This document shows, piece by piece, positions 1 through 64,000 of a stretch of DNA of 64,000 nucleotides; position 1 is the stretch's first letter, and each line of letters begins with the position of its first letter. The DNA comes from Demequina sp. NBRC 110051 (GTDB lineage: Bacteria; Actinomycetota; Actinomycetes; Actinomycetales; Demequinaceae): contig NZ_BBRH01000006.1 in NCBI RefSeq assembly GCF_002090055.1, forward strand, positions 1 to 64,000, written 5' to 3'. The position numbers were made by a program, and so were the translations under genes. A model generated the notes under the pieces. That model had not been told where the DNA came from and did not search any database. It was given only the letters and a program-made list of their open reading frames with translations.

Positions 1-52
1 AACTAGCGGCCGATGCCGTGGCCGGGCTCCGTACCCGGCCACGCCCTCGCCG

Positions 53-403
53 CTACTCGCCTTGGAACGGGCGCACCTCGACCGGCGCTCCGCAGGCGAC
101 CGCCCCGCGGGTCGCCCAGCGCAGGGCCGCGTCGCGGTCGGCTGCGGTGATGATCCACATGCCGCCCATGGTGGGCGCGGAATCGTTGGCGGGGCCGTCG
201 GTGGTGCGCGGCTCGTCGCCGGTGGGGTCGACCACGGAGGCCTTGTCCGGCCACTCGAGGCCGCCCGCGAACACCCACGCGCCCGCTTCTTGCAGCTCGT
301 CGTTGAATGCCGCGACGCTGTCGTACATCGCCTGCAGCTCGTCGCCTTCGGGACTCACAAAGGTGGAGTAGTTGTGCAGGACAGACAGTAGGTATTCGGG
401 CAT
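53..403 (-). CDS. YCII-related (DGPF-type) domain protein
   Basis: A 116-residue soluble protein. The opening MPEYLLSVLHN, a central helix rich in acidic residues and the late stretch DRDAALRWATRGA fit the small alpha/beta YCII/DGPF fold, a ferredoxin-like dimer. Members are usually of unknown activity and in actinobacteria often sit near sigma factors or oxidoreductases. The ATG has a good AGGAGG about 6 nt upstream. It lies 40 bp downstream of the flavodoxin-fold gene on the same strand, so it may be the last gene of the MarR-controlled unit. The fold assignment is fairly safe; the role is not known. Confidence 0.75.
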   Translation of the reverse strand: MPEYLLSVLHNYSTFVSPEGDELQAMYDSVAAFNDELQEAGAWVFAGGLEWPDKASVVDPTGDEPRTTDGPANDSAPTMGGMWIITAADRDAALRWATRGAVACGAPVEVRPFQGE

Positions 404-442
404 GGTCGCCTCCTGGTCGACATGGGCGGCCGTCGCGGGCGC

Positions 443-1108
443 CTACCGAGACGAGACTACGTCCGACTGCCGCCCCGCGCCTGAGGTGCCGATGACACGG
501 GAGGTGCGTGCCGCATCGGCCGTCCCCAAGGCGGAAGCCTTGGCGATCCAGCGCTCGCGGGCGGCGGCGCTCGAGCCGCGCACGGGGGTGAAGACCGACG
601 TGCCGATGGTGCGCACGCCGGTGTACCAGAGCGTCGCTCGGCGCAGCCACCACAGTGACGAGTCGCGGTAGACCCATCGGTTCCACCAGCGCGGCGAGTC
701 CATGGTGTGGAGGATGCGCGCGGTGCGGCCGGTCAGTAGCTTGTCCCAGCCGCGTCCGTCGCCCCGGTAGCGGAACGCAAAGCCGGACAGGAACACGCGG
801 TCGATGAAGCCCTTGAGGACGGCCGGCGCGGAGCCCCACCACTCGGGGTAGACGAAGACGAGATGCTCGGTCCAGTCGATGGTGTCGATGGCCTGTGCGG
901 TGGCTGCGTCGAGCTCTTTGCCGCCGACGTCCGGGTGGCGCAGTTGAGATCGCTCGGTGGGGTGTGCGGTGGCTTCCGACGGCTCCGCGAGGTCGATCAC
1001 ACGCACCTCGGCGCCCGCGGCGCGGGCTGCGTCGATGTAGGAGGCCGCGAGGGCGTGGTTGAGGCTGCCGGCGATGGGGTGGCCGACGATGACGGCGATG
1101 CGGGTCAT
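443..1108 (-). CDS. NAD(P)H:quinone oxidoreductase-like flavodoxin-fold protein
   Basis: A 221-residue protein of the Flavodoxin_2 family (MdaB/KefF-like). The N-terminal beta strand and loop IAVIVGHPIAGSLNHALA is the FMN/FAD phosphate-binding region, and residues around 85-110 contain VYPEWWGSAPAVLKGFIDRVF, typical of two-electron quinone reductases. Family members reduce quinones or electrophiles with NAD(P)H in the cytosol. Its start ATG overlaps the stop of the upstream marR-type gene by 4 nt (ATGA), so the two are translationally coupled and the regulator probably controls it in response to a quinone or phenolic ligand (inference). Confidence 0.82.
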   Translation of the reverse strand: MTRIAVIVGHPIAGSLNHALAASYIDAARAAGAEVRVIDLAEPSEATAHPTERSQLRHPDVGGKELDAATAQAIDTIDWTEHLVFVYPEWWGSAPAVLKGFIDRVFLSGFAFRYRGDGRGWDKLLTGRTARILHTMDSPRWWNRWVYRDSSLWWLRRATLWYTGVRTIGTSVFTPVRGSSAAARERWIAKASALGTADAARTSRVIGTSGAGRQSDVVSSR

Positions 1109-1545
1109 GAGAGGGGTCCGTTCTGACGGAGGATGCGGGTGAGGACGGCGAGCTGCTCGTTGAGCACGGAGAGGTCGATGCCGGCGGCATCGGGGTGGCT
1201 GACGAGGTCGGCGAACCGGGCGTCGAGCTCGGGGCCGGCCTTCGCGACGAGCTCGCGTGCCGTCGCGGTGAGTTCGAGGATCACGCGCCGACCCTGGCCA
1301 GGCTCGGAGCGGGTCGTGACCCAGCCGGCCTCGACGAGACTCGGCACGCGCTTAGAGACCGCAGCCTTGGTCACGCCCAGGCAGTGCGCGAGGGTGGTGA
1401 TGTCCGTGGGCTCCTCGTCTGCGAGGACGGCGAGGGCGATGAACTGGCTCCCGGTCACGCCGTAGCGGGCGCGCAGGATGTGGTCCGCGTGAGCATCGAT
1501 CTCCGCGATGAGCTCGTGGAGAGTGAAGGTGATCTTGTCCGACAT
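1105..1545 (-). CDS. MarR-family transcriptional regulator
   Basis: About 146 residues with the MarR winged-helix fold: helix-turn-helix in TDITTLAHCLGVTKAAVSKRVPSLVEAGWVTTRSE (about residues 50-85), then the wing GQGRRVILELTATAR. The ATG at 1545 is preferred to the GTG at 1551. It lies inside a 40-bp near-perfect palindrome and has no Shine-Dalgarno sequence, which suggests a short or leaderless mRNA and autorepression. It is coupled by ATGA overlap to the flavodoxin-fold gene downstream. Small MarR proteins next to quinone reductases commonly sense phenols or oxidants; the ligand here is unknown. Confidence 0.85.
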   Translation of the reverse strand: MSDKITFTLHELIAEIDAHADHILRARYGVTGSQFIALAVLADEEPTDITTLAHCLGVTKAAVSKRVPSLVEAGWVTTRSEPGQGRRVILELTATARELVAKAGPELDARFADLVSHPDAAGIDLSVLNEQLAVLTRILRQNGPLS

Positions 1546-1592
1546 GACCACGAGTTAACCGGTTGACTCGTGGTCATGTCAACTGGTTGACA
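1541..1592. promoter_or_regulatory. MarR operator: 40-bp palindrome plus second half-size palindrome
   Basis: Bases 1541-1580 form an inverted repeat with 19 of 20 positions matching; the left arm is GACATGACCACGAGTTAACC and the centre lies at 1560/1561. It covers the start codon of the MarR gene. Bases 1577-1592 form a further near palindrome, TGTCAACTGGTTGACA, related to the core GTTAACCGGTTGAC. The two look like adjacent dimer sites for an autoregulating MarR protein. Confidence 0.7.
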
Positions 1593-1627
1593 CGTGAACG
1601 TTGGGTGACGTGGGTGCGGCGCGTTCC

Positions 1628-1945
1628 CTAGAGTCCCGCGAGCAGCAGCGCCGCGAACGCGACCACGCCCGTGGCGAGCGTCCAGCCCATGGACCGCTTC
1701 CACAGTGCGACCCCGACCGCGACGAGTGCGGCCAGATGCCACGCGCCGAACGCGCGCCACTCGCCCTCGTTGAGGAGCAGCGAGTTGGCGACGATCGCGG
1801 CCATCGCCGCCGGCGCTACCAGGGACAGCGCCTTGCGCACGCGGGGCGGCAGCTCGCGATCGCCGCCCAGCAAGAACACGCCGGACAGGCGAATGGCATA
1901 GGTGCCGATCGCGGCGATGGTGAAGACGATGAAGGCGGTGATCAC
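1628..1945 (-). CDS. azlD: AzlD-family branched-chain amino acid export subunit
   Basis: A small integral membrane protein of 105 residues with about four hydrophobic segments (ITAFIVFTIAAIGTYAIRLSG; VAPAAMAAIVANSLLL; AAFGAW-type helix; a C-terminal WTLATGVVAFAALLLAGL). AzlD is the small partner of AzlC in the LIV-E-type exporter of branched-chain amino acids or their analogues. The GTG start overlaps the azlC stop by 4 nt (GTGA), so the two are co-translated. The start is set by this overlap and by the conserved N-terminal strand; the longer open frame upstream is antisense-like sequence. Confidence 0.85.
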   Translation of the reverse strand: MITAFIVFTIAAIGTYAIRLSGVFLLGGDRELPPRVRKALSLVAPAAMAAIVANSLLLNEGEWRAFGAWHLAALVAVGVALWKRSMGWTLATGVVAFAALLLAGL

Positions 1946-2778
1946 TCGGCCACCTCCTCGGGTGAGCCGGGTGCGGTGCCGGCCACGGCATCGGCTCTGT
2001 CCGGCATGAAGGAGGCGAGGCCGATGCCCGCGAGGGCTCCCGCAAGCACATTCAGCCCGTACGGGAGGTCCTTGAGAAGGAGCACGACCGCAATCGAGAT
2101 GCCGGTCGCGGCGACCGCGGGTAGCGTCCGCAGCGCGGGGACGAGCACGGCGATGAACATGAGGGGCACGATGAAGCCGATCTGCCACTCGGCCGGGATG
2201 ACCGGGCCCAGGATGGCGCCCGCGGCGGTGCCGAGGATCCACACAGCCGTGAAGGGGCCCGAGACGCCGAAGATGAACCAGCGCCGGCGCACCGGATCAG
2301 GCCATTTGTCGGCGGTGATGACCGAGACCGCCGCCGACTGGTCCGTCATGAGGTATGCCAGCAGCAGCTTCCAGCGCGTGGGGAAGGCGGCGAAGACGGG
2401 AGCGAGCGACGCGGAGTACAGCGCGAGGCGCGCATTGATGACCAGCGCGGTGACGATCGCGATGATGGCGGGCGCGCCTTGCGTCAGGGCGTCGACGATC
2501 GCGATCTGGCTCGCGCCGGCCGAGACTGTCGCGGATGCGTACGGCCCCAGCCAGGCGGGCCAGCCCGCGAGATTAATGAGCGCTCCGACGGCGAGGCCGA
2601 ACACGACAGAGCCCGGCATGAGGGGAGCGATCGCCTTGGTGCCGGTCCAGAAGTCGCGCCATTGCGAATGGCCGATGCGCGCGAAGGCTTTGTCTGGGGC
2701 GCTGGGCTTGCGCGGGGGCGCGGCGGGTTCGGGCTGCTGATCCGGTCCGCCGGCCGCATCGGCGGGGTCCGGGGTCAT
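1942..2778 (-). CDS. azlC: AzlC-family branched-chain amino acid permease
   Basis: About 278 residues. After a Pro/Ala-rich cytosolic N-terminus comes the family's characteristic region GTKAIAPLMPGSVVFGLAVGAL, then SASQI-like SAGASQIAIVDALTQGAP and INARLALYSASLAP, and about seven transmembrane segments. It is the large subunit of the AzlCD exporter. The ATG at 2778 (MTPDPAD) is preferred to a GTG 51 nt upstream because the intervening residues are unlike the family. A long inverted repeat lies directly upstream (2816-2919). A role in export of leucine-type amino acids is inferred from the family. Confidence 0.85.
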   Translation of the reverse strand: MTPDPADAAGGPDQQPEPAAPPRKPSAPDKAFARIGHSQWRDFWTGTKAIAPLMPGSVVFGLAVGALINLAGWPAWLGPYASATVSAGASQIAIVDALTQGAPAIIAIVTALVINARLALYSASLAPVFAAFPTRWKLLLAYLMTDQSAAVSVITADKWPDPVRRRWFIFGVSGPFTAVWILGTAAGAILGPVIPAEWQIGFIVPLMFIAVLVPALRTLPAVAATGISIAVVLLLKDLPYGLNVLAGALAGIGLASFMPDRADAVAGTAPGSPEEVAE

Positions 2779-2815
2779 GCGTGCCAGTGTGTCACGGCGC
2801 GCGGGTTCGCCTTCC

Positions 2816-2919
2816 GCCCTCCGCGTCACGAAGTGACGGTGATTCCGACGCGGCTCCGGCGTGTCGGGTGCCGATCATGGCGTGTCGCGCCGCATCACCG
2901 TCACTTGGTGACGGAGGGC
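2816..2919. repeat. Long imperfect inverted repeat between DUF1540 gene and azlC
   Basis: Left arm 2816-2843 and right arm 2894-2919 match at about 25 of 26 positions with one 2-nt insertion, around a 50-nt spacer. Each arm is itself palindromic: CGTCAC-GAA-GTGACG at 2824-2838 and CCGTCAC-TTG-GTGACGG at 2898-2914. It lies between two minus-strand genes and could act as terminator, mRNA-stabilising hairpin or operator. No T-run follows. Confidence 0.6.
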
Positions 2920-2931
2920 GCGTGGAGAGAG

Positions 2932-3222
2932 CTAGGCGCGGGCCTCGAAGGTGAGGCAGTCGGCGGTGTCGAATGATGCGCCCACCTCGATCGCCTCCGC
3001 GGTGCAGGCCATGTCCTCGTTGTAGCTGCAGTCGGTGCGCATGCATGCGCCCACTCCGGCGTGGTCCGCGTGACCACCCTTGTCGTCGCTCGCGACGAAG
3101 GTGGAGCAGTGGGCGTGGTCGCCCGAGACGTTGATGGCGCCGGCGCGGCAGCCGTCGTGGTTGAAGCCGCACGACGCGACCGAGCAGGAAGAGACGATGG
3201 GCAAGCTGATCATGGTGGCCAT
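2932..3222 (-). CDS. DUF1540 cysteine-rich protein
   Basis: A 96-residue protein made of two copies of a Cys-rich module: CSVASCGFNHDGCRAGAINV...HCSTF and CMRTDCSYNEDMACTAEAIEVG...DCLTF. The spacing C-x4/5-C-xY/FN-x4-C followed by a later Cys is the DUF1540 signature, thought to bind a metal. Two copies are usual in actinobacterial members. There is no signal peptide, so it is probably cytosolic. The ATG is preceded by GGAGG. The upstream region is AT-rich for this genome, which fits a promoter. Function unknown. Confidence 0.85.
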   Translation of the reverse strand: MATMISLPIVSSCSVASCGFNHDGCRAGAINVSGDHAHCSTFVASDDKGGHADHAGVGACMRTDCSYNEDMACTAEAIEVGASFDTADCLTFEARA

Positions 3223-3700
3223 GATTCCTCCAGGTGTGTAGGTCCGTGAGGCTCAGAATACGCACGCAAATGGCCATTTCGCCACATTTCTCGATAAAGA
3301 AACAATGTCATTCTTTAATGCGAAATTCGCGCGCGGAGGGCGCGTATTTCTGGGGCGGGTGGCGGAGGGCCGGATGCGGGTCGTGGAGAGGGGCCTGCTG
3401 GAGACCCCGGCACCGGGCGCGGCCTCGCGGCGCCCGGCCCGCGGACGGTGTGACTTTTCCGTCTCCGGGTGTGGGGAACAAAACCGGCCGCTGCGGCGTC
3501 TGACACTGTGAACCCGTCACGGCGCGAGCCGCATGGGCGACTCAGATCGACGACGCTTGCCTGGCCGAATCCCCCCCCTCAGCCGGCCAGGCAAGCGAGT
3601 CACTGGGTCGCGTACCCTGAGTGGGCCCCGCGCACCGCGCGACCCGCCAGGCGCGCCCGCCGGGGCGGGTTCCTTCACTTCCCCACCGTTGGAGGCAGTC
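3223..3700. other. Divergent intergenic region between DUF1540 gene and msrB
   Basis: A 478-bp gap with no convincing gene. Bases about 3250-3340 are unusually AT-rich and probably carry the leftward promoter of the DUF1540 gene. Bases 3554-3597 hold a strong hairpin, listed separately. Open frames across the rest have no family resemblance. Confidence 0.5.
3554..3597. other. Perfect 14-bp hairpin in msrB leader region
   Basis: CGCTTGCCTGGCCG (3554-3567) and CGGCCAGGCAAGCG (3584-3597) are exact reverse complements around a C-rich 16-nt loop. It lies about 100 nt before msrB. There is no T-run on either side, so a simple terminator is unlikely; a leader-RNA element or protein site is possible. 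Confidence 0.55.
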
Positions 3701-4102
3701 ATGACCGCGAAGATCACCAAGACCGACGCCGAGTGGCGTGCCGAGCTCTCGGACGCCGAATACCAGGTACTGCGCGAGGCCGGCACGGAGCGGGCGTGGA
3801 CAGGCGAACTCCTCGACAACAAGCGCGACGGCGTCTACCGGTGCCGCGCATGTCAGGCAGAACTCTTCCGCTCCGATACCAAGTTCGACTCCCACTGCGG
3901 CTGGCCGTCCTTCTTCACCGCGGAGAACGACGCCGTGACCCTGCACGAGGACGTCTCGCTCGGCATGATCCGCACCGAGGTCCGCTGCGCCACGTGCGAC
4001 TCCCACCTGGGTCACGTGTTCGCCGACGCCCCGCAGACCCCTACCGGCGACCGTTTCTGCATCAACTCGGTGTCCCTCACGTTCGAGGACGCCGAGGCCT
4101 GA
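3701..4102 (+). CDS. msrB: Peptide-methionine (R)-S-oxide reductase MsrB
   Basis: 133 residues, the normal MsrB length. It reduces the R-sulfoxide of methionine in oxidised proteins, using thioredoxin. Two CxxC zinc pairs are visible (C48/C51 and C96/C99). The catalytic cysteine is C120 in RFCINSVSL, and C66 in SHCGWPSFF sits where a resolving cysteine can be. The chosen ATG has GGAGG 7 nt upstream; the longer in-frame extension is not MsrB-like. The next gene starts within a few bases, suggesting one transcript. Confidence 0.95.
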
Positions 4103-4104
4103 TT

Positions 4105-4734
4105 TTGGTCGAGCCACGCTTTCGCCGCCCCGCCATGCTCGACATGGAGGAGGCCGAGCAGATCGAGGGCGACATTGATCCCGCCGACCGCGGTCTCATC
4201 GCACACGAGACCGCGCTCGCCCTGGTCTCCCAGGCCCGCGCCTCGCAGGACCCCGAACTCACCCAGCGCCTGGTGCGGCTGGTGGACGAGGAAGGCATCG
4301 ACACCGTCGCGATGATGTGGTCGAAGGCCGGCGCCCACACGCTGCCCGGCGCGCTGTGGCGCATCTACATGCTGCGCGAGTGGGTCAAGTACGACGCCGA
4401 ATCCGTCGCCCGCTCGTATCACCACGGCGTGCACGCGGCGCACGTGCGTCACGCGATCGCCGGGGTGGAAGATCCTCCCGGGCCGCGCGAGGTGCAGACG
4501 CTCGCGGACTCGGTGCTCTCGGGCGTGTTCAGCGGCGACCTTGCCGTCGCCCTGCAGCGCGCGGGGGCGTTCTGCCGCGTGGTCGCCACGGGCGCGGCGT
4601 ACGAGGCCGAGTCCGACGACGGCCACAACGACCGCCGCGCCCACCGCACCGCGCTGCGCGCCTCGCAGCTGCTGCGCACCGGCGAGGACCTGGAGAAGTG
4701 TGCCGCGATGTGGAACGAGGACCGGCTCGACTGA
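4105..4734 (+). CDS. Conserved actinobacterial protein of unknown function
   Basis: About 200 residues, mostly alpha-helical and acidic, with no signal peptide or membrane segment. Recognisable stretches are HETALALVSQARAS, LVRLVDEEGIDTVAMMWS, LPGALWRIYMLREWV and a C-terminal RTGEDLEKCAAMWNEDRL. From memory, similar actinobacterial proteins are sometimes labelled 'RNA polymerase subunit beta', but nothing here resembles RpoB. Start is uncertain: TTG at 4105 (right after msrB) or ATG at 4135. Its helical-repeat look suggests a protein-interaction role, but no function can be assigned. Confidence 0.7.
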   Translation: MVEPRFRRPAMLDMEEAEQIEGDIDPADRGLIAHETALALVSQARASQDPELTQRLVRLVDEEGIDTVAMMWSKAGAHTLPGALWRIYMLREWVKYDAESVARSYHHGVHAAHVRHAIAGVEDPPGPREVQTLADSVLSGVFSGDLAVALQRAGAFCRVVATGAAYEAESDDGHNDRRAHRTALRASQLLRTGEDLEKCAAMWNEDRLD

Positions 4735-4788
4735 GCCGCATCCCCAGGGCGGGAACAAAACCCGGCCAGCCGACGTAGAGTAGAGACA

Positions 4789-4874
4789 GGACATCGGACC
4801 GCGGTAGCCCCGGGCTCCAACATCAGCCGCCACGAGCGGCCTTCGCGCCGACTGGCGCTCCCGGTCCGGTGTCC
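4789..4874. ncRNA. Possible multi-hairpin structured RNA between converging genes
   Basis: A 13-bp closing helix pairs GGACATCGGACCG (4789-4801) with CGGTCCGGTGTCC (4862-4874) with one G-U pair. Inside it, three small hairpins follow in order: AGCC/GGCT near 4806-4816, GCCGC/GCGGC at 4826-4840 and GCGCC/GGCGC at 4845-4858, a cloverleaf-like outline. It lies between convergent genes. A TAGAGT box at about 4779 could be a -10 for a plus-strand transcript. I cannot match it to a known RNA family; a terminator is the simpler alternative. Confidence 0.4.
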
Positions 4875-4900
4875 GCCCCTTCCGCCGGCCGCGTTCGCGG

Positions 4901-5875
4901 CTACGGGTGGATCTGCAGCAGGTGCGTCTCGATCGCGGTGACGCGCGGGCCCGCCTCCGTATCCACCATGTGGGCCACGAGCACGCCGCCGGCGGGCAGG
5001 TACGGGTTCTTGCGCGGCAGCGCCCCGCGCGTGTACGGCCTGGTAGCGGCGCGCATCATCTCGACGATCGTGGGCAGGGTTGGCCGGTGCGCGCACACCA
5101 CGCGCGAGCTCGACTTGTTGAGCAGCTTGACGAAGGTCTTGGCGGTTGCCAGGGGCTTTTCGGCGTGGCCGGGCTCCGTCAGGGCGTCGTGTGTGTGGAC
5201 CTCCAGGCCCGCGGCCGCGGCATACGGCTCCACGGTCGCCACGCAGCGGCGGGCGGGCGACGACTCAATAGTGCGTGCCCCGAAGGCCGCGAACAGCGGC
5301 ACCAACTGCTGCGAGCGCTCGGCGCCCTTCTTCGTGATGGGGCGTCGCGCATCGGCCCCCTTCCAGGCCTTGCGTCGCTTGGCGCGAGCGTGACGCACCA
5401 GCACGAACGCGCGAGTGTCGAGGCGGTCGTCCTCCCACGCCTGCACCAGCACCTCGAGTGGGCGCAGGTCCTCGGGGAAGGTGATGCGCTCGCGCGCCTG
5501 CTCGACGGTGAGCCAGCGCACCTGATCGATCTCGTTCTTCGAGGCGCTCTTGACCGCGGGGCGCGCAACGACCGCGGGATGCGAGGCCGACGAAACCACC
5601 TCGGCCGCCCAGTACTTCACGACCTTGGTCTTGCCGCCGGTGGGGTAGCGCAGCGTGGGCAGCGGCTGGCCAAGGATGACCTGCTTGCCGGTCTCCTCGG
5701 CCACCTCACGGATCGCGCAGGCCGGCAACGTCTCGCCCGGGTCCAATTTCCCCTTGGGCCACGACCAGTCGTGATACCTGGGGCGATGCACGGCGAGCAC
5801 CTGTAGCTCGCCGCCCTTGACCCGCCACACGAGCGCACCTGCCGCGATGACGGTGCCCGGCGGATAGTGGGTCAC
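4901..5875 (-). CDS. mutT1: Nudix hydrolase fused to SixA-type histidine phosphatase (MutT1-like)
   Basis: 324 residues in two domains. The N-terminal Nudix domain has a complete Nudix box starting at G42 (GKLDPGE...REVAEETG; pattern Gx5Ex7REx2EExG). The C-terminal half is a histidine phosphatase with the RHA motif in [10 protein letters not shown] (about residue 165) and a second conserved His in VVCAHRPTL. This is the layout of mycobacterial MutT1, which hydrolyses 8-oxo-(d)GTP and also diadenosine polyphosphates. The gene overlaps ppk1 by 4 nt, so a polyphosphate/nucleotide housekeeping operon is likely. Confidence 0.88.
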
Positions 5876-8088
5876 TTGCGCTTGGCCCTGCGCTTGGGTT
5901 GACGGCGAATATAGGTCGCCTGCAGGTCATGCAGACGCGTGCCCTCCGCGTCCTCCACCACGCGCGTGTAGGTGCCGTCCTCGCCCAGCTCCCAGCCCGC
6001 GACCTGATCCGACATCGCCATGTCGATGTTCTCGACGAGGAACTCCTTTTGCTGGGGAGCCACGATGGAGATGAGGGCCTCGATGCGGCGGTCAAGGTTG
6101 CGATGCATGAGGTCCGCGGAGCCGATGAACACCTCGGGCTCCTCGTCGCCCGCGAACGCGAACACACGCGAGTGCTCGAGGAAGCGTCCCAGGATCGAAC
6201 GCACCCGGATGTTCTCGCTCAGCCCGGGCACGCCGGGGCGCAGCGCGCAGATGCCGCGCACCACCAGGTCGATGCGGACGCCGGCCTGGGAGGCGCGGTA
6301 CATCGCGTCGATGGTCTTCTCGTCGACCACCGAGTTGACCTTGATCTTGACCCACGCTTCCTTGCCGTCGCGGGCGCGGTCGGCTTGGGCGTCGATGCGC
6401 TCGATGAGGCCCATGCGTACGCCCGTGGGGGCGACGATCAGGCGGCGGAACTTCGCCTTGGGTGCGTAGCCGGACAGCTGGTTGAACAGCTTGGTGAGGT
6501 CGGCGCCCACCTCGGGGTCGCGCGTGAGCAGGCCGTAGTCCTCGTACAGGCGCGCGGTCTTGGGGTGGTAGTTGCCGGTGCCCACGTGGCAGTAGCGCAC
6601 CAGGCCGGTCTCCTCCTGGCGCACCACCAGCGAGAGCTTGCAGTGCGTCTTCAGGCCCACCAGGCCGTAGACCACGTGCACGCCGGCCTTCTCGAGCTTG
6701 CGGGCCCACGAGATGTTCTGCTGCTCGTCGAATCTCGCCTTGATCTCGACAAGCGCGACCACCTGCTTGCCGTTGCGGGCGGCCTCGATGAGCGAGTCCA
6801 CGATGGGGGAGTCGCCCGAGGTGCGATACAGCGTCTGCTTGATCGCGAGCACCTTGGGGTCCACCGCGGCCTGCGCGAGGAACGCCTGCACGGACGTCGA
6901 GAACGAGTCGTACGGGTGGTGCAGCAGCACGTCACCGCGACGGATCGCCTCGAACACGTTTTGCTCGTCGGCCGTCTCGACCGGGGCGAGCTGGTGGTGT
7001 GTGGTGGGGCGGAACGCGGGGAACTGCAGGCGCGGACGGTCCAGGTCTGCGATGACGTTCAGGCCGGTCAGGTCGAGCGGCTCGACCAGGGCGAACACGT
7101 CGCGCTCCGTGATGCCCAGCTCGCGCACCAGCAGGTCGTGGATGTGCTGCGGCAGGTCCTGCGCGACCTCGAGCCGGACGGCGGGGCCAAAGCGGCGGCG
7201 CAGCAGCTCCTTCTCCATGGCCTTGAGGAGGTTTTCCGCGTCGTCCTCCTCGACCTCCACGTCCTCGTTGCGGGTGACGCGGAAGGTGTGGTGGTCGGTG
7301 ACCTCCATGCCGGGGAACAGGTAGTCCAGCTGCGCGGCGATGACGTCCTCGAGCGGCACGAACGAGCGCGGCTCGTCGTCGAGCGCGGAGGCGTCGACCA
7401 CGGCCGTCGCGTGGCCCTCGGAGTCCACCGACAGGAAGCGCGGCAGCGTCTCGGGGATCTTCACGCGCGCGAACAGATTCTTGCCGTTGTCGGGGTCACG
7501 CAGCTCGACCGCGAGGTTGAGCGACAGGCCCGAGATGTACGGGAACGGGTGCGCCGGGTCCACGGCAAGCGGCGTCAAGACCGGGAAGATGTCCGAGCGG
7601 AAGAGCTTGCGCAGCCGGTCCTGCTCGCCCGCCGCCAACTCGTCGAAGCGCACGATGTGAATGCCCTGGTCGTTCAGCGACGGCAGCACCTGCTCCTCGA
7701 ACACCGCGGCGTGACGGTCCATGAGCTGGTGGGCGCGCTCGATCAGGATCTCGACCAGGCGAGTCGCGCTCATGCCGGTCGCGCTCGGCAGCGCGAAGCC
7801 CGCGGCGATGCGGCGCTTGAGGCCCGCCACGCGCACCATGAAGAACTCGTCGAGATTCGAAGCGAAGATCGCGAGATAGCGCGCGCGCTCGAGCAGCGGC
7901 GTCGCCTCATCCTCGGCCAGCTCCAGCACACGCTGGTTGAACGCGAGCCACGACAGCTCGCGGTCCAGGAAGCGGTCGTCGGGGAGGTCGGCCTCCTCCG
8001 GCTCGGGCTCGGCCAGGTCCACCGTGGCGAGCGCGGTGGTCTCATCGGACTCGTGAGCGGCGGTCGAGGTCTCTGACATAGGGGCCAT
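5872..8088 (-). CDS. ppk1: Polyphosphate kinase 1
   Basis: 738 residues. PPK1 reversibly polymerises the ATP gamma-phosphate into polyphosphate. Visible hallmarks are the N-terminal [39 protein letters not shown], the HHPYDSF segment, KTHCKLSLV and [20 protein letters not shown] around the catalytic histidine region, and the late [15 protein letters not shown] / [14 protein letters not shown] blocks. The ATG at 8088 has GGGAG upstream; the ATG at 8079 has none. Residues 1-40 are an acidic Ala/Glu-rich extension. The Nudix/SixA gene overlaps its stop. Confidence 0.95.
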
Positions 8089-8147
8089 CGTGTCATGGCT
8101 CCCGCAGACCGGACTAGTCCTTTGCCTGGAATTTACGTGGGGCGACG

Positions 8148-8182
8148 TTGTGCAGTTCAGAGTTTTCAGGTATGACTGAAAT
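8148..8182 (+). promoter_or_regulatory. Leaderless promoter with overlapping operator for GbsR-type regulator
   Basis: TTGTGC (8148-8153), exactly 17 bp, TATGAC (8171-8176), then 6 nt to the ATG at 8183, so transcription should begin at or next to the start codon. The inverted repeat TTTCAG-N6-CTGAAA (8164-8181) covers the -10 box, an ideal position for autorepression. Confidence 0.65.
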
Positions 8183-8680
8183 ATGGCCGATGCTGTGGTC
8201 GCCCAAGACGGCGGCGCACCTGGGGAGGACCCCCGGGACACGTACGTGCGCCAGGTCGCGGCGTACTGGGAGCGCGGCGGACTGACGCACGCGGCGGGCC
8301 TGATTCTCGGATACCTGTCGATTTGCGAACCGGCGGCCGAAACGCAAGCCCGTATCGCATCGGCCCTTCGCCTGTCAGCCGGCTCGGTGTCGACTCAACT
8401 GCGGCAGCTCACCCAGATCGGGATGGTCGAGCGGGTGCGGCTGCCGGGCGAGCGCTCCGCGCGCTACCAGGTGCCCCAGGACATGTGGACCGAGATGATG
8501 GCCACGGAAGACCAGCGGATCGCCGGGCTGCGTGTCCTCGCCGACGCCGGCGCCGCGGTCATGCCCGCCGAGCGACCCGATCGCATCCACTCGTTGGACC
8601 TCATGGTCCGCTTTTGGGAGGCCGAGTGGCCTGCCACCCGCCGGCGCCTCGCCGCCTTTCTCGCCAAGGAGATGCCATGA
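8183..8680 (+). CDS. GbsR/MarR-type winged-helix regulator of adjacent ABC exporter
   Basis: 165 residues. The winged helix is in [49 protein letters not shown], followed by a helical tail, as in GbsR-type MarR proteins. The ATG carries one copy of the window-wide GGCCGATGC repeat at codons 1-4. The stop overlaps the ATP-binding gene start (ATGA), so regulator and exporter form one unit. The operator in front implies autoregulation. Such cassettes commonly respond to antibiotics or to bilayer stress; the inducer here is unknown. Confidence 0.82.
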
Positions 8681-9588
8681 CCGACGCCCCAAGCCTCGAG
8701 GTGGACCACCTCACCAAGCGCTTCGGCGACTTCACCGCGGTGGACGACGTGTCCTTCGCGATTCACCCGGGCGAGATCTTTGGCTTCCTGGGCCCCAACG
8801 GCGCGGGCAAGTCCACCACCATTCGCACGCTGCTGGACCTCATCCGGCCTACGTCGGGCGCGTGCCGTGTGCTGGGCATGGACTCGCGGCGCGACGCGGT
8901 CGAGATCCACCGGCGCATCGGGTTCCTCCCCGCCGACCTCGCGCTGTGGAACAACCTCACCGGCCGTCAGACGCTGCAATACCTGGCGAATCTGCGCGGC
9001 GGCGTGGACTGGAAATGGGTGGACCAACTCAGCGAGCGCATCGGCGCCGACCTGGACCGCAAGGTGGGCGAATACTCGAGCGGCAACCGGCAGAAGATCG
9101 GCATCTTGCAGGCGTTCATGCACCGGCCCGAGGTGCTCATCCTCGACGAGCCCATCACCGGCCTGGACCCATTGGTCCAGCTCGAGTTTCACTCGCTGTT
9201 GAGGGAGACGGCCGATGCGGGGGGCACCGTATTCTTGTCGAGCCACACCATTTCGGAGGTCGAGAGGGTGGCCGACCGTGTGGGGTTCATCCGCCGCGGT
9301 CACCTCATCGCGGTCGAGCGCATGAGTGAGCTGCACGACAAGGCGCTCAGGCGCATCACGCTCGAGTTCGCCGCGCCGGTGCCGGCGGCCGCGTTCGAGG
9401 GACTCGAGGGCGTGCACGAGGCGACCGTCGAGGGTGCCACCGTCACCGCCCAATACGAGGGCTCCATGGCGCCGCTGCTCGCGGTGGCGACGCAGCACGA
9501 CGTGCTCTCGGTCGCGTCCGCGAGCGTGGACCTCGACGAGATCTTCCTCGAGTTCTACCGCGACGAGGTCCAGGCGGCGGAGAAGTGA
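8677..9588 (+). CDS. ABC-2 type exporter, ATP-binding subunit
   Basis: 303 residues. Walker A is GPNGAGKST (about residue 42), the signature is YSSGNRQKIGI (SSGN variant of LSGGQ), Walker B is VLILDEPITGLDP and the switch His lies in LSSHT. The C-terminal 80 residues form the usual DrrA/BcrA-type accessory domain. It powers the two-module permease encoded next. The start overlaps the regulator stop. The family includes drug, bacteriocin and lipid exporters, so the substrate cannot be read from sequence. Confidence 0.9.
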   Translation: MTDAPSLEVDHLTKRFGDFTAVDDVSFAIHPGEIFGFLGPNGAGKSTTIRTLLDLIRPTSGACRVLGMDSRRDAVEIHRRIGFLPADLALWNNLTGRQTLQYLANLRGGVDWKWVDQLSERIGADLDRKVGEYSSGNRQKIGILQAFMHRPEVLILDEPITGLDPLVQLEFHSLLRETADAGGTVFLSSHTISEVERVADRVGFIRRGHLIAVERMSELHDKALRRITLEFAAPVPAAAFEGLEGVHEATVEGATVTAQYEGSMAPLLAVATQHDVLSVASASVDLDEIFLEFYRDEVQAAEK

Positions 9589-11240
9589 TGCTGCGCTCGG
9601 TCTACCTCAAGACGCTGCGCGACCGGTGGCTGGGCGCGGCCATCGGCGTAGTCGCGTTGTTCCTGGTGGCGTGGATGGGGATCGCCGCCTTCGCCGGCAT
9701 GGGCGACGACGCCGAGGACTTCATCGCCGCGATGCCCGAGGCGTACCTGTCGATCGTGGGCATCTCCGCCGAGGGCGGCGTGGTCGGCATGATGCTCGGC
9801 AACATGTTCAACTTCATGGGCCCCTTCGTGATTGCCGGAATCGGGGTATCGATGGCGGCCGCCGCGATCGCGGGCGAGGAGGCCGAGGGCACCATGAACG
9901 TGTTGGGCTCCCTGCCGCGCTCGCGCACGCGCCTGCTGACGTCCAAGGGGCTGGCCGCTGTGACCGTGGTCGTGGGCGCCGCCGTCCTGGCCTCGCTGTC
10001 GTACGGGCTCGCGGCCGTCATATCGGGCGAGACGCTCGCGGGTATCAACCTGACTGCCGCGACGGTGCACCTGGTGGCGGTCGCGCTGTTCTATGCCGCG
10101 GTGGCGCTGGCCTTGGCTGCGTGGACGGGGCTGAGGGCGCTGGCCTCCTCCGTGACCGTGGGGCTCATCGTCTTGTCCTTCCTCGCCTCGGGCATGCTGC
10201 CGCTGCTGGACGGCGGCGAGGCGTGGGCCAAGGCCTCGCCCTGGTACTGGCTGAATGGCCCCCAGCCCATGCTGAACGGCGTGGACTGGGCGCCCGTAGT
10301 GGTGCTGCTGGGAGCCGTTGTGGCCCTCGCCCTGGTGGCGTGGTGGGGGCTGAACAGGCGCGACCTGGGCGCCGGCGGCGCGCGCACGCCGTTGTTGGAT
10401 CGCCTGCGCACCGACCCGCGCGTGGGCAAGGCGGTGTCGATGCTCGTCGGCAGCGGCTCCACGCGCGGCATCGCGACCAAGGCCGTCACCGATGCTCGGC
10501 CGCTCATGCTGATCGGCGGCGCCTTCGTCGCGTTCCAGGCCGTGGTGGTGGGCGTGCTGTTCACGGCGATCGGCGGCGACATCGGCTCGCTCGTGGACTC
10601 TATGCCGGACGCGATCCTGGCCATGATCGGCTTCGTCGACATGTCGACGCCCGAGGGGTTCTACTCGGGCGAGGTGCTGTCGATCGTCGCGCCGCTCGTG
10701 GTGATCGCGGCGGCGGTGAGCGCGGGCGCCGCGCTCGCGGGCGAGGAACGCCGCCGGTCGGTGGCGGTGCTGCTGGCGCTGCCGGTGTCGCGCACGTCGG
10801 TGGCCGCACGCAAGGGTGTGGCGGTCGCGGTGGTGCCCGTGGTGGTGGGGCTGTGCGTCGCGGCGGGCTTCGCGATCGGCAACGCCGTGGGCGGACTGGG
10901 CATGGCGTGGTCAGGCATCGCGGCGTCCGGCCTAATGGTGGCCGGGCTTGGGTGGTTCTTCGGCGCGCTCGCGTTCGCGATCGGCGCCGCGACGGGGCGC
11001 GCGCAGTGGGCCACGGCCGGCACCGCGGGCCTCGCGGTGCTCGCGTGGGGCGTCAACGCGTTCCTGCCCGTCAACCCCGACTACGCCGAGTGGGCGAGGC
11101 TGTCGCCCGTGCACTGGTACGCGAGCGAGAATCCGCTCGAGGCGGGCGTGCTGTGGGGCGGCCTGGGGTTGCTCGCGGCGCTGGCGGCGGTGCTCGTCGC
11201 GGCGGGGGTCGTGGCGTACGGCAGACGCGACCTGCGCTGA
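9588..11240 (+). CDS. ABC-2 type exporter, two-module permease
   Basis: About 550 residues with roughly twelve membrane helices in two similar halves. Each half has an extracytoplasmic insert of the form GxxxxxFIAAMPEAYLSIVG (half 1) or SMPDAILAMIGFVDMSTPEGF (half 2), then GEEAEGTMNVLGSLPRSR or GEERRRSVAVLLALPVSR, the cytosolic coupling segment of ABC-2 permeases. It is thus an internal duplication that can work with a homodimer of the ATPase. ATG overlaps the ATPase stop (TGATG). Confidence 0.85.
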   Translation: MLRSVYLKTLRDRWLGAAIGVVALFLVAWMGIAAFAGMGDDAEDFIAAMPEAYLSIVGISAEGGVVGMMLGNMFNFMGPFVIAGIGVSMAAAAIAGEEAEGTMNVLGSLPRSRTRLLTSKGLAAVTVVVGAAVLASLSYGLAAVISGETLAGINLTAATVHLVAVALFYAAVALALAAWTGLRALASSVTVGLIVLSFLASGMLPLLDGGEAWAKASPWYWLNGPQPMLNGVDWAPVVVLLGAVVALALVAWWGLNRRDLGAGGARTPLLDRLRTDPRVGKAVSMLVGSGSTRGIATKAVTDARPLMLIGGAFVAFQAVVVGVLFTAIGGDIGSLVDSMPDAILAMIGFVDMSTPEGFYSGEVLSIVAPLVVIAAAVSAGAALAGEERRRSVAVLLALPVSRTSVAARKGVAVAVVPVVVGLCVAAGFAIGNAVGGLGMAWSGIAASGLMVAGLGWFFGALAFAIGAATGRAQWATAGTAGLAVLAWGVNAFLPVNPDYAEWARLSPVHWYASENPLEAGVLWGGLGLLAALAAVLVAAGVVAYGRRDLR

Positions 11241-11258
11241 CGGCGCTCCGTCGCGACG

Positions 11259-11270
11259 TAGGCTGACCCG
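11259..11270 (+). promoter_or_regulatory. -10 box for leaderless PAP2 gene
   Basis: TAGGCT (11259-11264) followed by 6 nt and the ATG at 11271. No Shine-Dalgarno sequence is present. This TANNNT-N6-ATG spacing recurs in the window and points to leaderless transcription. Confidence 0.5.
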
Positions 11271-11969
11271 ATGCGTGACCAGTGGCTTCGCCTTCCCCCG
11301 CTCGCTCGTGCGCTCCTGCCAGGGCTGATCGTCGCGGCGGTGTCTGCCGTCGCGTTCCTCGAGCTGATGGACGTGGTGGTCGAGCAGGACGAGTTCGTCC
11401 CGTGGGACGAGCCGCTTATCGCGTGGTTCGCCGACCATCGCGTCGCATGGCTCACCACGGTGATGACCGTGATCACGACCGTCTTCGGTCCCATCGTGCT
11501 GCCCATCTTGGTTGCGGTGGGCGCGGGCTTCTGGCGATGGAGATCGGGGTCGTGGCGCGACCCCGCACTCCTGGTGGGAGCCATGATCGTCTCGACCGTA
11601 ATCACGCAGGTGGCTAAGATGGCGATCGGTCGGGCTCGGCCCTCCGAGGAGGTCCAGGCCGTCCCTGGGCTCGAGACGAGCTTCTCGTTCCCGTCTGGTC
11701 ACACCACGGGCGCCGCCACCCTGGTGCTGGTCACGGGCTACCTGCTGTGGCGCGGCGAACGCTCCCGGCACGTGCTGTGGTGGTGGGCGCTGGCGTCGGT
11801 TGTGGTCATCGGCATCGTGGGCTTGACCCGCATGTACCTGGGCTATCACTTCCTCACGGACGTCGCCGCTGGTGCCTGCGTGGGGCTGTTCACGTTGGGC
11901 CTGGTGGTGACGGTCGACCGACTCATGGATCTCAAGCGGGGCCTGCCTCCCGGTGCCCAACCGGCATGA
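11271..11969 (+). CDS. PAP2-family membrane phosphatase
   Basis: 232 residues with about six membrane helices. The three phosphatase motifs are visible: KMAIGRARP (KxxxxxxRP), PSGHTT (PSGH) and TRMYLGYHFLTD (SRxxxxxHxxxD, with T for S). Family members dephosphorylate undecaprenyl diphosphate, phosphatidic acid or related lipids at the outer membrane face. The start is leaderless (TAGGCT box 6 nt upstream). It converges on the GNAT gene with an inverted repeat between. Confidence 0.9.
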   Translation: MRDQWLRLPPLARALLPGLIVAAVSAVAFLELMDVVVEQDEFVPWDEPLIAWFADHRVAWLTTVMTVITTVFGPIVLPILVAVGAGFWRWRSGSWRDPALLVGAMIVSTVITQVAKMAIGRARPSEEVQAVPGLETSFSFPSGHTTGAATLVLVTGYLLWRGERSRHVLWWWALASVVVIGIVGLTRMYLGYHFLTDVAAGACVGLFTLGLVVTVDRLMDLKRGLPPGAQPA

Positions 11970-11985
11970 GGCAGCCCCCGGTTGG
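11957..11985. terminator. Bidirectional hairpin between PAP2 and GNAT genes
   Basis: CCAACCGG (11957-11964) and CCGGTTGG (11978-11985) are perfect inverted copies around a 13-nt loop, at the 3' ends of two convergent genes. There is no clear T-run, as often in high-GC actinobacteria. Confidence 0.45.
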
Positions 11986-11990
11986 CGCCG

Positions 11991-12449
11991 CTACTCGAAC
12001 TCGAGCGTCATGAAGCGGCTGAGCGGATCGGGCCCGTACCCGGCAAAAGGCGAGCAGTCCACGAACCCGTGGCGCTCGTAGAGCCTGTGCGCGGGCCAGA
12101 ACGGCTCGTCCGTGCCGGTCTCGAGGCTGACCCGGGCGTAGCCGCGGTCGCGGGCGGCGCGAAGGATCTCGCCCAGGATGGCGGTGGCGACGCCCCTACC
12201 CAGCGCGGTTGAGGCCGTCCTCATCGACTTCACCTCGCCGTGGGTGGGATCGAGCTCCTTGATCGCGCCAATTCCCAGTAGTGCGTCTTCCTCCCACGCC
12301 GTCCAGACGGTGACGTCGGGGCCGCGCAAGGACTCGAGCGGCAGGGCGTGGACCGAGCAGGCGGGCGAGCCCGCGTGCATCGCCTCGAGGTGGGCGGAGA
12401 GGAGTGCGTGCACCTGGGGGCGGGTGAGGTCGTCGATCGCGATGTCCAC
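11991..12449 (-). CDS. GNAT-family N-acetyltransferase
   Basis: 152 residues. The acetyl-CoA binding motif A is in VKSMRTASTALGRGVATAILGEILRAARDRGYARVSLETG (R/Q-x-x-G-x-G/A type loop at LGRGVA), and the C-terminal LYERHGFVDCSPFAGYGPDPLSRFMTLEF is the usual GNAT motif B, close to YedL/YsnE-type enzymes. The substrate is unknown; small amines or amino acids are usual. It starts with GTG, 6 nt after a GACACT box, another candidate leaderless start. Confidence 0.85.
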   Translation of the reverse strand: MDIAIDDLTRPQVHALLSAHLEAMHAGSPACSVHALPLESLRGPDVTVWTAWEEDALLGIGAIKELDPTHGEVKSMRTASTALGRGVATAILGEILRAARDRGYARVSLETGTDEPFWPAHRLYERHGFVDCSPFAGYGPDPLSRFMTLEFE

Positions 12450-12535
12450 GACGGGAGTGTCCCACGCGCGCGAGGCGCGCCGCCCCGCCGCCGCACGTAG
12501 CCCCGTCGGTGCACGGAGTCCCGCCCGTGCGGCGC

Positions 12536-12547
12536 TACTCTCACCGC
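12536..12547 (+). promoter_or_regulatory. -10 box for leaderless small membrane protein gene
   Basis: TACTCT (12536-12541), 6 nt, then ATG at 12548. No Shine-Dalgarno sequence precedes the start. Confidence 0.45.
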
Positions 12548-12739
12548 ATGGGAATGACCGCGTGGCTTGTGATCGCCGGCGTCGTGGCGATCGCCGCGCT
12601 CACCGCGTACCTGGTGCGCCACCGCGACCGCTGGCCCCAGGCAATCTTCGTGGGCCTCGGCGTCTTCGTGCTGATCTTCGCGGTGCGCTGGGGTGTGCAG
12701 GAGATCACCTCGTTCGAGTGGATCCCGTCAGAAGACTAG
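12548..12739 (+). CDS. Small two-helix membrane protein
   Basis: 63 residues. Two hydrophobic helices, MTAWLVIAGVVAIAALTAYLV and IFVGLGVFVLIFAVRWGV, separated by the basic loop RHRDRWPQA, predict a hairpin in the membrane with a cytosolic loop. The C-terminus is acidic (SFEWIPSED). No known family recognised. The leaderless promoter box and consistent codon use support a real gene. Confidence 0.6.
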   Translation: MGMTAWLVIAGVVAIAALTAYLVRHRDRWPQAIFVGLGVFVLIFAVRWGVQEITSFEWIPSED

Positions 12740-12971
12740 GGGCGACGGGCCGGTTCGTGGGACGGCCCATGGACGCCAAGCGCGCTCGTGGTGAGGACGG
12801 CCTCGGTCACGTTTCGATCACGGCACGCTGGCGCTCGTCACGGGCCTGTTGCATGCATGTAAACAGTGATCGCACTCTGTGAGAACTGAGCATTCTCCCT
12901 GCTAGGAAAGAAGGCGCGGAGCCTCCCCCAACCCGGGGTCGGCAACCGTCTCATCCAGGAGGGAACCATCC

Positions 12972-14642
12972 ATGTTCAACCCGTCTAGCCGTCGCCGTGC
13001 AGCAGCGTTTGCCACGGTGGCCGTGGCCGCCTTCTCGCTCGCGGCCTGCTCCGACAGCGACCCCGAGTCGAGCTCGACCGCCACCGCCGGCGCCGAGTCG
13101 AGCGGCGGTGGAGAGCCGATCATCGTCGGCACCACCGACAAGATCACCACCATCGACCCCGCGGGCTCGTACGACAACGGCTCGTTCGCGGTGATGAACC
13201 AGGTCTATCCGTTCCTCCTCAACACCCCGCTGGGCAGCCCTGACGTGGAGCCCGACATCGCCGAGACGGCCGAGTTCACCGCCCCCACGGAGTACACCGT
13301 GACGCTGAAGAGCGGGCTGACCTTCGCCAACGGCAACGACCTCACGTCCTCCGACGTCAAGTTCACGTTTGACCGCATGCTGGCGATCTTCGAGTCGGGT
13401 GCCGACGGCGGCAATGGCCCCGGCTCGCTGCTGTACAACCTCGACTCCGTGGACGCGGTCGACGACACCACGGTGGTCTTCCACCTGAAGTCGGAGAACG
13501 ACCAGGTGTTCCCGCAGATCCTGTCGAGCCCCGCCGGCCCCATCGTCGACGAAGACGTCTTCGCGGCCGACGCCCTGACTCCTGACGACGAGATCGTCGA
13601 GGGCGGCGCGTTTGCCGGCCCGTACACGATCGTCAGCTACGACATGAACAACCTGGTCAGTTACGAGGCGAACCCCGACTACCAGGGTCTGCTCGGCGCG
13701 CCCAAGACCGACATCATCGACGTGAGCTACTACGCGGACGAGTCGAACCTGAAGCTCGACGTCCAGGAGGGCAACATCGACGTGGCCTTCCGCTCGCTGT
13801 CCGCCACCGACATCGAGGACCTGCGCGGAGACGACGGCGTCCAGGTGATCGACGGTCCCGGCGGCGAGATTCGCTACATCGTCTTCAACTTCGACACCAT
13901 GCCGTACGGCGCGGCGACCGACGAGGCCGACGAGGCGATGGCCCTTGCGGTGCGCCAGGCTGCGGCGGACATCGTCGACCGCCAGGCGATCGCCGACCAG
14001 GTCTACCGCGGCACCTACACCCCGCTGTACTCCTACGTGCCCGACGGCCTCACCGGCGCCACCGAGTCGCTCAAGGAGATGTACGGCGACGGCGCGGGAG
14101 CGCCCGACCTCGACAAGGCGGCCGCCACCCTCGAGGAGGCGGGTGTGGAGACGCCCGTCGCGCTCAGCCTGCAGTACAACCCCGACCACTACGGCGCGGG
14201 ATCGGCCGACGAGTACGCGCTGATCAAGGACCAGCTCGAGTCGTCCGGCCTGTTCACCGTCGACCTCCAGTCGACCGAGTGGGTGCAGTATGCGCAGGAC
14301 CGCACCGCCGACGTGTACCCGTCGTACCAGCTGGGCTGGTTCCCGGACTACTCGGACGCTGACAACTACCTCACGCCCTTCTTCCTCACGGAGAACTTCC
14401 TGGGCAACCACTACTCCAACCCGGAGGTGGACGAGATGATCCTCGCGCAGGCCACCACGGCCGACCCCGATGAGCGCGCCGCGCTCATCGGTGAGATCCA
14501 GGACGCCGTCGCGGCGGACCTGTCCACCCTGCCGCTGCTGCAGGGCGCCCAGGTCGCGGTCACCGGCACCGATGTCTCGGGTGCCGCGGACACCCTCGAC
14601 GCCTCGTTCAAGTTCCGCTACGGGGCCCTGTCCAAGGGTTGA
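12972..14642 (+). CDS. Peptide/nickel-type ABC importer, substrate-binding lipoprotein
   Basis: 556 residues. N-terminal lipoprotein signal with lipobox SLAAC (Cys about residue 26), a Ser/Glu/Ala-rich linker, then an SBP family 5 (SBP_bac_5) domain: TIDPAGSYDNGSFAVMNQVYPFLL, LKSGLTFANGNDLTSSDVKFTFDRM and the late YQLGWFPDYSDADNYLTPFF are characteristic. It binds oligopeptides or similar ligands outside the cell and delivers them to the two permeases encoded next. A strong GGAGGG precedes the ATG. It is the first gene of a complete importer operon. Confidence 0.92.
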   Translation: MFNPSSRRRAAAFATVAVAAFSLAACSDSDPESSSTATAGAESSGGGEPIIVGTTDKITTIDPAGSYDNGSFAVMNQVYPFLLNTPLGSPDVEPDIAETAEFTAPTEYTVTLKSGLTFANGNDLTSSDVKFTFDRMLAIFESGADGGNGPGSLLYNLDSVDAVDDTTVVFHLKSENDQVFPQILSSPAGPIVDEDVFAADALTPDDEIVEGGAFAGPYTIVSYDMNNLVSYEANPDYQGLLGAPKTDIIDVSYYADESNLKLDVQEGNIDVAFRSLSATDIEDLRGDDGVQVIDGPGGEIRYIVFNFDTMPYGAATDEADEAMALAVRQAAADIVDRQAIADQVYRGTYTPLYSYVPDGLTGATESLKEMYGDGAGAPDLDKAAATLEEAGVETPVALSLQYNPDHYGAGSADEYALIKDQLESSGLFTVDLQSTEWVQYAQDRTADVYPSYQLGWFPDYSDADNYLTPFFLTENFLGNHYSNPEVDEMILAQATTADPDERAALIGEIQDAVAADLSTLPLLQGAQVAVTGTDVSGAADTLDASFKFRYGALSKG

Positions 14643-14730
14643 TGCATGAGCTCGGGGGTCGGGGCGACCCGGCCCCCGACGCCATGCCCATCCCACCCCA
14701 CGTCGCGTCAGCGGCGAGCAAGGACACCTC

Positions 14731-15816
14731 ATGACCACCACCGCACCCGTCGCCGCAGGTCCAGAACCTGCCGCGACAGTGAAGAAGGCCAGCGGGGGAT
14801 CCCTGGGCCGCTACATCGCCGTACGCGCCCTGCTCATCATCCCCACCGTCTGGATCCTCGTCACCACCGTCTTCGTGCTGATGCGCGCGACCGGAGACCC
14901 CATCACCGCCGCGCTCGGTGGGCGTCTGCCCGCCGATCAGCTCGCGGAGCGAGTGCACGAGGCCGGCTACGACCGGCCCCTGATCGTCCAGTACCTGGAG
15001 TACCTCGGCAACATCCTCACGGGCGACTTCGGCACCGCGTTGTCCGATCACCGTCCCGTGACCGAGATCATCACGACCTTCGGCGCCGCCACTCTTGAGC
15101 TCGCGTTCTACGCGCTCATCATCGCCTTCGCGGTGGGCATTCCGTTGGGCCGGATGGCGGCCTTCCGTCGCGATCGATGGCCCGATGCGACGGCCAGGTT
15201 GGGTGCAATCGTCGCCTATGCGACGCCCGTGTTTTTTGCAGGGCTGCTGCTCAAGCTCATCTTCTCGGTGTGGCTGGGCTGGTTCCCGGTCGCCGGGCGA
15301 GCGGACACCCGCAGTGAGCTGACCTTGCAGCGCCTGGACGGCGCGACCGGCATCTACCTCATTGACGCGATCCGCACGGGGGACTGGAACATCATCAGCG
15401 ACGTGCTGCTGCACGCGGTGCTCCCCGCCGTCGCTCTCGGCCTGCTCACCGCGGGAGTCTTCCTGCGGGTGGTGCGCACCAACGTCATCTCGACGCTCGG
15501 CGCCGGCTACGTAGGCGCGGCGCGCTCACGGGGCGTGTCCGAGCGGCGGCTGCTACGCAAGCACGCCTACCGTCCCGCGCTCATCCCGATCGTGACCGTG
15601 GTGGGCCTCCAGATCGCGATGCTGCTGTCGGGCGCCGTGCTCACGGAGACCACCTTCGAATGGAAGGGGCTGGGTTTCCAGCTCGCCGAGTACCTCACGG
15701 CCCGCGACTTCGTGGCCGTCCAGGGCATCGTCGCGTTCCTCGCGGTAGTCGTGGCGCTGACCAACTTCATCGTCGACGTCATCGCCGCCCTGATCGACCC
15801 GAGGGTGAGGTACTGA
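14731..15816 (+). CDS. Peptide-type ABC importer permease 1 (DppB-like)
   Basis: 361 residues, about six membrane helices. The N-terminal helix ending in VLMRATGDPITAALGG and the following YDRPLIVQYLEYLGNILTGDFGTAL are typical of DppB/OppB. The cytosolic EAA loop is GAARSRGVSERRLLRKHAYRPALIP. It pairs with the next permease to form the channel. A weak AAGGA precedes the ATG. The next gene starts 2 bp after its stop. Confidence 0.92.
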   Translation: MTTTAPVAAGPEPAATVKKASGGSLGRYIAVRALLIIPTVWILVTTVFVLMRATGDPITAALGGRLPADQLAERVHEAGYDRPLIVQYLEYLGNILTGDFGTALSDHRPVTEIITTFGAATLELAFYALIIAFAVGIPLGRMAAFRRDRWPDATARLGAIVAYATPVFFAGLLLKLIFSVWLGWFPVAGRADTRSELTLQRLDGATGIYLIDAIRTGDWNIISDVLLHAVLPAVALGLLTAGVFLRVVRTNVISTLGAGYVGAARSRGVSERRLLRKHAYRPALIPIVTVVGLQIAMLLSGAVLTETTFEWKGLGFQLAEYLTARDFVAVQGIVAFLAVVVALTNFIVDVIAALIDPRVRY

Positions 15817-15817
15817 C

Positions 15818-16867
15818 ATGGCGACCGACGCACAGGCCCGCGGCTCTCTCTGGCGGCGGCTCCCCGTGATCTCCCAGGTGCGTTCCTCGGTGGGACTGCA
15901 ACGAGGCATGCTCGTCGCGGGCCTCATCCTCACCGGCATCTTCGTCCTGACCGCCATCTTCGCGCCCCTGCTCGCGCCCTACGGGTTCTCCCAGTTGCGC
16001 GGCGACGACGGCGTCGCGTTTGGCGCCCTGCAGGAGCCCTCTGCGGCCCACCTCCTGGGCACCACGACCGGTGGCTACGACGTGCTGTCGCGGCTCATCT
16101 GGGGCGCCCGCACCGCGCTGTACGTGATCATCGTCGCGGTGCTCGCCTCCATCGTGGTCGGCGTGGCGCTTGGCCTGCTCGCGGGCTACTTCGGCGGCTG
16201 GCTCGACCGCATCCTGGTGGTGGTGGCCGATGCCCTCTACAGCTTCCCGTCGCTGCTCCTCGCGATCGTGGTCGCCATCGTCGTCTCGGGAGGCCAGTCG
16301 TCGATGTGGGGTGGCATCCTCGCCGCCGCGCTGTCGATCACGGTGATCTTCATCCCGCAGTACCTGCGCGTCACGCGCGCGGAGGTGGTGCGCATCAAGT
16401 CGGAGCCCTTCGTCGAGTCCGCGAGGGTGATCGGCTCGAGCCACGTGCGCATCATGACCAGGCACGTGCTGCGCAACTCGACCCGCACCCTGCCGCTGAT
16501 CATCACCCTCAATGCCTCGGAGGCGATCCTCACGCTCGCGGCCCTGGGCTTCCTGGGCTTCGGCATCGAGCCCACCGCCGCCGCCGAGTGGGGCTACGAC
16601 CTCAACAGGGCGGTGTCCGACGTCACGAGCGGCATCTGGTGGACCGCGCTGTTCCCCGGCCTCGCCATCGTCCTGTCGGTGATGGGTCTCACCCTCGTGG
16701 GTGAAAGTCTCAACGACCTCGCCGACCCGCGACTGCGCCGCCGCGCGGCGGGTAGTGAGCCTGCGGAAGACCTGCTCGCCCCCGAGGGCGACCCGGGAGC
16801 CGGTGACGGCGATACGGACCTTGCCGAGGCATCGGCCACCCCCACCACGAAGGAGGGCACCGTATGA
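15818..16867 (+). CDS. Peptide-type ABC importer permease 2 (DppC-like)
   Basis: 349 residues. The N-terminal helix, the HLLGTTTGGYDVLSRLIWGARTAL segment and the EAA loop SARVIGSSHVRIMTRHVLRNS are DppC/OppC hallmarks, with about six helices. The C-terminal 45 residues are a Pro/Gly/Asp-rich cytosolic tail. The stop overlaps the ATPase start by 4 nt (ATGA), so subunit output is coupled. Confidence 0.92.
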   Translation: MATDAQARGSLWRRLPVISQVRSSVGLQRGMLVAGLILTGIFVLTAIFAPLLAPYGFSQLRGDDGVAFGALQEPSAAHLLGTTTGGYDVLSRLIWGARTALYVIIVAVLASIVVGVALGLLAGYFGGWLDRILVVVADALYSFPSLLLAIVVAIVVSGGQSSMWGGILAAALSITVIFIPQYLRVTRAEVVRIKSEPFVESARVIGSSHVRIMTRHVLRNSTRTLPLIITLNASEAILTLAALGFLGFGIEPTAAAEWGYDLNRAVSDVTSGIWWTALFPGLAIVLSVMGLTLVGESLNDLADPRLRRRAAGSEPAEDLLAPEGDPGAGDGDTDLAEASATPTTKEGTV

Positions 16868-18543
16868 CCGACGTGGTGCAGATCCGCGACCTGTCCGTCA
16901 CCTTCGCGACCGATGCCGGGGCAGTGCGCGCCGTCGACGGCGTCACGCTCGACGTCCACGCCGGCGAGGTCCTCGCAGTCGTGGGGGAGTCCGGCTCGGG
17001 CAAGTCCGTGACGGCGTCGTCGATCCTGGGGCTCTTGCCGGAGACGGCGAGCGTGGGCGGCGCCGTGGTGGTGACCGGCCGCGACGGTCACGAGGTCGAC
17101 GTCGCGACGCTCAAGGGCGACGCCCTGCGTGAGCTGCGCGGCGAGACGGCCGCCATGGTGTTTCAGGAGCCGTCGACCTCGCTCAACCCGGTCTACACGG
17201 TGGGCTGGCAGATCGCCGAGGGGTTGCGCGCGCATCGGCGCATGTCGAAGAAGGCGGCCCGCGCGGAGGCGATCGACGTGATGCGGCGCGTGGGCATTCC
17301 CGATCCCGAGACGCGTGTGGACCACTATCCGCATCAGTTCTCGGGCGGGCAGAAGCAGCGCGTGGTCATCGCGCAGGCGCTCGCGCTGAATCCCGGAGTG
17401 ATCGTCGCCGACGAGCCCACGACGGCGCTCGACGTCACGGTGCAGGCCGAGATTCTCGACCTGCTGCGGCGCTGCCGCGACGAGTTCGGTGCCGCGATCG
17501 TGCTGATCACCCACAACATGGGGGTGGTGGCGGATCTCGCCGACCGGGTGGCCGTCATGTACCAGGGCAAGGTCGTGGAGCAGGCGGGTGTGCGGGATCT
17601 CTTCGCCGAGCCGCGCGAGGCGTACACGCGTCAGCTCCTGGGTTCCGTTCCGCGCATCGGCGTGGGTCTCGCACGCGCCGCGGAACGTGCCGAACGGCGC
17701 CCGCCGGAATGGGACACCGCGGCGCCCGTGGTCGAGGCGAACGACCTGCGGATCGTCTACCCCGGGCGGCTGCGCCAGCCGGACTTCGTGGCCGTCGATG
17801 GAGTCTCCTTCGCGATCCGTCCCGGCGAGGTGCTGGGCCTGGTGGGAGAGTCGGGATCGGGCAAGACGACCATCGGTCGAGCGATGGCGGGGCTCACTCC
17901 TGTGAGCGGCGGGTCGCTGTCGGTGTTGGGGGTGGAGATGCTTGGGGCGAAGGAGCGGATCATCCGCCCCATCCGCTCGCGCGTGGGCTTCGTGTTCCAG
18001 GACCCGGCGACCAGCTTCAACCCTCTGCTCACCATCGCCCAGTGCATCGCCGAGCCCTTGGTGGTCCACCGGCGGTTTGGCTCGCCGGCGGCGGCGCGCG
18101 GGCGCGTGGACGAGCTGCTCGAGGCGGTCCAGCTGCCCCGCGCCTATGGTGATCGCTTCCCGCACGAGTTGTCCGGTGGTCAGCGCCAGCGTGCCTCGCT
18201 CGCCCGCGCCCTGGCCCTTGAGCCCGAGCTCCTGATCGCGGATGAGCCCACGTCGGCACTCGACGTGTCCGTGCAGGCCCGGGTGCTGGACCTCTTTGAC
18301 GAGCTGCACCGCGAGTTGGGGTTCGCCGCGCTCTTCATCAGTCACGACTTGGCGGTGGTGGACATGCTCGCCGACCGCATCGCGGTGCTTCACCGCGGCA
18401 AGCTCGTGGAGGAGGGCACTGGCGCCGAGGTCTTGGGCAACCCGCAGGATGCGTACACGCAGCGGCTGCTCGCGTCCCTTCCGGTGCCGGACCCCGAGGA
18501 GCAGGCGCAGCGCCGTGAGGAGTGGGAGGCGATGCGGGGCTGA
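16864..18543 (+). CDS. Fused dual ABC ATPase of peptide importer (DppD-DppF fusion)
   Basis: 559 residues containing two complete ABC domains. Domain 1: Walker A GESGSGKS (about residue 41), signature FSGGQKQRV, Walker B VIVADEPTTALD. Domain 2: GESGSGKTT (about residue 329), signature LSGGQRQRA, LLIADEPTSALD. Each is followed by the oligopeptide-transporter tail (REAYTRQLL; QDAYTQRLL). Fusing the two ATPases is common in actinobacterial importers of this type. Last gene of the operon; a strong hairpin follows. Confidence 0.92.
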   Translation: MTDVVQIRDLSVTFATDAGAVRAVDGVTLDVHAGEVLAVVGESGSGKSVTASSILGLLPETASVGGAVVVTGRDGHEVDVATLKGDALRELRGETAAMVFQEPSTSLNPVYTVGWQIAEGLRAHRRMSKKAARAEAIDVMRRVGIPDPETRVDHYPHQFSGGQKQRVVIAQALALNPGVIVADEPTTALDVTVQAEILDLLRRCRDEFGAAIVLITHNMGVVADLADRVAVMYQGKVVEQAGVRDLFAEPREAYTRQLLGSVPRIGVGLARAAERAERRPPEWDTAAPVVEANDLRIVYPGRLRQPDFVAVDGVSFAIRPGEVLGLVGESGSGKTTIGRAMAGLTPVSGGSLSVLGVEMLGAKERIIRPIRSRVGFVFQDPATSFNPLLTIAQCIAEPLVVHRRFGSPAAARGRVDELLEAVQLPRAYGDRFPHELSGGQRQRASLARALALEPELLIADEPTSALDVSVQARVLDLFDELHRELGFAALFISHDLAVVDMLADRIAVLHRGKLVEEGTGAEVLGNPQDAYTQRLLASLPVPDPEEQAQRREEWEAMRG

Positions 18544-18550
18544 CGCGACA

Positions 18551-18584
18551 ACGCCGGCGTCCCAAGGAGGAAGGACGCCGGCGT
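18551..18584. terminator. Hairpin terminator between ABC importer and acs
   Basis: ACGCCGGCGTCC (18551-18562) and GGACGCCGGCGT (18573-18584) form a perfect 12-bp stem with a 10-nt loop, between convergent genes. No T-run follows on either strand, so it is a high-GC bidirectional type. Confidence 0.65.
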
Positions 18585-18620
18585 CGCGCTCAGGTCAACC
18601 AAGCCCGAGTGGCTCAGCGC

Positions 18621-20624
18621 TTAATCGTCGTCGGCCTTGCCGCCCTCGAGCCCATCGCGGATCGCGTCCATCACGGAGGAATCGGCCAGGGTCGTGACGT
18701 CGCCCACGGCGCGGTGCTCGGCGACGTCGCGCAGCAGGCGGCGCATGATCTTGCCCGATCGGGTCTTGGGCACCTCGGACACCACCAGGATGGTGCGCGG
18801 CTTGGCCAGCGCCCCGATCTGCTCCTTGACCTGCTCGCGCAGCGCGACCTCGTGCCCGCTTGCCGAGGCGCCCGCCGCGTCCGACTTCACCACGACGAAC
18901 GCCACCACGGCCTGGCCGGTGGTCTCGTCGGCGGCGCCCACCACGGCCGCCTCGGCGACCCACGGGTGGGACACGAGCGCGTGCTCGATCTCGGTCGTGG
19001 ATAGGCGGTGGCCCGACACGTTCATGACGTCGTCCACGCGTCCCATGAGCCAGATGTCGCCGTCGGCGTCGCGCTTGGCGCCGTCGCCTGCAAAGTAGAG
19101 GCCGTCGAAGTGGCTCCAGTACGTCTTCTCGTAGCGTTCGCGGTCGCCCCAAATGCCCCGCAGCATGGACGGCCACGGCTGGTCGAGCACCAGGTAGCCG
19201 CCGCGCCCCGGGCCCACCTCGCGGGCGTCGTCGTCCACCACGGCGGCCGAGACGCCGGGCAGCGGCACCTGCGCGGAGCCCGGCTTGGTAGCCGTCACGC
19301 CCGGCAGCGGCGAGATCATGATCGATCCCGTCTCCGTCTGCCACCACGTGTCGACGATGGGGCAGCGGTCGCCACCGATGACGCGGCGGTACCACATCCA
19401 GGCCTCGGGATTAATGGGCTCACCCACGGATCCGAGCAGCCGCAGGCTCGACAGGTCGAACCGTGCCGGGATCGCCTCGCCCCACTTCATAAACGTGCGG
19501 ATCGCGGTGGGCGCCGTGTAGAAGATGGACACCTTGTACTTCTCGATGATCTCCCACCAGCGGCCCTCGTGGGGCGCGTTCGGCACGCCCTCGTAGAGCA
19601 CCTGGGTGGCGCCGTTGATCATGGGGCCGTAGACGATGTAGCTGTGCCCGGTGATCCAGCCCACATCCGCCGAGCACCAGTACACGTCGCTCTCGGGCTT
19701 GAGGTCGAACACCACCCGGTGCGTGTACGCCGCGCCCGTGAGGTAGCCGCCGGTGGTGTGGAACAGGCCCTTGGGGCTGCCCGTGGTGCCCGAGGTATAG
19801 AGGATGAACAGCGGGTGTTCCGCCTCCACCATCACGGGGGTGTGGTCGGCCGATGCCGTGGTCACCACGTCGTCCCACCACACGTCCCGCTCGTCCGTCC
19901 AGGCCGTCTCCTGGCCCGTGCGCTTGACGACCAGGACGTGCTCGACGCTCGCCGCGGGCTCGGGGTGGGCCTCGCTCGGCGCGAGCGACGCGTCCACGAG
20001 GGGCTTGAGTGCCAGGTGGGCGCCGCGCCTGTTGCCGCCGTCGGCGGTGATGACCAGCTTCGCCTGAGCGTCGTCGATGCGCTGGCGCAGCGAGTCCGCG
20101 GAGAACCCGCCAAAGACGACGGAGTGGATCGCGCCGATGCGTGCGCACGCGAGCATCGACACCACCGCCTCGGGAATCTGTGGCAGGTAGATCGCGACGC
20201 GGTCGCCCTTCGTGATTCCCAGGCTTTCCAGGGCATTCGCCGCCTTGGATACCTCCCGCTGCATGTCGGCATAGGTCAGCGTGCGGGTGTCGCCCGGCTC
20301 GCCCTCGAAGTGGAACGCCACCCGGTCTCCGCGGCCCTCGCGCACGTGCCGGTCCACGGCGTTGTCGCACGCGTTGAGGGTGCCGTCGGCGAACCAGCGG
20401 GCCACGGGGGCGTCGGACCAGTCGAGGGTCTCGGTGAACGGCGTGTCCCAGTGGAGGTGCTCGGCCTGGTCACGCCAGAAGCCCAGCCGGTCGGCGGCCG
20501 CGCGCGTATACATGTCGGAGCGCGCGTTCGCCTGCGAAGCGAAGTCGATCGACGGCGGGAACGAGCGGCTCTCCGTGTGGAGATTCTCGAGGGCAGGGGA
20601 CTTTGTCTGGGCATCGTTGACCAT
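18621..20624 (-). CDS. acs: Acetyl-CoA synthetase
   Basis: 667 residues. It makes acetyl-CoA from acetate, ATP and CoA through acetyl-AMP. AMP-binding core: FILYTSGTTGSPKGLFHTTGG-type P-loop, VDTWWQTETGSIM and YFAGDGAKRDADGDIWLMGRVDD. The C-terminal PKTRSGKIMRRLLRD holds the catalytic lysine that is acetylated in Acs enzymes. N-terminal region (FARSDMYTRAAADRLGFWRDQAEHLHWDTPF-type) is the usual ACAS_N domain. It has its own leaderless promoter with an overlapping palindrome, and converges on the ABC operon. Confidence 0.96.
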   Translation of the reverse strand: MVNDAQTKSPALENLHTESRSFPPSIDFASQANARSDMYTRAAADRLGFWRDQAEHLHWDTPFTETLDWSDAPVARWFADGTLNACDNAVDRHVREGRGDRVAFHFEGEPGDTRTLTYADMQREVSKAANALESLGITKGDRVAIYLPQIPEAVVSMLACARIGAIHSVVFGGFSADSLRQRIDDAQAKLVITADGGNRRGAHLALKPLVDASLAPSEAHPEPAASVEHVLVVKRTGQETAWTDERDVWWDDVVTTASADHTPVMVEAEHPLFILYTSGTTGSPKGLFHTTGGYLTGAAYTHRVVFDLKPESDVYWCSADVGWITGHSYIVYGPMINGATQVLYEGVPNAPHEGRWWEIIEKYKVSIFYTAPTAIRTFMKWGEAIPARFDLSSLRLLGSVGEPINPEAWMWYRRVIGGDRCPIVDTWWQTETGSIMISPLPGVTATKPGSAQVPLPGVSAAVVDDDAREVGPGRGGYLVLDQPWPSMLRGIWGDRERYEKTYWSHFDGLYFAGDGAKRDADGDIWLMGRVDDVMNVSGHRLSTTEIEHALVSHPWVAEAAVVGAADETTGQAVVAFVVVKSDAAGASASGHEVALREQVKEQIGALAKPRTILVVSEVPKTRSGKIMRRLLRDVAEHRAVGDVTTLADSSVMDAIRDGLEGGKADDD

Positions 20625-20666
20625 GCGGTCAGAGTAGGCGCGCCTCCTGACATTGCCAAACGTTTG
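20625..20666 (-). promoter_or_regulatory. acs promoter with overlapping palindrome
   Basis: On the minus strand TTGGCA (20659-20654), 17 bp, TACTCT (20636-20631), then 6 nt to the ATG at 20624; this predicts a leaderless acs mRNA. The perfect 10-bp palindrome CAAACGTTTG (20657-20666) overlaps the -35 box and may be a regulator site. Confidence 0.6.
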
Positions 20667-20798
20667 TAAGGATCCCTGCTAGATGGCCGATGCAACGGCC
20701 GGGTCGGTCGTCGTGGACCACACCGGTACGGGCTATTCCCGCGTCAGCGGTGGGCGAAACCCCTGGCACGGCGGCCTGCGCGGTGCGACGATCGAGCC

Positions 20799-20975
20799 AT
20801 GAGCGACAAGAACACCGACGCCAAGGCGGAAGATCTCAAGGACGAGGTCGTGGAGCAGCAGGATAAGCGCCACGACCCCGACGAGCAGCCGGTGCAGACC
20901 AATCCGCTGGGCGAGGAGATCCCCCACGGAGATGGCGAGCCGCGCGAAACGGACGGTCAAGACAACCCCAGCTGA
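20799..20975 (+). CDS. Small acidic hydrophilic protein
   Basis: 58 residues, not seen at larger size cut-offs. Sequence begins MSDKNTDAKAEDLKDEVVEQ and ends ETDGQDNPS; nearly all residues are charged or polar, with several Asp-Pro/Glu-Pro steps, so it is probably disordered. GACGAT lies 6 nt before the ATG, like other leaderless starts here, and third-codon positions are mostly G/C. Function unknown; no family recognised. Confidence 0.5.
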   Translation: MSDKNTDAKAEDLKDEVVEQQDKRHDPDEQPVQTNPLGEEIPHGDGEPRETDGQDNPS

Positions 20976-21041
20976 CGCATCGGCCGGGCGCAAGCCGCCG
21001 TTCGCCGCGCGCATCCGCGCGAACGGTGTGACGATGGGCAG

Positions 21042-21311
21042 ATGAGTGCAGAAGGCTACGACTACCGGACCCGCGCGACCGGCGAGGTGGTGATCTTCCA
21101 CCACGGCAAGCTCGCGAAGACCCTTCACGGCGATGACGCTCAGACTTTCATGCGCGCAGTCGAGGGCGGGGACGCCCAGGCGGCGATGGCCACGTGGGTC
21201 GGCAACGACGGCCAGGTGGAGCACCCGGGCAGCCACGCCGAGTCCGGCGGCGGGATGCGCAACAACGGCGCCGCGCACGGGCACCAGGACTTCCGGCGCA
21301 AGACGGGGTAA
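21042..21311 (+). CDS. Small conserved hypothetical protein
   Basis: 89 residues: YDYRTRATGEVVIFHHGKLAKTLHGDDAQTFMRAVEGGDAQAAMATWVGN, then a Gly/His-rich tail. The N-terminal pattern (YRTR..GEVVI.HHG..A..L.G..A..F) resembles small actinobacterial proteins of unknown role. It is soluble, with no signal. GACGAT precedes the ATG by 6 nt. It runs toward the minus-strand membrane protein gene. Confidence 0.6.
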   Translation: MSAEGYDYRTRATGEVVIFHHGKLAKTLHGDDAQTFMRAVEGGDAQAAMATWVGNDGQVEHPGSHAESGGGMRNNGAAHGHQDFRRKTG

Positions 21312-21329
21312 ACCCCCGTGCGGTCGTGA

Positions 21330-22265
21330 CTACTCGACCGTGAAGGTGAAGGCCTCGGAGATCGCGACGGTGGGCTCCGCGTCCACGATGTAGGACTCGG
21401 GGACGTCGCGGGTCAGCACCTCGGTCAGCACGTCCTGGGGTACGTCGCAGAGCAGTTCGGTGGCGCCGTCGGGGGTCTCGGACTCCTCGCAGTACGGCGC
21501 GATGCGCTCGTCGTCAGCGATCGCCGAGTAGCCGGCGGTGTACTGCAGCAGCGCGAGGTCGGTGAGGCCCTCCTCGGTCAGCGACCGCGCCACGGCGGCC
21601 GCCTCGCCCTGGATGATCGGGCTCCACGCGTAGACCTTGTATTCGCCGGCGGGGAGGCTCGAGTGCTCTGCCTCGAACTCGGCGACCTCCTCGTAGCGCG
21701 CCGCGACCTCCTCGTCCGTGGCGTTGTCCCAGTCGAAGTCGTCCCACAGCGCGGACATCTCGTCGGCCACGTCGCACAGTGACGAGCCCGTGATCGCGTA
21801 CGTGTCCGACGCCGCCGAGGGGCTCTCGCCCGCCGTCATGATGAGCTCGGGCACAAACTCGGAGCCCCATTCGGGGGTGACGACCACGTCGTCACGCGTC
21901 ACGATCAGCTGGCCCTGTTGGGCGAGGAACGCGGTGATGCCCTCGGCCTCGGAGGTGAACGCGACGCGGGCCGAGGCGGCGCCGTCGGCCGTCTCGACGC
22001 TCACCACGGGGATGACGCCATTGGCTGATGTCGCATCGGCCGTCCAGGTCTCACCGCAGGCCGGCGGGTTGAACAGGCCCTCGGCCGCGGACTCGATCGC
22101 CGCGAGGTCGTAGGAGAGCGGAACGGTCGCTCCGGCGGGGGTGTCGGAGGGGGCCGCGGCGGGGGCCTCGTCGCTCGAGACGATCCACTTCACGCCGTAC
22201 CACCCCACGGCCGCGGAGGCGCTCGCCACCGTGATCGCACCGATGACCATGAGGCCCTTGTGCAT
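21330..22265 (-). CDS. Membrane-anchored protein with four-cysteine ectodomain
   Basis: About 311 residues. One N-terminal membrane anchor (GLMVIGAITVASASAAVGWYGVKWIV), a Pro/Ala/Ser linker, then an acidic extracytoplasmic domain with four cysteines (PPACGETW, SSLCDVAD, APYCEESE, ELLCDVPQ). The phrase LPAGEYKVYAWSPIIQ and the strand RDDVVVTPEWG resemble LPAGDYEVHLAQTLAY and DYVVTWDGVIVG in the large sigma-linked protein at 29413-31239, so it may be an orphan relative. GGGAG precedes the ATG. No known Pfam-type domain is recognised. Confidence 0.65.
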   Translation of the reverse strand: MHKGLMVIGAITVASASAAVGWYGVKWIVSSDEAPAAAPSDTPAGATVPLSYDLAAIESAAEGLFNPPACGETWTADATSANGVIPVVSVETADGAASARVAFTSEAEGITAFLAQQGQLIVTRDDVVVTPEWGSEFVPELIMTAGESPSAASDTYAITGSSLCDVADEMSALWDDFDWDNATDEEVAARYEEVAEFEAEHSSLPAGEYKVYAWSPIIQGEAAAVARSLTEEGLTDLALLQYTAGYSAIADDERIAPYCEESETPDGATELLCDVPQDVLTEVLTRDVPESYIVDAEPTVAISEAFTFTVE

Positions 22266-22326
22266 GGACTCCCGTTCCTCCCGGCGCATGCGTGCGCCCG
22301 CTGCTCCATCGTGGGGTTGAGGCACA

Positions 22327-22355
22327 AGGATACGTGCCGCGCGTGCCCGTTTCGA
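22327..22355 (-). promoter_or_regulatory. Possible promoter of four-cysteine membrane protein gene
   Basis: Minus-strand TCGAAA (22355-22350), 17 bp, TATCCT (22332-22327) gives a leader of about 55 nt to the ATG at 22265. The rest of the 22266-22504 gap shows nothing else I can support. Confidence 0.35.
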
Positions 22356-22504
22356 GCACGATTTTCCCCTCCCGCGCGAGGCCCCTGGCAGGTGCCCGAT
22401 GCACGTCGACCATTGAGGCCGCTTGACCCTCTTAACGCACGAGCATCACGAAACGTTGGTGTGGATTTGACCACATCGGGAGCGGGCCTCGACGGCCCAC
22501 GCGG

Positions 22505-23305
22505 TCAGGAGTCCTCGGGCTCCCTGCCGGCGCGCGACAGCAGCAGCACGCCGACCACGATCGCCGCGATGGCGAGCCCCACCGCCAGCGTGGAGCGCGT
22601 CGACGGGTGCGAGCGCAGCTCGACGGGGCGCTTGAAGCGCAGGTTTCCCCAGCCGTGCGAGATCGCGGCCTTGCGCATGGTGCGGTCCGCGTTCACGGTG
22701 AAGCCGTGGCCCACCGCATCAAGCATCGGGGCATCCGTGATCGAGTCCGAGTACGCATAGCTGCGACGCAGGTCGTAGCCCTGCTCCTCGGCCAGCGCCC
22801 GCATGGCATCGGCCTTCGCCTCGCCGTACGCGTAGTAGCTGACCTCGCCCGTGTAGTAGCCCTTCTTCACCTTGAGCTCGGACGCGATGACATGGTCCGC
22901 GCCCAGGATCTGCGCGATGGGCTCCACGATGTCGCGCACGGAGGCCGAGACGATCACCACATCGCGGCCGTTCGCGTGGTGGCGATCGATGAGCTCGAGC
23001 GCCTCCGCGTAGACCACCGGGTCGATGTGCTCGTGCACCGTCTCGTTGACGATCTGCGTGACCTTCGCGACCTCCCAGCCCTTCACGAGGTCGCTCAGCG
23101 AGTCGCGCAGGCGGTTGGTCTGACGCTCGTCCGCCGCGCCCACCAGGAACAGGAACTGCGCGTAGGCGGTGCGTAGGGCATCGGCCCGCGTGACGAGTCC
23201 ACCCTCGTAAAAGGACCGAGAGAACGCCATCGACGAGCTGGTCGCGATGATCGTCTTGTCCAGATCGAAGAAGGCCGCGGATGGGCGGCGGGTCGAGCGG
23301 GCCAT
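22505..23305 (-). CDS. HAD-IB family phosphatase with C-terminal membrane helix, Tad-linked
   Basis: 266 residues. HAD motif I is FFDLDKTII (D-x-D-x-T), motif II VIVSAS, motif III lysine region ASELKVKKGYYTGE, motif IV YSDSITDAPML (SDSxxD). The SerB/CicA-like fold is followed by a C-terminal helix (STLAVGLAIAAIVVGVLLL). AGGAGG precedes the ATG. In many actinobacteria a HAD-IB protein sits directly next to the Tad pilus genes, as here (divergent from tadA). Its substrate there is not established. Confidence 0.85.
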   Translation of the reverse strand: MARSTRRPSAAFFDLDKTIIATSSSMAFSRSFYEGGLVTRADALRTAYAQFLFLVGAADERQTNRLRDSLSDLVKGWEVAKVTQIVNETVHEHIDPVVYAEALELIDRHHANGRDVVIVSASVRDIVEPIAQILGADHVIASELKVKKGYYTGEVSYYAYGEAKADAMRALAEEQGYDLRRSYAYSDSITDAPMLDAVGHGFTVNADRTMRKAAISHGWGNLRFKRPVELRSHPSTRSTLAVGLAIAAIVVGVLLLSRAGREPEDS

Positions 23306-23453
23306 GAAACCTCCTATTTCGGCCCAGCCTAGCGGCGCCCGCCGACACCCTGCCAGGGCGCCTCGTCGTCCCCAGCCGCCGCGCCCGGAGGAGTTGTCCA
23401 CCGATATGACAGACGGCCGATGCTGTGGCCGGCCGCCGTGTCAGCCTCGCCCT

Positions 23454-24491
23454 ATGGACGGGCCGGGTGACGCACCGCAGTGGGCCGGGCCGCTGGGCTC
23501 GCTGTTGGCCTTGCCGGGTGTCACGGACGTCTTGGTCCAGGAGCCGCGGCGGGCCTGGATCGATAGGGGAGGAGGGCTGCAGATGGTCGGTGTGGACCTG
23601 CCCGACTCCGCTGCGGTGAGGGCACTGGCGGTGCGCATGGCGGGGGCGGGCGGGCGCCGGCTCGACGACGCCGCGCCGGTGGTGGATGCGCGCCTGCCCG
23701 ACGGCACGCGCCTGCACGCGGTCCTGCCGCCCCTGTCGCCCGAGTGCGCCGCGATCTCGCTGAGGACCGTGCGTCAGCGGGCGCTCGACATGGATGACCT
23801 GGTCGCCTCGGGAATGGTGACGGGGCAGCTCGGACGGGTGCTGCGCGCGATGGTGGCGCGGCACCTGTCCGTGCTCGTCACCGGCGCCACGGGATCGGGC
23901 AAGACCACCCTGCTCGCCTCGATGCTGAGCCTCGTGGATCCCGCCGAGCGCATCCTCGTGATCGAGGAAGCCGGCGAGCTGCGTCCCGACCACCCGCACG
24001 TGGTGCGCCTGATCGAGCGGCGCGCCAACATCGAGGGCTCCGGCGCGGTGGGGCTTCCCACCCTGGTGCGCGAGGCCATGCGCATGCGTCCCGACCGCGT
24101 GGTGTTGGGTGAGTGCCGCGGCGCGGAGGTGCGCGAGGTGCTGTCCGTCTTCAACACGGGACACCGCGGCGGGTTCGCGACGTTGCACGCGAACTCGACG
24201 GCGGACGTGCCCGCGCGGCTGGTGGCGCTGGGGGCGCTGGCGGGACTCGACCAGCGCACGGTCGAGCTGCAGGCCGCCATCGCCTTCGACGCCGTGGTGC
24301 ACGTCGAGCGCGACGGCGCGAGTGTGCGGCGCGTGGCCCAGGTGGCGACGCTGTCGCGATCGGGCGCGGGCGACCTTGTCGCCGTCCCCGCCCTCACCCG
24401 GGGCTCGCGGGGCTGGGAGGCCGGGCCCGCGTGGGCAGCGCTCGGTGAGGGCCTGGGGCTCAGCCAGGCGGGCCATGCGGTGGCGGCGTAA
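23454..24491 (+). CDS. tadA: Tad pilus assembly ATPase TadA/CpaF
   Basis: About 345 residues. It powers assembly of Flp/Tad pili. Visible: N-terminal LLALPGVTDVLVQEPRRAWIDR, Walker A VTGATGSGKTTLL, Asp box VIEEAGELRPDHPHVVRL, Walker B RPDRVVLGECRGAE and the His box FATLHANST. The ATG at 23454 is chosen because the frame from the earlier ATG at 23406 adds a Cys/Pro-rich stretch unlike the family, though GGAGGAG lies before 23406. The next gene overlaps its end by 17 nt. No tadZ/cpaE (ssd) gene separates it from the HAD gene, where one is usual. Confidence 0.92.
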   Translation: MDGPGDAPQWAGPLGSLLALPGVTDVLVQEPRRAWIDRGGGLQMVGVDLPDSAAVRALAVRMAGAGGRRLDDAAPVVDARLPDGTRLHAVLPPLSPECAAISLRTVRQRALDMDDLVASGMVTGQLGRVLRAMVARHLSVLVTGATGSGKTTLLASMLSLVDPAERILVIEEAGELRPDHPHVVRLIERRANIEGSGAVGLPTLVREAMRMRPDRVVLGECRGAEVREVLSVFNTGHRGGFATLHANSTADVPARLVALGALAGLDQRTVELQAAIAFDAVVHVERDGASVRRVAQVATLSRSGAGDLVAVPALTRGSRGWEAGPAWAALGEGLGLSQAGHAVAA

Positions 24492-25425
24492 ACGGGCGCG
24501 GGTATCGCCGCCGGCCCCCACGCGGGCCCTTGCCAACGCGGTCGCGCTGCTCGAGTCGGGACTGCCGCCCGCGCAGGCGTGGTCACTTGCGGGGTTACCG
24601 GTCGCGGACGACGGCCGTCCCACCGTGCCGGGGGCCGATGCTGTGGTCACCCGGGCCGTTGCAGCCTCCGCGACACTCGCCGACGAGGGCGGGATGCCAC
24701 TCGCCGCCGTGCTGCGGCGAGTGCTCGCGGTGCTGCATGCGCGCGAAGAGGCGGCCGATGCCCGGGAGGCCGCGCTTGCGGGCCCGCGCATGAGCGCGCG
24801 TGTCCTCGGGTGGTTGCCGCTCGCGGGGCTCGGCCTCGCGGCGGCGCTCGACCCGGGCGCGCTGCGCCTCGTGGCGCTGACGCCCCTGGGGTGGGTGCTG
24901 CTCGTCGGCGCGGGCCTGCTCACCTGGGTGGGAAGGCGGTGGACGCGGGCGCTGCTGTCTCGCGCCGAGCCACCCGCCGAGGACGTACCCACCCCGCTCG
25001 TCCTCGCCCTCGTCGACGCGGTCCTTGCGGCGGGCATCGACGTGCCGGGCACGCTCACACGGATCGGCATCGTGCTGGGAGGGGCGGACGGCGCGGCACT
25101 GGTCGAGACGGGGCAGCGGCTCGCCAGCGGAGCGCCGTGGGACGAGGCGTGGGAGGCCCCGGACGCCGACGGCATGGCCGACACCGTGCGCCAGGCACTG
25201 CAGGCGGCTCACCTCGCGGGGGCATCGGCCGGACCCGCACTCGCGGCTGCGATCGACCAGGCGGTGCGCGAGGACAAGCGCGCCGGCCAGAAGGCAGCCG
25301 CGGAGCTGTCCGTGACGCTTGCCCTGCCCCTCACGCTGTGCCTGCTCCCGGCCTTCATCCTGGTCGGAGTGGTGCCGCTCATCGCCGCCGTGATCGCGTC
25401 GGTGGACCTGGGGGCCGTGATCTGA
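24475..25425 (+). CDS. Fused TadB-TadC-like pilus membrane platform protein
   Basis: 316 residues, two type II secretion F-like modules in one chain. Residues about 15-100 (ALANAVALLESGLPPAQAWSLAG...LAVLHAREEAADAREAALAGPRMSARVLG) and about 165-290 (LVLALVDAVLAAGIDVPGTLTRIG...IDQAVREDKRAGQKAAAELSV) each carry the helical T2SSF pattern, with two membrane helices after each. Normally tadB and tadC are separate genes of roughly this size or smaller. TTG/ATG choice is not an issue: the ATG overlaps tadA. The protein would form the inner-membrane base on which TadA acts. Confidence 0.82.
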   Translation: MRWRRKRARVSPPAPTRALANAVALLESGLPPAQAWSLAGLPVADDGRPTVPGADAVVTRAVAASATLADEGGMPLAAVLRRVLAVLHAREEAADAREAALAGPRMSARVLGWLPLAGLGLAAALDPGALRLVALTPLGWVLLVGAGLLTWVGRRWTRALLSRAEPPAEDVPTPLVLALVDAVLAAGIDVPGTLTRIGIVLGGADGAALVETGQRLASGAPWDEAWEAPDADGMADTVRQALQAAHLAGASAGPALAAAIDQAVREDKRAGQKAAAELSVTLALPLTLCLLPAFILVGVVPLIAAVIASVDLGAVI

Positions 25426-25552
25426 ATGGCGTCGTCCCCAGCCCCCGCGGAACGGTGCCCCGTCCCCAGTTGCGGACAAGACGCGAGCGTCGCCTGCGTC
25501 CCGCGCGCACCGTGGAGTCAGCGAAGGACGGTCCTTCGCGGAAGGGAGGATC

Positions 25553-25720
25553 ATGAGGCGCTTCGAGAGGCTGTGGCGCGAGGACGACGGCATGGCGACC
25601 ACCGAATACGCGCTGGTCACGGTCGCCGCGGCGGCGTTCGCGGGCCTGCTCATCGCGATCATTCGCTCCGGCGAGGTGCGGGAGCTGCTGCTGGGCGTCA
25701 TCAGATCGGCCTTCGGATGA
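25553..25720 (+). CDS. DUF4244 Flp-like pilin subunit
   Basis: 55 residues. A short basic leader, then DDGMATTEYALVTVAAAAFAGLLIAII: the MATTEYAL core followed by one hydrophobic helix is the Flp pilin / DUF4244 pattern, with processing expected just before or inside GMATTEY by a prepilin peptidase, which is not encoded in this window. A strong GGGAGG precedes the ATG. The stop overlaps the TadE-like gene start. It is presumably the major pilin of the locus. Confidence 0.85.
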   Translation: MRRFERLWREDDGMATTEYALVTVAAAAFAGLLIAIIRSGEVRELLLGVIRSAFG

Positions 25721-26043
25721 TCCGCGGGCGCGGCGACCGGGGGTCCGTGACGGCCGAACTGGCCTTGGTGCTCCCGGCCGCCGTGCTCGTGCTCGCGCTC
25801 ATGCTGGGCGCCCTCGCGTGGGCGTTGGCGCACCTCAGCGCGGCCGATGCCGCCTCCGCCGTCGCCCGCACCGCCGCCGTCGAGGGCGAGGCAGCGGCAC
25901 GGTCCGCTTTCGCCTCGCGGATGGCCGATGCCTCGCTTGCCGTGACCTCCGACGGCACCTGGGTGACGGCGACCGTCACGGCCACGGGTCCTGCCTGGCT
26001 TCCCGACGTCGTGGCGCGGGCGGTGGCGAAGGAGCAATCGTGA
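25717..26043 (+). CDS. TadE-family pseudopilin
   Basis: 108 residues. GDRGSVTAELALVLPAAVLVLALMLGALAW is the TadE N-terminal helix with the conserved Glu after the (S/T)(V/A)(T/A) box; the rest, with AADAASAVARTAAVEG, is the usual extracytoplasmic helix and small beta domain. It is a minor pilin needed for Tad pilus assembly. It overlaps the genes on both sides by 4 nt, so the pilin block is co-translated. Confidence 0.85.
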   Translation: MIRGRGDRGSVTAELALVLPAAVLVLALMLGALAWALAHLSAADAASAVARTAAVEGEAAARSAFASRMADASLAVTSDGTWVTATVTATGPAWLPDVVARAVAKEQS

Positions 26044-26438
26044 GCCGCGAGACCTCGGTGGTCCCGCGCAACGGGCGGGCGCGCGACGAGGGCGCCGCGA
26101 CGGTGCTCATGGTCGGCATCGTGGTCGCAATGGTCGTCGTCTTGGCGCTGGGACTGGCGGCCGCGAGCACGTGGATGGCGGCGTCGCGCGCCCGGACCGG
26201 CGCCGACATGGCCGCGCTCGCGGGAGCGCTCGCCGCGCGGGAGGCGGTCGCGGCCGGACGCGACGCGGCAGGCCCGGGATGCTCGGCGGCCAGTGAGGCC
26301 GCCCGACGCAACGGGGTGGACGTCACGCAGTGCCACGCCGATGGTGGCGTGGTCACCGTGTCCGTCGCGGCGGGCGACGGGGTGGCCCGCCAGACGGCCT
26401 CGGCGGCGGCGGGGCCCGCATTCGCCCGTGAGTCCTAG
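26040..26438 (+). CDS. Rv3654c-type TadE/F-like minor pilin
   Basis: 132 residues. After a polar leader comes DEGAATVLMVGIVVAMVVVLALGLAAASTWMAASRARTGADMAALAGALAAREAV, the pattern of the second TadE-like protein of actinobacterial Tad loci, then a two-cysteine domain (GPGCSAAS, VTQCHADG). GTG start overlapping the previous stop (GTGA). It ends only 4 bp from the convergent LAL regulator gene. Confidence 0.8.
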   Translation: MSRETSVVPRNGRARDEGAATVLMVGIVVAMVVVLALGLAAASTWMAASRARTGADMAALAGALAAREAVAAGRDAAGPGCSAASEAARRNGVDVTQCHADGGVVTVSVAAGDGVARQTASAAAGPAFARES

Positions 26439-26442
26439 GACC

Positions 26443-29016
26443 TCACCCGTGCTCCACCAAGCCGCGGCGCACGGCGGTGGCGACCGCGCGCGCCCGGGTG
26501 GGCTCGCCAAGCTTCTGCAGCACCGCAGACACGTGGTGCTCCACGGTCCTGCGCGACAGGACCAGCTGCTGGGCGATATCGGGCGTGGACAATCCATGGG
26601 CCAGCAACTGCAGGACCTCCCCCTCGCGCGGCGTCAGACCGCCCGCGGAACCGCCCGTCGTCGGGCTCGCCCATCCGCGTTGCTCGCGCTCGCGCATCAC
26701 CGCGGCCGCGGCGGCGCTCGCGCCAACGCCACGTGCGGCCGCGGTCGCTCGCTGCGCGACCGCTGCGTCCCCACCGGCCGCCGCACCGTAGGCCGCCCAC
26801 ACTGGGTCGCCGACGTCTAGCCACACCTGGACCGCGCTTGCGCCGTCGCCCGCGAGCATGTGTTCGAAGGTCGGTGCGAGCGAGTCGGGCGCTGCCTCGG
26901 GGGACTGCCCAGCGAGCTCACGCCACCACGCAAGTTCGCCCAGCAGCCACGGATCCGACGCATCCTGGACGAGGTCCCAGGCGAGGTCGGTCGCCGCAGG
27001 GATGTCCTCGACACGGCCCTCCAGCCACGCGTGTTCGGCGATGGCGCTCGCGACCGGTCCGATGCGCTGAATCTCACCGGTCTCCGCCGCGAGTCGCTGC
27101 GCGAGGGCGAGGGACGGCCGGGGATCGTCTCCGCGAAGCATGGTCGCCCTCGCCGCCGCGCAGGCCGCGGGGATCGTGGAGATGGGAGACACACCCTGAG
27201 GCCCCGTCACGTCGTGAGCGACGTCGAGAGCCTCGTCGAGACGACCCACCCTCACCAGGGCATCGGCCCGTAACGCCTTCATATAGCGGGTCCACGAGTC
27301 CAGGTCGTGGGCCTCGGTGTAGTCGATGCCGGCCTCGAGCTGAGCCAGGGCGTCGGGCAGCGCGCGATGCCTCAGCGCCGCGGAGCCTAGATTCGTATGC
27401 GCACGTGCAGCATGCTCCTCGAGACCCGCCATGAGCGCCCCGTCGAGGCTCTGGCGCAACCGAGCGACGCCCGCGGCATCGTAGGCCGCGACGGCCATGG
27501 CCGAACCCACATTGTTGAGCGCGTGAATCCGAATCTCGTCCGCGCCCAGTTCGCTTGCGAGGGCGATCGCCCGTTCGCCCCAACGCACCGCCTCTTCCGC
27601 GTCGTCCGCGAGCATCCTCAGCTGCGACATGTTGCTCCATGCCGCGGCGAGCGGCACCGATGGGCCCAGCGGCTCAAGGGTGTGGCACGCGTCCCCGGCA
27701 TAGTGCTCCGCGTCGGCCCCGCGTCCCAGAAACCATGACATTCGTGACAGCCATCGCTGGTCATCGCCCACGTCAAGCATCTCGCCGGCGATCGAGTGAA
27801 ACTCGAGCGCATGATGGCGGGCCGTCAACGCCTCGTGGAGCTGGTCGGTGAGGTAGCACTCGTGTGAGAGCTCGACGAAGAGCCCCGCACGGTCCTCGGC
27901 AGGTGGCCCCTGTCGCAGCGCGGCGCGCAGTTGTGTGGCGGCCTCGCGGTGGGCGCCGAGCGCGGCCAGCTGCCGGCCCGCGAGGGTCGCATGCTGCGCG
28001 GCGAGGGTCGCCTCCCCACACTGAGCGGCGTGGTGGGCGATGCGTCGGTGGTCCTCAGGGGTGCGGCGGCGAATCTCCGCCAGCGCCGCACGATGGAGGC
28101 GGCGCGCTTGGGGCGCCGCGATGCCGGCCTCGACGGCTTCCCTCGCCAACTCGTGGCGGTAGCCCACGCCCGCGCGTCCCGCGACCAGCACCCCTCGCTC
28201 GACGCACACGTCGATGGCGTCGAGCTCGCACCCCGCGACGGCCGCCACCAGGTCGGCGGGGGCCGTGTCTCCGAGGACCGAGGCCGCCTCGGCGGCGAGC
28301 CGCGCCTCGGGTGTGAGCAGTGCAAGGCGGGCACGCACGGCATCGGCCACGCCGATAGGCAGGCTCGCGTCACTCGTCGCGAGCACCTCGGTCACGTAGA
28401 AGGCGTTGCCGGAGGTGCGCGCGTGGAGCGCCGCGGCATCGGCGTCCGAACCCGCCTGCGCGGCGAGTGCGGCGACCCCTTCCACCGTGAGTGCGGGCAC
28501 GTCCAGCCGGGTGGCATGGGGCCACCGAGCGGCCTCGTCGAGGAGGCGCGTGAGCGGGTGGCGTGAGGTGACGTCATCGGGCCGGAAGGTGGCGATCACC
28601 ATCAGGGGTGTCGCTTCGATCCGGCGGCCCAGGAATTGAAGGGAATCCAGCGTCGCGTCGTCTGCCCAGTGCATGTCTTCGAGGACCAGCACGGTGGGCT
28701 CGCCGGTGAGCTCGGCGCGCAGTCGTGTGTGAAGCGCATGGCGGGTGAGCGTGCCTGCCTGCACGGCGGCCACGGCGTCGCCAATCTCGGGCACGGCCTC
28801 CTGGACAGCGGCGAGCGCGTCCGCCGTCGTGACGTTGTCCGCGCCTCCCTCGCGCACCCGGCACCCCTCGTCCAGGCGCGTGAGGAACTCGCGTACCAGC
28901 GTGGTCTTTCCCTGACCCGCTTCTGACGCCACGAGGACGAACGCGCCCGCACCCCCCGCTGTCGCCTCCCACAGGGAGACGAGGCGTGTCAGGTGATCCT
29001 CGCGCTCGACGATCAT
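26443..29016 (-). CDS. LAL-type LuxR transcriptional regulator with AAA ATPase
   Basis: 857 residues. N-terminal ATPase: Walker A ASEAGQGKTTLV (about residue 31) and Walker B VLVLEDMHWAD. The middle 450 residues are TPR-like helical repeats (e.g. LRQSLDGALMAGLEEHAARAHTNLGSAALRH). The C-terminal LuxR helix-turn-helix is LTPREGEVLQLLAHGLSTPDIAQQLVLSRRTVEHHVSAVLQKLG. MalT-like regulators bind an inducer with the repeat region and act as transcription activators. TTTAAT lies 6 nt before the ATG. It follows the DUF4242 gene by 16 bp, so the two may be linked. Confidence 0.9.
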   Translation of the reverse strand: MIVEREDHLTRLVSLWEATAGGAGAFVLVASEAGQGKTTLVREFLTRLDEGCRVREGGADNVTTADALAAVQEAVPEIGDAVAAVQAGTLTRHALHTRLRAELTGEPTVLVLEDMHWADDATLDSLQFLGRRIEATPLMVIATFRPDDVTSRHPLTRLLDEAARWPHATRLDVPALTVEGVAALAAQAGSDADAAALHARTSGNAFYVTEVLATSDASLPIGVADAVRARLALLTPEARLAAEAASVLGDTAPADLVAAVAGCELDAIDVCVERGVLVAGRAGVGYRHELAREAVEAGIAAPQARRLHRAALAEIRRRTPEDHRRIAHHAAQCGEATLAAQHATLAGRQLAALGAHREAATQLRAALRQGPPAEDRAGLFVELSHECYLTDQLHEALTARHHALEFHSIAGEMLDVGDDQRWLSRMSWFLGRGADAEHYAGDACHTLEPLGPSVPLAAAWSNMSQLRMLADDAEEAVRWGERAIALASELGADEIRIHALNNVGSAMAVAAYDAAGVARLRQSLDGALMAGLEEHAARAHTNLGSAALRHRALPDALAQLEAGIDYTEAHDLDSWTRYMKALRADALVRVGRLDEALDVAHDVTGPQGVSPISTIPAACAAARATMLRGDDPRPSLALAQRLAAETGEIQRIGPVASAIAEHAWLEGRVEDIPAATDLAWDLVQDASDPWLLGELAWWRELAGQSPEAAPDSLAPTFEHMLAGDGASAVQVWLDVGDPVWAAYGAAAGGDAAVAQRATAAARGVGASAAAAAVMREREQRGWASPTTGGSAGGLTPREGEVLQLLAHGLSTPDIAQQLVLSRRTVEHHVSAVLQKLGEPTRARAVATAVRRGLVEHG

Positions 29017-29032
29017 CTGACCATTAAAGCGG

Positions 29033-29284
29033 TCAGACGCCCTCGGTGACGGGGTGAATCTCGTCCGCTACCAGGCCGTGGGCCTCACGGTGCACGGTGT
29101 TGGCCGCCTCAGCATCGGGCGCGTCGACCAGGCAGAAGATCTTGCCTGCCGGCTCGTCGACCCAGTACCGCAGGTAGTGGACGTCGTGGTCCGCCTGCTT
29201 CTCGAGGTCGGCGGCGTGCGCCTGTGCCACGTCCGCCATGCTCACCGATCCGTCCAGGTGGTGCACATCCATGAAGAGAGCCAT
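29033..29284 (-). CDS. DUF4242 protein (SCO4226-type)
   Basis: 83 residues: MALFMDVHHLDGSVSMADVAQAHAADLEKQADHDVHYLRYWVDEPAGKIFCLVDAPDAEAANTVHREAHGLVADEIHPV, cut here into the family's usual blocks. The ferredoxin-like DUF4242 fold with histidines after strand 1 and in VHREAHGL matches SCO4226, reported as a nickel-binding protein in Streptomyces. Cytosolic. It sits directly upstream of the LAL regulator. Physiological role unknown. Confidence 0.85.
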   Translation of the reverse strand: MALFMDVHHLDGSVSMADVAQAHAADLEKQADHDVHYLRYWVDEPAGKIFCLVDAPDAEAANTVHREAHGLVADEIHPVTEGV

Positions 29285-29412
29285 GTTCTTGCCTTTCGAG
29301 TGGCGCGTGGCCCGGGTGACCGCGCTCCACCAGTCCAGCGCGAACGCCACAGGCGCACATCGGTGAGTTCACCTATTTTCGGCCGATGCCGTACTCACCT
29401 TGGCGTGCTGCG

Positions 29413-31239
29413 TCACCTCACGGTGATCGTCCCCAGCGACGTCCACCGTTGAAGGTCGACCCAGTCGCTGTTGACCACCGCTGTGTCCGGCGCGGGTTCC
29501 GCGACGTCGGCGGAACTTGACGACGTGCCGCCGCCCTCCAGGGTTCCGGTCTCGGGCACCAGAGGCTCCACCTGCGGGGTCAGCAGCGCCGAGTCGTCCA
29601 CGGCGCCGCCCTCGTAGTACTGGGCGTCGTAGCTTGAGACATTGACGCTGGTCGCCGTCAGCAGCGTGTACGTGCCGGCCTCCACGCCGCCACCGTTGCC
29701 GTCGCAGCGGTTCACGTCGCGCCACAGGTAGGTGCCGGAGGCCGAGGTGCTGGGAGTCAACGCTCCCGTCTCCGGTGCCGGGGCGATGAGCATCTCGGCG
29801 CCGTCGGGGGCGACGGCATCGGCCGCCATTCCCGCCTCCTCGCGCATGATGACCATGTCGCCGTTGCGGTCGATCGACTGCGGGTAGCCCTCGGCGACGA
29901 TGCGTCCATCGCGGGCGAGATAGAGCTGCGGCTGCAGGCCCCAGAAGTTGGCGATCGCGTAGTCGGACACGTTCGTCACGCTCGCGGAGATCTCCGGGTT
30001 GCCGTCGACCACGAACCCATAACTCACGGATAGCGACGCGGGCGCGGTCACGTCCACGTCGAGCAGTTCCATGGTCGAGGACCGCTCGGGGAAGGTGGCG
30101 CCGTCGCCCCCGCCCCAGGAGCACCCGAAGAAGCGGTAGACGCCGGACGTGCCGTCGTTGAGGATCCACCGGTAGCTGCCGGCGGCCATGTCCCACGAGT
30201 CGTCGGTGGCCGCGGACTGAAACATCTGCCGGGCGACGTCGGGCGTCAAGGCCTGCGATCCCAGCCGGTCGGTGGGCTCGGTGGGCAGCGGGTCAGGCTT
30301 GGGCTCCACGGGCGTGCCGGGGTCGACCGGGTCGGGCGCGATGGTCTCGGTCGGCTCGGGCAGGGGCTCGGGCTCTGCCGTGCCGAGGTAGGCGCCGAAC
30401 GGATCGTCCACCTTCTCACCCGCGATCGTGAGCGAGACGGGCCCGGCGGCCACGCGGAACAGTTCGGGCATCGTGGAGTCGCTCGGGAGCTCCGTGGCAG
30501 CGTCAGCCGGGTACGCGAGCGTCTGCGCCAGGTGCACCTCGTAGTCACCGGCGGGCAGCGCCGCGCCGTCCCAGCAGTTGACCGCCGCGATGCTCTGCCA
30601 GGACTGCAGCGAGGAAAAGTCCGTCGCGGGGTCGAGCCGCTCGTAGACCTCGCCCGCGGGCAGCGACGGCTCGTCGGCCGGGCCGTAGACCAGGGGATCG
30701 GGTTCGAGGTAGGAGCCGACGATGACGCCGTCCCACGTCACCACGTAGTCGCCGCCACTGATCATGTCCACGGGGCGCGACGCGGTGAGGTTGCGCTCGA
30801 TCTCATAGCCACCATCGGTCGCCACGGCCTCGCTCACCTCGAACGTCACACCCGAGGTGTCGCCGTACGCCCACGCGGGATCGTCCGCGGAGAAGTCGGA
30901 CCCGCAGAGCCACGGCGAGGCCAGCATCGAATCACCCGCGGCGCCGTCGGCTTCGCCGGACGCCATGCCTTCGGGCGCGCCGCCTCCCGCAGCCGGCGCC
31001 GACTCCTCGGTCGCCATGTCGCCCGCGGCAAACCGATCCTCGTCGCCCGCAGAAGCAAACGAAGGCCCGATGATCCCCACGCCCAGGATCGCCACCGCAC
31101 CCACGGCGACCGCGCCGTTGGAACCCGTACGCAGGGCGCGCCGGCGCGCCACCTTGCGTGACGCATCGGCCGTCGAGACGGTCACGCCATCCACGGGTGC
31201 GCCATCCGCGGCACCCCTCAAAGCATCCGAAAGCTTCAT
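29413..31239 (-). CDS. Large membrane protein paired with ECF sigma factor (anti-sigma-like)
   Basis: 608 residues. A cytosolic N-terminus of about 40 residues (MKLSDALRGAADGAPVDG...ARRRALRTGSN), one membrane helix (GAVAVGAVAILGVGIIG), then two extracytoplasmic halves joined by a Pro/Glu-rich linker around residues 285-320. Cysteines occur in WLCGSDF, AVNCWDG, FFGCSWGG and VNRCDGN, and LPAGDYEVHL / EAGTYTLL are repeat-like strands. The start overlaps the sigma gene stop (ATGA), so it is most likely the membrane partner of that sigma factor. No zinc HxxxCxxC anti-sigma motif is present in the N-terminus. Confidence 0.7.
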   Translation of the reverse strand: MKLSDALRGAADGAPVDGVTVSTADASRKVARRRALRTGSNGAVAVGAVAILGVGIIGPSFASAGDEDRFAAGDMATEESAPAAGGGAPEGMASGEADGAAGDSMLASPWLCGSDFSADDPAWAYGDTSGVTFEVSEAVATDGGYEIERNLTASRPVDMISGGDYVVTWDGVIVGSYLEPDPLVYGPADEPSLPAGEVYERLDPATDFSSLQSWQSIAAVNCWDGAALPAGDYEVHLAQTLAYPADAATELPSDSTMPELFRVAAGPVSLTIAGEKVDDPFGAYLGTAEPEPLPEPTETIAPDPVDPGTPVEPKPDPLPTEPTDRLGSQALTPDVARQMFQSAATDDSWDMAAGSYRWILNDGTSGVYRFFGCSWGGGDGATFPERSSTMELLDVDVTAPASLSVSYGFVVDGNPEISASVTNVSDYAIANFWGLQPQLYLARDGRIVAEGYPQSIDRNGDMVIMREEAGMAADAVAPDGAEMLIAPAPETGALTPSTSASGTYLWRDVNRCDGNGGGVEAGTYTLLTATSVNVSSYDAQYYEGGAVDDSALLTPQVEPLVPETGTLEGGGTSSSSADVAEPAPDTAVVNSDWVDLQRWTSLGTITVR

Positions 31240-31775
31240 CGCGCGTTCCTTCCCTCGGCGGGCGCGCCATCCGCGACCGCCGCGTCCTCGAGTGGCCCGA
31301 GGGCCAGCTCCAGCTGCCCCAGCCCATCGCTGAGGTAGCGCTTCACCGTGCCGCCGGCCAGCCCAAGCTGGCGCGCAATCTGCGGCACGGTGAGGTCGTC
31401 AAAGAACCGCAGCACCACGCAGGCCCGCACGCGCGGCGGCAAGGTGGCCAGCGCAGCGGCCACGTCGGATCCCGCCTCGACCTGACCAAAGCGATCCGGC
31501 ACCACCGCATCGGCCTTGAACAGGTGCTGCACCCGCTGCCACCGCTGCTGACGGCGGTAGCCGTCGACATACGTGGAGGTAATCGCGCGGCGCACGTACG
31601 CCTCGGCCTTCAACGAGGTGAGGCCCGGCCGCTCCCGCGAGAACGTCCTGACCAGCGCGTCCTGGACCAGGTCCTGTGCCTGCACCGGGTCGCCGCACAC
31701 CAGGTAGGCGTACGACAGCAGCGCGCGTTCACGGTCGCGCACCAGCTGCTCCATCGTGTCCCGCCACTGGGCCAT
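31236..31775 (-). CDS. SigE-family ECF RNA polymerase sigma factor
   Basis: 179 residues. Region 2: LLSYAYLVCGDPVQAQDLVQDALVRTFSRERPGLTSLKAEAYVRRAITSTYVDGYRR; region 4: LPPRVRACVVLRFFDDLTVPQIARQLGLAGGTVKRYLSDGLGQL. This is the actinobacterial SigE-family (SACE/ECF41-unlike) layout without extra domains. GGAGG precedes the ATG. Coupled by ATGA overlap to the large membrane protein gene, which is expected to hold it at the membrane until a signal arrives (inference). Confidence 0.9.
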   Translation of the reverse strand: MAQWRDTMEQLVRDRERALLSYAYLVCGDPVQAQDLVQDALVRTFSRERPGLTSLKAEAYVRRAITSTYVDGYRRQQRWQRVQHLFKADAVVPDRFGQVEAGSDVAAALATLPPRVRACVVLRFFDDLTVPQIARQLGLAGGTVKRYLSDGLGQLELALGPLEDAAVADGAPAEGRNAR

Positions 31776-31976
31776 GACGTCCTCCGCTCACAGGCTGTCG
31801 GTTCACAGTGTCGACGGACAGGTCCGCCAAAACGTTGGGGCGGACGATGCGATGGCTGGCCTGTCACCCCGGCTCGCCGGGTTCCCGACGTGGGTTGCAG
31901 GCTTCCCCTAGAGTGGCAAGCAGCCCGGTGGGTCCACAGCGTGGTGGACCCCGTGAGCGTTCGTCAAGGAGGACGT

Positions 31977-34280
31977 ATGCGCACTGTGACAGGCACCGAG
32001 GTCGAGGTCGGCTCCTCGAACCTGGTCATCGTCGGCGTGATCGCCGCCATCGCGGTGGTCTCCCTCATCTTCAGTTACGTGCTGCGCCAACAGGTGCTGC
32101 GTGAACGCGACGGCACCGAGCGCATGCGTGACATCGCCGGGGCTGTCCAGGAGGGGGCGTCGGCGTATCTCACGCGCCAGATGCGCACGCTCGTGCTGTT
32201 CGCCGCCATCGTGTTCTGCCTGCTGTTCCTGCTGCCCGGCGACGCTGGGGTGCGAGTGGGGCGCTCGCTGTTCTTCCTGTTGGGCGCGGGGTTCTCCGCC
32301 GCGATCGGATACATGGGCATGTGGCTCGCGGTGCGCGCGAACGTGCGTGTGGCGGCGGCCTCGACCGGGCCGGATGGACGCTCGGCGGGGGCGCGCATCG
32401 CGTTCCGTACCGGCGGGGCCGTGGGCATGTCCGTGGTGGGGCTCGGCCTGGTAGGCGCCGCCGCAGTGGTGCTCATCTTCCGCGGCGACGCGGCGGCGGT
32501 GCTCGAGGGATTCGGCTTCGGGGCGGCGCTGCTCGCGATGTTCATGCGCGTGGGCGGCGGCATCTTCACCAAGGCGGCCGACGTGGGCGCCGACCTGGTG
32601 GGCAAGGTCGAGCAGCACATCCCCGAGGACGACCCCCGCAACGCGGCGACCATCGCCGACAACGTGGGCGACAACGTGGGCGACTGCGCCGGCATGGCCG
32701 CGGACCTGTTCGAGTCCTACGCCGTCACGCTGGTGGCGGCGCTCATCCTGGGCAAGGCGGCGATGGGGGAGCAGGGGCTCGTGTTCCCCTTGATCGTCAC
32801 CGCGGTGGGTGCCGTGGTCGCGGCGATCGGCGTGTTCATCACGAAGGTGCGCCAGGGCGAGTCCGGGCTGGCCGCGATCAACCGCGGCTTCTACACAGCC
32901 GCCGCGATCGGCGCGGCGCTGTCCGCGATCGCGGCGTACCTGTACCTGCCGGCCTCTTTCGCGGAGTTCACCGGAGCCTCGATCGAGTCCGAGTCCGGTG
33001 ACCCGCGACTGATCGCGACCGTCGCGGTATTCGTCGGCATCGGGCTGGCGGGCCTGATCTTGTGGATCACCGGCTTCTTCACGGACGTGGGTGCCAAGCC
33101 CACGCGCCGCGTGGCCGCGACGTCGCGCACGGGTGCCGCAACGGTGGTGCTCTCCGGCATCGGTGTGGGCCTCGAGTCCGCCGTCTATACAGCGACCGTC
33201 ATCGCTGGCGCCATCGTGATCCTGTTCTTCGTCGCGGGCGGCTCGGTCGCGCTGGCGCTGTTCCTGGTCGCGCTCGCGGGCTGCGGACTGCTCACCACCG
33301 TGGGTGTCATCGTCGCCATGGACACCTTCGGACCCGTGAGCGACAACGCCCAGGGCATCGCCGAGATGTCCGGCGACGTCGACGAGGAGGCCGCGCAGAT
33401 CCTGACGGATTTGGACGCCGTGGGCAACACCACCAAGGCGGTCACCAAGGGCATCGCGATCGCGACGGCCGTGCTCGCCGCGACCGCGCTCTTCGGTTCC
33501 TACAGCGAGGCCGTCACCCACGCGCTCGAGGACGCGGCCGCGACGGCTGCAGACTTCTCCTACGCGATCATCCACCCGCTGACCCTGGTGGGCGTGATCA
33601 TCGGCGGCGCGACGGTGTTCCTGTTCTCGGGTCTCGCCATCGATGCGGTCACGCGGGCTGCCGGCGCGATCGTGCTCGAGGTGCGCCGTCAGTTCCGCGA
33701 GATGCCCGGCATCATGACCGGCCAGACCCGCCCCGAGTACGGCCGTGTGGTCGACATCTGCACGCGCGACTCGCTGCGCGAGCTCGCGACGCCGGGGTTG
33801 CTCGCGGCGATGGCGCCCATCTTCGTGGGCTTCGCGTTGGGCCCGGGCGCGCTCGCGGGCTTCCTGGGAGGCGCGATCGGCACGGGCGTGCTGATGGCGG
33901 TGTTCCTCGCCAACTCCGGCGGCAGCTGGGACAACGCGAAGAAGATCGTGGAGGACGGCCACCACGGCGGCAAGAACTCGCCGGCGCACGAGGCCACGGT
34001 GATCGGCGACACCATCGGTGACCCGTTCAAGGACACCGCGGGCCCGGCCATTAACCCTCTGATCAAGGTGATGAACCTGGTGGCGCTGCTCATCGCGCCC
34101 GCCGTCGTGGCGCTGATGTACGGCGACGCGGCCGGGTGGCTGCGCTGGGTGATCGCGGGTGTGGCCGCGGCCATTGCGGTGACGGCGGTCGCACGCGCCT
34201 CGATCCGCTCGCACGCGGGCGGCATCGAGGAGGAGGCGTCCGAGCCCGAGGTGGCGCGAGAGGAGTCGCCCACGCCGTGA
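31977..34280 (+). CDS. hppA: K+-independent membrane proton-translocating pyrophosphatase
   Basis: 767 residues, about 16 membrane helices. It couples hydrolysis of PPi to H+ (or Na+) export. The catalytic loop GGIFTKAADVGADLVGKVE and the repeated DNVGDNVGDCAGMAADLFESY-type segment (written here in two parts: DNVGDNVGDC and AGMAADLFESY) are diagnostic. GNTTKAVTKG carries Lys where K+-dependent enzymes have Ala, marking the K+-independent class. AAGGAGG precedes the ATG at 31977. Together with ppk1 and acs it fits active phosphate/PPi energy metabolism. Confidence 0.95.
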   Translation: MRTVTGTEVEVGSSNLVIVGVIAAIAVVSLIFSYVLRQQVLRERDGTERMRDIAGAVQEGASAYLTRQMRTLVLFAAIVFCLLFLLPGDAGVRVGRSLFFLLGAGFSAAIGYMGMWLAVRANVRVAAASTGPDGRSAGARIAFRTGGAVGMSVVGLGLVGAAAVVLIFRGDAAAVLEGFGFGAALLAMFMRVGGGIFTKAADVGADLVGKVEQHIPEDDPRNAATIADNVGDNVGDCAGMAADLFESYAVTLVAALILGKAAMGEQGLVFPLIVTAVGAVVAAIGVFITKVRQGESGLAAINRGFYTAAAIGAALSAIAAYLYLPASFAEFTGASIESESGDPRLIATVAVFVGIGLAGLILWITGFFTDVGAKPTRRVAATSRTGAATVVLSGIGVGLESAVYTATVIAGAIVILFFVAGGSVALALFLVALAGCGLLTTVGVIVAMDTFGPVSDNAQGIAEMSGDVDEEAAQILTDLDAVGNTTKAVTKGIAIATAVLAATALFGSYSEAVTHALEDAAATAADFSYAIIHPLTLVGVIIGGATVFLFSGLAIDAVTRAAGAIVLEVRRQFREMPGIMTGQTRPEYGRVVDICTRDSLRELATPGLLAAMAPIFVGFALGPGALAGFLGGAIGTGVLMAVFLANSGGSWDNAKKIVEDGHHGGKNSPAHEATVIGDTIGDPFKDTAGPAINPLIKVMNLVALLIAPAVVALMYGDAAGWLRWVIAGVAAAIAVTAVARASIRSHAGGIEEEASEPEVAREESPTP

Positions 34281-34316
34281 CACGTCGCCGACATCTGGGC
34301 CTGGCATGATCCGTCC

Positions 34317-35855
34317 ATGAGGGCAAACAAGGTTCGCCTGGCCGGCGGGATCGTCGGGGCGCTCGTGGTGGTCGAGGCCACCTCGGGTGTGATCCAGGGC
34401 TTCTACACGCCGCTGTTCAGCGACATCGCGGACAAGCTCGCGATTCACGACGCGGACATCAACTGGCTCGAGGCCACGCAGCTGCTGCTGAGCGCGATCG
34501 TGGTGCCCGTGCTCGCGCGCCTGGGCGACATGATCGGCCACCGCAAGGTGCTCATCGGATCGCTCATCGTGACGATGCTCGCGTCCTACGCCATCGCGTT
34601 CTCCGCGTCCTTCGCGGTGTTCCTGGTGGCGTGGGCCATCCAGGGCTTCTACGTGGTGTGGCTGCCCATGAACGTGTCGATCATCCACTCGCGCGCCCGC
34701 GACCTCCCCGACGGGGCGGCGCTGACCCGGCGCGGTGCCGGCGTCATCGTGGTCGCGCTGCAGGCGGGCGCCATCGCGGGCGCGCTGCTGGGCGGCCAAC
34801 TCGGCGTCATGCTGCCGCTGTGGGCGACGCTCCTGGTACCCGCGGTGTTGGTGACGATCGCGCTGGTGGTCGTGATCGTGAAGGTGCCCGACCCCGGCGT
34901 GCGCGCCGGCGGCAGCATCGACACGCGCGGCACCACCGTCCTGACGCTCGCGCTGCTGGCGATCACCGGCGGCCTGTCGCTGGTGCGCTTCAACGGCATC
35001 AACGCGTGGGTCGTCGTGATGGTGGCCATCGGGCTCGCGCTGCTGTGGGTGTTCGTCAAGGTCGAGGAGCGCTCCGACGACCCGCTCGTCGACATGGCGA
35101 TGCTGCGCCTCCCCACCGTCTGGCCGGTCATCCTGACCTCGGCCCTGTTCGGCGTCTCGGTCCTGGGAGCGCAGGGCCCGCTGTCGACCTTTGCCCGCAC
35201 CGATCCTGGCGAGGTGGGTTACGGCCTAGGGCTCGACTCCGCCACCGCGTCCTATCTCATCGGCGCCTACGTGGTGTCGCTGCTGATCGGCGCCGCGATC
35301 TTCTCCAAGGCCTCGGCGGTGTGGTCGCCGCGGTTCGTACTCATCGGGGCCTCGGGTCTGGTGGCCGCCGGCTACCTCGCCCTCATCCCGCTGCACGACA
35401 ACTTTGTCCAGGTGCTCGCGTGCATGATGGTCGCGGGACTGGGATCGGGCGCGCTCGTCGCCGCGCTTCCCGCCGCCGCAGCGGCCGCTGCGCCGCCTCA
35501 CCAGACCGGCATCGCCACGGGGCTGACCAACACGACCAAGACCATCGGCGGCTCGTTCGCGTCGTCGGCCTTCGCGATCGCGCTCGCCTCGGGCGCCGTC
35601 GCGACGAGCTCGGGCGAGGAGTCCGGGGCCGGGTCCCTCTCGGGCTACGTGACGGTGTGGGCCATCTGTGGTGGCACGGCCATCGTCGCGCTGCTGGTGC
35701 TGTTCGCGGTGCCCAAGGTGGCGTTCCAGGCCAACGACGCCACGCGCGCTGCGGGCGACGGGCTGCCGGCGGCCGACGCCGTCCCCGACGGCGTGCGTAC
35801 GGCCGCCGAGCGCGACCCCAAGCGCGCCCCTACCGAAGGCGAGGAGACCCGATGA
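34317..35855 (+). CDS. MFS drug-export-type transporter (DHA2-like)
   Basis: 512 residues, about 14 membrane helices. Motif A is in ARLGDMIGHRKVLIG between helices 2 and 3, and motif C-like GVIVVALQAGAIAGALLGGQLG follows in helix 5. The C-terminal 40 residues are a polar cytosolic tail. CATGAT lies 6 nt before the ATG, another leaderless-type start. The stop overlaps the M20 peptidase start by 4 nt, an unusual partner that suggests export or uptake of a compound related to the peptidase substrate (inference). Confidence 0.88.
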   Translation: MRANKVRLAGGIVGALVVVEATSGVIQGFYTPLFSDIADKLAIHDADINWLEATQLLLSAIVVPVLARLGDMIGHRKVLIGSLIVTMLASYAIAFSASFAVFLVAWAIQGFYVVWLPMNVSIIHSRARDLPDGAALTRRGAGVIVVALQAGAIAGALLGGQLGVMLPLWATLLVPAVLVTIALVVVIVKVPDPGVRAGGSIDTRGTTVLTLALLAITGGLSLVRFNGINAWVVVMVAIGLALLWVFVKVEERSDDPLVDMAMLRLPTVWPVILTSALFGVSVLGAQGPLSTFARTDPGEVGYGLGLDSATASYLIGAYVVSLLIGAAIFSKASAVWSPRFVLIGASGLVAAGYLALIPLHDNFVQVLACMMVAGLGSGALVAALPAAAAAAAPPHQTGIATGLTNTTKTIGGSFASSAFAIALASGAVATSSGEESGAGSLSGYVTVWAICGGTAIVALLVLFAVPKVAFQANDATRAAGDGLPAADAVPDGVRTAAERDPKRAPTEGEETR

Positions 35856-37249
35856 AGAAGCGTGAGGCATCGGCCGCCCAAGCGAGCGAGCGAGCGCTCA
35901 GCGCCGCGACCCACCTGCAAACCCTGGTGCGGATCCCCACCGTCTGCCCGCCGGGCGACGCGCCGCTGAGCGCCGAGGTCGCGCAGGTCTTCGCGGCCCA
36001 CCGCGCGGCGATGGAGCAGGCGTACCCGCGGGTGTTCGCCGCCGCGGAGGTTGACGAGGTGGGCCGCGCGGGCCTGCTGCTGCGCGTGCCCGGTGTCGTG
36101 GTCGACCGTCCGGTGATGCTGATGGCGCATCAGGACGTGGTGCCGGTTCCCGAGGATTGGGAGGCCGAGGGATGGGAACACCCGCCCTTCGATGGCGCCA
36201 TCGACGCGGGCTACGTGCACGGCCGCGGCACGCTCGATGACAAGGGCGCGCTCGTGGTGCTCATGGATGCGCTCGAGGGGCTCTTGGCGTCCGGGTGGAC
36301 GCCAGCGCGGGACCTCTACCTGCTGTTTGGCGCCGACGAGGAGCAGCACGGCCCCTCGGCTGTCGCGGCCGTCGCGTTGCTCGAGGAACGCGGGATCGAG
36401 CCGTGGCTGGTGCTCGACGAGGGAGGCGCGGTCGCGACCGGTGCGTTCCCCGGGATGAGCGGTCCCGCCGCCGTGATCGGAGCCTCGGAGAAGGGCATCG
36501 CGACCATCGACCTGGTGGTGGAGTCGCTGGGCGGCCACGCCTCGACCCCGCCACGCGAGTCCGCGCCCGGGATCCTCGCCGCCGCGCTCGTCAACGTGGA
36601 ATCCTCCCCGTTCCCGTCGTCGCTGCACGACCTGTCGGTGGAGATGTTCGAGGGGCTCGCGCCGTCGCTGAAGTTCCCGCTGGGGACCGCGCTGGGACGC
36701 GCGGACAAGCTCCGCGGGCCGCTCGCGAAGGTCATGCCGCGCCTGGGTCCCGAGCTGGCCGCCATGGTGCGCACCACCGCGGCGATCACCATGCTCGAGG
36801 GCAGCCCCGCGCAGAACGTGCTCGCCACCCGGGCGCGCGCGACGCTCAACTGCCGCATCGCGGTCGGGTCGTCGGTCGCGGCGACCGTCGCGCACCTGCG
36901 TGAGGCGATCGACGACGCCCGGGTGAAGCTCGAGATCGTCGAGGCTTCCGAGCCCTCGCCCGTCTCGCCCACGGCCGGCGACGAGCGGTGGGACGCGCTG
37001 GGCGCGGCCGTGGCGGCGTCCTACCCCGAGGCGGTCGTGGTGCCCTACGTCATGATGGCCGCGTCCGACGCTCGCCACGTGGCCCGCATCGCGCCGGCGG
37101 TGTACCGGTTCTCGCCGCTGCTCATGGACAAGGCGCAGCGTGAGGCCATCCACGGCCCCAACGAAAAAGTGTCGATCGAGTCGCTGGGCCGGGGAGTGGA
37201 GTTCTACCGGGCGCTGCTGACCGGCCCGGCGCTGGGGCCCGCAGCGTAG
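35852..37249 (+). CDS. M20-family metallopeptidase
   Basis: 465 residues. Metal and catalytic motifs of M20 enzymes: MLMAHQDVVPVP (H and the following D), GRGTLDDKGALVV (bridging Asp), FGADEEQHG (catalytic Glu-Glu), VLDEGG and a C-terminal HGPNEKVSIESL. The insert GGHASTPPRESAPGIL marks the dimerisation domain. It is closest in type to carboxypeptidase S / PM20D1-like enzymes that split or form N-acyl amino acids or dipeptides. Cytosolic. Translationally coupled to the MFS transporter. Confidence 0.9.
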   Translation: MKKREASAAQASERALSAATHLQTLVRIPTVCPPGDAPLSAEVAQVFAAHRAAMEQAYPRVFAAAEVDEVGRAGLLLRVPGVVVDRPVMLMAHQDVVPVPEDWEAEGWEHPPFDGAIDAGYVHGRGTLDDKGALVVLMDALEGLLASGWTPARDLYLLFGADEEQHGPSAVAAVALLEERGIEPWLVLDEGGAVATGAFPGMSGPAAVIGASEKGIATIDLVVESLGGHASTPPRESAPGILAAALVNVESSPFPSSLHDLSVEMFEGLAPSLKFPLGTALGRADKLRGPLAKVMPRLGPELAAMVRTTAAITMLEGSPAQNVLATRARATLNCRIAVGSSVAATVAHLREAIDDARVKLEIVEASEPSPVSPTAGDERWDALGAAVAASYPEAVVVPYVMMAASDARHVARIAPAVYRFSPLLMDKAQREAIHGPNEKVSIESLGRGVEFYRALLTGPALGPAA

Positions 37250-37258
37250 CTGTGTGCC

Positions 37259-38728
37259 TCAGGATCGATTGCGGCCGGAAGCGCGCAGAAGGCCGACGGT
37301 GACGGCAGCGTCCTTACGGACCTTGGGCACGGTCGCCGCCAGAATTGCCACGAGAAGTGTCGCGGCACCTAGCCCGGCCGCGATCGACAAGAGGGGTGCC
37401 GCTGACACGCGGGAGGCGAACGCTGCGGCGACTCCCGTCGGTACCGCAACGAGGCCTACCGACTGGGTCGCGGCCCTCAGAAGGGGCCAGGGGCGGATCC
37501 CCACCGCTCTCGAGGCGTTCATGGTGGCGAGGGGCCAATACACCAGCCAGCCGATCCCGTTGGCGACGGCCAAACCGGCCGCGCCCCACGGAAGCCCCGC
37601 CAGTGTGATGGCGACCTGTAGCGGAAGCGCCCATGCATTGAATCGCAGGCCGGCGGCCGCCGCTCCACCTCCCATATGGAGCCACTGCATAGTCAGCCCG
37701 AGCGCACGCGGAATGGCTCCCAAGGCGAGAATCTGAACGAACAGCACTGCACCGCTCCACTGAGGCCCGAACACGAGCGCGACGAGTGGATCTGCCGTGG
37801 CCGCAATCACCGCGAACAGGGTCGCGGTGCCGTAGCTCGTCAACTGCTGTGCCTGGAGGAAGTATCGCGAAAGTCGGTCAGGCGTGTGACGGACGCGCGC
37901 GAGTACCGGAAGCGCCACCGGCCGCATCTGTTCGATGCTGAGGGTGAGTGGCATGACGACGAGTTGCTGGGCGCGGTCAAAGAGCCCCACGTGAGATACC
38001 GGTGCGACCAGCGCGAGCACGGGTGCGACGACGTATCTGCTCAGTTGCCGCAAGGCATTGATGCCGAACATGTGAAGCCCGGACCTGAGCAGCGCACGGT
38101 CCTCGGCAGACGGCCAGCGGGGCATGCCCGGTAGCCATCGCGCCACGATCAGGCCGAGCAGGAGCTGAATGAGGGGAAAGGCCACGGCCTGCGCCACGAG
38201 CGCCGTGAATTGCTGGCCATTCCACGCGAGAACCACGGCGAGAGCGAAACTGGCCGCCGTGCTGATGGCTTCGATGGCGGCAGCGGCGGAGAACCTCAAG
38301 TCACGGGCGAGCTTCATGCTCACAAAGGCGGCTCCGGCGCCCAGGACGGGACTGATAGCGAGCCAGCGCAGGACGTCAGGCAATGCCGGAAAGGACCACA
38401 GGGCTCCTGCCCCAGGCGCGGCCAGCCACAAGAAGAGCCCTACGACAATGCCGCCCACGACGGACGCGAAGAAGAGGGTCGATTCCGACGTGCGGCTAAC
38501 CGTGGGTGCTTGGGCAATGGCTAGCGGAATCCCCAGGGTCGCCACCATGATGCCGAGCGTCTGAATCGCGGTCGCCACCGCCATGACCCCGTACACCTCC
38601 GGGCTCAGCAGCCGTGCGAGGATGGCGAGTGCGAGGAGTTTGCTCGCCACCGACACGGCTTGGCCGATCACGGTCACCAGGGCTCCACGTGCGCCGCGCG
38701 TCGCGAGGTTCGCGGACTCGTGCGCCAT
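37259..38728 (-). CDS. Oligosaccharide flippase family protein (paralogue A)
   Basis: 489 residues, about 12-14 membrane helices, MOP/Wzx-type. Typical N-terminal pattern: LATRGARGALVTVIGQAVSVASKLLALAILARLLSPEVYGVMA. It is expected to flip lipid-linked sugars across the membrane. It is clearly homologous along its length to the protein at 46045-47496 (e.g. GLFDRAQQLVVMPLTLSIEQMRPVALPVL; MQWLHMGGGAAAAGLRFNAWA). AGGGGG precedes the ATG at 38728. No glycosyltransferases are nearby, which is unusual for this family. Confidence 0.85.
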   Translation of the reverse strand: MAHESANLATRGARGALVTVIGQAVSVASKLLALAILARLLSPEVYGVMAVATAIQTLGIMVATLGIPLAIAQAPTVSRTSESTLFFASVVGGIVVGLFLWLAAPGAGALWSFPALPDVLRWLAISPVLGAGAAFVSMKLARDLRFSAAAAIEAISTAASFALAVVLAWNGQQFTALVAQAVAFPLIQLLLGLIVARWLPGMPRWPSAEDRALLRSGLHMFGINALRQLSRYVVAPVLALVAPVSHVGLFDRAQQLVVMPLTLSIEQMRPVALPVLARVRHTPDRLSRYFLQAQQLTSYGTATLFAVIAATADPLVALVFGPQWSGAVLFVQILALGAIPRALGLTMQWLHMGGGAAAAGLRFNAWALPLQVAITLAGLPWGAAGLAVANGIGWLVYWPLATMNASRAVGIRPWPLLRAATQSVGLVAVPTGVAAAFASRVSAAPLLSIAAGLGAATLLVAILAATVPKVRKDAAVTVGLLRASGRNRS

Positions 38729-38826
38729 GGGGCCCCCTCTGCTCACGCGATCATGCCAGCGGCGCCCTGATAGTACAGGCGTCGAATTCTTGAGTCTGCG
38801 GTGCCGGATCGACGGCTACGCCCGAT

Positions 38827-38839
38827 TACCCTCGTCTCC
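38827..38839 (+). promoter_or_regulatory. -10 box for leaderless methyltransferase gene
   Basis: TACCCT (38827-38832), 7 nt, ATG at 38840. No Shine-Dalgarno sequence. Confidence 0.45.
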
Positions 38840-40411
38840 ATGAGTTCGACCGTGCCCTGCCTGACCGACGAGCAGGCTGAGCGTCTGCGCGACGACCTCG
38901 CCGGCTGGACCGTTGACGCGGTCGAGGAGGTCATCGGCGAGCGGGCCGCGCGTGCGCTCAGCCGCGAGCAGATCACCCCGGCACTGATGGCCGCCCGCGA
39001 TGCTGGTACGGACCGCCACGCGCTGCTGACCAGGCTGTTTGTTCTCGGCGACGCCTTGAGTGACGTTGAGCTGGGTCGCGCACTGCCCGGCCTCGGCGCG
39101 GATGGCTCGTACCGAGCGGGCCTGGTTGACGCAGGGGAGGCCGGTGCGGCCGCTACGGGGGCCACCGCTAGAGCGGGAGCCTCGACCGCCGCCATCGAAC
39201 TCAGCCCCCACGCCTCGGCCGACGGTGACGCCCAGGTGGATTGGTGGGTGGCCTCGGACCCGCGCGAGGCGATCACGGGCCGCGCCGTCGCCGACGACCA
39301 CGTGCTGGGGGTCGGCGGGGCGTCCACCATGCTCGCGTCTGTCACCGTCCGCCAGCAGGTGGGACGCGTGCTGGACCTCGGCACCGGCTGCGGCATCCAG
39401 GCCCTGCATGCCTCGCGCCACGCGAGCACCGTGGTCGCGACCGACATCTCCCACCGCGCGCTCGCGTACGCCCGGCTCACGGAGGCTCTCAATCGCCCCG
39501 CGCTCGGCGACGCCGCCTGGGACCTGCGCCACGGCAGCCTGCTCGAGCCCGTCGACGGCGAACACTTTGACCTCATCGTGTCCAACCCGCCCTTCGTGAT
39601 CACGCCCCCCGGCGCGCCCCGCTTCGAGTACCGCGACGGTGGTCTCGAGGGCGACGCCGTGGTCGCCACGCTGATCCGCGAGGCGGGAGCGCACCTGAAC
39701 CCCGGCGGCATCGCGCAGTTCCTGGGCAACTGGGAGATCCGTGGCACATGGACCGACAGGCTCGAACAGTGGCTCGACCAGAGCCCGGTACCGCTCGACG
39801 CGTGGGTGATCCAGCGTGACGCCCTCGACGCCGCCGAGTACGCCGAGACCTGGCTGCGCGACGCCGGCATCACCCCCGAGCGCGACGCCGCGCGCTTCCG
39901 GGCCGCCTACGAGTCCTACCTGCGCGCCTTCGACGATTCCGGGGTGGAGGCGATCGGCTTCGGCGCCGTCCTGCTGCGCCGGCCCTCGAACGGAACGCCC
40001 ACGCTGCGTCGCCTCGAGGAGCACGAGGGCGCGCTGCCCAGCCCGCTGGGCCCCCACCTTGCCGCGAGCCTCGCGGCACACGACTGGCTCGCGCAGACCA
40101 GCGATGATGACCTGCTCGCCACCGCATTCACGGTCGCGCCGGACGTCACCAAGGAGACCTACGGCCGCCCGCTGCTCGCCGACCCCGAGCACATCCTGCT
40201 GCGCCAGGGAGGCGCGCTGGGGAGGTCGATTAAGGCGGATACGGCGCTGGCGGGCCTTGTGGGCGCGAGCGACGGCGAACTCACCGCGGGCCAGATCGCC
40301 CACGCCCTCGCCGCCCTTCTCGACGTGCCCGCGGCCGCCATGGTGGGCGGCCTCGCCCCGGCGTTGCGAGACCTGGTGCGCGACGGCTTCCTGCTGCGTC
40401 CCGCTGGGTGA
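38840..40411 (+). CDS. Class I SAM-dependent methyltransferase with DUF7059-type N-terminus
   Basis: 523 residues. SAM motif I is VLDLGTGCGIQAL (about residue 175) and the catalytic NPPF is in LIVSNPPFVITPPG (about residue 247), the signature of enzymes acting on an amide or exocyclic amine nitrogen, such as PrmC- and RsmC-type methyltransferases. A helical N-terminal domain of about 110 residues and a C-terminal 150-residue helical domain surround the Rossmann core, the layout of a conserved actinobacterial family of unknown substrate. Confidence 0.85.
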   Translation: MSSTVPCLTDEQAERLRDDLAGWTVDAVEEVIGERAARALSREQITPALMAARDAGTDRHALLTRLFVLGDALSDVELGRALPGLGADGSYRAGLVDAGEAGAAATGATARAGASTAAIELSPHASADGDAQVDWWVASDPREAITGRAVADDHVLGVGGASTMLASVTVRQQVGRVLDLGTGCGIQALHASRHASTVVATDISHRALAYARLTEALNRPALGDAAWDLRHGSLLEPVDGEHFDLIVSNPPFVITPPGAPRFEYRDGGLEGDAVVATLIREAGAHLNPGGIAQFLGNWEIRGTWTDRLEQWLDQSPVPLDAWVIQRDALDAAEYAETWLRDAGITPERDAARFRAAYESYLRAFDDSGVEAIGFGAVLLRRPSNGTPTLRRLEEHEGALPSPLGPHLAASLAAHDWLAQTSDDDLLATAFTVAPDVTKETYGRPLLADPEHILLRQGGALGRSIKADTALAGLVGASDGELTAGQIAHALAALLDVPAAAMVGGLAPALRDLVRDGFLLRPAG

Positions 40412-40435
40412 CCGGGCCGCGCCTGCCTGGGGAAG

Positions 40436-40499
40436 TCCTGAGCGAGACCTGAGGAACGGGCCGCGACCCTTGAAGCGCGCACGTGCGCGGCACTAGCGT
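40436..40499 (+). promoter_or_regulatory. Promoter copy 1 with CCTGAG repeats, upstream of winged-helix/hydrolase gene
   Basis: TCCTGAG (40436-40442) and ACCTGAG (40447-40453) repeat with an 11-bp period, and a -10 box TAGCGT lies at 40494-40499 in the context CTAGCGTCGA. The same context and repeat type occur at 41974-42047. The 40500-40705 stretch downstream would be a leader; it holds no convincing gene. Confidence 0.5.
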
Positions 40500-40692
40500 C
40501 GAAGCACGGCCCCGCACCAGGGTCGAGCCGGATGACAGTGTCGGCCACGCCGATGGGGCAAGCGATGTTGCAGGCGCGCACGGCGGGGTAGTGATGTTCG
40601 CGCCCGGAGCTCGCCCGCGGGTGCGCCCCCTTCCCCTATGAGGGGGCGTACCCGCATCCTGGCTCTCTCTTCCCGGTGCGGTCTCACCGCGC

Positions 40693-40705
40693 TACGCTCG
40701 CCCCC
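40693..40705 (+). promoter_or_regulatory. -10 box for leaderless winged-helix/hydrolase gene
   Basis: TACGCT (40693-40698), 7 nt, then GTG at 40706. No Shine-Dalgarno sequence precedes the GTG. Confidence 0.45.
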
Positions 40706-41989
40706 GTGCCTGGAATGCGTGGCTTTGGTGACTTCACCCTGGATAGCGCCCGTTTTCAGCTACTGCATGGCGACGAGCAGGTGCGCATCGAGCCTCGCGC
40801 CTTCGATCTCTTGCGCCTCCTCGTCGAGCACCACGACCGCGTCGTGACCAAGCAGGAATTGCTCGACAAGGTCTGGGGCACCACCTACGTCAGCGACGCC
40901 GCCCTCACCACGGCCCTGCGCACGGTCCGCCGCGCGATCGGCGACTCGGGCAGCGAGCAGCGTCTCATCCGCACCGTCCACGGCCGCGGCTATCAATTCG
41001 TCGGCACCGTCTGGACGGCCGATGCCACGCCCAGCCCCGTACCCGTCTCACCTCCCGCTCCGGCCGCCCAAGCCGGGCTCGCCCCGGCCCCCGGTAGCCC
41101 GGTGGCCACGTCGCACACGGTGGTAGGCCCGCAGGCGATTCGCTATTGCGCGGCCGCCGACGGTTCCCGCATCGCCTACGCCACCGTGGGCGAGGGTCCC
41201 GTCCTCGTGAAGGCCGCCAACTGGATCACCCATCTTGACCTCGAATGGGACAGCCCCGTGTGGGCGCACTGGAACCGCGGCATGGCGTGGGGCAGGCGCC
41301 TCGTCCGCTACGACGAGCGCGGCTGTGGCATGTCCGACTGGAACCCGCCCAGTAACACCTTCGAGGACTGGGTGGCGGACCTCGAGGCGGTCGTCGAGGC
41401 CGCGGGCGTCGACACCTTCCCGCTGCTGGGAATCTCGCAGGGCGCCGCGGTGGCGATCGCCTACGCCGCGCGGCACCCCGAGCGGGTCGAGCGACTGGTG
41501 CTGTCGGGAGGCTACGCCCGCGGGCGCGTGGTGCGCGCCGAGGACGAGGCCCAGCGTGCGGCCGCCGCCCTCGACGTGGACCTCGCGCGAGTGGGCTGGG
41601 AGCAACAGGACTCGAGCTTCATGCGCGTGTTCGCCTCGCAGTTCGTTCCAGGCGGGACACTCGAGGACTGGGACGCCTTCACCGAGTTCCAGCGCAGCAC
41701 CACCTCTGCCGCGAACGCCGTGAACTTCCTGGAGGAGTTCGCCCACATCGACGTGGTCGATGAGGCGTCGCGGGTCGCGTGCCCCACGCTCATCCTGCAC
41801 TCGCGCGACGACGTCCGGGTCCCCGTCTCCCAGGCGCGCGAGCTCGCGACGCTCATCCCCGACGCCTCTTTGGTACTGCTCGAAAGCGCCAATCATCTGC
41901 TGGGTGCCGACGAGCCCGCGTGGCAGGAGTTCCTGGGCCACCTCGACGCCTTCCTGGGCTCGGCATCGGGAGATTCTGAGGACTTCTGA
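40706..41989 (+). CDS. Winged-helix (OmpR-type) DNA-binding domain fused to alpha/beta hydrolase
   Basis: 427 residues. Residues about 5-100 are an OmpR/PhoB-type winged helix: FTLDSARFQLLHGDEQVRIEPRAFDLL, TKQELLDKVWGTTYVSDAALTT, RTVHGRGYQFVG. A Pro/Ala-rich linker of about 40 residues follows, then an alpha/beta hydrolase with nucleophile elbow GISQGAA, acid in LHSRDDVRVP and His in ESANHLLGAD. There is no receiver domain. This resembles hydrolase-coupled one-component regulators: the hydrolase part may sense or process a ligand. It is flanked by similar TCTGAG/CCTGAG repeat promoters. Start GTG 40706 or ATG 40715. Confidence 0.85.
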   Translation: MPGMRGFGDFTLDSARFQLLHGDEQVRIEPRAFDLLRLLVEHHDRVVTKQELLDKVWGTTYVSDAALTTALRTVRRAIGDSGSEQRLIRTVHGRGYQFVGTVWTADATPSPVPVSPPAPAAQAGLAPAPGSPVATSHTVVGPQAIRYCAAADGSRIAYATVGEGPVLVKAANWITHLDLEWDSPVWAHWNRGMAWGRRLVRYDERGCGMSDWNPPSNTFEDWVADLEAVVEAAGVDTFPLLGISQGAAVAIAYAARHPERVERLVLSGGYARGRVVRAEDEAQRAAAALDVDLARVGWEQQDSSFMRVFASQFVPGGTLEDWDAFTEFQRSTTSAANAVNFLEEFAHIDVVDEASRVACPTLILHSRDDVRVPVSQARELATLIPDASLVLLESANHLLGADEPAWQEFLGHLDAFLGSASGDSEDF

Positions 41990-42047
41990 GGGTCCTCATG
42001 AGGGAGTCCTGAGAGCGCTGGTTGCCGGCCGCGCGGGCCCCTAGCGT
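41974..42047 (+). promoter_or_regulatory. Promoter copy 2 with TTCTGAG repeats, upstream of BspA-like gene
   Basis: TTCTGAG at 41974-41980 and 41984-41990 (10-bp period), the palindrome CCTCATGAGG at 41994-42003, TCCTGAG at 42007-42013, and -10 TAGCGT at 42042-42047 in the context CTAGCGTCGA shared with 40490-40502. Direct repeats at helical spacing suit an OmpR-type winged-helix protein such as the one encoded just upstream. Confidence 0.55.
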
Positions 42048-42110
42048 CGAGAACGAGCACGCGAGATGGCCGCGGGCCGCACCCCGTCTGCCGACCCCAG
42101 GAGCATCTCC

Positions 42111-45104
42111 ATGCGTTCCCCCCTGTCCCATGCCCGCCGCGCGGGCGCCGCGATTGCCGCCGCCGCGGTTCTCGCCGGCGCCGCACTCGGCGGCAGCGCC
42201 GCGAGCGCCGCCGACGGCCTCGTCCCGGAAGCGTCGCCTTCCGCGACGCCGTCCGCCTCCGCCGTCCCGACGGCCGATGCCACACCGAGTCCCGTACCCG
42301 AGCCGCCGGCCGCCGAGGAGCCTACGGAGCAGGCGGTTCTCGACGAGGCAGCGCCGGTCGTCGAACTGAGCGAGGTCCCCGCTGCCAATACTGACGTGGC
42401 CGAACCCGAGGTGGTCGAGCCCGAGCCGGCCCCGACGGAGGTGGCGCCCACGGCATCGGCCGCTCCCGAGCCCGCGCCGAAGGCGGCGCCCAAGGCCGCT
42501 CGCCTGGAGGAGCCGAAGGCTGCGGCGACGCCCGCCGAGGAGGACGACGACCCGCGGTTCCTCGGCGCCGATGGCTGCCGCTACACCTTTATCCCGGCGG
42601 TCTCCCAAGCGCTCATCAGCGACATCGAGGGCTGCACCGACGTGGTCGTGCCCGCGACGATCGAGGGCCTCTCGGTGGTCACGGTCGGCATGGGTGACCC
42701 CATGAGCGACGTGTCCACGTTCACCTCGCTGACACTTCCGGACTCGGTGACGGTCGTCGGCACCAATGCCTTCACAGGCGCGACCGCGCTCACCTCGGTC
42801 GACCTGGGCAAGGGACTCAATCAGGTGGGCGCGGATGCGTTCAGGGACAGCGCCGTGACCTCGCTCGACATCCCCGCGACCGTCGGCGGGACGGGCGATC
42901 GCGCCTTTGCCTTCATGGACGACCTCACCGAGGTGGTGCTTCGCGGCAGCGTGCTCGCCTTCCAGAACCACACCTTTGAGGGCAACACCGCGTTGGGTGA
43001 TGTCACGATCCTCGACCGCAGCACGTCCGCGTCGTTCGGCTCGTCCACGTTCAACGGCGCCAGCTTCCGGCTGCGCCTGCTGTTCCACGACGGCGCCATG
43101 GGCCTCGACTGCAGCGGTGAGTCCGTGACGATCGGTGGCGAGACCTTCACCAGCGACTGCCTAAGCGACGTCACGTTCGACCTGGGGGCCCTGGGCACCG
43201 ACGTGCGGCGCGACCTTGTGGAGGGCTCCGTGATCACGGATGCGCCCGACTTCATCACTCCGCCCGGGCAGCGCCTCGCGGGCTTCTCGCCGGCCCTGCC
43301 CTACACGGTGGGGACCGCGGACGCGACGCTTGTCGCGCAGTTCGAGGCCGACATCCGCACCGCGGCGGGCGAGGACGGGTGCACGTACACCTACCAGCTG
43401 GAGGGTGCTGCGGCGCGAGTCCTCGACATCACGGGCTGCACCGACGTGGTGGTCCCGTCAAGCCTAGGTGGAGCGCCGGTAGAAATCCTGGGCGACGGCG
43501 ACGGACGCCTGAGCGTGGCTGCGACCGCGACCTCTCTGACGATTCCCAGCGCGGTGAAGATCATCGACGCGCGGGCCTTCCAGGACGCCGATGCGCTCAC
43601 GGCGGTCACCCTCGCGGGGGGCCTCACCACGATCGAGGACCGCGCCTTCGCGGATGCCGATGCGCTCACCTCGATCAACTTTCCCGTGAACCTGAGCACC
43701 ATCGCTCCGCGCGCCTTCGAGCACGCCAGCGCGCTCGCGGATGTCGATCTGGGCCTCGTCGGGTCGATCGGCACGTCCGCCTTCGCGTCGACCGCGCTCA
43801 CCACGCTCACTCTCCCGCCGACCCTGACGGCGACGGGCGAGCAGGCGTTCGCGTTCATCCCGACGCTGACCCAGGTCACGATCGAGGGCGACATGACGGC
43901 GCTCGGGAACTTCGCGTTCCTCGACGACACCCACCTGAGCAAGGTGGTGCTCCACGATCGAGCGGACAGGCTCGGGTTGGCCGACGAGCTCTTCTCTCAC
44001 GTCCCTCCCTTCGAGTTCTTCGTCCACGACGGCGCCCTCGGTCTGAGCTGCGTGGGACCACGGGCACCGTTCTCGGGTGGCGTGATCGACCCGATGTGCC
44101 TGGTAGACGTCACCTTCGACAAGGGGCCCGACACCTTCGACGAGGTGTGGCAGCACGTCGAGGAGGGCTCGGTCATCACCGAGGGTCCCGAGGTGTTCGC
44201 CCCGTTCGGCACCGTCTTTGTGGGGTACGACCCCGAGCTGCCCTTCATCGTCGGCACCAAGGACCTGGTGTTCGAGGCGCAATTTGAGCGCGCCGTGCCC
44301 GGCGACTACACGCCGAGCGAGGACGACCTCACGCCCGAGCTCCAGGGCGGGTTCACCGCTCCCTCCACTGTCCAGGCGGGAGAGATCCTCACGCTGATCC
44401 CGATCCTCGGGGAGCCGGCGCCGGAGCCTGGGGATGAAGACCCCGTGGTGCTGCCGTTGCCGCTTGAGCCCTTGGCGGCGCCGTTGGCGCTCGAGGCGCT
44501 GCCGTTGGAGACGCCCGAGCCCGCGCCGTCCGGCACGGAGGAGCCCGAGGCCGTCGATCCCAACGAGTTCGTCGACGTGATCCTGTTCTCGACGCCCGTG
44601 GAGCTCGAGATCCAGCCGGGCTCGAGCGAGGAGGCCATCTCGGTGCTGATCCCCGCAGACACCGAGCCGGGCGAGCACAAGCTCGCTGTCTATTCGGTGT
44701 TTGGCGACGTGCTCGGATGGCAGCCGCTGACCGTCACGGCCGCGCCGGACCCGGAGATCGCGCCCGAGGATCCCGAGGACGGCGCGCCCGCGCCAGGCGA
44801 CGACACGCCTGCCGGTGAGGATCTCGACGGAGGCGCCGAAGACGGAGCCGGGGACGGCTCCGACAACGCGGCTGGCGGTGACGCTGCCGACGGCGACGCC
44901 GTCGAGGTCGCCAACCCCGTGGGCGGCGTGGCCGCCGACGGTGGCGACGGTGCGGAGCGCGACGCGGAGGGTGACGGCGAGGCCAACGACGCCGACAGCC
45001 TCAGCGGCTCCGGTCCTGCCGATATCGCCCTGCCGCTCGGCGTGGCGACCGCGCTGATCGCCGTGGGTGGCATCGTCCTGATCGGGCGACGCTACCGGGC
45101 ATAA
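42111..45104 (+). CDS. BspA-like leucine-rich-repeat surface protein
   Basis: 997 residues. Signal peptide (GAAIAAAAVLAGAALGGSAASAADG), a Pro/Ala/Glu-rich spacer to about residue 145, then two blocks that each begin with DGC-Y-TY/TF...GCTDVVVP and continue with LRR_5 repeats (e.g. FTSLTLPDSVTVVGTNAFTGATAL; LTAVTLAGGLTTIEDRAFADADAL). A long acidic Pro/Asp/Gly stretch leads to a C-terminal helix LPLGVATALIAVGGIVLIGRRYRA, a membrane anchor without LPXTG. AGGAG precedes the ATG. Such proteins mediate attachment to surfaces, polymers or other cells. A repeat-bearing promoter precedes it. Confidence 0.88.
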   Translation: MRSPLSHARRAGAAIAAAAVLAGAALGGSAASAADGLVPEASPSATPSASAVPTADATPSPVPEPPAAEEPTEQAVLDEAAPVVELSEVPAANTDVAEPEVVEPEPAPTEVAPTASAAPEPAPKAAPKAARLEEPKAAATPAEEDDDPRFLGADGCRYTFIPAVSQALISDIEGCTDVVVPATIEGLSVVTVGMGDPMSDVSTFTSLTLPDSVTVVGTNAFTGATALTSVDLGKGLNQVGADAFRDSAVTSLDIPATVGGTGDRAFAFMDDLTEVVLRGSVLAFQNHTFEGNTALGDVTILDRSTSASFGSSTFNGASFRLRLLFHDGAMGLDCSGESVTIGGETFTSDCLSDVTFDLGALGTDVRRDLVEGSVITDAPDFITPPGQRLAGFSPALPYTVGTADATLVAQFEADIRTAAGEDGCTYTYQLEGAAARVLDITGCTDVVVPSSLGGAPVEILGDGDGRLSVAATATSLTIPSAVKIIDARAFQDADALTAVTLAGGLTTIEDRAFADADALTSINFPVNLSTIAPRAFEHASALADVDLGLVGSIGTSAFASTALTTLTLPPTLTATGEQAFAFIPTLTQVTIEGDMTALGNFAFLDDTHLSKVVLHDRADRLGLADELFSHVPPFEFFVHDGALGLSCVGPRAPFSGGVIDPMCLVDVTFDKGPDTFDEVWQHVEEGSVITEGPEVFAPFGTVFVGYDPELPFIVGTKDLVFEAQFERAVPGDYTPSEDDLTPELQGGFTAPSTVQAGEILTLIPILGEPAPEPGDEDPVVLPLPLEPLAAPLALEALPLETPEPAPSGTEEPEAVDPNEFVDVILFSTPVELEIQPGSSEEAISVLIPADTEPGEHKLAVYSVFGDVLGWQPLTVTAAPDPEIAPEDPEDGAPAPGDDTPAGEDLDGGAEDGAGDGSDNAAGGDAADGDAVEVANPVGGVAADGGDGAERDAEGDGEANDADSLSGSGPADIALPLGVATALIAVGGIVLIGRRYRA

Positions 45105-45110
45105 GGCAGC

Positions 45111-45149
45111 CCCGTGCGGGCGACGAGCGATCCTCGCCGTCCGCACGGG
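45111..45149. terminator. Bidirectional terminator hairpin, BspA-like gene / IMPase gene
   Basis: CCCGTGCGGGCGACGAG (45111-45127) pairs with 45133-45149 at 15 of 17 positions plus a G-U, around a 5-nt loop. It lies between convergent genes. A copy of GGCCGATGC (reverse) follows at 45151-45159. Confidence 0.65.
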
Positions 45150-45161
45150 CGCATCGGCCGT

Positions 45162-45986
45162 CTAAGGCATACGAGCGGTGATGCGCTCGGCGACGGCGTC
45201 CCACTCGCTCGCGCGGGCGACCAGGAACGGCTGGCCGGGGAGGTCGGGGCGGTAGTCCGTGCCGTCGAGGTAGCGGGCCACGTAGCCCAGCTCGCGCACG
45301 ATCGCGACGCCAGGCGCGTGGTCCCACGGCTTGGCGCGCGACCACAGCAGGAAGTCGTTGGTGCCATTCGCGAGGTCCCAATAGTCCCAGCCGGCGCACA
45401 TGCGCGGGGGCACTACCTCGCCCACGTCCTCGGCGAGCCCCGCGACGCCCTCGGCCAGGCCGCCGGGAAGGAAGCGTGCGATCGCCACGCCGCGTAGCTG
45501 CGACAACGGTCTCGCGGGCCCGTCAAGGGTGGGCAGCGCCTCGCGCTCGCCGCCCTCACCGCGCACCACCCACGCGCCCTCGCCGCGCTGGGCGCCAAAC
45601 AGGTCGCCGGTCTCGGGGTGCAGAATCCAGCCGTCCGCGGTCTCGCCGCCCACAACACGCGCGACCATGACCGCGTAGTCGACCTTGCCGTGCGCAAAGT
45701 TCCAGGTGCCGTCGACGGGATCCACGGTCCACGCGGCCGGTTCGGAACCCAGCAGGTCCAGCAACGACGGGTCGTTCTCGGTCGCCTCCTCTCCCACCAC
45801 GGCGATGTCCTCGATCTCGCGCAGCAGGGGGGTGAGCGCCCGCTCGGCCTCGATGTCGGCCACTGTGACGAGGTCGTGGGGGCCGGTCTTGGTGCTGATC
45901 TCTCCGTCGGTAAGGGAACGGAATCGGGGGCGGATCACGTCGTCCGCAATGCGGCGCATGAGGGTCTCGACGGCTTCGCTGTTCAC
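45162..45986 (-). CDS. Inositol monophosphatase-family enzyme
   Basis: 274 residues. Metal-binding motifs VVGEEATEND (GEE), WTVDPVDGTWNFAHG (DPxDGT) and CAGWDYWDLANG / WDHAPGVAIVRELGG-type WDHAPG are complete, so catalysis on a sugar or inositol phosphate, or histidinol phosphate, is expected. GTG start; CACGAT lies 6 nt upstream, a leaderless-type arrangement. Convergent with the BspA-like gene. The true substrate cannot be told from motifs. Confidence 0.9.
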   Translation of the reverse strand: MNSEAVETLMRRIADDVIRPRFRSLTDGEISTKTGPHDLVTVADIEAERALTPLLREIEDIAVVGEEATENDPSLLDLLGSEPAAWTVDPVDGTWNFAHGKVDYAVMVARVVGGETADGWILHPETGDLFGAQRGEGAWVVRGEGGEREALPTLDGPARPLSQLRGVAIARFLPGGLAEGVAGLAEDVGEVVPPRMCAGWDYWDLANGTNDFLLWSRAKPWDHAPGVAIVRELGYVARYLDGTDYRPDLPGQPFLVARASEWDAVAERITARMP

Positions 45987-46044
45987 GCCTCCATCGTGGC
46001 ACGCGCGGGTGACGGCGGCGTGACGGTGCCAGCGCCGGTGTGCG

Positions 46045-47496
46045 TCAGCCCCTCACCATCGCCACCAGCCCGGTGACGTCGGACCGCACGCGCGGCAGCG
46101 CCGCGAAGGCGACCGCGAGCGTGACCATGGCGCCTACGAGACCCAACAGGAGCATCGGCCATACGCCCGTGACCAGGGACGCCGCCGCCCAGGCGACCAC
46201 GGCCGTGGGGGCGAGGACGGTGAGGATGACGCGTACGGCATCGGCCACTATCGGTGCTGCAGGGATGCCAGCGGCTCGCGCCCCGTCGCGTACGGCGAGC
46301 GGCCAGTACATGAGCCAGCCCACGCCATTGGCGACCGCGACGCCCATCGCGCCCCATGGCAGGCCCGCCGCGGTGATCGCGACCACGAGCGGGATCGCCC
46401 ACGCGTTGAAGCGCAGTCCCGCCCGCGCGGAGCCGCCGCCCATGTGGAGCCACTGGACCGTGAGCCCAAACGCGCGCACGATGCCGCCGATCGCGAGCAC
46501 TCTCAGCAGCGGGACTGCGGCCTCCCACCCAGGGCCGAAGACGATCGCGACCACGGGCTCGGCGAGCGCGGCCAGGAGCGCGAACAGCAGCCCAGTGCCA
46601 TACGTCGCGAGCTGCTGTGCGCGGCGGTAATACGAGGCCAGGCGCTCGCGGTCGTCGCGCACGCGGGTCAGCACGGGCAGGGCCACGCGCTTCATCTGGT
46701 CGATGGTGAGGCCCAGGGGCAGCAGGACCAGTTGCTGGGCGCGGTCGAACAGGCCCACCTGGGCGGGCGTGGCGACCAGGCCGAGCATCGGCGCCGTGAC
46801 GTAGCGACCGGTCTGGCCCAGCACGTTGATGCCCAGCAGGTGGCGGGCGTCGCGCAGGAGCGCGCGCTCGTCGGCGCCCAGGCGGCGCGGCAGGCCGGGA
46901 AGCCAGCGGCCGACGATGGCGAGCACCACAAGCTCGATGGCCGGCAGGGACAGCGTCTGAATCACGAGCGCCTCGATCCCCGCGCCTCCCGCGGCGACGG
47001 CGATCGCCAAGGCAAAGCTCGTGACGGTGGCGAAGGTGCCCACGGCCGCGACCGCGACGAACCGCAGTTGCCGCGCGAGGTGGAGTTGGAAGATGCCCAG
47101 GACCGAGCCCATCACGGGGGCAAGGGCGAGCCAGCGCAGGACGGGCTCGAGCTGCGGCTCGCCCCACAGCTGGGCGATGAGGGGAGCGGCGAGGGCGATG
47201 GCACCACCCACGACCACGCCGAAGGCAAGCGACACATAAAACAGTGTCGATGGGGCTCGCCGCGAGATCTCGGTGGCACCGGCGAGGGCCATGGGGATCC
47301 CCAATGCGGTGACGGCGATGGCGAAGGTGGAAAACCCGGTCGCGATCGCCATGACGCCGTAGATTTCGGGGGTCAGCAGGCGGGCGAGGACGGCCAGCCC
47401 CACCACGCGCGTCGCGACCATGACCACCTGGCCCGCGAGGGTCACCACGGCACCGCGCGCACCGGAGGTGGCGAGCGACGGCTCGGGTCCTGACAC
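46045..47496 (-). CDS. Oligosaccharide flippase family protein (paralogue B)
   Basis: 483 residues, MOP/Wzx-type, about 12-14 membrane helices. It parallels the flippase at 37259-38728 over its whole length: LATSGARGAVVTLAGQVVMVATRVVGLAVLARLLTPEIYGVMA and GLFDRAQQLVLLPLGLTIDQMKRVALPVL. The GTG at 47496 (VSGPEPSLATSG) is preceded by GAGGAG and matches the paralogue's N-terminus; the very long open frame upstream is antisense to topA. It is divergent from topA and stands alone, with no sugar-transfer genes beside it. Confidence 0.85.
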   Translation of the reverse strand: MSGPEPSLATSGARGAVVTLAGQVVMVATRVVGLAVLARLLTPEIYGVMAIATGFSTFAIAVTALGIPMALAGATEISRRAPSTLFYVSLAFGVVVGGAIALAAPLIAQLWGEPQLEPVLRWLALAPVMGSVLGIFQLHLARQLRFVAVAAVGTFATVTSFALAIAVAAGGAGIEALVIQTLSLPAIELVVLAIVGRWLPGLPRRLGADERALLRDARHLLGINVLGQTGRYVTAPMLGLVATPAQVGLFDRAQQLVLLPLGLTIDQMKRVALPVLTRVRDDRERLASYYRRAQQLATYGTGLLFALLAALAEPVVAIVFGPGWEAAVPLLRVLAIGGIVRAFGLTVQWLHMGGGSARAGLRFNAWAIPLVVAITAAGLPWGAMGVAVANGVGWLMYWPLAVRDGARAAGIPAAPIVADAVRVILTVLAPTAVVAWAAASLVTGVWPMLLLGLVGAMVTLAVAFAALPRVRSDVTGLVAMVRG

Positions 47497-47670
47497 GGTG
47501 CTCCTCGGGGTGGGTGAGGTGATGGTCGCGATGCTACTCGGCACCCTCGCCATGGCCGGCTGCGGAACCGCCGCCGGTGGACACCCGTTCACCCGTATGT
47601 ATTCTGTGAGCGTCTCGCGCCCCTTGACAGGCGGCGACACTCTCCCCTCAACGATCTTAGGCAGGCATCC

Positions 47671-50334
47671 ATGGCTCACAAGCTCGTCATCGTCGAGTCG
47701 CCAACCAAGGCGGGCACGATCGGCGGCTACCTCGGCTCCGAGTACGAGGTCGTGTCGTCCGTGGGTCACATTCGTGACATCCCCGAGCCCAAGGAGATGC
47801 CCGCGGAGGTCAAGAAGGGCCCCTACGGCAAGTACGGCGTCGACATCGACAACGACTTCGACCCCTATTACCAGGTGTCGGTGCGCTCCAAGAAGATCGT
47901 GAGCGACATCAAGAAGAAGCTCAAGGACGCCGACGAGCTCTACCTCGCCACTGATGAGGACCGCGAGGGAGAGGCCATCGCGTGGCACCTGCTTGAGGTC
48001 CTGAAGCCCAAGGTTCCCGTCAAGCGCCTGGCCTTCCACGAGATCACCCGCGAGGGCATCAACCGTGCGCTGGCCGCGCCGCGCGAGATCGACATGGAGA
48101 TGGTGGAGGCGCAGGAGACGCGCCGCATCCTCGACCGCCTGTACGGCTGGGATATGTCCGACGTGATGCGCCGCAAGGTGGGCCAGGGCTCGTCCGCGGG
48201 CCGCGTCCAGTCCGTCGCGCTGCGCCTGGTCGTGGACCGCGAGCGCGAGCGCATGGCCTTCCAGTCCGCCGAATACTGGGACCTCACCGCCCGCTTCACG
48301 GCCACCCAGGGGGCCGATGCCGGCGTCACCTTTGTGGGCCGCCTCTCCAAGGTCGACGGTAAGCGGGTCGCCTCGGGCAAGGACTTCGACGACCGCGGCG
48401 TGCTCACCTCCGACAAGGTGCACCACGTCACCGCTGGCGAGGCCGGCGCGATCGCCGCGGGCCTCGCGCACGCCGCGTTCTCCGTGGTCGACGTCTCCTC
48501 CAAGCCCTATAAGAAGCGCCCCGCCGCGCCGTTCATCACGTCGTCGCTGATCCAGGAGGCGTCGCGGAAGCTGGGACTGGGTGCTCGTCAGGCGATGGGT
48601 GTCGCGCAGGCCCTGTACCAGCAGGGTTACATCACTTATATGCGTTCGGATTCGCCGGTGCTGTCGAGCGAGGCCATCAAGGCCGCACGCTCGCAGGCGA
48701 TCGATCTGTTCGGCCCCGATGCCGTGCCCGCGTCGCCGCGTATTTACGCCTCCGCCGACTCGAACGCGCAGGAGGCGCACGAGGCGATCCGCCCCGCGGG
48801 AGACAAGTTCCGCACCCCGGACTCGCTGCGCGCCCGCCTGCGCGGCGATGAGTTCCGTATGTACGAGATGATCTGGAAGCGCACCCTTGCATCGCAGATG
48901 GCCGATGCCGTGGGCACGACCTCGACCATCACCGTCGGGGCGCAGTCGTCCGGCGGGCACCGGGTCGAGTTCACGAAGTCCGGCACCATTCTCACGGCAC
49001 CCGGTTTCCGTGCGCTGTACGTGGAGTCGACCGAGAAGGCTCGCTACGACGATGACGAGGGCAAGCAGCCCGCCGATGGTGACTCGCGCCTGCCGCAGGT
49101 TGCCGCGGGGGATGCCCTGGACGCGTCCGACCTCGAGGCCCTCACCCACGCGACCAACCCGCCGCCGCGTTACACGCAGGGCGCGATGATCAAGGAGCTC
49201 GAGGACCGCAAGCTGGGCCGTCCGTCGACGTATGCGTCGACCGTGGACGTCATCATCAACCGCGGCTATGTGCGCATCGACAAGCGTGCGCTGGTGCCCA
49301 CGTGGCTCGCATTCTCCATCGTGGGCCTGCTCGAGGAGCACTTCCCGTCCCTGGTGGACTACGGGTTCACGGCAGAGATGGAGGCCGGGCTCGACCGCAT
49401 CGCCTCGGGTGAGCGGTCTATGAAGGACTGGCTGCGCGAGTTCTACTTCGGCGGCGACGGCGCAGCCCAGGAAGGCCTGCGCGAGCTGCTCGACAACCTG
49501 GGCGAGATTGACGCGCGCGCCGTCAATACGTTCGAGATCGGCGACGGCATCGCAGCCCGCAACGGTCGTTACGGTGCCTACATCGAGCGTGACAAGGACG
49601 GCAAGCAGCAGCGCGCGTCGATCCCCGAGGAGCTGGCGCCCGACGAGCTGACCGTGGCCGTCGCCGAGGAGCTGTTTGCGAACCAGGGTGGGGACGAGCG
49701 CTCGTTGGGCCAGCACCCCGAGTCGGGCTACGAGATTGTCGCGAAGGGCGGTCGCTATGGCCCGTACGTGACCGAGGTGCTGCCCGAGGACGCCAAGGGC
49801 AAGCCCAAGACCGCGTCGCTGTTCAAGGACATGCACCTCGAGACGGTGTCGCTCGAGGACGCACTGAAGCTCATGAGCCTGCCTCGCGTGGTGGGCACCG
49901 CCGAGGACGGCGAGGAGATCACCGCGCAGAACGGCCGCTACGGTCCGTACCTCAAGAAGGGCACGGACTCGCGCACGCTCGAGTCGGAGCAGCAGTTGCT
50001 GGACATCACCCTTGAGGAGGCGCTGGCGATCTACGCGCAGCCCAAGCGTGGCCGCGGCCGCACCGCGGCGCCGCCGCTCAAGGCGTTCGGCAACGACCCC
50101 GTGTCCGGCAAGCCGGTGGTGATCAAGGACGGCCGGTTCGGTCCGTACGTCACCGACGGGGAGACCAACGCGACCATCCCGCGCGGCGAAGAGGTGGACG
50201 GCGTGGACGAGGCCCGCGCCTTCGAGCTCATCGCCGACAAGCGATCCAAGGGTCCGGCCAAGAAGCGCACGGCTGCTCGCAAGCCGGCGGCGAAGAAGGC
50301 TCCCGCGAAGAAGGCCGCACCCAAGAAGAAGTAG
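47671..50334 (+). CDS. topA: DNA topoisomerase I
   Basis: 887 residues. Type IA enzyme that relaxes negative supercoils. Toprim: KLVIVESPTKAGTIGGYLG, SVGHIRDIP, LATDEDREGEAIAWH. Active-site tyrosine is in QGYITYMRSDSPVLS (usual RTDST is RSDSP here). HEAIRP box: AQEAHEAIRPAG. No zinc ribbons; instead several repeats of the type NGRYGPY(L/V) and a Lys/Ala/Pro tail (KKAPAKKAAPKKK), as in actinobacterial TopA, thought to bind DNA. Two hairpins follow the stop. Confidence 0.97.
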   Translation: MAHKLVIVESPTKAGTIGGYLGSEYEVVSSVGHIRDIPEPKEMPAEVKKGPYGKYGVDIDNDFDPYYQVSVRSKKIVSDIKKKLKDADELYLATDEDREGEAIAWHLLEVLKPKVPVKRLAFHEITREGINRALAAPREIDMEMVEAQETRRILDRLYGWDMSDVMRRKVGQGSSAGRVQSVALRLVVDRERERMAFQSAEYWDLTARFTATQGADAGVTFVGRLSKVDGKRVASGKDFDDRGVLTSDKVHHVTAGEAGAIAAGLAHAAFSVVDVSSKPYKKRPAAPFITSSLIQEASRKLGLGARQAMGVAQALYQQGYITYMRSDSPVLSSEAIKAARSQAIDLFGPDAVPASPRIYASADSNAQEAHEAIRPAGDKFRTPDSLRARLRGDEFRMYEMIWKRTLASQMADAVGTTSTITVGAQSSGGHRVEFTKSGTILTAPGFRALYVESTEKARYDDDEGKQPADGDSRLPQVAAGDALDASDLEALTHATNPPPRYTQGAMIKELEDRKLGRPSTYASTVDVIINRGYVRIDKRALVPTWLAFSIVGLLEEHFPSLVDYGFTAEMEAGLDRIASGERSMKDWLREFYFGGDGAAQEGLRELLDNLGEIDARAVNTFEIGDGIAARNGRYGAYIERDKDGKQQRASIPEELAPDELTVAVAEELFANQGGDERSLGQHPESGYEIVAKGGRYGPYVTEVLPEDAKGKPKTASLFKDMHLETVSLEDALKLMSLPRVVGTAEDGEEITAQNGRYGPYLKKGTDSRTLESEQQLLDITLEEALAIYAQPKRGRGRTAAPPLKAFGNDPVSGKPVVIKDGRFGPYVTDGETNATIPRGEEVDGVDEARAFELIADKRSKGPAKKRTAARKPAAKKAPAKKAAPKKK

Positions 50335-50357
50335 CACCGCCCCCCGCGTCGGTTTGG

Positions 50358-50413
50358 CCCACAGCTGTGACCTGTGGGGTTGATGTGACACGTGCGACCG
50401 TCGCATGTGCCAC
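50358..50413. terminator. Tandem hairpins after topA
   Basis: Hairpin 1: CCCACAG (50358-50364) / CTGTGGG (50372-50378). Hairpin 2: GTGACACGTGCGAC (50385-50398) against 50400-50413, 12 of 14 positions exact. They lie between topA and a convergent DUF998 gene; no T-run. Confidence 0.5.
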
Positions 50414-50459
50414 ATAGGTCGTCAAGAGCCCCAACCGCGGGCTAAACCGACCCGGGTGG

Positions 50460-51104
50460 CTAGGAGTGTTGCGGTGGCCTGCTCGCTGCGCGCTGCAGGG
50501 TCCAGCCCAGGTGGGCGAGCCAGGCCGGCATCGCGGCGACGGTGAGCGCGCGGTCCCACCAGCCAAAGCCATCGCCGACCTGCGCCTCCCACACCATGGA
50601 GGCGACGTCGAGGGCGAGGACTGTGACGGCGAGGATGACCTGCGGTGTTGCGAGCCGGCGCCACGTGGGAGTGCGGGCGAAGGTCATGGCTGCCGCGACG
50701 CCGAAGGCGACGAGCCCGGCCCAGGCGGCGACCTCGCCCACCGTGTGCATGGCGTCGTCGATGGGGAACACTCCGGCGAAGACCAGGCCGGTGCCGACGA
50801 CGAGGAGCATGCCGCGCAGCACCCGCGCACCGGGGATGCCGTGGAGAGCGCGGCGCAGCGCGATGCCCACGCCCATCCAGCCGAACCCGACGATCGCGAA
50901 GCCGGCCTGCATGAGCCATTCGAGGTCGCCTGTCACGTAGTCGCCGATGGCGGAGCAGCACGGGTCGAGGTCGTCGCGCACCACGTGCATCGCGATGGCG
51001 ACGGCGACCCAGATGGTCGCCGTGTACATGCCCGCTAACCCCAAGGCCGCAACGGAGAGCGGCACGCGACCGGTGGTGCGGGGGGAGAGCGTCGTTGCCT
51101 CCAT
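50460..51104 (-). CDS. DUF998 membrane protein (copy 1)
   Basis: 214 residues, about six membrane helices. Motifs of the family: DLDPCCSAIGDYVTGDLEWLMQAGF after helix 1 and GDGFGWWDRAL before the last helix. AGGGGG precedes the ATG at 51104. Function of DUF998 is unknown. A second member lies at 57685-58320 with the same closing motif (VGDGFGWWQRAL), and the two point away from, and bracket, the sigma/membrane protein island between them. Confidence 0.82.
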   Translation of the reverse strand: MEATTLSPRTTGRVPLSVAALGLAGMYTATIWVAVAIAMHVVRDDLDPCCSAIGDYVTGDLEWLMQAGFAIVGFGWMGVGIALRRALHGIPGARVLRGMLLVVGTGLVFAGVFPIDDAMHTVGEVAAWAGLVAFGVAAAMTFARTPTWRRLATPQVILAVTVLALDVASMVWEAQVGDGFGWWDRALTVAAMPAWLAHLGWTLQRAASRPPQHS

Positions 51105-51320
51105 GACGGCCCCCTCTCGAGGTTGCCTGTAATTCCAGATTACGCCCGCGGTGCGCTCTCGGGCCATCCTCCCTGCACACCACAATTTCCTCCGTGTCCA
51201 CCGGTGGGGCGGGCGTTCCCCGTGTGATGCGGTGGGTCCCCGCCGAGTTTGTGGTGCGGACGGCGGCGGGTGCTGGCCGGTGGTGAGGTTGGTCGTCTAG
51301 GGTGGCCGCCAGGGGGTCCG

Positions 51321-52058
51321 ATGACGAGGGTGGAAGACGCGGTCACGGCGCTGTACCGCGACCCGGCGCTGGCCGGTCTGGCGTTCGCGCTGGCCGGTTC
51401 GGTCGAGGGGGGAACGGCGCTCATGCGCGCCGCGGCGCCGCGTGCCGTGGCTCGAGGTTGGCGTCTCTCACGCGGATTGAAGTCGCGCATGCGTGACGCG
51501 CTCGCGGTCGTCGCGTGTGAGCGGTGGCGCTCGGGGGAAGCCAATGAGCCGTCCGCCCCGAGTGAGGGTGACGCGGCCCCCTCGGCCTTTGCCCCTCCCG
51601 CCGCGCCGGAATCGGCGTCCGTGCAGCCCGCCCCACCAGCACTCGCGCCGGAGGCAGCTGGCGGTCATAACCCGTATGCCCCGCCGTCATCGAGTGTCGC
51701 TCCTGTGTCTCCGACTGTAGACGCGGCGACCGTGCCGGTAGCCGCTCAGCCGCACTTCCCACCGCCGTCGCCAGAACCGGCGGACGAGCGCACTGCCGAG
51801 GCGCCGCAAGCCGAAACCCAGCCGCCCGAACCTCTCTCTGACCTCGACCTCGCCATCGCTGCCCTGCCCGACGACATCCGGCTTGCCATGGCGCTTCACT
51901 ATCGGTGCGACCGGGACGCGCGTGCGATCGCCCGCGCCATGCGGCTGGGTCGCGACGAGGTCATCGAACTGCTTGCGTTGGGCCGCTCTCGGCTGGCCGC
52001 GACGCTCGGCACCAGCGAGCAGGACGTCGAGCGCCTGGTCGTCACGGGAGTCGGCTGA
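51321..52058 (+). CDS. Aberrant sigma-factor-like protein with Pro/Ala-rich linker
   Basis: 245 residues. Residues 1-65 (LYRDPALAGLAFALAGSVEGGTALMRAAAPRAVARGWRLSRGLKSRMRDALAVVACERWR) follow the helix pattern of ECF region 2. A Pro/Ala/Glu-rich linker of about 95 residues comes next. The C-terminal 65 residues (LAIAALPDDIRLAMALHYRCDRDARAIARAMRLGRDEVIELLALGRSRLAATLG) follow region 4. Core-binding and -10 residues of region 2 are poorly kept, so it may not bind polymerase normally. AGGGGG precedes the ATG. The stop overlaps the next gene (TGATG), as for the real sigma genes here. The assignment is by pattern only. Confidence 0.6.
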   Translation: MTRVEDAVTALYRDPALAGLAFALAGSVEGGTALMRAAAPRAVARGWRLSRGLKSRMRDALAVVACERWRSGEANEPSAPSEGDAAPSAFAPPAAPESASVQPAPPALAPEAAGGHNPYAPPSSSVAPVSPTVDAATVPVAAQPHFPPPSPEPADERTAEAPQAETQPPEPLSDLDLAIAALPDDIRLAMALHYRCDRDARAIARAMRLGRDEVIELLALGRSRLAATLGTSEQDVERLVVTGVG

Positions 52059-53662
52059 TGCGCGACGCACGCGATGCGTTCGAGGACGCCGGCCACAGCG
52101 CCGCCGAACAGATCACCCAGACGCTCACGGACCCCGAGATCGTGTCGGCCGACATCGCCGCGAGTGCCCGCCGGCGCCGGCGCCTCACGACCGTCCGCAC
52201 CGGTACGGCGTGCGTGGCAATCGTCGCCGCCGCTGCCTCCGCGTTGACTCTGCGTCCCGAACCGCCACTGCCCGCGGGCACGAGCGCCGACGGCGTGGTA
52301 CGGGACATGCGGGTGATGGAACCCACCTGGAACGGGGGAAGGGCGAGCTGGAGTGGCGGCGAGTGGTGCTATCCCACGACGGATCCGGACCCGTACCTGC
52401 CCCGAGCGGAACGCGGCGTGACCATCGCCTCCGACAACGTCCGCGACGACGATATTCGGGTCGAAGGTCGAATCCTGAGGTACGACGACATCGGTTACGA
52501 ATTCGAGGATGCCGCCATCGAGCCGGGCGCGCTTATCGTCGACGAATCCACCACCTACAACAGCCAAGCAAACGGCCATAGTGTCGCGCTGGAGGTGAGC
52601 TGGACGGGGGATGCGCTGTATCAAGTCGACGCAGGCGCCCAACTCGTCGCGAGCGGACGTGCCATCAGCCCGGTCTACGGTTCCCCGCGCGACCTGCGCC
52701 GGGCGTGGGATTACTCGTCCGCAGCATGGCTGCCCCGGTACGATCCGGCGACCGATCGCAGCACAGTCACGTTTGTGTCACCGCTGGTTCCGTACTGCTT
52801 GGGCGACGACCAGACGTCGGCCGGCATGGATAGCTTCCTTGCCCCTGACCTACCCGCCGAGATCCATACAGCGGTGCAGGTGCGTTCCGAGGATGGCGAA
52901 CCGTTGGCGACGTTCATCGACGCGGCGGGCCTTGACGGCACCACGATCGAGTTTCAGGGCTACGCCGACCTCAGCGACACGATCGACCTCACGCCGCCCG
53001 GCCCCGAGGAGCTGGCAGAGGCCGCCGAACAACGCGACGCCCGCCCGCTCATCGTGCCCACACCGTCGTTGCTGGCACAGGTCCGGGATCAGGTACGGGA
53101 GCAAGGAACGGCTCTCGCCGAGGCCGGCGCCGGTGCACGGCTCGTCGCTGGCTGCGAGGACGTGGCGGCGCAGTTGGAGTGGGACGGGGCCGACCTGTCC
53201 GTGATCCCCGCCACCGCAGACCTAGGCGAGATCGCATGGTTGCGCGACTTCCCGGGCGAACTTGCTCTTGAAGGGTTGCGCGGCGGGACGGTGTGGGAGG
53301 CGCCGGACACACCCCTTGAGGGCAGCTGGGCGGTGGACTCCTTGGCGCTCTACCTCCTGGACTCTGACGGTGCTCTCGTTGCGCAGGCTCCGTTGGATCT
53401 CGAGTGGACCTTCGATAGCGAGGGGCTTCCTGATGAGGTGTCTCGCATCTCGTCGTACGGCGGGGCAGGAGGCTGTCAGGACGTCGATGAGCTCACGCCC
53501 GGCACGTATCGTGCGCTCGTTGTCGACCAGGACAACTCGACAGCGGTGTTCGACTACCCCTCGATGCCGGTCCCGACCGAGGCTGCGGGCGTCATGGTCG
53601 CCTGGTACGACCTGGGCGACATCGCGATCGTCGATGGCCCCTTCATCACGGGGTCCGCGTGA
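52058..53662 (+). CDS. Membrane-anchored four-cysteine protein, tandem paralogue 1
   Basis: 534 residues. Cytosolic N-terminus (MRDARDAFEDAGHSAAEQITQ...ASARRRRR), one helix (TGTACVAIVAAAASALTL), then a large acidic ectodomain with cysteines in EWCYPTT, VPYCLGDD, VAGCEDV and GGCQDVDE and the closing block LTPGTYRALVVDQ...LGDIAIVDG. It pairs with the next protein, whose N-terminus and ectodomain match. Gene order (sigma-like, then this) suggests an anti-sigma or sensor role. ATG overlaps the upstream stop. Confidence 0.7.
   Translation: MRDARDAFEDAGHSAAEQITQTLTDPEIVSADIAASARRRRRLTTVRTGTACVAIVAAAASALTLRPEPPLPAGTSADGVVRDMRVMEPTWNGGRASWSGGEWCYPTTDPDPYLPRAERGVTIASDNVRDDDIRVEGRILRYDDIGYEFEDAAIEPGALIVDESTTYNSQANGHSVALEVSWTGDALYQVDAGAQLVASGRAISPVYGSPRDLRRAWDYSSAAWLPRYDPATDRSTVTFVSPLVPYCLGDDQTSAGMDSFLAPDLPAEIHTAVQVRSEDGEPLATFIDAAGLDGTTIEFQGYADLSDTIDLTPPGPEELAEAAEQRDARPLIVPTPSLLAQVRDQVREQGTALAEAGAGARLVAGCEDVAAQLEWDGADLSVIPATADLGEIAWLRDFPGELALEGLRGGTVWEAPDTPLEGSWAVDSLALYLLDSDGALVAQAPLDLEWTFDSEGLPDEVSRISSYGGAGGCQDVDELTPGTYRALVVDQDNSTAVFDYPSMPVPTEAAGVMVAWYDLGDIAIVDGPFITGSA
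52167..52260 (+). repeat. 94-bp direct repeat, copy 1 (helix-coding region of paralogue 1)
   Basis: Bases 52167-52260 match 53771-53864 at about 92 of 94 positions, while the genes around them differ strongly. It codes for the Arg-rich stretch and membrane helix. Confidence 0.75.
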
Positions 53663-55200
53663 TGCGCGACGCACGCGACGCCTTCGACGCGGCGGGCCAG
53701 AGTGCGGCCGGTGCGATCACCGACAGCCTTGCCGGCCCCGACGCCCTTGCCGTCGACGTGGCCACTGCCTCCCGCCGGCGCCGGCGCCGCACGACCGTCC
53801 GCACCGGTACGGCGTGCGTGGCAATCGTGGCCGCCGCTGCCTCCGCGTTGACTCTGCGTCCCGAGCAACCGTTGGAGAGCATGGCGGCCGCGGATGGCAC
53901 CGTGGGCGAGGCGCTCATCATGCGCCTCGACGACCGTGTGGGTGGGTACTGCGGCGCCAGCATGAACCCAGAGCCTTACGTGCCGTTCGGCGAACCCGGC
54001 GTGGTGATCGCATCTGACGAGGTGCGCGACCTCGGGATCGAGATCGTCGCCCGCCCCCTGGAACTCACGTGGGAGGCCGAGCTCACCATCACTGAGACCG
54101 GGCACGACGGCGTAGTCTCCCTCGCCGAGGACCCCGAACAGGGCCTCACCAGCGTCATGACCGCCATCACCGTCAGCTGGGACGGTGATGCCCTGTACGA
54201 CGTCGATGCCGTGGCCTACATGGTGTCGGGCGGTCGTCTCATCAGCGCGACAGCTGCGTGGCCGGTCGACCTTTCGGTGCTCGAGACCGGTCAGTGGAGC
54301 TTCGACTCTCCCGTGCCGGTCTATGACGCAGCTGAGGACCGCAGTTCGATCACGTACATGTCTCAGATGGAACCCTCGTGCCTAGGGACGCTGGGGGCGA
54401 GTGAGGGCTATCCGTATCTCGCGCCGGATCTGCCCACCAGCCTGCATACGTTTGTGCAGGTGAGGGACGAAGACGGCACACCGTTGCTGACAAATACCGA
54501 CGCCGCAGGGCTCGACGGGACCATGGTGGAGTTCCCTGGGTTCGATCAGGCGGGGCTCACCACCGCCCTGGAGCCCGCAACCCCCGAGGAGATTGAGGAT
54601 GCCGAAGTAGCCGCGGCACGGGAGTTTCCACAGGTGCCGCACCGCTCGACCGCGGCCGAGGTGAGGGACCTGGTGGCGGACACCGGCGTCGCCCTGTCAT
54701 CGGCCGCCAGTGGGGTGCGTCTCCAAGCGCCGTGCGTAGCGAACGCTCGTGCGGTCGCGGGTGACGGCGTCGATATGCCCGTGGTCCCTACCGAGGTGGC
54801 GGACGTGTCGCTGCCCACAACCCTGCCGCGCGGAGCCGTCACGGGCGACGAGTGGTGGTCGAGCCTCGACGAGGAACAGCAAGCCAGTGGCGAGTGGTCC
54901 TCGTGGACGCAGCAAGGGCAGCTGTTCTTGCTCGACCCGGCCACCGGCGCACTCGTCTCGGCCACTCCCGTTCAGGTGGACTTCCTGATCGACATGGCCA
55001 GTGGGAACCGCGCCGAGCTTGTCGGCATGGCCAACCACATGGCGGCCACGTGCGGCGAATGGCCCCTTCCCGAGGCCGGAACGTACCGAGCGCTGCTCTC
55101 GATTGAGTACGACGGCGAACACGTCGAGGGGCTCGTGAGTGACGGCTACGGGTACTTGACCACGTGGGTGGACGCCGGCGAGATCGCCCTGGTCGACTAA
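53662..55200 (+). CDS. Membrane-anchored four-cysteine protein, tandem paralogue 2
   Basis: 512 residues, same plan as the preceding protein: MRDARDAFDAAGQSAAGAITD, basic ASRRRRRRTTV, helix TGTACVAIVAAAASALTL, then an ectodomain with four cysteines (GYCGASM, EPSCLGTL, QAPCVANA, AATCGEWP) and the ending LPEAGTYRALLSIE...AGEIALVD. The ATG at 53662 overlaps the previous stop; a GTG at 53659 is also possible. The DNA of the membrane-helix region is almost identical to paralogue 1 although the ectodomains have diverged. Confidence 0.7.
   Translation: MRDARDAFDAAGQSAAGAITDSLAGPDALAVDVATASRRRRRRTTVRTGTACVAIVAAAASALTLRPEQPLESMAAADGTVGEALIMRLDDRVGGYCGASMNPEPYVPFGEPGVVIASDEVRDLGIEIVARPLELTWEAELTITETGHDGVVSLAEDPEQGLTSVMTAITVSWDGDALYDVDAVAYMVSGGRLISATAAWPVDLSVLETGQWSFDSPVPVYDAAEDRSSITYMSQMEPSCLGTLGASEGYPYLAPDLPTSLHTFVQVRDEDGTPLLTNTDAAGLDGTMVEFPGFDQAGLTTALEPATPEEIEDAEVAAAREFPQVPHRSTAAEVRDLVADTGVALSSAASGVRLQAPCVANARAVAGDGVDMPVVPTEVADVSLPTTLPRGAVTGDEWWSSLDEEQQASGEWSSWTQQGQLFLLDPATGALVSATPVQVDFLIDMASGNRAELVGMANHMAATCGEWPLPEAGTYRALLSIEYDGEHVEGLVSDGYGYLTTWVDAGEIALVD
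53771..53864 (+). repeat. 94-bp direct repeat, copy 2 (helix-coding region of paralogue 2)
   Basis: Second copy of the repeat at 52167-52260; only two substitutions were seen by eye. Suggests recent duplication or gene conversion limited to this segment. Confidence 0.75.
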
Positions 55201-55269
55201 AGAAAAAGGGGGCGTCGGCCACAACCCAAGTGCGGCATCGGCCGTTCATATGCCGACGAAGGGGGTGCG

Positions 55270-55806
55270 GTGAGCGCTGACGATGCCTTGCTGACGGACC
55301 TACTGGAGCGCGCCTCCGGCCGGCTCGCGGCGTACGGGTACCTGCTGACCGGGTCGCAGCATGCGGGCGAGGACCTGGTGCAGGACGCGATCGTGAAGGT
55401 CTTCGTGCGGCGCCGTCGGCTCCCCAATGCGGCGGCGGCCGAGGGATACGTCCGTGCGGCGATGCGTACGCTTCATGTGGACCGGCTGCGGCGCGAGGCG
55501 CGGTGGCGGAACGTCGCGCCGGGGTTGGTGGGCGCCGGCGAGCTTCCTGATCACGCGGACGCAGTGGCGGCCTCGGATGCCGTCGCCCGCGGCCTTGCCG
55601 CCCTGAGTCCTCGCCAGCGCACCGCGGTGGTGCTGCGGTACTTCGACGACCTGCCGGTCGCAGAGGTGGCGCACGAGATGCGCCTCGCGACGGGCACTGT
55701 CAAGCGCTACCTGTCCGAGGCCCTGGACCGGATGGCAACAGTGGTGGGCGCTGACCTGGTGATCGACGAGCGGGCCGATGTCGTGGCGAAGGGAGAGCGG
55801 CGATGA
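55270..55806 (+). CDS. SigE-family ECF RNA polymerase sigma factor (second)
   Basis: 178 residues. Region 2: LAAYGYLLTGSQHAGEDLVQDAIVKVFVRRRRL...YVRAAMRTLHVDRLRREARW. Region 4: LSPRQRTAVVLRYFDDLPVAEVAHEMRLATGTVKRYLSEALDRM. It is a clear paralogue of the sigma factor at 31236-31775, and its domains line up with the two ends of the aberrant protein at 51321-52058. GTG start with AGGGGG upstream. Overlaps the next gene by 4 nt (ATGA). Confidence 0.9.
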   Translation: MSADDALLTDLLERASGRLAAYGYLLTGSQHAGEDLVQDAIVKVFVRRRRLPNAAAAEGYVRAAMRTLHVDRLRREARWRNVAPGLVGAGELPDHADAVAASDAVARGLAALSPRQRTAVVLRYFDDLPVAEVAHEMRLATGTVKRYLSEALDRMATVVGADLVIDERADVVAKGERR

Positions 55807-57668
55807 ACCTTCACGAGGAGTTGGGCAGGATCGGGGCCGATGCGACGGCAGGCTCCCGTGGGCGCCTCGCCTCTGCCGAGGTAGCGGACGGTCTGGGCGC
55901 ACGGGTGCGTCGCGGACGCCGCTCGCGGGTCCTTGGGGGTGCAGGTGTGGTCGCGGGTGTGGCGCTCGTGGCCGTTGGAGTGTGGAGCTGGGTGCCGTTC
56001 GGTGGTGCGGCGTCGGTGGGACCGGCGGGGACTTTGCCGCCGACACCTGCAGTGGGGAGCCCCGAGGCTGATCCCTACCTCTATCAGGTGGACGGCACCA
56101 CGCCGGTCGACACGAGCGCTCCCTTCTCGCTGGCGGGCGACTCTGCCGTCGTCTGCGGCGACGTCATCGATGTCGAGGCGGGCGGGTATTCGCTGAGCAG
56201 CGCAATGCCTGACGGAGGCGTGTTCCTGCTCGCCCGGCTCCACGCGGCTGAGTCAGCCGGAACGACCGCTGAGTGGGAGGTCAGTGTGGGAGGCGGCGCT
56301 TCCTCGATCACTGCGACCGCTGTGGCGATGGTGGGCGACGTGGTGGTTGGTGTGGGCAGCTCCACGTCGGGTCACAGCGTGAGCGACGGCTGGTCGACAG
56401 GGTCGTCGCTGTCGGCGCCGGAGCCCACGCGTTGTGGCGGCGCGTCCGACGACATCGAATTCAACGGCGCGACCGACGTGCGCGATGTGGTGCTGGTGGA
56501 GGCGTGGGGCACCACGGGTGAGAGCGCGCGTACCAGGCTTGCCGTTCTCGCCGCGGACTCGACCGAGCCGTCGAACTATGTGGAGGAGGGTCCGCTGACG
56601 ACCCCGTCGACCGATGCCGTGCCGCAGGGCGCAGTCGATAACGGCGCGCAACCGGTCGACACCAGTGACCTTCGTTGCGGCGCCGAAGGGCGGCTCGAGG
56701 AGGGCGCCACTTGGTATGACAAGGGCGCGACGGACGCCGACGTGGCGGCAGTGTCGCAGACGCTCGCCGACGACGAGAGCGTGGTGGAGCAGCCATCGAC
56801 GCTGTGGGTGGGATACGAGGCGCATCGGTTCGTGGTCACCGTTGAGGCCGATGCCGGACTGACATACGCCGCATACCCAATGCTGTTTCGTGGTGACGAG
56901 ATCGTGGGTCGTCTCGATCCGGTCGGCATCGATGGCGTGCAGGCGGTCGTGTACACGCCGCAGCCGGGGGACTGCGGCGCGTTCGGCGACTGGGTGAGCG
57001 GCAATGACGACACCTTCACCCCCAAGGTCCTGATCGAGGGGACCTTCGCCGACGGCACGGTCGGCGCTCAGTTTGTGGTGAGCGCCGGAGACATTGAGTA
57101 CACGGGTCTTGGACAGTGGGAGGGCGGCGTGCGGGAGCTCGACATCGAGGACCTCGCGACCGCGGAAGTCGTCACGCTGCTAGGCGGTTTCACCTGCGAG
57201 GCGACCCTGGATGCCGCGGAAGCCACGGCAGACGATGGTGTGGGGGACACCTCAACCGGGGCCTTCGCGCCTATCCCGAGCACCGTGGAGACCGGTCGAC
57301 TGTATGGGTACGGCGACGATGCTCTGGTGGGTGGCTACCCGGCGCCGCTCGGGCCCGATGCCACGTTCGCGGTCGAGGAGTTCGGCCGCGAACCGGCGCG
57401 GCTGGTGCTCTCGTCCGGCGAGGACCGGTGGGTGTTCGATGCCGCCTGGTCGGAGCGGGACGACCTCCCGCACGACGACGCTGGATGGTTCGTGGCCCTG
57501 AGCCAGGTCTGGGACTGCGGCTCGCCCGACTTGATCCCGGAAGGCGACTACGAGGCCCGGCTGATCTACTCGGATGCCGACGGCGACCAGGCGGGCACGG
57601 CGGTGCTCTCCGACATCGCGGTGGTGGAGGGCGTCCCCTCGCTCCCGGAAATCGACTCCGCCGGATAG
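55803..57668 (+). CDS. Large membrane protein paired with second ECF sigma factor
   Basis: 621 residues. Cytosolic N-terminus (MNLHEELGRIGADATAG...VRRGRRSR), one helix (VLGGAGVVAGVALVAVGVW), then an acidic ectodomain of about 550 residues with six cysteines (VVCGDVI, TRCGGAS, LRCGAEG, GDCGAFG, FTCEATL, WDCGSPD). The end LIPEGDYEARLIYSD...SDIAVVEG echoes the endings of the tandem proteins upstream. ATGA overlap with the sigma gene argues for an anti-sigma/sensor role. No recognised catalytic motif. Confidence 0.7.
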   Translation: MNLHEELGRIGADATAGSRGRLASAEVADGLGARVRRGRRSRVLGGAGVVAGVALVAVGVWSWVPFGGAASVGPAGTLPPTPAVGSPEADPYLYQVDGTTPVDTSAPFSLAGDSAVVCGDVIDVEAGGYSLSSAMPDGGVFLLARLHAAESAGTTAEWEVSVGGGASSITATAVAMVGDVVVGVGSSTSGHSVSDGWSTGSSLSAPEPTRCGGASDDIEFNGATDVRDVVLVEAWGTTGESARTRLAVLAADSTEPSNYVEEGPLTTPSTDAVPQGAVDNGAQPVDTSDLRCGAEGRLEEGATWYDKGATDADVAAVSQTLADDESVVEQPSTLWVGYEAHRFVVTVEADAGLTYAAYPMLFRGDEIVGRLDPVGIDGVQAVVYTPQPGDCGAFGDWVSGNDDTFTPKVLIEGTFADGTVGAQFVVSAGDIEYTGLGQWEGGVRELDIEDLATAEVVTLLGGFTCEATLDAAEATADDGVGDTSTGAFAPIPSTVETGRLYGYGDDALVGGYPAPLGPDATFAVEEFGREPARLVLSSGEDRWVFDAAWSERDDLPHDDAGWFVALSQVWDCGSPDLIPEGDYEARLIYSDADGDQAGTAVLSDIAVVEGVPSLPEIDSAG

Positions 57669-57684
57669 TTGCGGATATCTCGTG

Positions 57685-58320
57685 TTATTCGTCCGTGGCG
57701 CGCGAGGGCTCATTGCTGAGCCGTGCCCCGAGTGCCGCGAGCCAGCCCGGGATGAGGGCGAAGGCTAACGCGCGTTGCCACCACCCAAACCCATCGCCGA
57801 CCACCTCGGGCCACGCGAGATAGACGGCGAGGAGGCCGCTCGCGACCATGCCGTAGGCGAGCGACACCCCCGTCCACCCGCTCCACACGTCGGTGGCACG
57901 GAAGGTTCTCCACCCGACGAACCCCACGGCGATGAGGGTGATGAAGGCGAGTCCCGCGCCGCGAGAGTGAAGCCAGCCCTCGACGCTGACCGTGGGGGAG
58001 CCGAGCGGGTCGGCGCGGAACACCCCAGCTACAACGAGGCCCAGGGCGCCCAGCCACGCTAGGACGGCGAGCGAGATCCCCGCCCGGCCTGGCACTGTGC
58101 GACGCAGCCCCTCTCCGGCGGCCGCCCAGCCTGCCGCATTGAGGAAGAACGCGAGCCGCATGAACCATGCCCAGTCGCCGCGGGCGTAATTGCTGATGTA
58201 GGCGTCACCGGGAGCCAGGTCCGGGCGTAGCAGGTGGAGCACCGCGATGATGGCGACCCATGCCACGGCGCCGGCGATGGCCGCGCTTCCGAGCATGCGG
58301 ATGGGGTCGGTTCTGGACAT
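57685..58320 (-). CDS. DUF998 membrane protein (copy 2)
   Basis: 211 residues, about six membrane helices. Family marks: DAYISNYARGDWAWFMRLAFF and VVGDGFGWWQRAL. It is a paralogue of the protein at 50460-51104. Start taken at ATG 58320 (MSRTDPIRM); a GTG at 58335 is possible and neither has a Shine-Dalgarno sequence. It ends 16 bp from the convergent membrane protein gene, so the two 3' ends nearly touch. Confidence 0.8.
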   Translation of the reverse strand: MSRTDPIRMLGSAAIAGAVAWVAIIAVLHLLRPDLAPGDAYISNYARGDWAWFMRLAFFLNAAGWAAAGEGLRRTVPGRAGISLAVLAWLGALGLVVAGVFRADPLGSPTVSVEGWLHSRGAGLAFITLIAVGFVGWRTFRATDVWSGWTGVSLAYGMVASGLLAVYLAWPEVVGDGFGWWQRALAFALIPGWLAALGARLSNEPSRATDE

Positions 58321-58429
58321 GCTTGAGGTTCGCACACGGTGACAGTTCAGATGGGTGGCGGCGCCGCGCGGGCGCGCGACCGCGGGCGGCTTCGCGGGGA
58401 CTTTGTTGGAGCCTTCGCGGTGGGGTGGC

Positions 58430-58441
58430 TAGTCTCGAACC
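58430..58441 (+). promoter_or_regulatory. -10 box for leaderless oxidoreductase gene
   Basis: TAGTCT (58430-58435), 6 nt, ATG at 58442. No Shine-Dalgarno sequence. Confidence 0.5.
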
Positions 58442-59458
58442 ATGAGTGCAACGCAGCCCTTTACCGCCCGTGACCCGATGGCCGCCCCCGGATACAAGTG
58501 GGGAATCCTCGGAGCCGGAGGCATCGCCCGCAAGCTCGCGGACGCCGTCACGCAGTACACCCAGTCCGAGGTCGTCGCCGTCGCGGCAGCCTCCGGCGTG
58601 GAGCGCGCCCAGGCGTTTGCCGACGAGAAGGGCATCGCCAAGGCCTACGGCTCCTACGAGGAGCTGGTCGCGGACCCCGAGGTGGACATCGTCTACGTCG
58701 CGACCACGCACAACAACCATCATGAGCCTGCGATCCTCGCGATCAACGCTGGCAAGCACGTGCTGGTCGAGAAAGCTTTCACGCAGAACGAGGCCCAGGC
58801 CCAGCAGATCGTGGATGCTGCCCGCGCCAAGGGCGTCTTCGTCATGGAGGCCATGTGGGCCCGCCACCTGCCTCACATGTATGCCCTGCGTGCGGCCATC
58901 GCACGCGGCGAGATCGGCGACGTTGTCTCGGTGCAGGCGGACCACGGCCAACCCATCGCTCACATCCCCCGCATGGCGCGCGCGGACCTCGCTGGTGGTG
59001 CCCTTCTCGACCTGGGTATCTACCCGATCGCCTTCGCCCACGACATCCTTGGGGTACCGGACGGCATCACCGCGGTGGGCCGCCTCACCGATGCCGGCGT
59101 CGACGCCCAGGTCTCCATGGTCTTCGACTACTCCACCGCGCAGGCGAGCCTCACCACCACCATGGCCGGGCGTACCCCGTGCCAGGCGCACATCGGCGGC
59201 ACCGCGGGCGCGATCGAGATTGAGGGCACCTTCTACAACCCCACGCGTTTCACGGTGCGCCGTCTCGATGGCACCAGCTGGACCTACGACGGTCGCGCCG
59301 AGAACGGCTTCCAGTGGGAGGCTGCCGAGGTCGCCCGCGGCGTCGCTGCCGGCCTGACCGAGTCGCCGCTACACACCCTTGACGAGTCGCTCGAGCTCAT
59401 GCGCATCATGGACGAGATCCGCGCCCAGATTGGCGTGGTCTACCCCAACGAGCGCTAG
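58442..59458 (+). CDS. Gfo/Idh/MocA-family NAD(P)-dependent oxidoreductase
   Basis: 338 residues. Rossmann dinucleotide site WGILGAGGIARKLADA, the EKA/EKP-type HVLVEKAFTQNEAQA (catalytic Lys within VEKA), and the C-terminal substrate domain with GGALLDLGIYPIAFAHDIL (the usual DxGxYxxxxH-like motif). Enzymes of this family oxidise sugars, inositols or dihydrodiols. ATG is leaderless-type. A strong T-run terminator follows, so it is monocistronic. Confidence 0.9.
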   Translation: MSATQPFTARDPMAAPGYKWGILGAGGIARKLADAVTQYTQSEVVAVAAASGVERAQAFADEKGIAKAYGSYEELVADPEVDIVYVATTHNNHHEPAILAINAGKHVLVEKAFTQNEAQAQQIVDAARAKGVFVMEAMWARHLPHMYALRAAIARGEIGDVVSVQADHGQPIAHIPRMARADLAGGALLDLGIYPIAFAHDILGVPDGITAVGRLTDAGVDAQVSMVFDYSTAQASLTTTMAGRTPCQAHIGGTAGAIEIEGTFYNPTRFTVRRLDGTSWTYDGRAENGFQWEAAEVARGVAAGLTESPLHTLDESLELMRIMDEIRAQIGVVYPNER

Positions 59459-59477
59459 ACGCACGCTCTTCGCACGC

Positions 59478-59520
59478 CAGGCGGCGCCTCACTCCTCGTG
59501 AGTGGGGCGCCGCCTGTTTT
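59478..59520 (+). terminator. Rho-independent terminator of oxidoreductase gene
   Basis: CAGGCGGCGCC...(59478-59493) pairs with 59501-59516 to give a 16-bp stem with one T-G pair and a 7-nt loop, followed by TTTT. It is the only classical hairpin-plus-T-run I found in the window. Confidence 0.85.
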
Positions 59521-59628
59521 GTGCCCGCTGGGGCACGGCTCTCGCCGGGCGTACCTTTTGTGATGTTTGCCCCCGTACGCCGCTTTGCATCTTTGTCACA
59601 AGTTCGCGAAAAGTTCTCCTGCTCGGGT

Positions 59629-59691
59629 TGTTGAACCTCAACAGAGCAGTTACTGTGACGAACATCACAGCGACACGTGACGTATGTCACG
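59629..59691 (+). promoter_or_regulatory. Two CRP-type sites and a palindrome upstream of PA14 protein gene
   Basis: TGTGACGAACATCACA (59654-59669) is an exact TGTGA-N6-TCACA site; CGTGACGTATGTCACG (59676-59691) keeps GTGA-N6-TCAC. The palindrome TGTTGA-N3-TCAACA is at 59629-59643. A third exact site, TGTGACGGGAGTCACA (59862-59877), lies in the signal-peptide codons. This pattern predicts control by a CRP/GlxR-type regulator. Confidence 0.7.
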
Positions 59692-59766
59692 CCTGGTTGT
59701 GTGGTTGATGTGGTAGCCGGTCTCGCCGTTGAGATCCGGACGATTCACTACTGAGGGGCTAGTGGA

Positions 59767-62700
59767 ATGTCGAAGAGCACGCCTGTTCACGCCGGAACCC
59801 ACCGTTCGATGTCGCATCACGCGTGGTGGAACGCCGCGGCGATCACCGCGCTGGCGTTGCTTGTGACGGGAGTCACAGCTCCCGCCGCCTCGGCGCATGA
59901 CTTCACGTATGACCCGGATGTGAGCACGTGGCCTTCCTCGTACTCGCCTCTTCCGCTCGACGAGCTCGTCGCGACCAATGACGTCTCGCTCACGTTTGAC
60001 GGCACGGAAGAGGGGCTGCACGCGGGGGTCGGCGCGCTGGGCGGTGACATTGGCTTCACGATGGTGCAGCCCTCGACCTCAGAGCAGACCACCGGCACCG
60101 GTGGTGCGGACCCAGGTGGCCTCTATCAGGGCTACTACCTCCCTCAATTCGTGAGCCTCGCTGGCGGGAGCCTCGTCATCGATGCGACGAAGGGAATCCA
60201 GTACATCACCCAAGGACCCTCCGGTACCGATCGCTTCCGCAACACCCAGGACAACGCCTTCGGTGTCCCGCTGGCCTCGGCAGGGGCGAAGGTTCAGTTG
60301 ACGACGACGGTGTCGGTGCCCAGCAACGCGACCAACTCCGCACAGGGTGGTCTCTGGTTCGGTCCGGATGACGACAACTACGTCAAGCTCGTGGTGCTCA
60401 CCTCCGGCACGAGCCGTCAGGTCCAGTTGGCGCGTGAGATCGGCGGGGCGATGGACACGTCGGCTCCCACCGACGACCAGGTGACGTCGGCGAATGTGCC
60501 GATCACCGATGCGACACCGGTCACCTTGACCCTGACCCTCGATGCCGTGACGGGCACGGCGAGCGCAAGTTACGCGATCGGTGCGGCCGCTACCGTCGAG
60601 CTGGGCGAGGTGGGGCTTCCCGCGAGCTTCGCGGACGGCAGCCTCCTTCCCGAGGCGACGTCAGACCCGGCGACGACGGCCTTCGGCGGAGTCTTCGCCA
60701 CCCGTCGCAACATGGACTCGCTCACCACGCCGGTCCCGTTTGGGTTCGCTGACTTCTCCGTCGTGGAGCTCGACACCGTGCCGCCGGAGGCTCCCGAGGG
60801 CCTCTCGGTCGATGCCGAGCCCGACTCGACTGCTTTGACCTGGACTCCATCCGTTGACGACGACGTCGAGGGCTACCGCGTGTACCGCGCGGCAGCCTCT
60901 CCGGTCGATGCGGTGGCGGCGAACCTTCTCAGCGGCGATGAGTTGGTGGCGGGGACGACATTCACCGACACGCGCGTGTTTGTCGGGCAGGAGTGGGTCT
61001 ACGCCGTCCACGCTGTCGACGAAGCCGGGAACGAGTCGCTGACGGGGATACTGACGCCGACGGTCGAAACCCCGGCACCCGACGGTGACCTGGTGGGCAA
61101 GTACGACTTCACGACCGAAGCCGGTGCGCTCGCGGACGGCTACACCCGCGACAACGGAGCCCCCTACAGTGTCGCTGCCGGATTCGGCTGGATCACCGCC
61201 GACGACGGGACGCCCTTCAACTTCGGTCCGAACACTCGCGTCAGGAGCAACACCAACGGCATCACCGACGGGCGCCTGACCTCGATCATTCACATGCAGT
61301 ACGGCCAGTCGACCACGGGGCCCCTGGACCCTCTACCCACCAACGGAGTGAACTCCGAGCAGGGCGTATGGGAGCTTGACGTCCCGAATGGCACATACGC
61401 CGTCGTGGTCGCCGCGGGTGACACGAGCGACGGCAACTTCGATAGCAGCCACACGGTGGTCGTCGAGGGCGAGACCGCTATCGACGGGTTCAACGGAGCC
61501 GCGCCGCTGTACTTCGAGCAGGGTGTGGTCGAGGTCGACGTCACCGACGGCAAGCTCACCGTCGCCCCGACCGGCGGTGTCAACACCAAGCTGTCGTTCG
61601 TCGAGATCTACGAGGTCGAGGCGGCACCGCTCGTGGCACCTGCCGACTTCACGGCGACGCTTGGCGCCGACGAGGCGTCGGTCGACCTGACCTGGACCGC
61701 CGTCGACGGCGCCGAGGGGTACCAGGTGTTCCGTAGCGAGACCACTCCCGTGGCCCTCGACTCTCCACTGAACGGCGAGGCTGTCACTGGGACCACGTAC
61801 ACCGACTCGACCGTCGAGCCCGGCGTGACGTACTACTACACGGTGGTGGCCGAGTCGACGACGGCACCGACCTCGGGGGCCGCGCCGGAGCAGTCGGTGG
61901 AGATTCCCGCCGAGGCGGTAGCCCCGGCGGCACCCGAAAACGTGACGGCAACGGCCGATGCCGACAGCATCCTGGTCGAGTGGGATGCGGTGGCCGATGC
62001 CGAGGGTTACCAGGTCTTCCGTGGCACCTCGAGCGAGGTGTCGACGGACGTGACGCCGCTGTCTGGCGAGAGCGCGATCATCGAGCTCGAGTTCGACGAC
62101 ACCACCGCGGTGCCTGGCACCGAGTACTTCTACGTCGTGATCGCGGTCGGCGAGGACGACCTCACGTCAGTCCCGTCCGCGGCGGCGAACGCGACGGTCG
62201 ACGTGAATGTCGAGCCTGGCGAGTGCCTCGCCGGGGAGTGGACCGTGCAGTACTTTGCCGGCACGGCGCTCGAGGGCGAAGTGATCGGGTCGGAGTGCTT
62301 GACCGAAATCGATCGAGCCCTCGAGCGTGGTGAGATGCCGATGGATGGCGTGCGCTCGTATGACTACTCGGCGCGGTTCGAGCGCACGGTCGACATCGCC
62401 GAAGCAGGGTCGTACGTCTTCTCACTCGCTCACGATGACGGCGCGCGACTGCTCGTCGACGGTGAGGTGGTTTACGACCAGTTCGTGAAGTCCAACGGTG
62501 ACGTGACCCGGTTCGTCCCAGTGGCGCTCGACGCTGGTGAACATGAGCTCGTCATCGAGTACTTCCAACAATGGGCGCAGGCGAAGCTGACCGTGGGCTG
62601 GGCCGTGGACGTGGCGACGGAGTGCACAGCGGACGAATGGACTGTTGAGTATTTTGCGGGAACAGCGCTAGAAGGCGATGCGATCGCCTCAGAGTGTGTG

Positions 62701-64000
62701 ACCGACATTGACCGGTCGTTCGAGCGCGGTGAGATGCCGATGGATGGCGTGCGCTCGTATGACTACTCGGCGCGGTTCGAGCGGACCGTCGATATTGCCG
62801 AGGCAGGACCTTACGTCTTTTCGATCGTGCACGACGACGGCGCTCGGATCTTGGTCGATGGCGAGGCGGTCTATGACCAGTTCACCGTGTCGAGCGGTGA
62901 TCGCGGAGCCCAGGCGGTAGTCGATCTCGACGCGGGCGAGCACGTCGTCGAAGTTGAATACTCGCAGAAGTGGGCGAGTGCGAAGCTCGTGGTCGGGTGG
63001 GAGCCCGCTCCTCGCGGTACGTGCACGTCTGCCGAGTGGTCAGTGACGTATTTCGCGGGAATCTCTCTCGAGGGTGAGCCAGTAGCGTCCGAGTGCGCCA
63101 CCGAGATCGACCGAAGCCTCGCAAAGGGACAGTCCCCGATTCCGGGAGTCGCCGCGTACAACTACTCAGCACGTTTCGAGCGCGAGTTGATCGTGGATGA
63201 CGCTGGGACCTACGTCTTTTCTCTGATGCACGACGACGGCGCCCGACTCCTCGTCGATGGTGAAGTGGTGTTCGACGCTTTCGTGAAGTCCAGCGGAGAT
63301 GTGACAAAGCGCGTTGCCGTTCCGCTCGCGGAGGGCGTCCACACGTTGATGGTGGAGTATTTCCAGGAGTACAACACGGCGAAACTGGTCGTCGACTGGG
63401 ACGTCCTGTCGACGGGTGTGTGCTCGGCAGCGGAGTGGACGGGCTCGTACTTCCTGGGCGCGGAACTGCAGGGCCTGCCGATCGCCTCGGAGTGCTTGGA
63501 CGACCTTGACCGAAGCCTTCCCGCAGGGACTTCTCCCCTCGCTGGCGTCCCTGCGACCTACTATTCGGCACGCTTTGAGCGCGAGCTCGATGCCGAGTTG
63601 GCTGGGACTTACACGTTCTCCGTGCTCCACGACGACGGGGCGCGACTGCTCGTCGACGGGGCCGTGGTTTACGAGTCTGACCAGTGGACCCGTGGTCTCA
63701 GCACGAGCGTGGACGTCGTGTTGGACGCCGGGCTGCACGACATCGTCGTTGAGTATGTGCAGCGCGGCAGCGCAGCAGCCATCGCCGTGGACTGGGAGAG
63801 CCCCGACGGCACAGACACCACGGCTCCGTTTGCGCCCACCGTGATCAACATCGCCAACGCTGCTGACGGACTCACCGTGCAGTGGCTCGCCTCAACCTCG
63901 GACGACGTCGCCGGATACAACGTGTACCGCGGTGTGGCGCCGGGCGTCACGCCTGAGACGGGTGTGCTGCTGACGGCGACTCCGGTGATCGGCACTAGTT
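59767..64000 (+). CDS. Giant secreted multidomain protein with FN3 and PA14 repeats (partial, 3' end outside window)
   Basis: At least 1411 residues, open at the window edge. Signal peptide ends about APAASA-HD (residue 45). Then: an N-terminal concanavalin/LamG-like region (about 54-330), FN3 (336-430), a galactose-binding-like domain (440-618; GKYDFTTEAGALADGYTRDNG), two FN3 (622-713, 719-813), four tandem PA14 domains (from 818, 953, 1085 and 1218; each with ARFER...HDDGARLLVDG) and the start of another FN3. Such proteins bind or degrade extracellular polysaccharides; a catalytic domain may lie beyond the edge. CRP-type sites suggest carbon control. The start ATG has only weak Shine-Dalgarno (GAGGGG 13 nt upstream). 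Confidence 0.88.
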   Translation, partial: MSKSTPVHAGTHRSMSHHAWWNAAAITALALLVTGVTAPAASAHDFTYDPDVSTWPSSYSPLPLDELVATNDVSLTFDGTEEGLHAGVGALGGDIGFTMVQPSTSEQTTGTGGADPGGLYQGYYLPQFVSLAGGSLVIDATKGIQYITQGPSGTDRFRNTQDNAFGVPLASAGAKVQLTTTVSVPSNATNSAQGGLWFGPDDDNYVKLVVLTSGTSRQVQLAREIGGAMDTSAPTDDQVTSANVPITDATPVTLTLTLDAVTGTASASYAIGAAATVELGEVGLPASFADGSLLPEATSDPATTAFGGVFATRRNMDSLTTPVPFGFADFSVVELDTVPPEAPEGLSVDAEPDSTALTWTPSVDDDVEGYRVYRAAASPVDAVAANLLSGDELVAGTTFTDTRVFVGQEWVYAVHAVDEAGNESLTGILTPTVETPAPDGDLVGKYDFTTEAGALADGYTRDNGAPYSVAAGFGWITADDGTPFNFGPNTRVRSNTNGITDGRLTSIIHMQYGQSTTGPLDPLPTNGVNSEQGVWELDVPNGTYAVVVAAGDTSDGNFDSSHTVVVEGETAIDGFNGAAPLYFEQGVVEVDVTDGKLTVAPTGGVNTKLSFVEIYEVEAAPLVAPADFTATLGADEASVDLTWTAVDGAEGYQVFRSETTPVALDSPLNGEAVTGTTYTDSTVEPGVTYYYTVVAESTTAPTSGAAPEQSVEIPAEAVAPAAPENVTATADADSILVEWDAVADAEGYQVFRGTSSEVSTDVTPLSGESAIIELEFDDTTAVPGTEYFYVVIAVGEDDLTSVPSAAANATVDVNVEPGECLAGEWTVQYFAGTALEGEVIGSECLTEIDRALERGEMPMDGVRSYDYSARFERTVDIAEAGSYVFSLAHDDGARLLVDGEVVYDQFVKSNGDVTRFVPVALDAGEHELVIEYFQQWAQAKLTVGWAVDVATECTADEWTVEYFAGTALEGDAIASECVTDIDRSFERGEMPMDGVRSYDYSARFERTVDIAEAGPYVFSIVHDDGARILVDGEAVYDQFTVSSGDRGAQAVVDLDAGEHVVEVEYSQKWASAKLVVGWEPAPRGTCTSAEWSVTYFAGISLEGEPVASECATEIDRSLAKGQSPIPGVAAYNYSARFERELIVDDAGTYVFSLMHDDGARLLVDGEVVFDAFVKSSGDVTKRVAVPLAEGVHTLMVEYFQEYNTAKLVVDWDVLSTGVCSAAEWTGSYFLGAELQGLPIASECLDDLDRSLPAGTSPLAGVPATYYSARFERELDAELAGTYTFSVLHDDGARLLVDGAVVYESDQWTRGLSTSVDVVLDAGLHDIVVEYVQRGSAAAIAVDWESPDGTDTTAPFAPTVINIANAADGLTVQWLASTSDDVAGYNVYRGVAPGVTPETGVLLTATPVIGTS
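62218..63795 (+). repeat. Four tandem PA14-coding repeats, about 400 bp each
   Basis: Repeats begin near 62218, 62623, 63019 and 63418. Copies 1 and 2 share a stretch of about 62 bp (62325-62386 and 62724-62785) that is identical except for about one base, while copies 3 and 4 are more diverged. Confidence 0.75.

Follow-up and report, generated by a model that had tools for sequence, protein, structure and literature searches.

The 64,000-nucleotide stretch of Demequina DNA analysed here (the window) contains an island of sigma-like genes coupled to membrane proteins, in which P0001, judged by its sequence, is a member of a recurrent pseudo-sigma class, a new second class beside the normal sigma factors. 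Pseudo-sigmas account for 34 of 207 sigma-like genes and occur in 24 genomes, and about half of the sampled species of this marine actinobacterial genus have them; the sigma scaffold is kept and residues for RNA-polymerase and promoter recognition are lost. We tentatively propose, at somewhat less than an even chance, that the normal pairs are autoregulated sigma/anti-sigma modules and that the pseudo-sigmas act as decoys for the anti-sigma tails, following a PhyR-like logic.

Anatomy of the island

The island lies on the + strand in the order pseudo-sigma P0001, membrane proteins P0002 and P0003, sigma factor P0004 and membrane protein P0005. The features of the window are as follows.

51321..52058, + strand: P0001, pseudo-sigma, assigned from sequence, residue losses, dN/dS, AF2 and VIA-align
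51669..51686, + strand: short motif NPYAPP in the P0001 linker
52058..53662, + strand: P0002, membrane partner of the pseudo-sigma with a basic tail, one helix and a 4-Cys ectodomain; alternative start TTG 52055
53659..55200, + strand: P0003, which duplicates P0002 in tandem (43% identity) and could also start at ATG 53662
55222..55246, + strand: ECF-type promoter site CAAC-N17-CGTT, 48 bp upstream of the P0004 start codon
55270..55806, + strand: P0004, normal SigE-family-like ECF sigma factor
55803..57668, + strand: P0005, membrane partner of P0004 (putative anti-sigma) with a 6-Cys ectodomain
31813..31837, - strand: ECF-type promoter site CAAC-N17-CGTC, 62 bp upstream of the P0007 start codon
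31236..31775, - strand: P0007, normal SigE-family-like ECF sigma factor
29413..31239, - strand: P0006, membrane partner of P0007 with a 4-Cys ectodomain
22434..22458, - strand: ECF-type promoter site upstream of an orphan ectodomain gene
21330..22325, - strand: orphan membrane-anchored protein with no adjoining sigma gene

The preliminary description, made from the sequence alone, had given the gene order and coordinates of the island (51321-57668) correctly, and the third pair that it placed at 29413-31775 corresponds to P0007/P0006. The overlaps of start and stop codons that it reported between sigma-like genes and their partners are present in all three cases: the P0001 stop (52056-52058) overlaps the P0002 start (TTG 52055 or ATG 52058), the P0004 stop (55804-55806) overlaps the P0005 start ATG 55803, and P0007 and P0006 have the ATGA at 31236-31239 in common. 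The P0002 stop (53660-53662) likewise overlaps the P0003 start (GTG 53659 or ATG 53662), and the duplication of P0002 and P0003 is also present in genome G029. The P0003-P0004 gap measures 69 bp and contains the ECF-type promoter site.

The paired layout and its sigma factors

Across 45 genomes, the family has 207 non-redundant pairs in which a sigma gene is followed by a one-helix membrane protein with a short cytosolic tail, a recurrence that places the layout above chance. A 4-base overlap joins the genes in 165 of the 207 pairs, and the tail has a median length of 43 residues. Outside the family, a short-tail single-pass partner lies beside 100 of 119 SigE-family sigma genes from other families of the class, these 119 being the top-scoring TIGR02983 matches rather than a random draw, and the other 19 having no such partner. 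The layout is not peculiar to the island and is widespread in the class, which qualifies the preliminary description; its suggestion that signalling modules of sigma factor and membrane protein form an expanded family is supported.

P0004 and P0007 have the features of ECF sigma factors, as both Pfam sigma regions score above the gathering score: region 2 at 25.0 (cut-off 24) and region 4 at 48.6 (cut-off 25.7) in P0004, and 36.8 and 51.7 in P0007. The best NCBIfam match of both is TIGR02983 (SigE family), with 114.6 bits for P0004 and 119.9 bits for P0007. The term SigE-family used in the preliminary description thus holds for P0004 as the closest family, but its score stays under the curated cut-off of 141.55, which P0007 does not reach either. 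Nearly all Demequina rows listed score below this cut-off, which 2 of 47 genomes exceed.

Promoter sites

Of the 207 pairs, 34 have a pseudo-sigma and 3 fall in neither class, and the promoter comparison took the 170 normal ones. Within 260 bp upstream, the site CAAC-N17/18-CGT was found at 120 of 170 normal sigma genes (4.65 after shuffling) and 61 of 99 external sigma genes (1.75 after shuffling), whereas none of the 34 pseudo-sigma genes has it (1.15 after shuffling). The genes were also split by position, with one pseudo-sigma row being without upstream sequence. Directly downstream of another pair, the site precedes 8/17 normal versus 0/19 pseudo-sigma genes (p 0.0008), and among the remaining genes 112/153 versus 0/14 (p 5e-8).

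The promoter extensions are subfamily-specific, as in 31 of 32 members of the P0007 subfamily, which was sampled with one member in each of 32 genomes. The site is not universal: in five subfamilies it precedes 5 of 21, 0 of 12, 2 of 6, 4 of 4 and 3 of 3 members. A single regulon for all sigma factors is weakened by these separate extensions, which suggest that the sigma subfamilies may be insulated from one another.

The orphan gene at 21330..22325 is likely a regulon member, to judge from its sequence context. Its product matches a sigma-paired membrane protein of genome G032 (locus L103) with 27% identity over 364 columns (E 2.7e-18), and no Pfam match was found up to E 0.1.

Membrane partners

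The four window partners P0002, P0003, P0005 and P0006 have cytosolic tails of 42, 44, 42 and 35 residues and carry 4, 4, 6 and 4 cysteines C-terminal of the membrane helix, in agreement with the architecture first described, one helix and an ectodomain with at least four cysteines. Among complete proteins the cysteine count of the ectodomain is even in 185 of 194 from the family and 94 of 95 external ones. The zinc anti-sigma motif HxxxCxxC, also noted as absent before, occurs in none of the four window tails, in 0 of 207 family pairs and in 0 of 100 external partners, with one case in 120 in a looser first set. The tails may nevertheless include class I anti-sigma domains, because these sets were selected for a helix near the N-terminus and some class I domains have no zinc. 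The tails, with a median of 43 residues and 35-44 in the window, lie within the limit of 50 residues given for a class II anti-sigma domain in part of the text of PMC7406223.

The closing block that had been described as common to the partners is clear by eye in P0002, P0003 and P0005, but only loose in P0006. The idea of an undescribed sensor domain stands in so far as a Pfam scan of 71 partner proteins (20 proteins of alignment A7 set aside) gave no match with E <0.001, and up to E 0.01 only two single partners matched, to DUF6215 (0.0085) and Rv2743c (0.0016). It does not stand as one domain, since 120 partners fall into 22 BLAST-linked groups (34, 24, 20, 10, 9, 4, 3 and 2 members, and 14 singletons). 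The profile search of the ectodomains proposed earlier, done with ten P0003 relatives against PDB sequences, gave no match up to E 1. The AF2 model of P0003 (four rows) has a mean pLDDT of 42.9 and was not used for fold search; its tail is predicted as helices at residues 2-10, 14-24 and 26-38, all at pLDDT under 50.

The pseudo-sigma class

P0001 consists of a sigma2-like part (residues ~1-72), a Pro/Ala-rich linker (~73-165) and a sigma4-like part (~166-245). The early view of it as an aberrant sigma-like protein is borne out by Pfam, where region 4 reaches only 13.1 bits (cut-off 25.7) and region 2 is not listed. The combination that marks an ECF sigma factor, regions 2 and 4 with the polymerase and promoter contact residues, is not found in P0001. 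The AF2 model has a mean pLDDT of 70.1, with ten-residue means of 68-94 in the first domain, 80-96 in the last and 43-56 between them. VIA-align superposes the model on SigG1 (Z 10.9), RpoE of RpoE-NepR (10.4), CnrH of CnrH-CnrY (9.2) and PhyR of PhyR-NepR (4qic; 9.0), where a Z below ~13 for a helical model may reflect a common arrangement only. Foldseek with the same model returned no E-value below 0.09. P0001, with a sigma fold in its model, has probably lost the ability to bind RNA polymerase or a promoter.

The losses recur throughout the class; this recurrence, like the promoter type common to normal sigma genes, had escaped the preliminary description. From normal to pseudo-sigma rows, the share of the normal residue falls from 92 to 17% at D35, 83 to 7% at Q38, 99 to 0% at Y60, 92 to 7% at D71, 99 to 19% at G142, 85 to 0% at K145, 84 to 6% at R146 and 97 to 3% at Y147. 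D35 and Q38 belong to the polymerase-binding helix, and the GTVKRY recognition stretch is gone from most pseudo-sigma rows. L19, G28, A40, R117 and L148 are retained at 90-100%. These losses are partly circular, because rows of this kind also went into the profiles that set the classes; the promoter contrast is free of this circularity.

The best matches of P0001 are found in genomes G029 (73%) and G031 (44%). Against G029, dN/dS is 0.104 in the sigma2-like part, 0.489 in the linker and 0.105 in the sigma4-like part, and four other close pseudo-sigma pairs give 0.22-0.39. Against the more distant G031 the same three parts give 0.611, 0.506 and 0.474 (0.54 overall, the domains being similar to the linker, versus 0.12 for P0004), and dN/dS ranges from 0.40 to 0.73 where two pseudo-sigmas are 50-64% identical, so the constraint is looser than in normal sigma factors. 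A further match of P0001, in G011, holds a stop, which was not taken as decay because that assembly is poor (topA is also in several frames).

On a tree that takes in 27 pseudo-sigmas out of 34, with P0001 set aside as too gappy, at least 6 changes of state are required, and a single clade holds 20 pseudo-sigma rows from 11 genomes. Within loci over 9 kb, 21/26 pseudo-sigmas stand in an array with normal pairs, versus 47/125 in the neighbour test (p 6.5e-5), a comparison that is biased because the loci were fetched around normal sigma matches. More weight is given to a search with the pseudo-sigma alignment itself: among its best matches, 18 of 19 lie within ~4.3 kb of a profile-classed normal sigma gene; the 19th, in G014, has a neighbour outside the classed set. 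Two more pseudo-sigmas were found beyond the 34. The match to a further pseudo-sigma in G018 contains one TGA. At 21 out-of-genus loci (L391-L411), taken as best matches only of 119 genomes, none of the matching frames is pseudo-like. Among the papers listed, titles and the opening parts of abstracts gave no account of pseudo-sigmas of the Demequina type, which may be mentioned in a large ECF re-classification paper.

Coupling between tails and sigma factors

The mean of the top 30 couplings is 1.17 in Demequina (170 pairs), 1.12 in the external set (100) and 1.00 in all (270), compared with shuffled maxima of 0.94, 0.87 and 0.84. Covariation is thus stronger than in all 15 shuffles in each data set, which plain co-inheritance also fits. 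In other complexes, tail helix 1 contacts sigma4 and helix 2 contacts sigma2. Concordance with this geometry was within the shuffle range in Demequina (33/60; shuffled mean 30.3), in the external set (34/60; 28.9) and in all pairs (33/60; 30.6). In a mirror-tree analysis (122 pairs, 23 genomes) the correlation with the sigma factor is 0.59 for the ectodomain, 0.44 for the tail and 0.25 for the membrane helix; the tail is not singled out.

Relation to known systems

Similar to TIGR02983 SigE-family pairs in Actinomycetes, whose family is the closest to P0004 and P0007, the Demequina modules join the sigma gene to a short-tail single-pass partner; they differ in scoring nearly always below the curated cut-off and in having pseudo-sigma members. 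The partners resemble the class II anti-sigma factors CnrY and NepR in a cytosolic part of <50 residues, in lacking a zinc motif and in a tail predicted, with low confidence, to be helical. However, no sequence family match was found for the partners and their sigma binding is putative, and NepR, unlike the Demequina partners, is not known to be membrane-bound. As in ZAS (zinc class I) systems, the membrane protein is encoded right after the sigma gene, but the window partners lack HxxxCxxC and have a shorter tail. A ZAS pair is present elsewhere in the same genome (L021). P0001 recalls PhyR-NepR-EcfG through its sigma-like domain, which aligns to PhyR of 4qic as given above; in contrast, a receiver domain fused to the sigma-like domain, as in PhyR-type proteins, is not among its Pfam matches up to E 1, P0001 comes with a membrane partner gene of its own, and the decoy role is putative.

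Proposed mechanism and alternative explanations

In P0004/P0005 and P0007/P0006, the ECF sigma factor would be tethered at the membrane by the single-pass protein, whose 35-45-residue cytosolic tail would be a minimal anti-sigma domain, and a disulfide-bonded ectodomain would receive an envelope signal. The normal sigma factor may activate its own gene through the ECF-type promoter. P0001 would most likely bind P0002 and P0003, its own membrane partners, by their tails and, once signalled, compete for or redistribute tails in the array, so that P0004 is freed. Sigma mimicry would then drive partner switching of the PhyR-NepR-EcfG kind, except that here a separate, free protein would serve as the mimic. 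A decoy role is suggested by the fact that functional parts are lost yet the genes seem kept by evolution. The lost residues fall in regions that known anti-sigma domains also touch (part of PMC7406223), so a decoy might bind differently.

The pseudo-sigmas might instead be duplicates in decay that do nothing by themselves, beside plain sigma/anti-sigma modules. Their arrangement in arrays with normal pairs, the lack of promoter sites within 260 bp and the high dN/dS in the wider pairs and against G031 fit such decay, which we still consider rather unlikely given that against G029 each of the two P0001 domains has a dN/dS of 0.10 and that the four other close pairs have 0.22-0.39, and given the kept scaffold residues, the clade whose 20 rows come from 11 genomes and a linker motif that recurs. 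Of 11 long pseudo-sigma linkers, 10 contain this motif, [YW]xP[PG], compared with a mean of 0.8 and at most 5/11 in 2000 shuffles; the pattern was picked after inspection. The linkers are otherwise unalike, and the linker of P0001 has a higher dN/dS than its domains against G029, as would suit a cytosolic adaptor whose sigma fold docks on the tail while the linker motif (Y/W-x-P-P/G) signals to a non-sigma protein. We regard this adaptor as unlikely, since the choice of the motif was post hoc, the 11 rows represent few lineages by eye, and the one longer linker in the clade of 20, that of the G035 row, lacks the motif.

That the membrane proteins are not anti-sigma factors, and as targets or effectors share no more than expression with the sigma factor, appears improbable. 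The orphan ectodomain protein behind the same promoter type and a covariation that did not recover the coupling geometry agree with it; translational coupling in most pairs and the short basic tail in all argue against it, as does the frequent adjacency of anti-sigma and sigma genes stated in part of PMC7406223. More improbable still are pseudo-sigmas that remain sigma factors with an altered promoter choice: P0001 is predicted to have sigma2- and sigma4-like domains, but D35, Q38, Y60, D71 and the GTVKRY stretch are gone in most rows.

Significance

In its widest form, the decoy reading says that Demequina repeatedly converted ECF sigma factors to free-standing decoys with their own sensors, mostly arrayed with a real, autoregulated pair, and that through partner switching a second envelope signal controls the passage of the first; we hold this form to be doubtful. 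If the decoy reading is true, many envelope sensors would be integrated by duplicating pairs and letting one sigma factor die, and ECF partner switching would arise from sigma-gene duplication and decay only, with no kinase or response regulator. The 34 + 2 dead sigmas would then be a natural series for mapping how anti-sigma tails are recognised. Even if it is false, the widespread short-tail partners and their promoter variants provide sigma/anti-sigma pairs that are ready for testing.

Organization of the sigma-membrane protein pairs

Re-reading of the sequence in this 2.75 Mb, high-GC genome placed the genes of the preliminary description where it had put them, with the overlaps it had reported:

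51321-52058 (+): pseudo-sigma P0001, followed by the tandem membrane proteins P0002 and P0003, then the normal SigE-family-like sigma P0004 with its membrane partner P0005
29413-31775 (-): the third pair, sigma P0007 and membrane protein P0006

P0002 and P0003 represent a tandem duplication (43% identity) also present in G029, a compared genome from the same genus group, and the sole match to P0003 in a scan of named genomes was in Demequina sp. NBRC 110055 (85% identity). Islands of the same kind bearing a pseudo-sigma were found in G029, G031 and G001, with a frame-broken version in G011; topA directly adjoins the island in G031 and G001. Genome G002 carries sigma pairs without a pseudo-sigma. 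DUF998 membrane proteins (PF06197) lie on both sides of the island at 50460-51122 (-) and 57688-58335 (-), with E-values of 1.6e-15 and 7.1e-16, and look-alikes recognized by eye adjoin it in G029, G001 and G002. Just past the window, L024 108-7388 encodes a predicted 2426-residue protein with a fibronectin-like start, as judged by eye.

Each of the 47 genomes of the family Demequinaceae has between 4 and 19 TIGR02983 matches at E ≤1e-15, a count that includes other kinds, as only 6 of the 10 matches in the window's genome have a short-tail membrane partner. The loci examined yielded 207 non-redundant sigma-like genes from 45 genomes; in each case the next gene encodes a protein with a single helix predicted close to its N-terminus. 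Sigma and partner genes overlap by 4 bases in 165 of the 207 pairs, and one base separates stop from start in 22 others; the cytosolic tail has a median of 43 residues. Among 119 high-scoring sigmas from outside the family that have enough downstream sequence, 100 have the layout and 19 lack it. The modules proposed earlier are supported as a family, but their general layout is widespread rather than special. As a contrast case, L021 7377-8986 (-) in the window's genome holds an ordinary ECF sigma and a membrane protein in which an HxxxCxxC zinc motif was seen by eye.

The first 120 partners have median net charges of +3 for the tail, +5 for the 15 tail residues immediately ahead of the helix and -39 for the ectodomain. 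These 120 proteins are diverse and fall into 22 groups by BLAST. The number of ectodomain cysteines is even in 185 of 194 complete proteins of the family and in 94 of 95 external ones, matching the expectation for disulfide pairs; the binomial values exaggerate this, as the rows are related. The earlier suggestion of undescribed sensor parts was borne out for Pfam, as none of 71 partners scanned gave a match with E <0.001.

Promoters of the sigma genes

In a count of two-part words, CCAAC-N17-CGT occurs upstream of 55 of 137 non-redundant normal sigma genes, against 0.49 expected. Sites of the form CAAC-N17/N18-CGT were counted within 260 bp:

Genes with a site, and mean count in shuffles
Normal sigma: 120/170; 4.65
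External sigma: 61/99; 1.75
Pseudo-sigma: 0/34; 1.15

Widening the search to 400 bp gave a site at 1 of the 34 pseudo-sigma genes. Ninety-two of 96 N17 sites are located 40-79 bp ahead of the start codon. Array position does not account for the missing pseudo-sigma sites, since among genes directly behind another pair the site was found in 8/17 normal and 0/19 pseudo-sigma genes (p 0.0008). The promoter is extended to CCCAACGTTT ... CGTCGAcA in 31 of 32 members of the P0007 group and to CAACC ... CGTTCATaTG in 16 of 25 members of the P0004 group. The promoter variant tracks the sigma subfamily, which speaks well, if indirectly, for transcription of the normal sigma operons by their own sigmas.

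A stricter pattern, outside which the P0004 site falls, gave 5 sites in the whole genome and none in the reversed control. Three of them precede a gene:

ahead of P0007
22434-22458 (-): ahead of the orphan ectodomain gene 21330-22325 (-)
ahead of a small lipoprotein-like gene with a counterpart in G029; such a gene stands behind this promoter type in two species (L357 1520-2116 and L384)

The orphan protein is membrane-anchored and similar to a membrane protein that is paired with a sigma in a different species; by eye, it seems to lack an anti-sigma tail. The lipoprotein-like protein of L357 and L384 has a Cys-Gly motif, read by eye as a lipobox, and no Pfam match was found for it up to E 0.1. 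The remaining two sites, one inside an opposite-strand gene and one without a clear gene behind it, lack a plausible target and may be due to chance. In 30 loci drawn from a family-wide pattern search, one per genome, the site precedes a SigE-type sigma gene in 22 and not in 8; therefore, the visible regulon consists mostly of the sigma modules themselves. A related short membrane protein (MTVPHIS...) also lies behind the same promoter type in genomes G009 and G014, near 1500 of L365 and L370.

The pseudo-sigma class

Scores with the normal-row profile were bimodal, with 170 rows at ≥170 bits, 34 at 24-117 bits and 3 undecided; the 34 low-scoring rows score higher with a second profile. The pseudo-sigmas retain L19, G28, A40, R117 and L148 of the helical scaffold at 90-100%. 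They have lost Asp35 and Gln38 of the polymerase-binding helix, Tyr60 and Asp71 of the -10 region, and Gly142, Lys145, Arg146 and Tyr147 of the -35 recognition helix, stretches which we take to be regions 2.2, 2.3/2.4 and 4.2 of ECF sigma factors. On a tree built with the lost columns removed and 27 of the 34 rows included, the class requires at least 6 state changes, and one clade comprises 20 rows from 11 genomes. Arrays with normal pair(s) beside two pseudo-sigma pairs, spaced by ~2.1 kb, were seen in nine genomes:

L111, L112, L114, L105, L106, L118, L119, L163, L202: two-pseudo-sigma arrays

P0001 is a member of this class, with a linker of ~93 residues. Its AF2 model revealed two helical domains with good confidence. 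The structural matches were ECF sigma factors, including those that pair with NepR and with CnrY, and also PhyR, with no Foldseek E-value <0.09 and VIA-align Z ≤10.9, modest for helical models according to the tool's warning.

Proposed mechanism

The pair layout, short tail and neighbourhood argue for the membrane partners as putative minimal anti-sigma factors of the membrane. According to PMC7406223, anti-sigma domains <50 residues were separated out as potential class II members, and CnrY places one of its two helices on sigma4 and the other on sigma2. Covariation between sigma and tail exceeded that of shuffles, but the expected contact geometry was not found.

The closest logic for the pseudo-sigmas is the sigma mimicry of PhyR, which mimics EcfG and replaces it on NepR (PMC8999054). 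Unlike PhyR, P0001 has no receiver domain and hence is not a PhyR; it may still act in a PhyR-like manner, in which case the signal would arrive through its own membrane partner.

Substitution rates bear on whether the pseudo-sigmas are plainly decaying duplicates. Between P0001 and its G029 counterpart, dN/dS is 0.104 and 0.105 for the domains and 0.489 for the linker, compared with 0.076 for the neighbouring normal sigma. The range is 0.22-0.39 for four further pairs of closely related pseudo-sigmas, at 79-88% identity. The domain/linker contrast is gone against the more distant G031, as the three parts gave 0.61, 0.51 and 0.47 (dS ~1.0) and the normal sigma 0.12; these values, together with 0.40-0.73 for pairs at 50-64% identity, speak for decay, which we regard as rather unlikely. 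The pseudo-sigmas are under constraint, but it is looser than that on the normal sigmas. The motif Y/W-x-P-P/G, recurring in 10 of 11 long pseudo-sigma linkers, suggests a further binding partner and underlies a second rival reading, with the pseudo-sigma as an adaptor, which we also regard as rather unlikely. The surprising part is a recurrent class of dead sigma factors, promoter-less and tied to membrane sensors.
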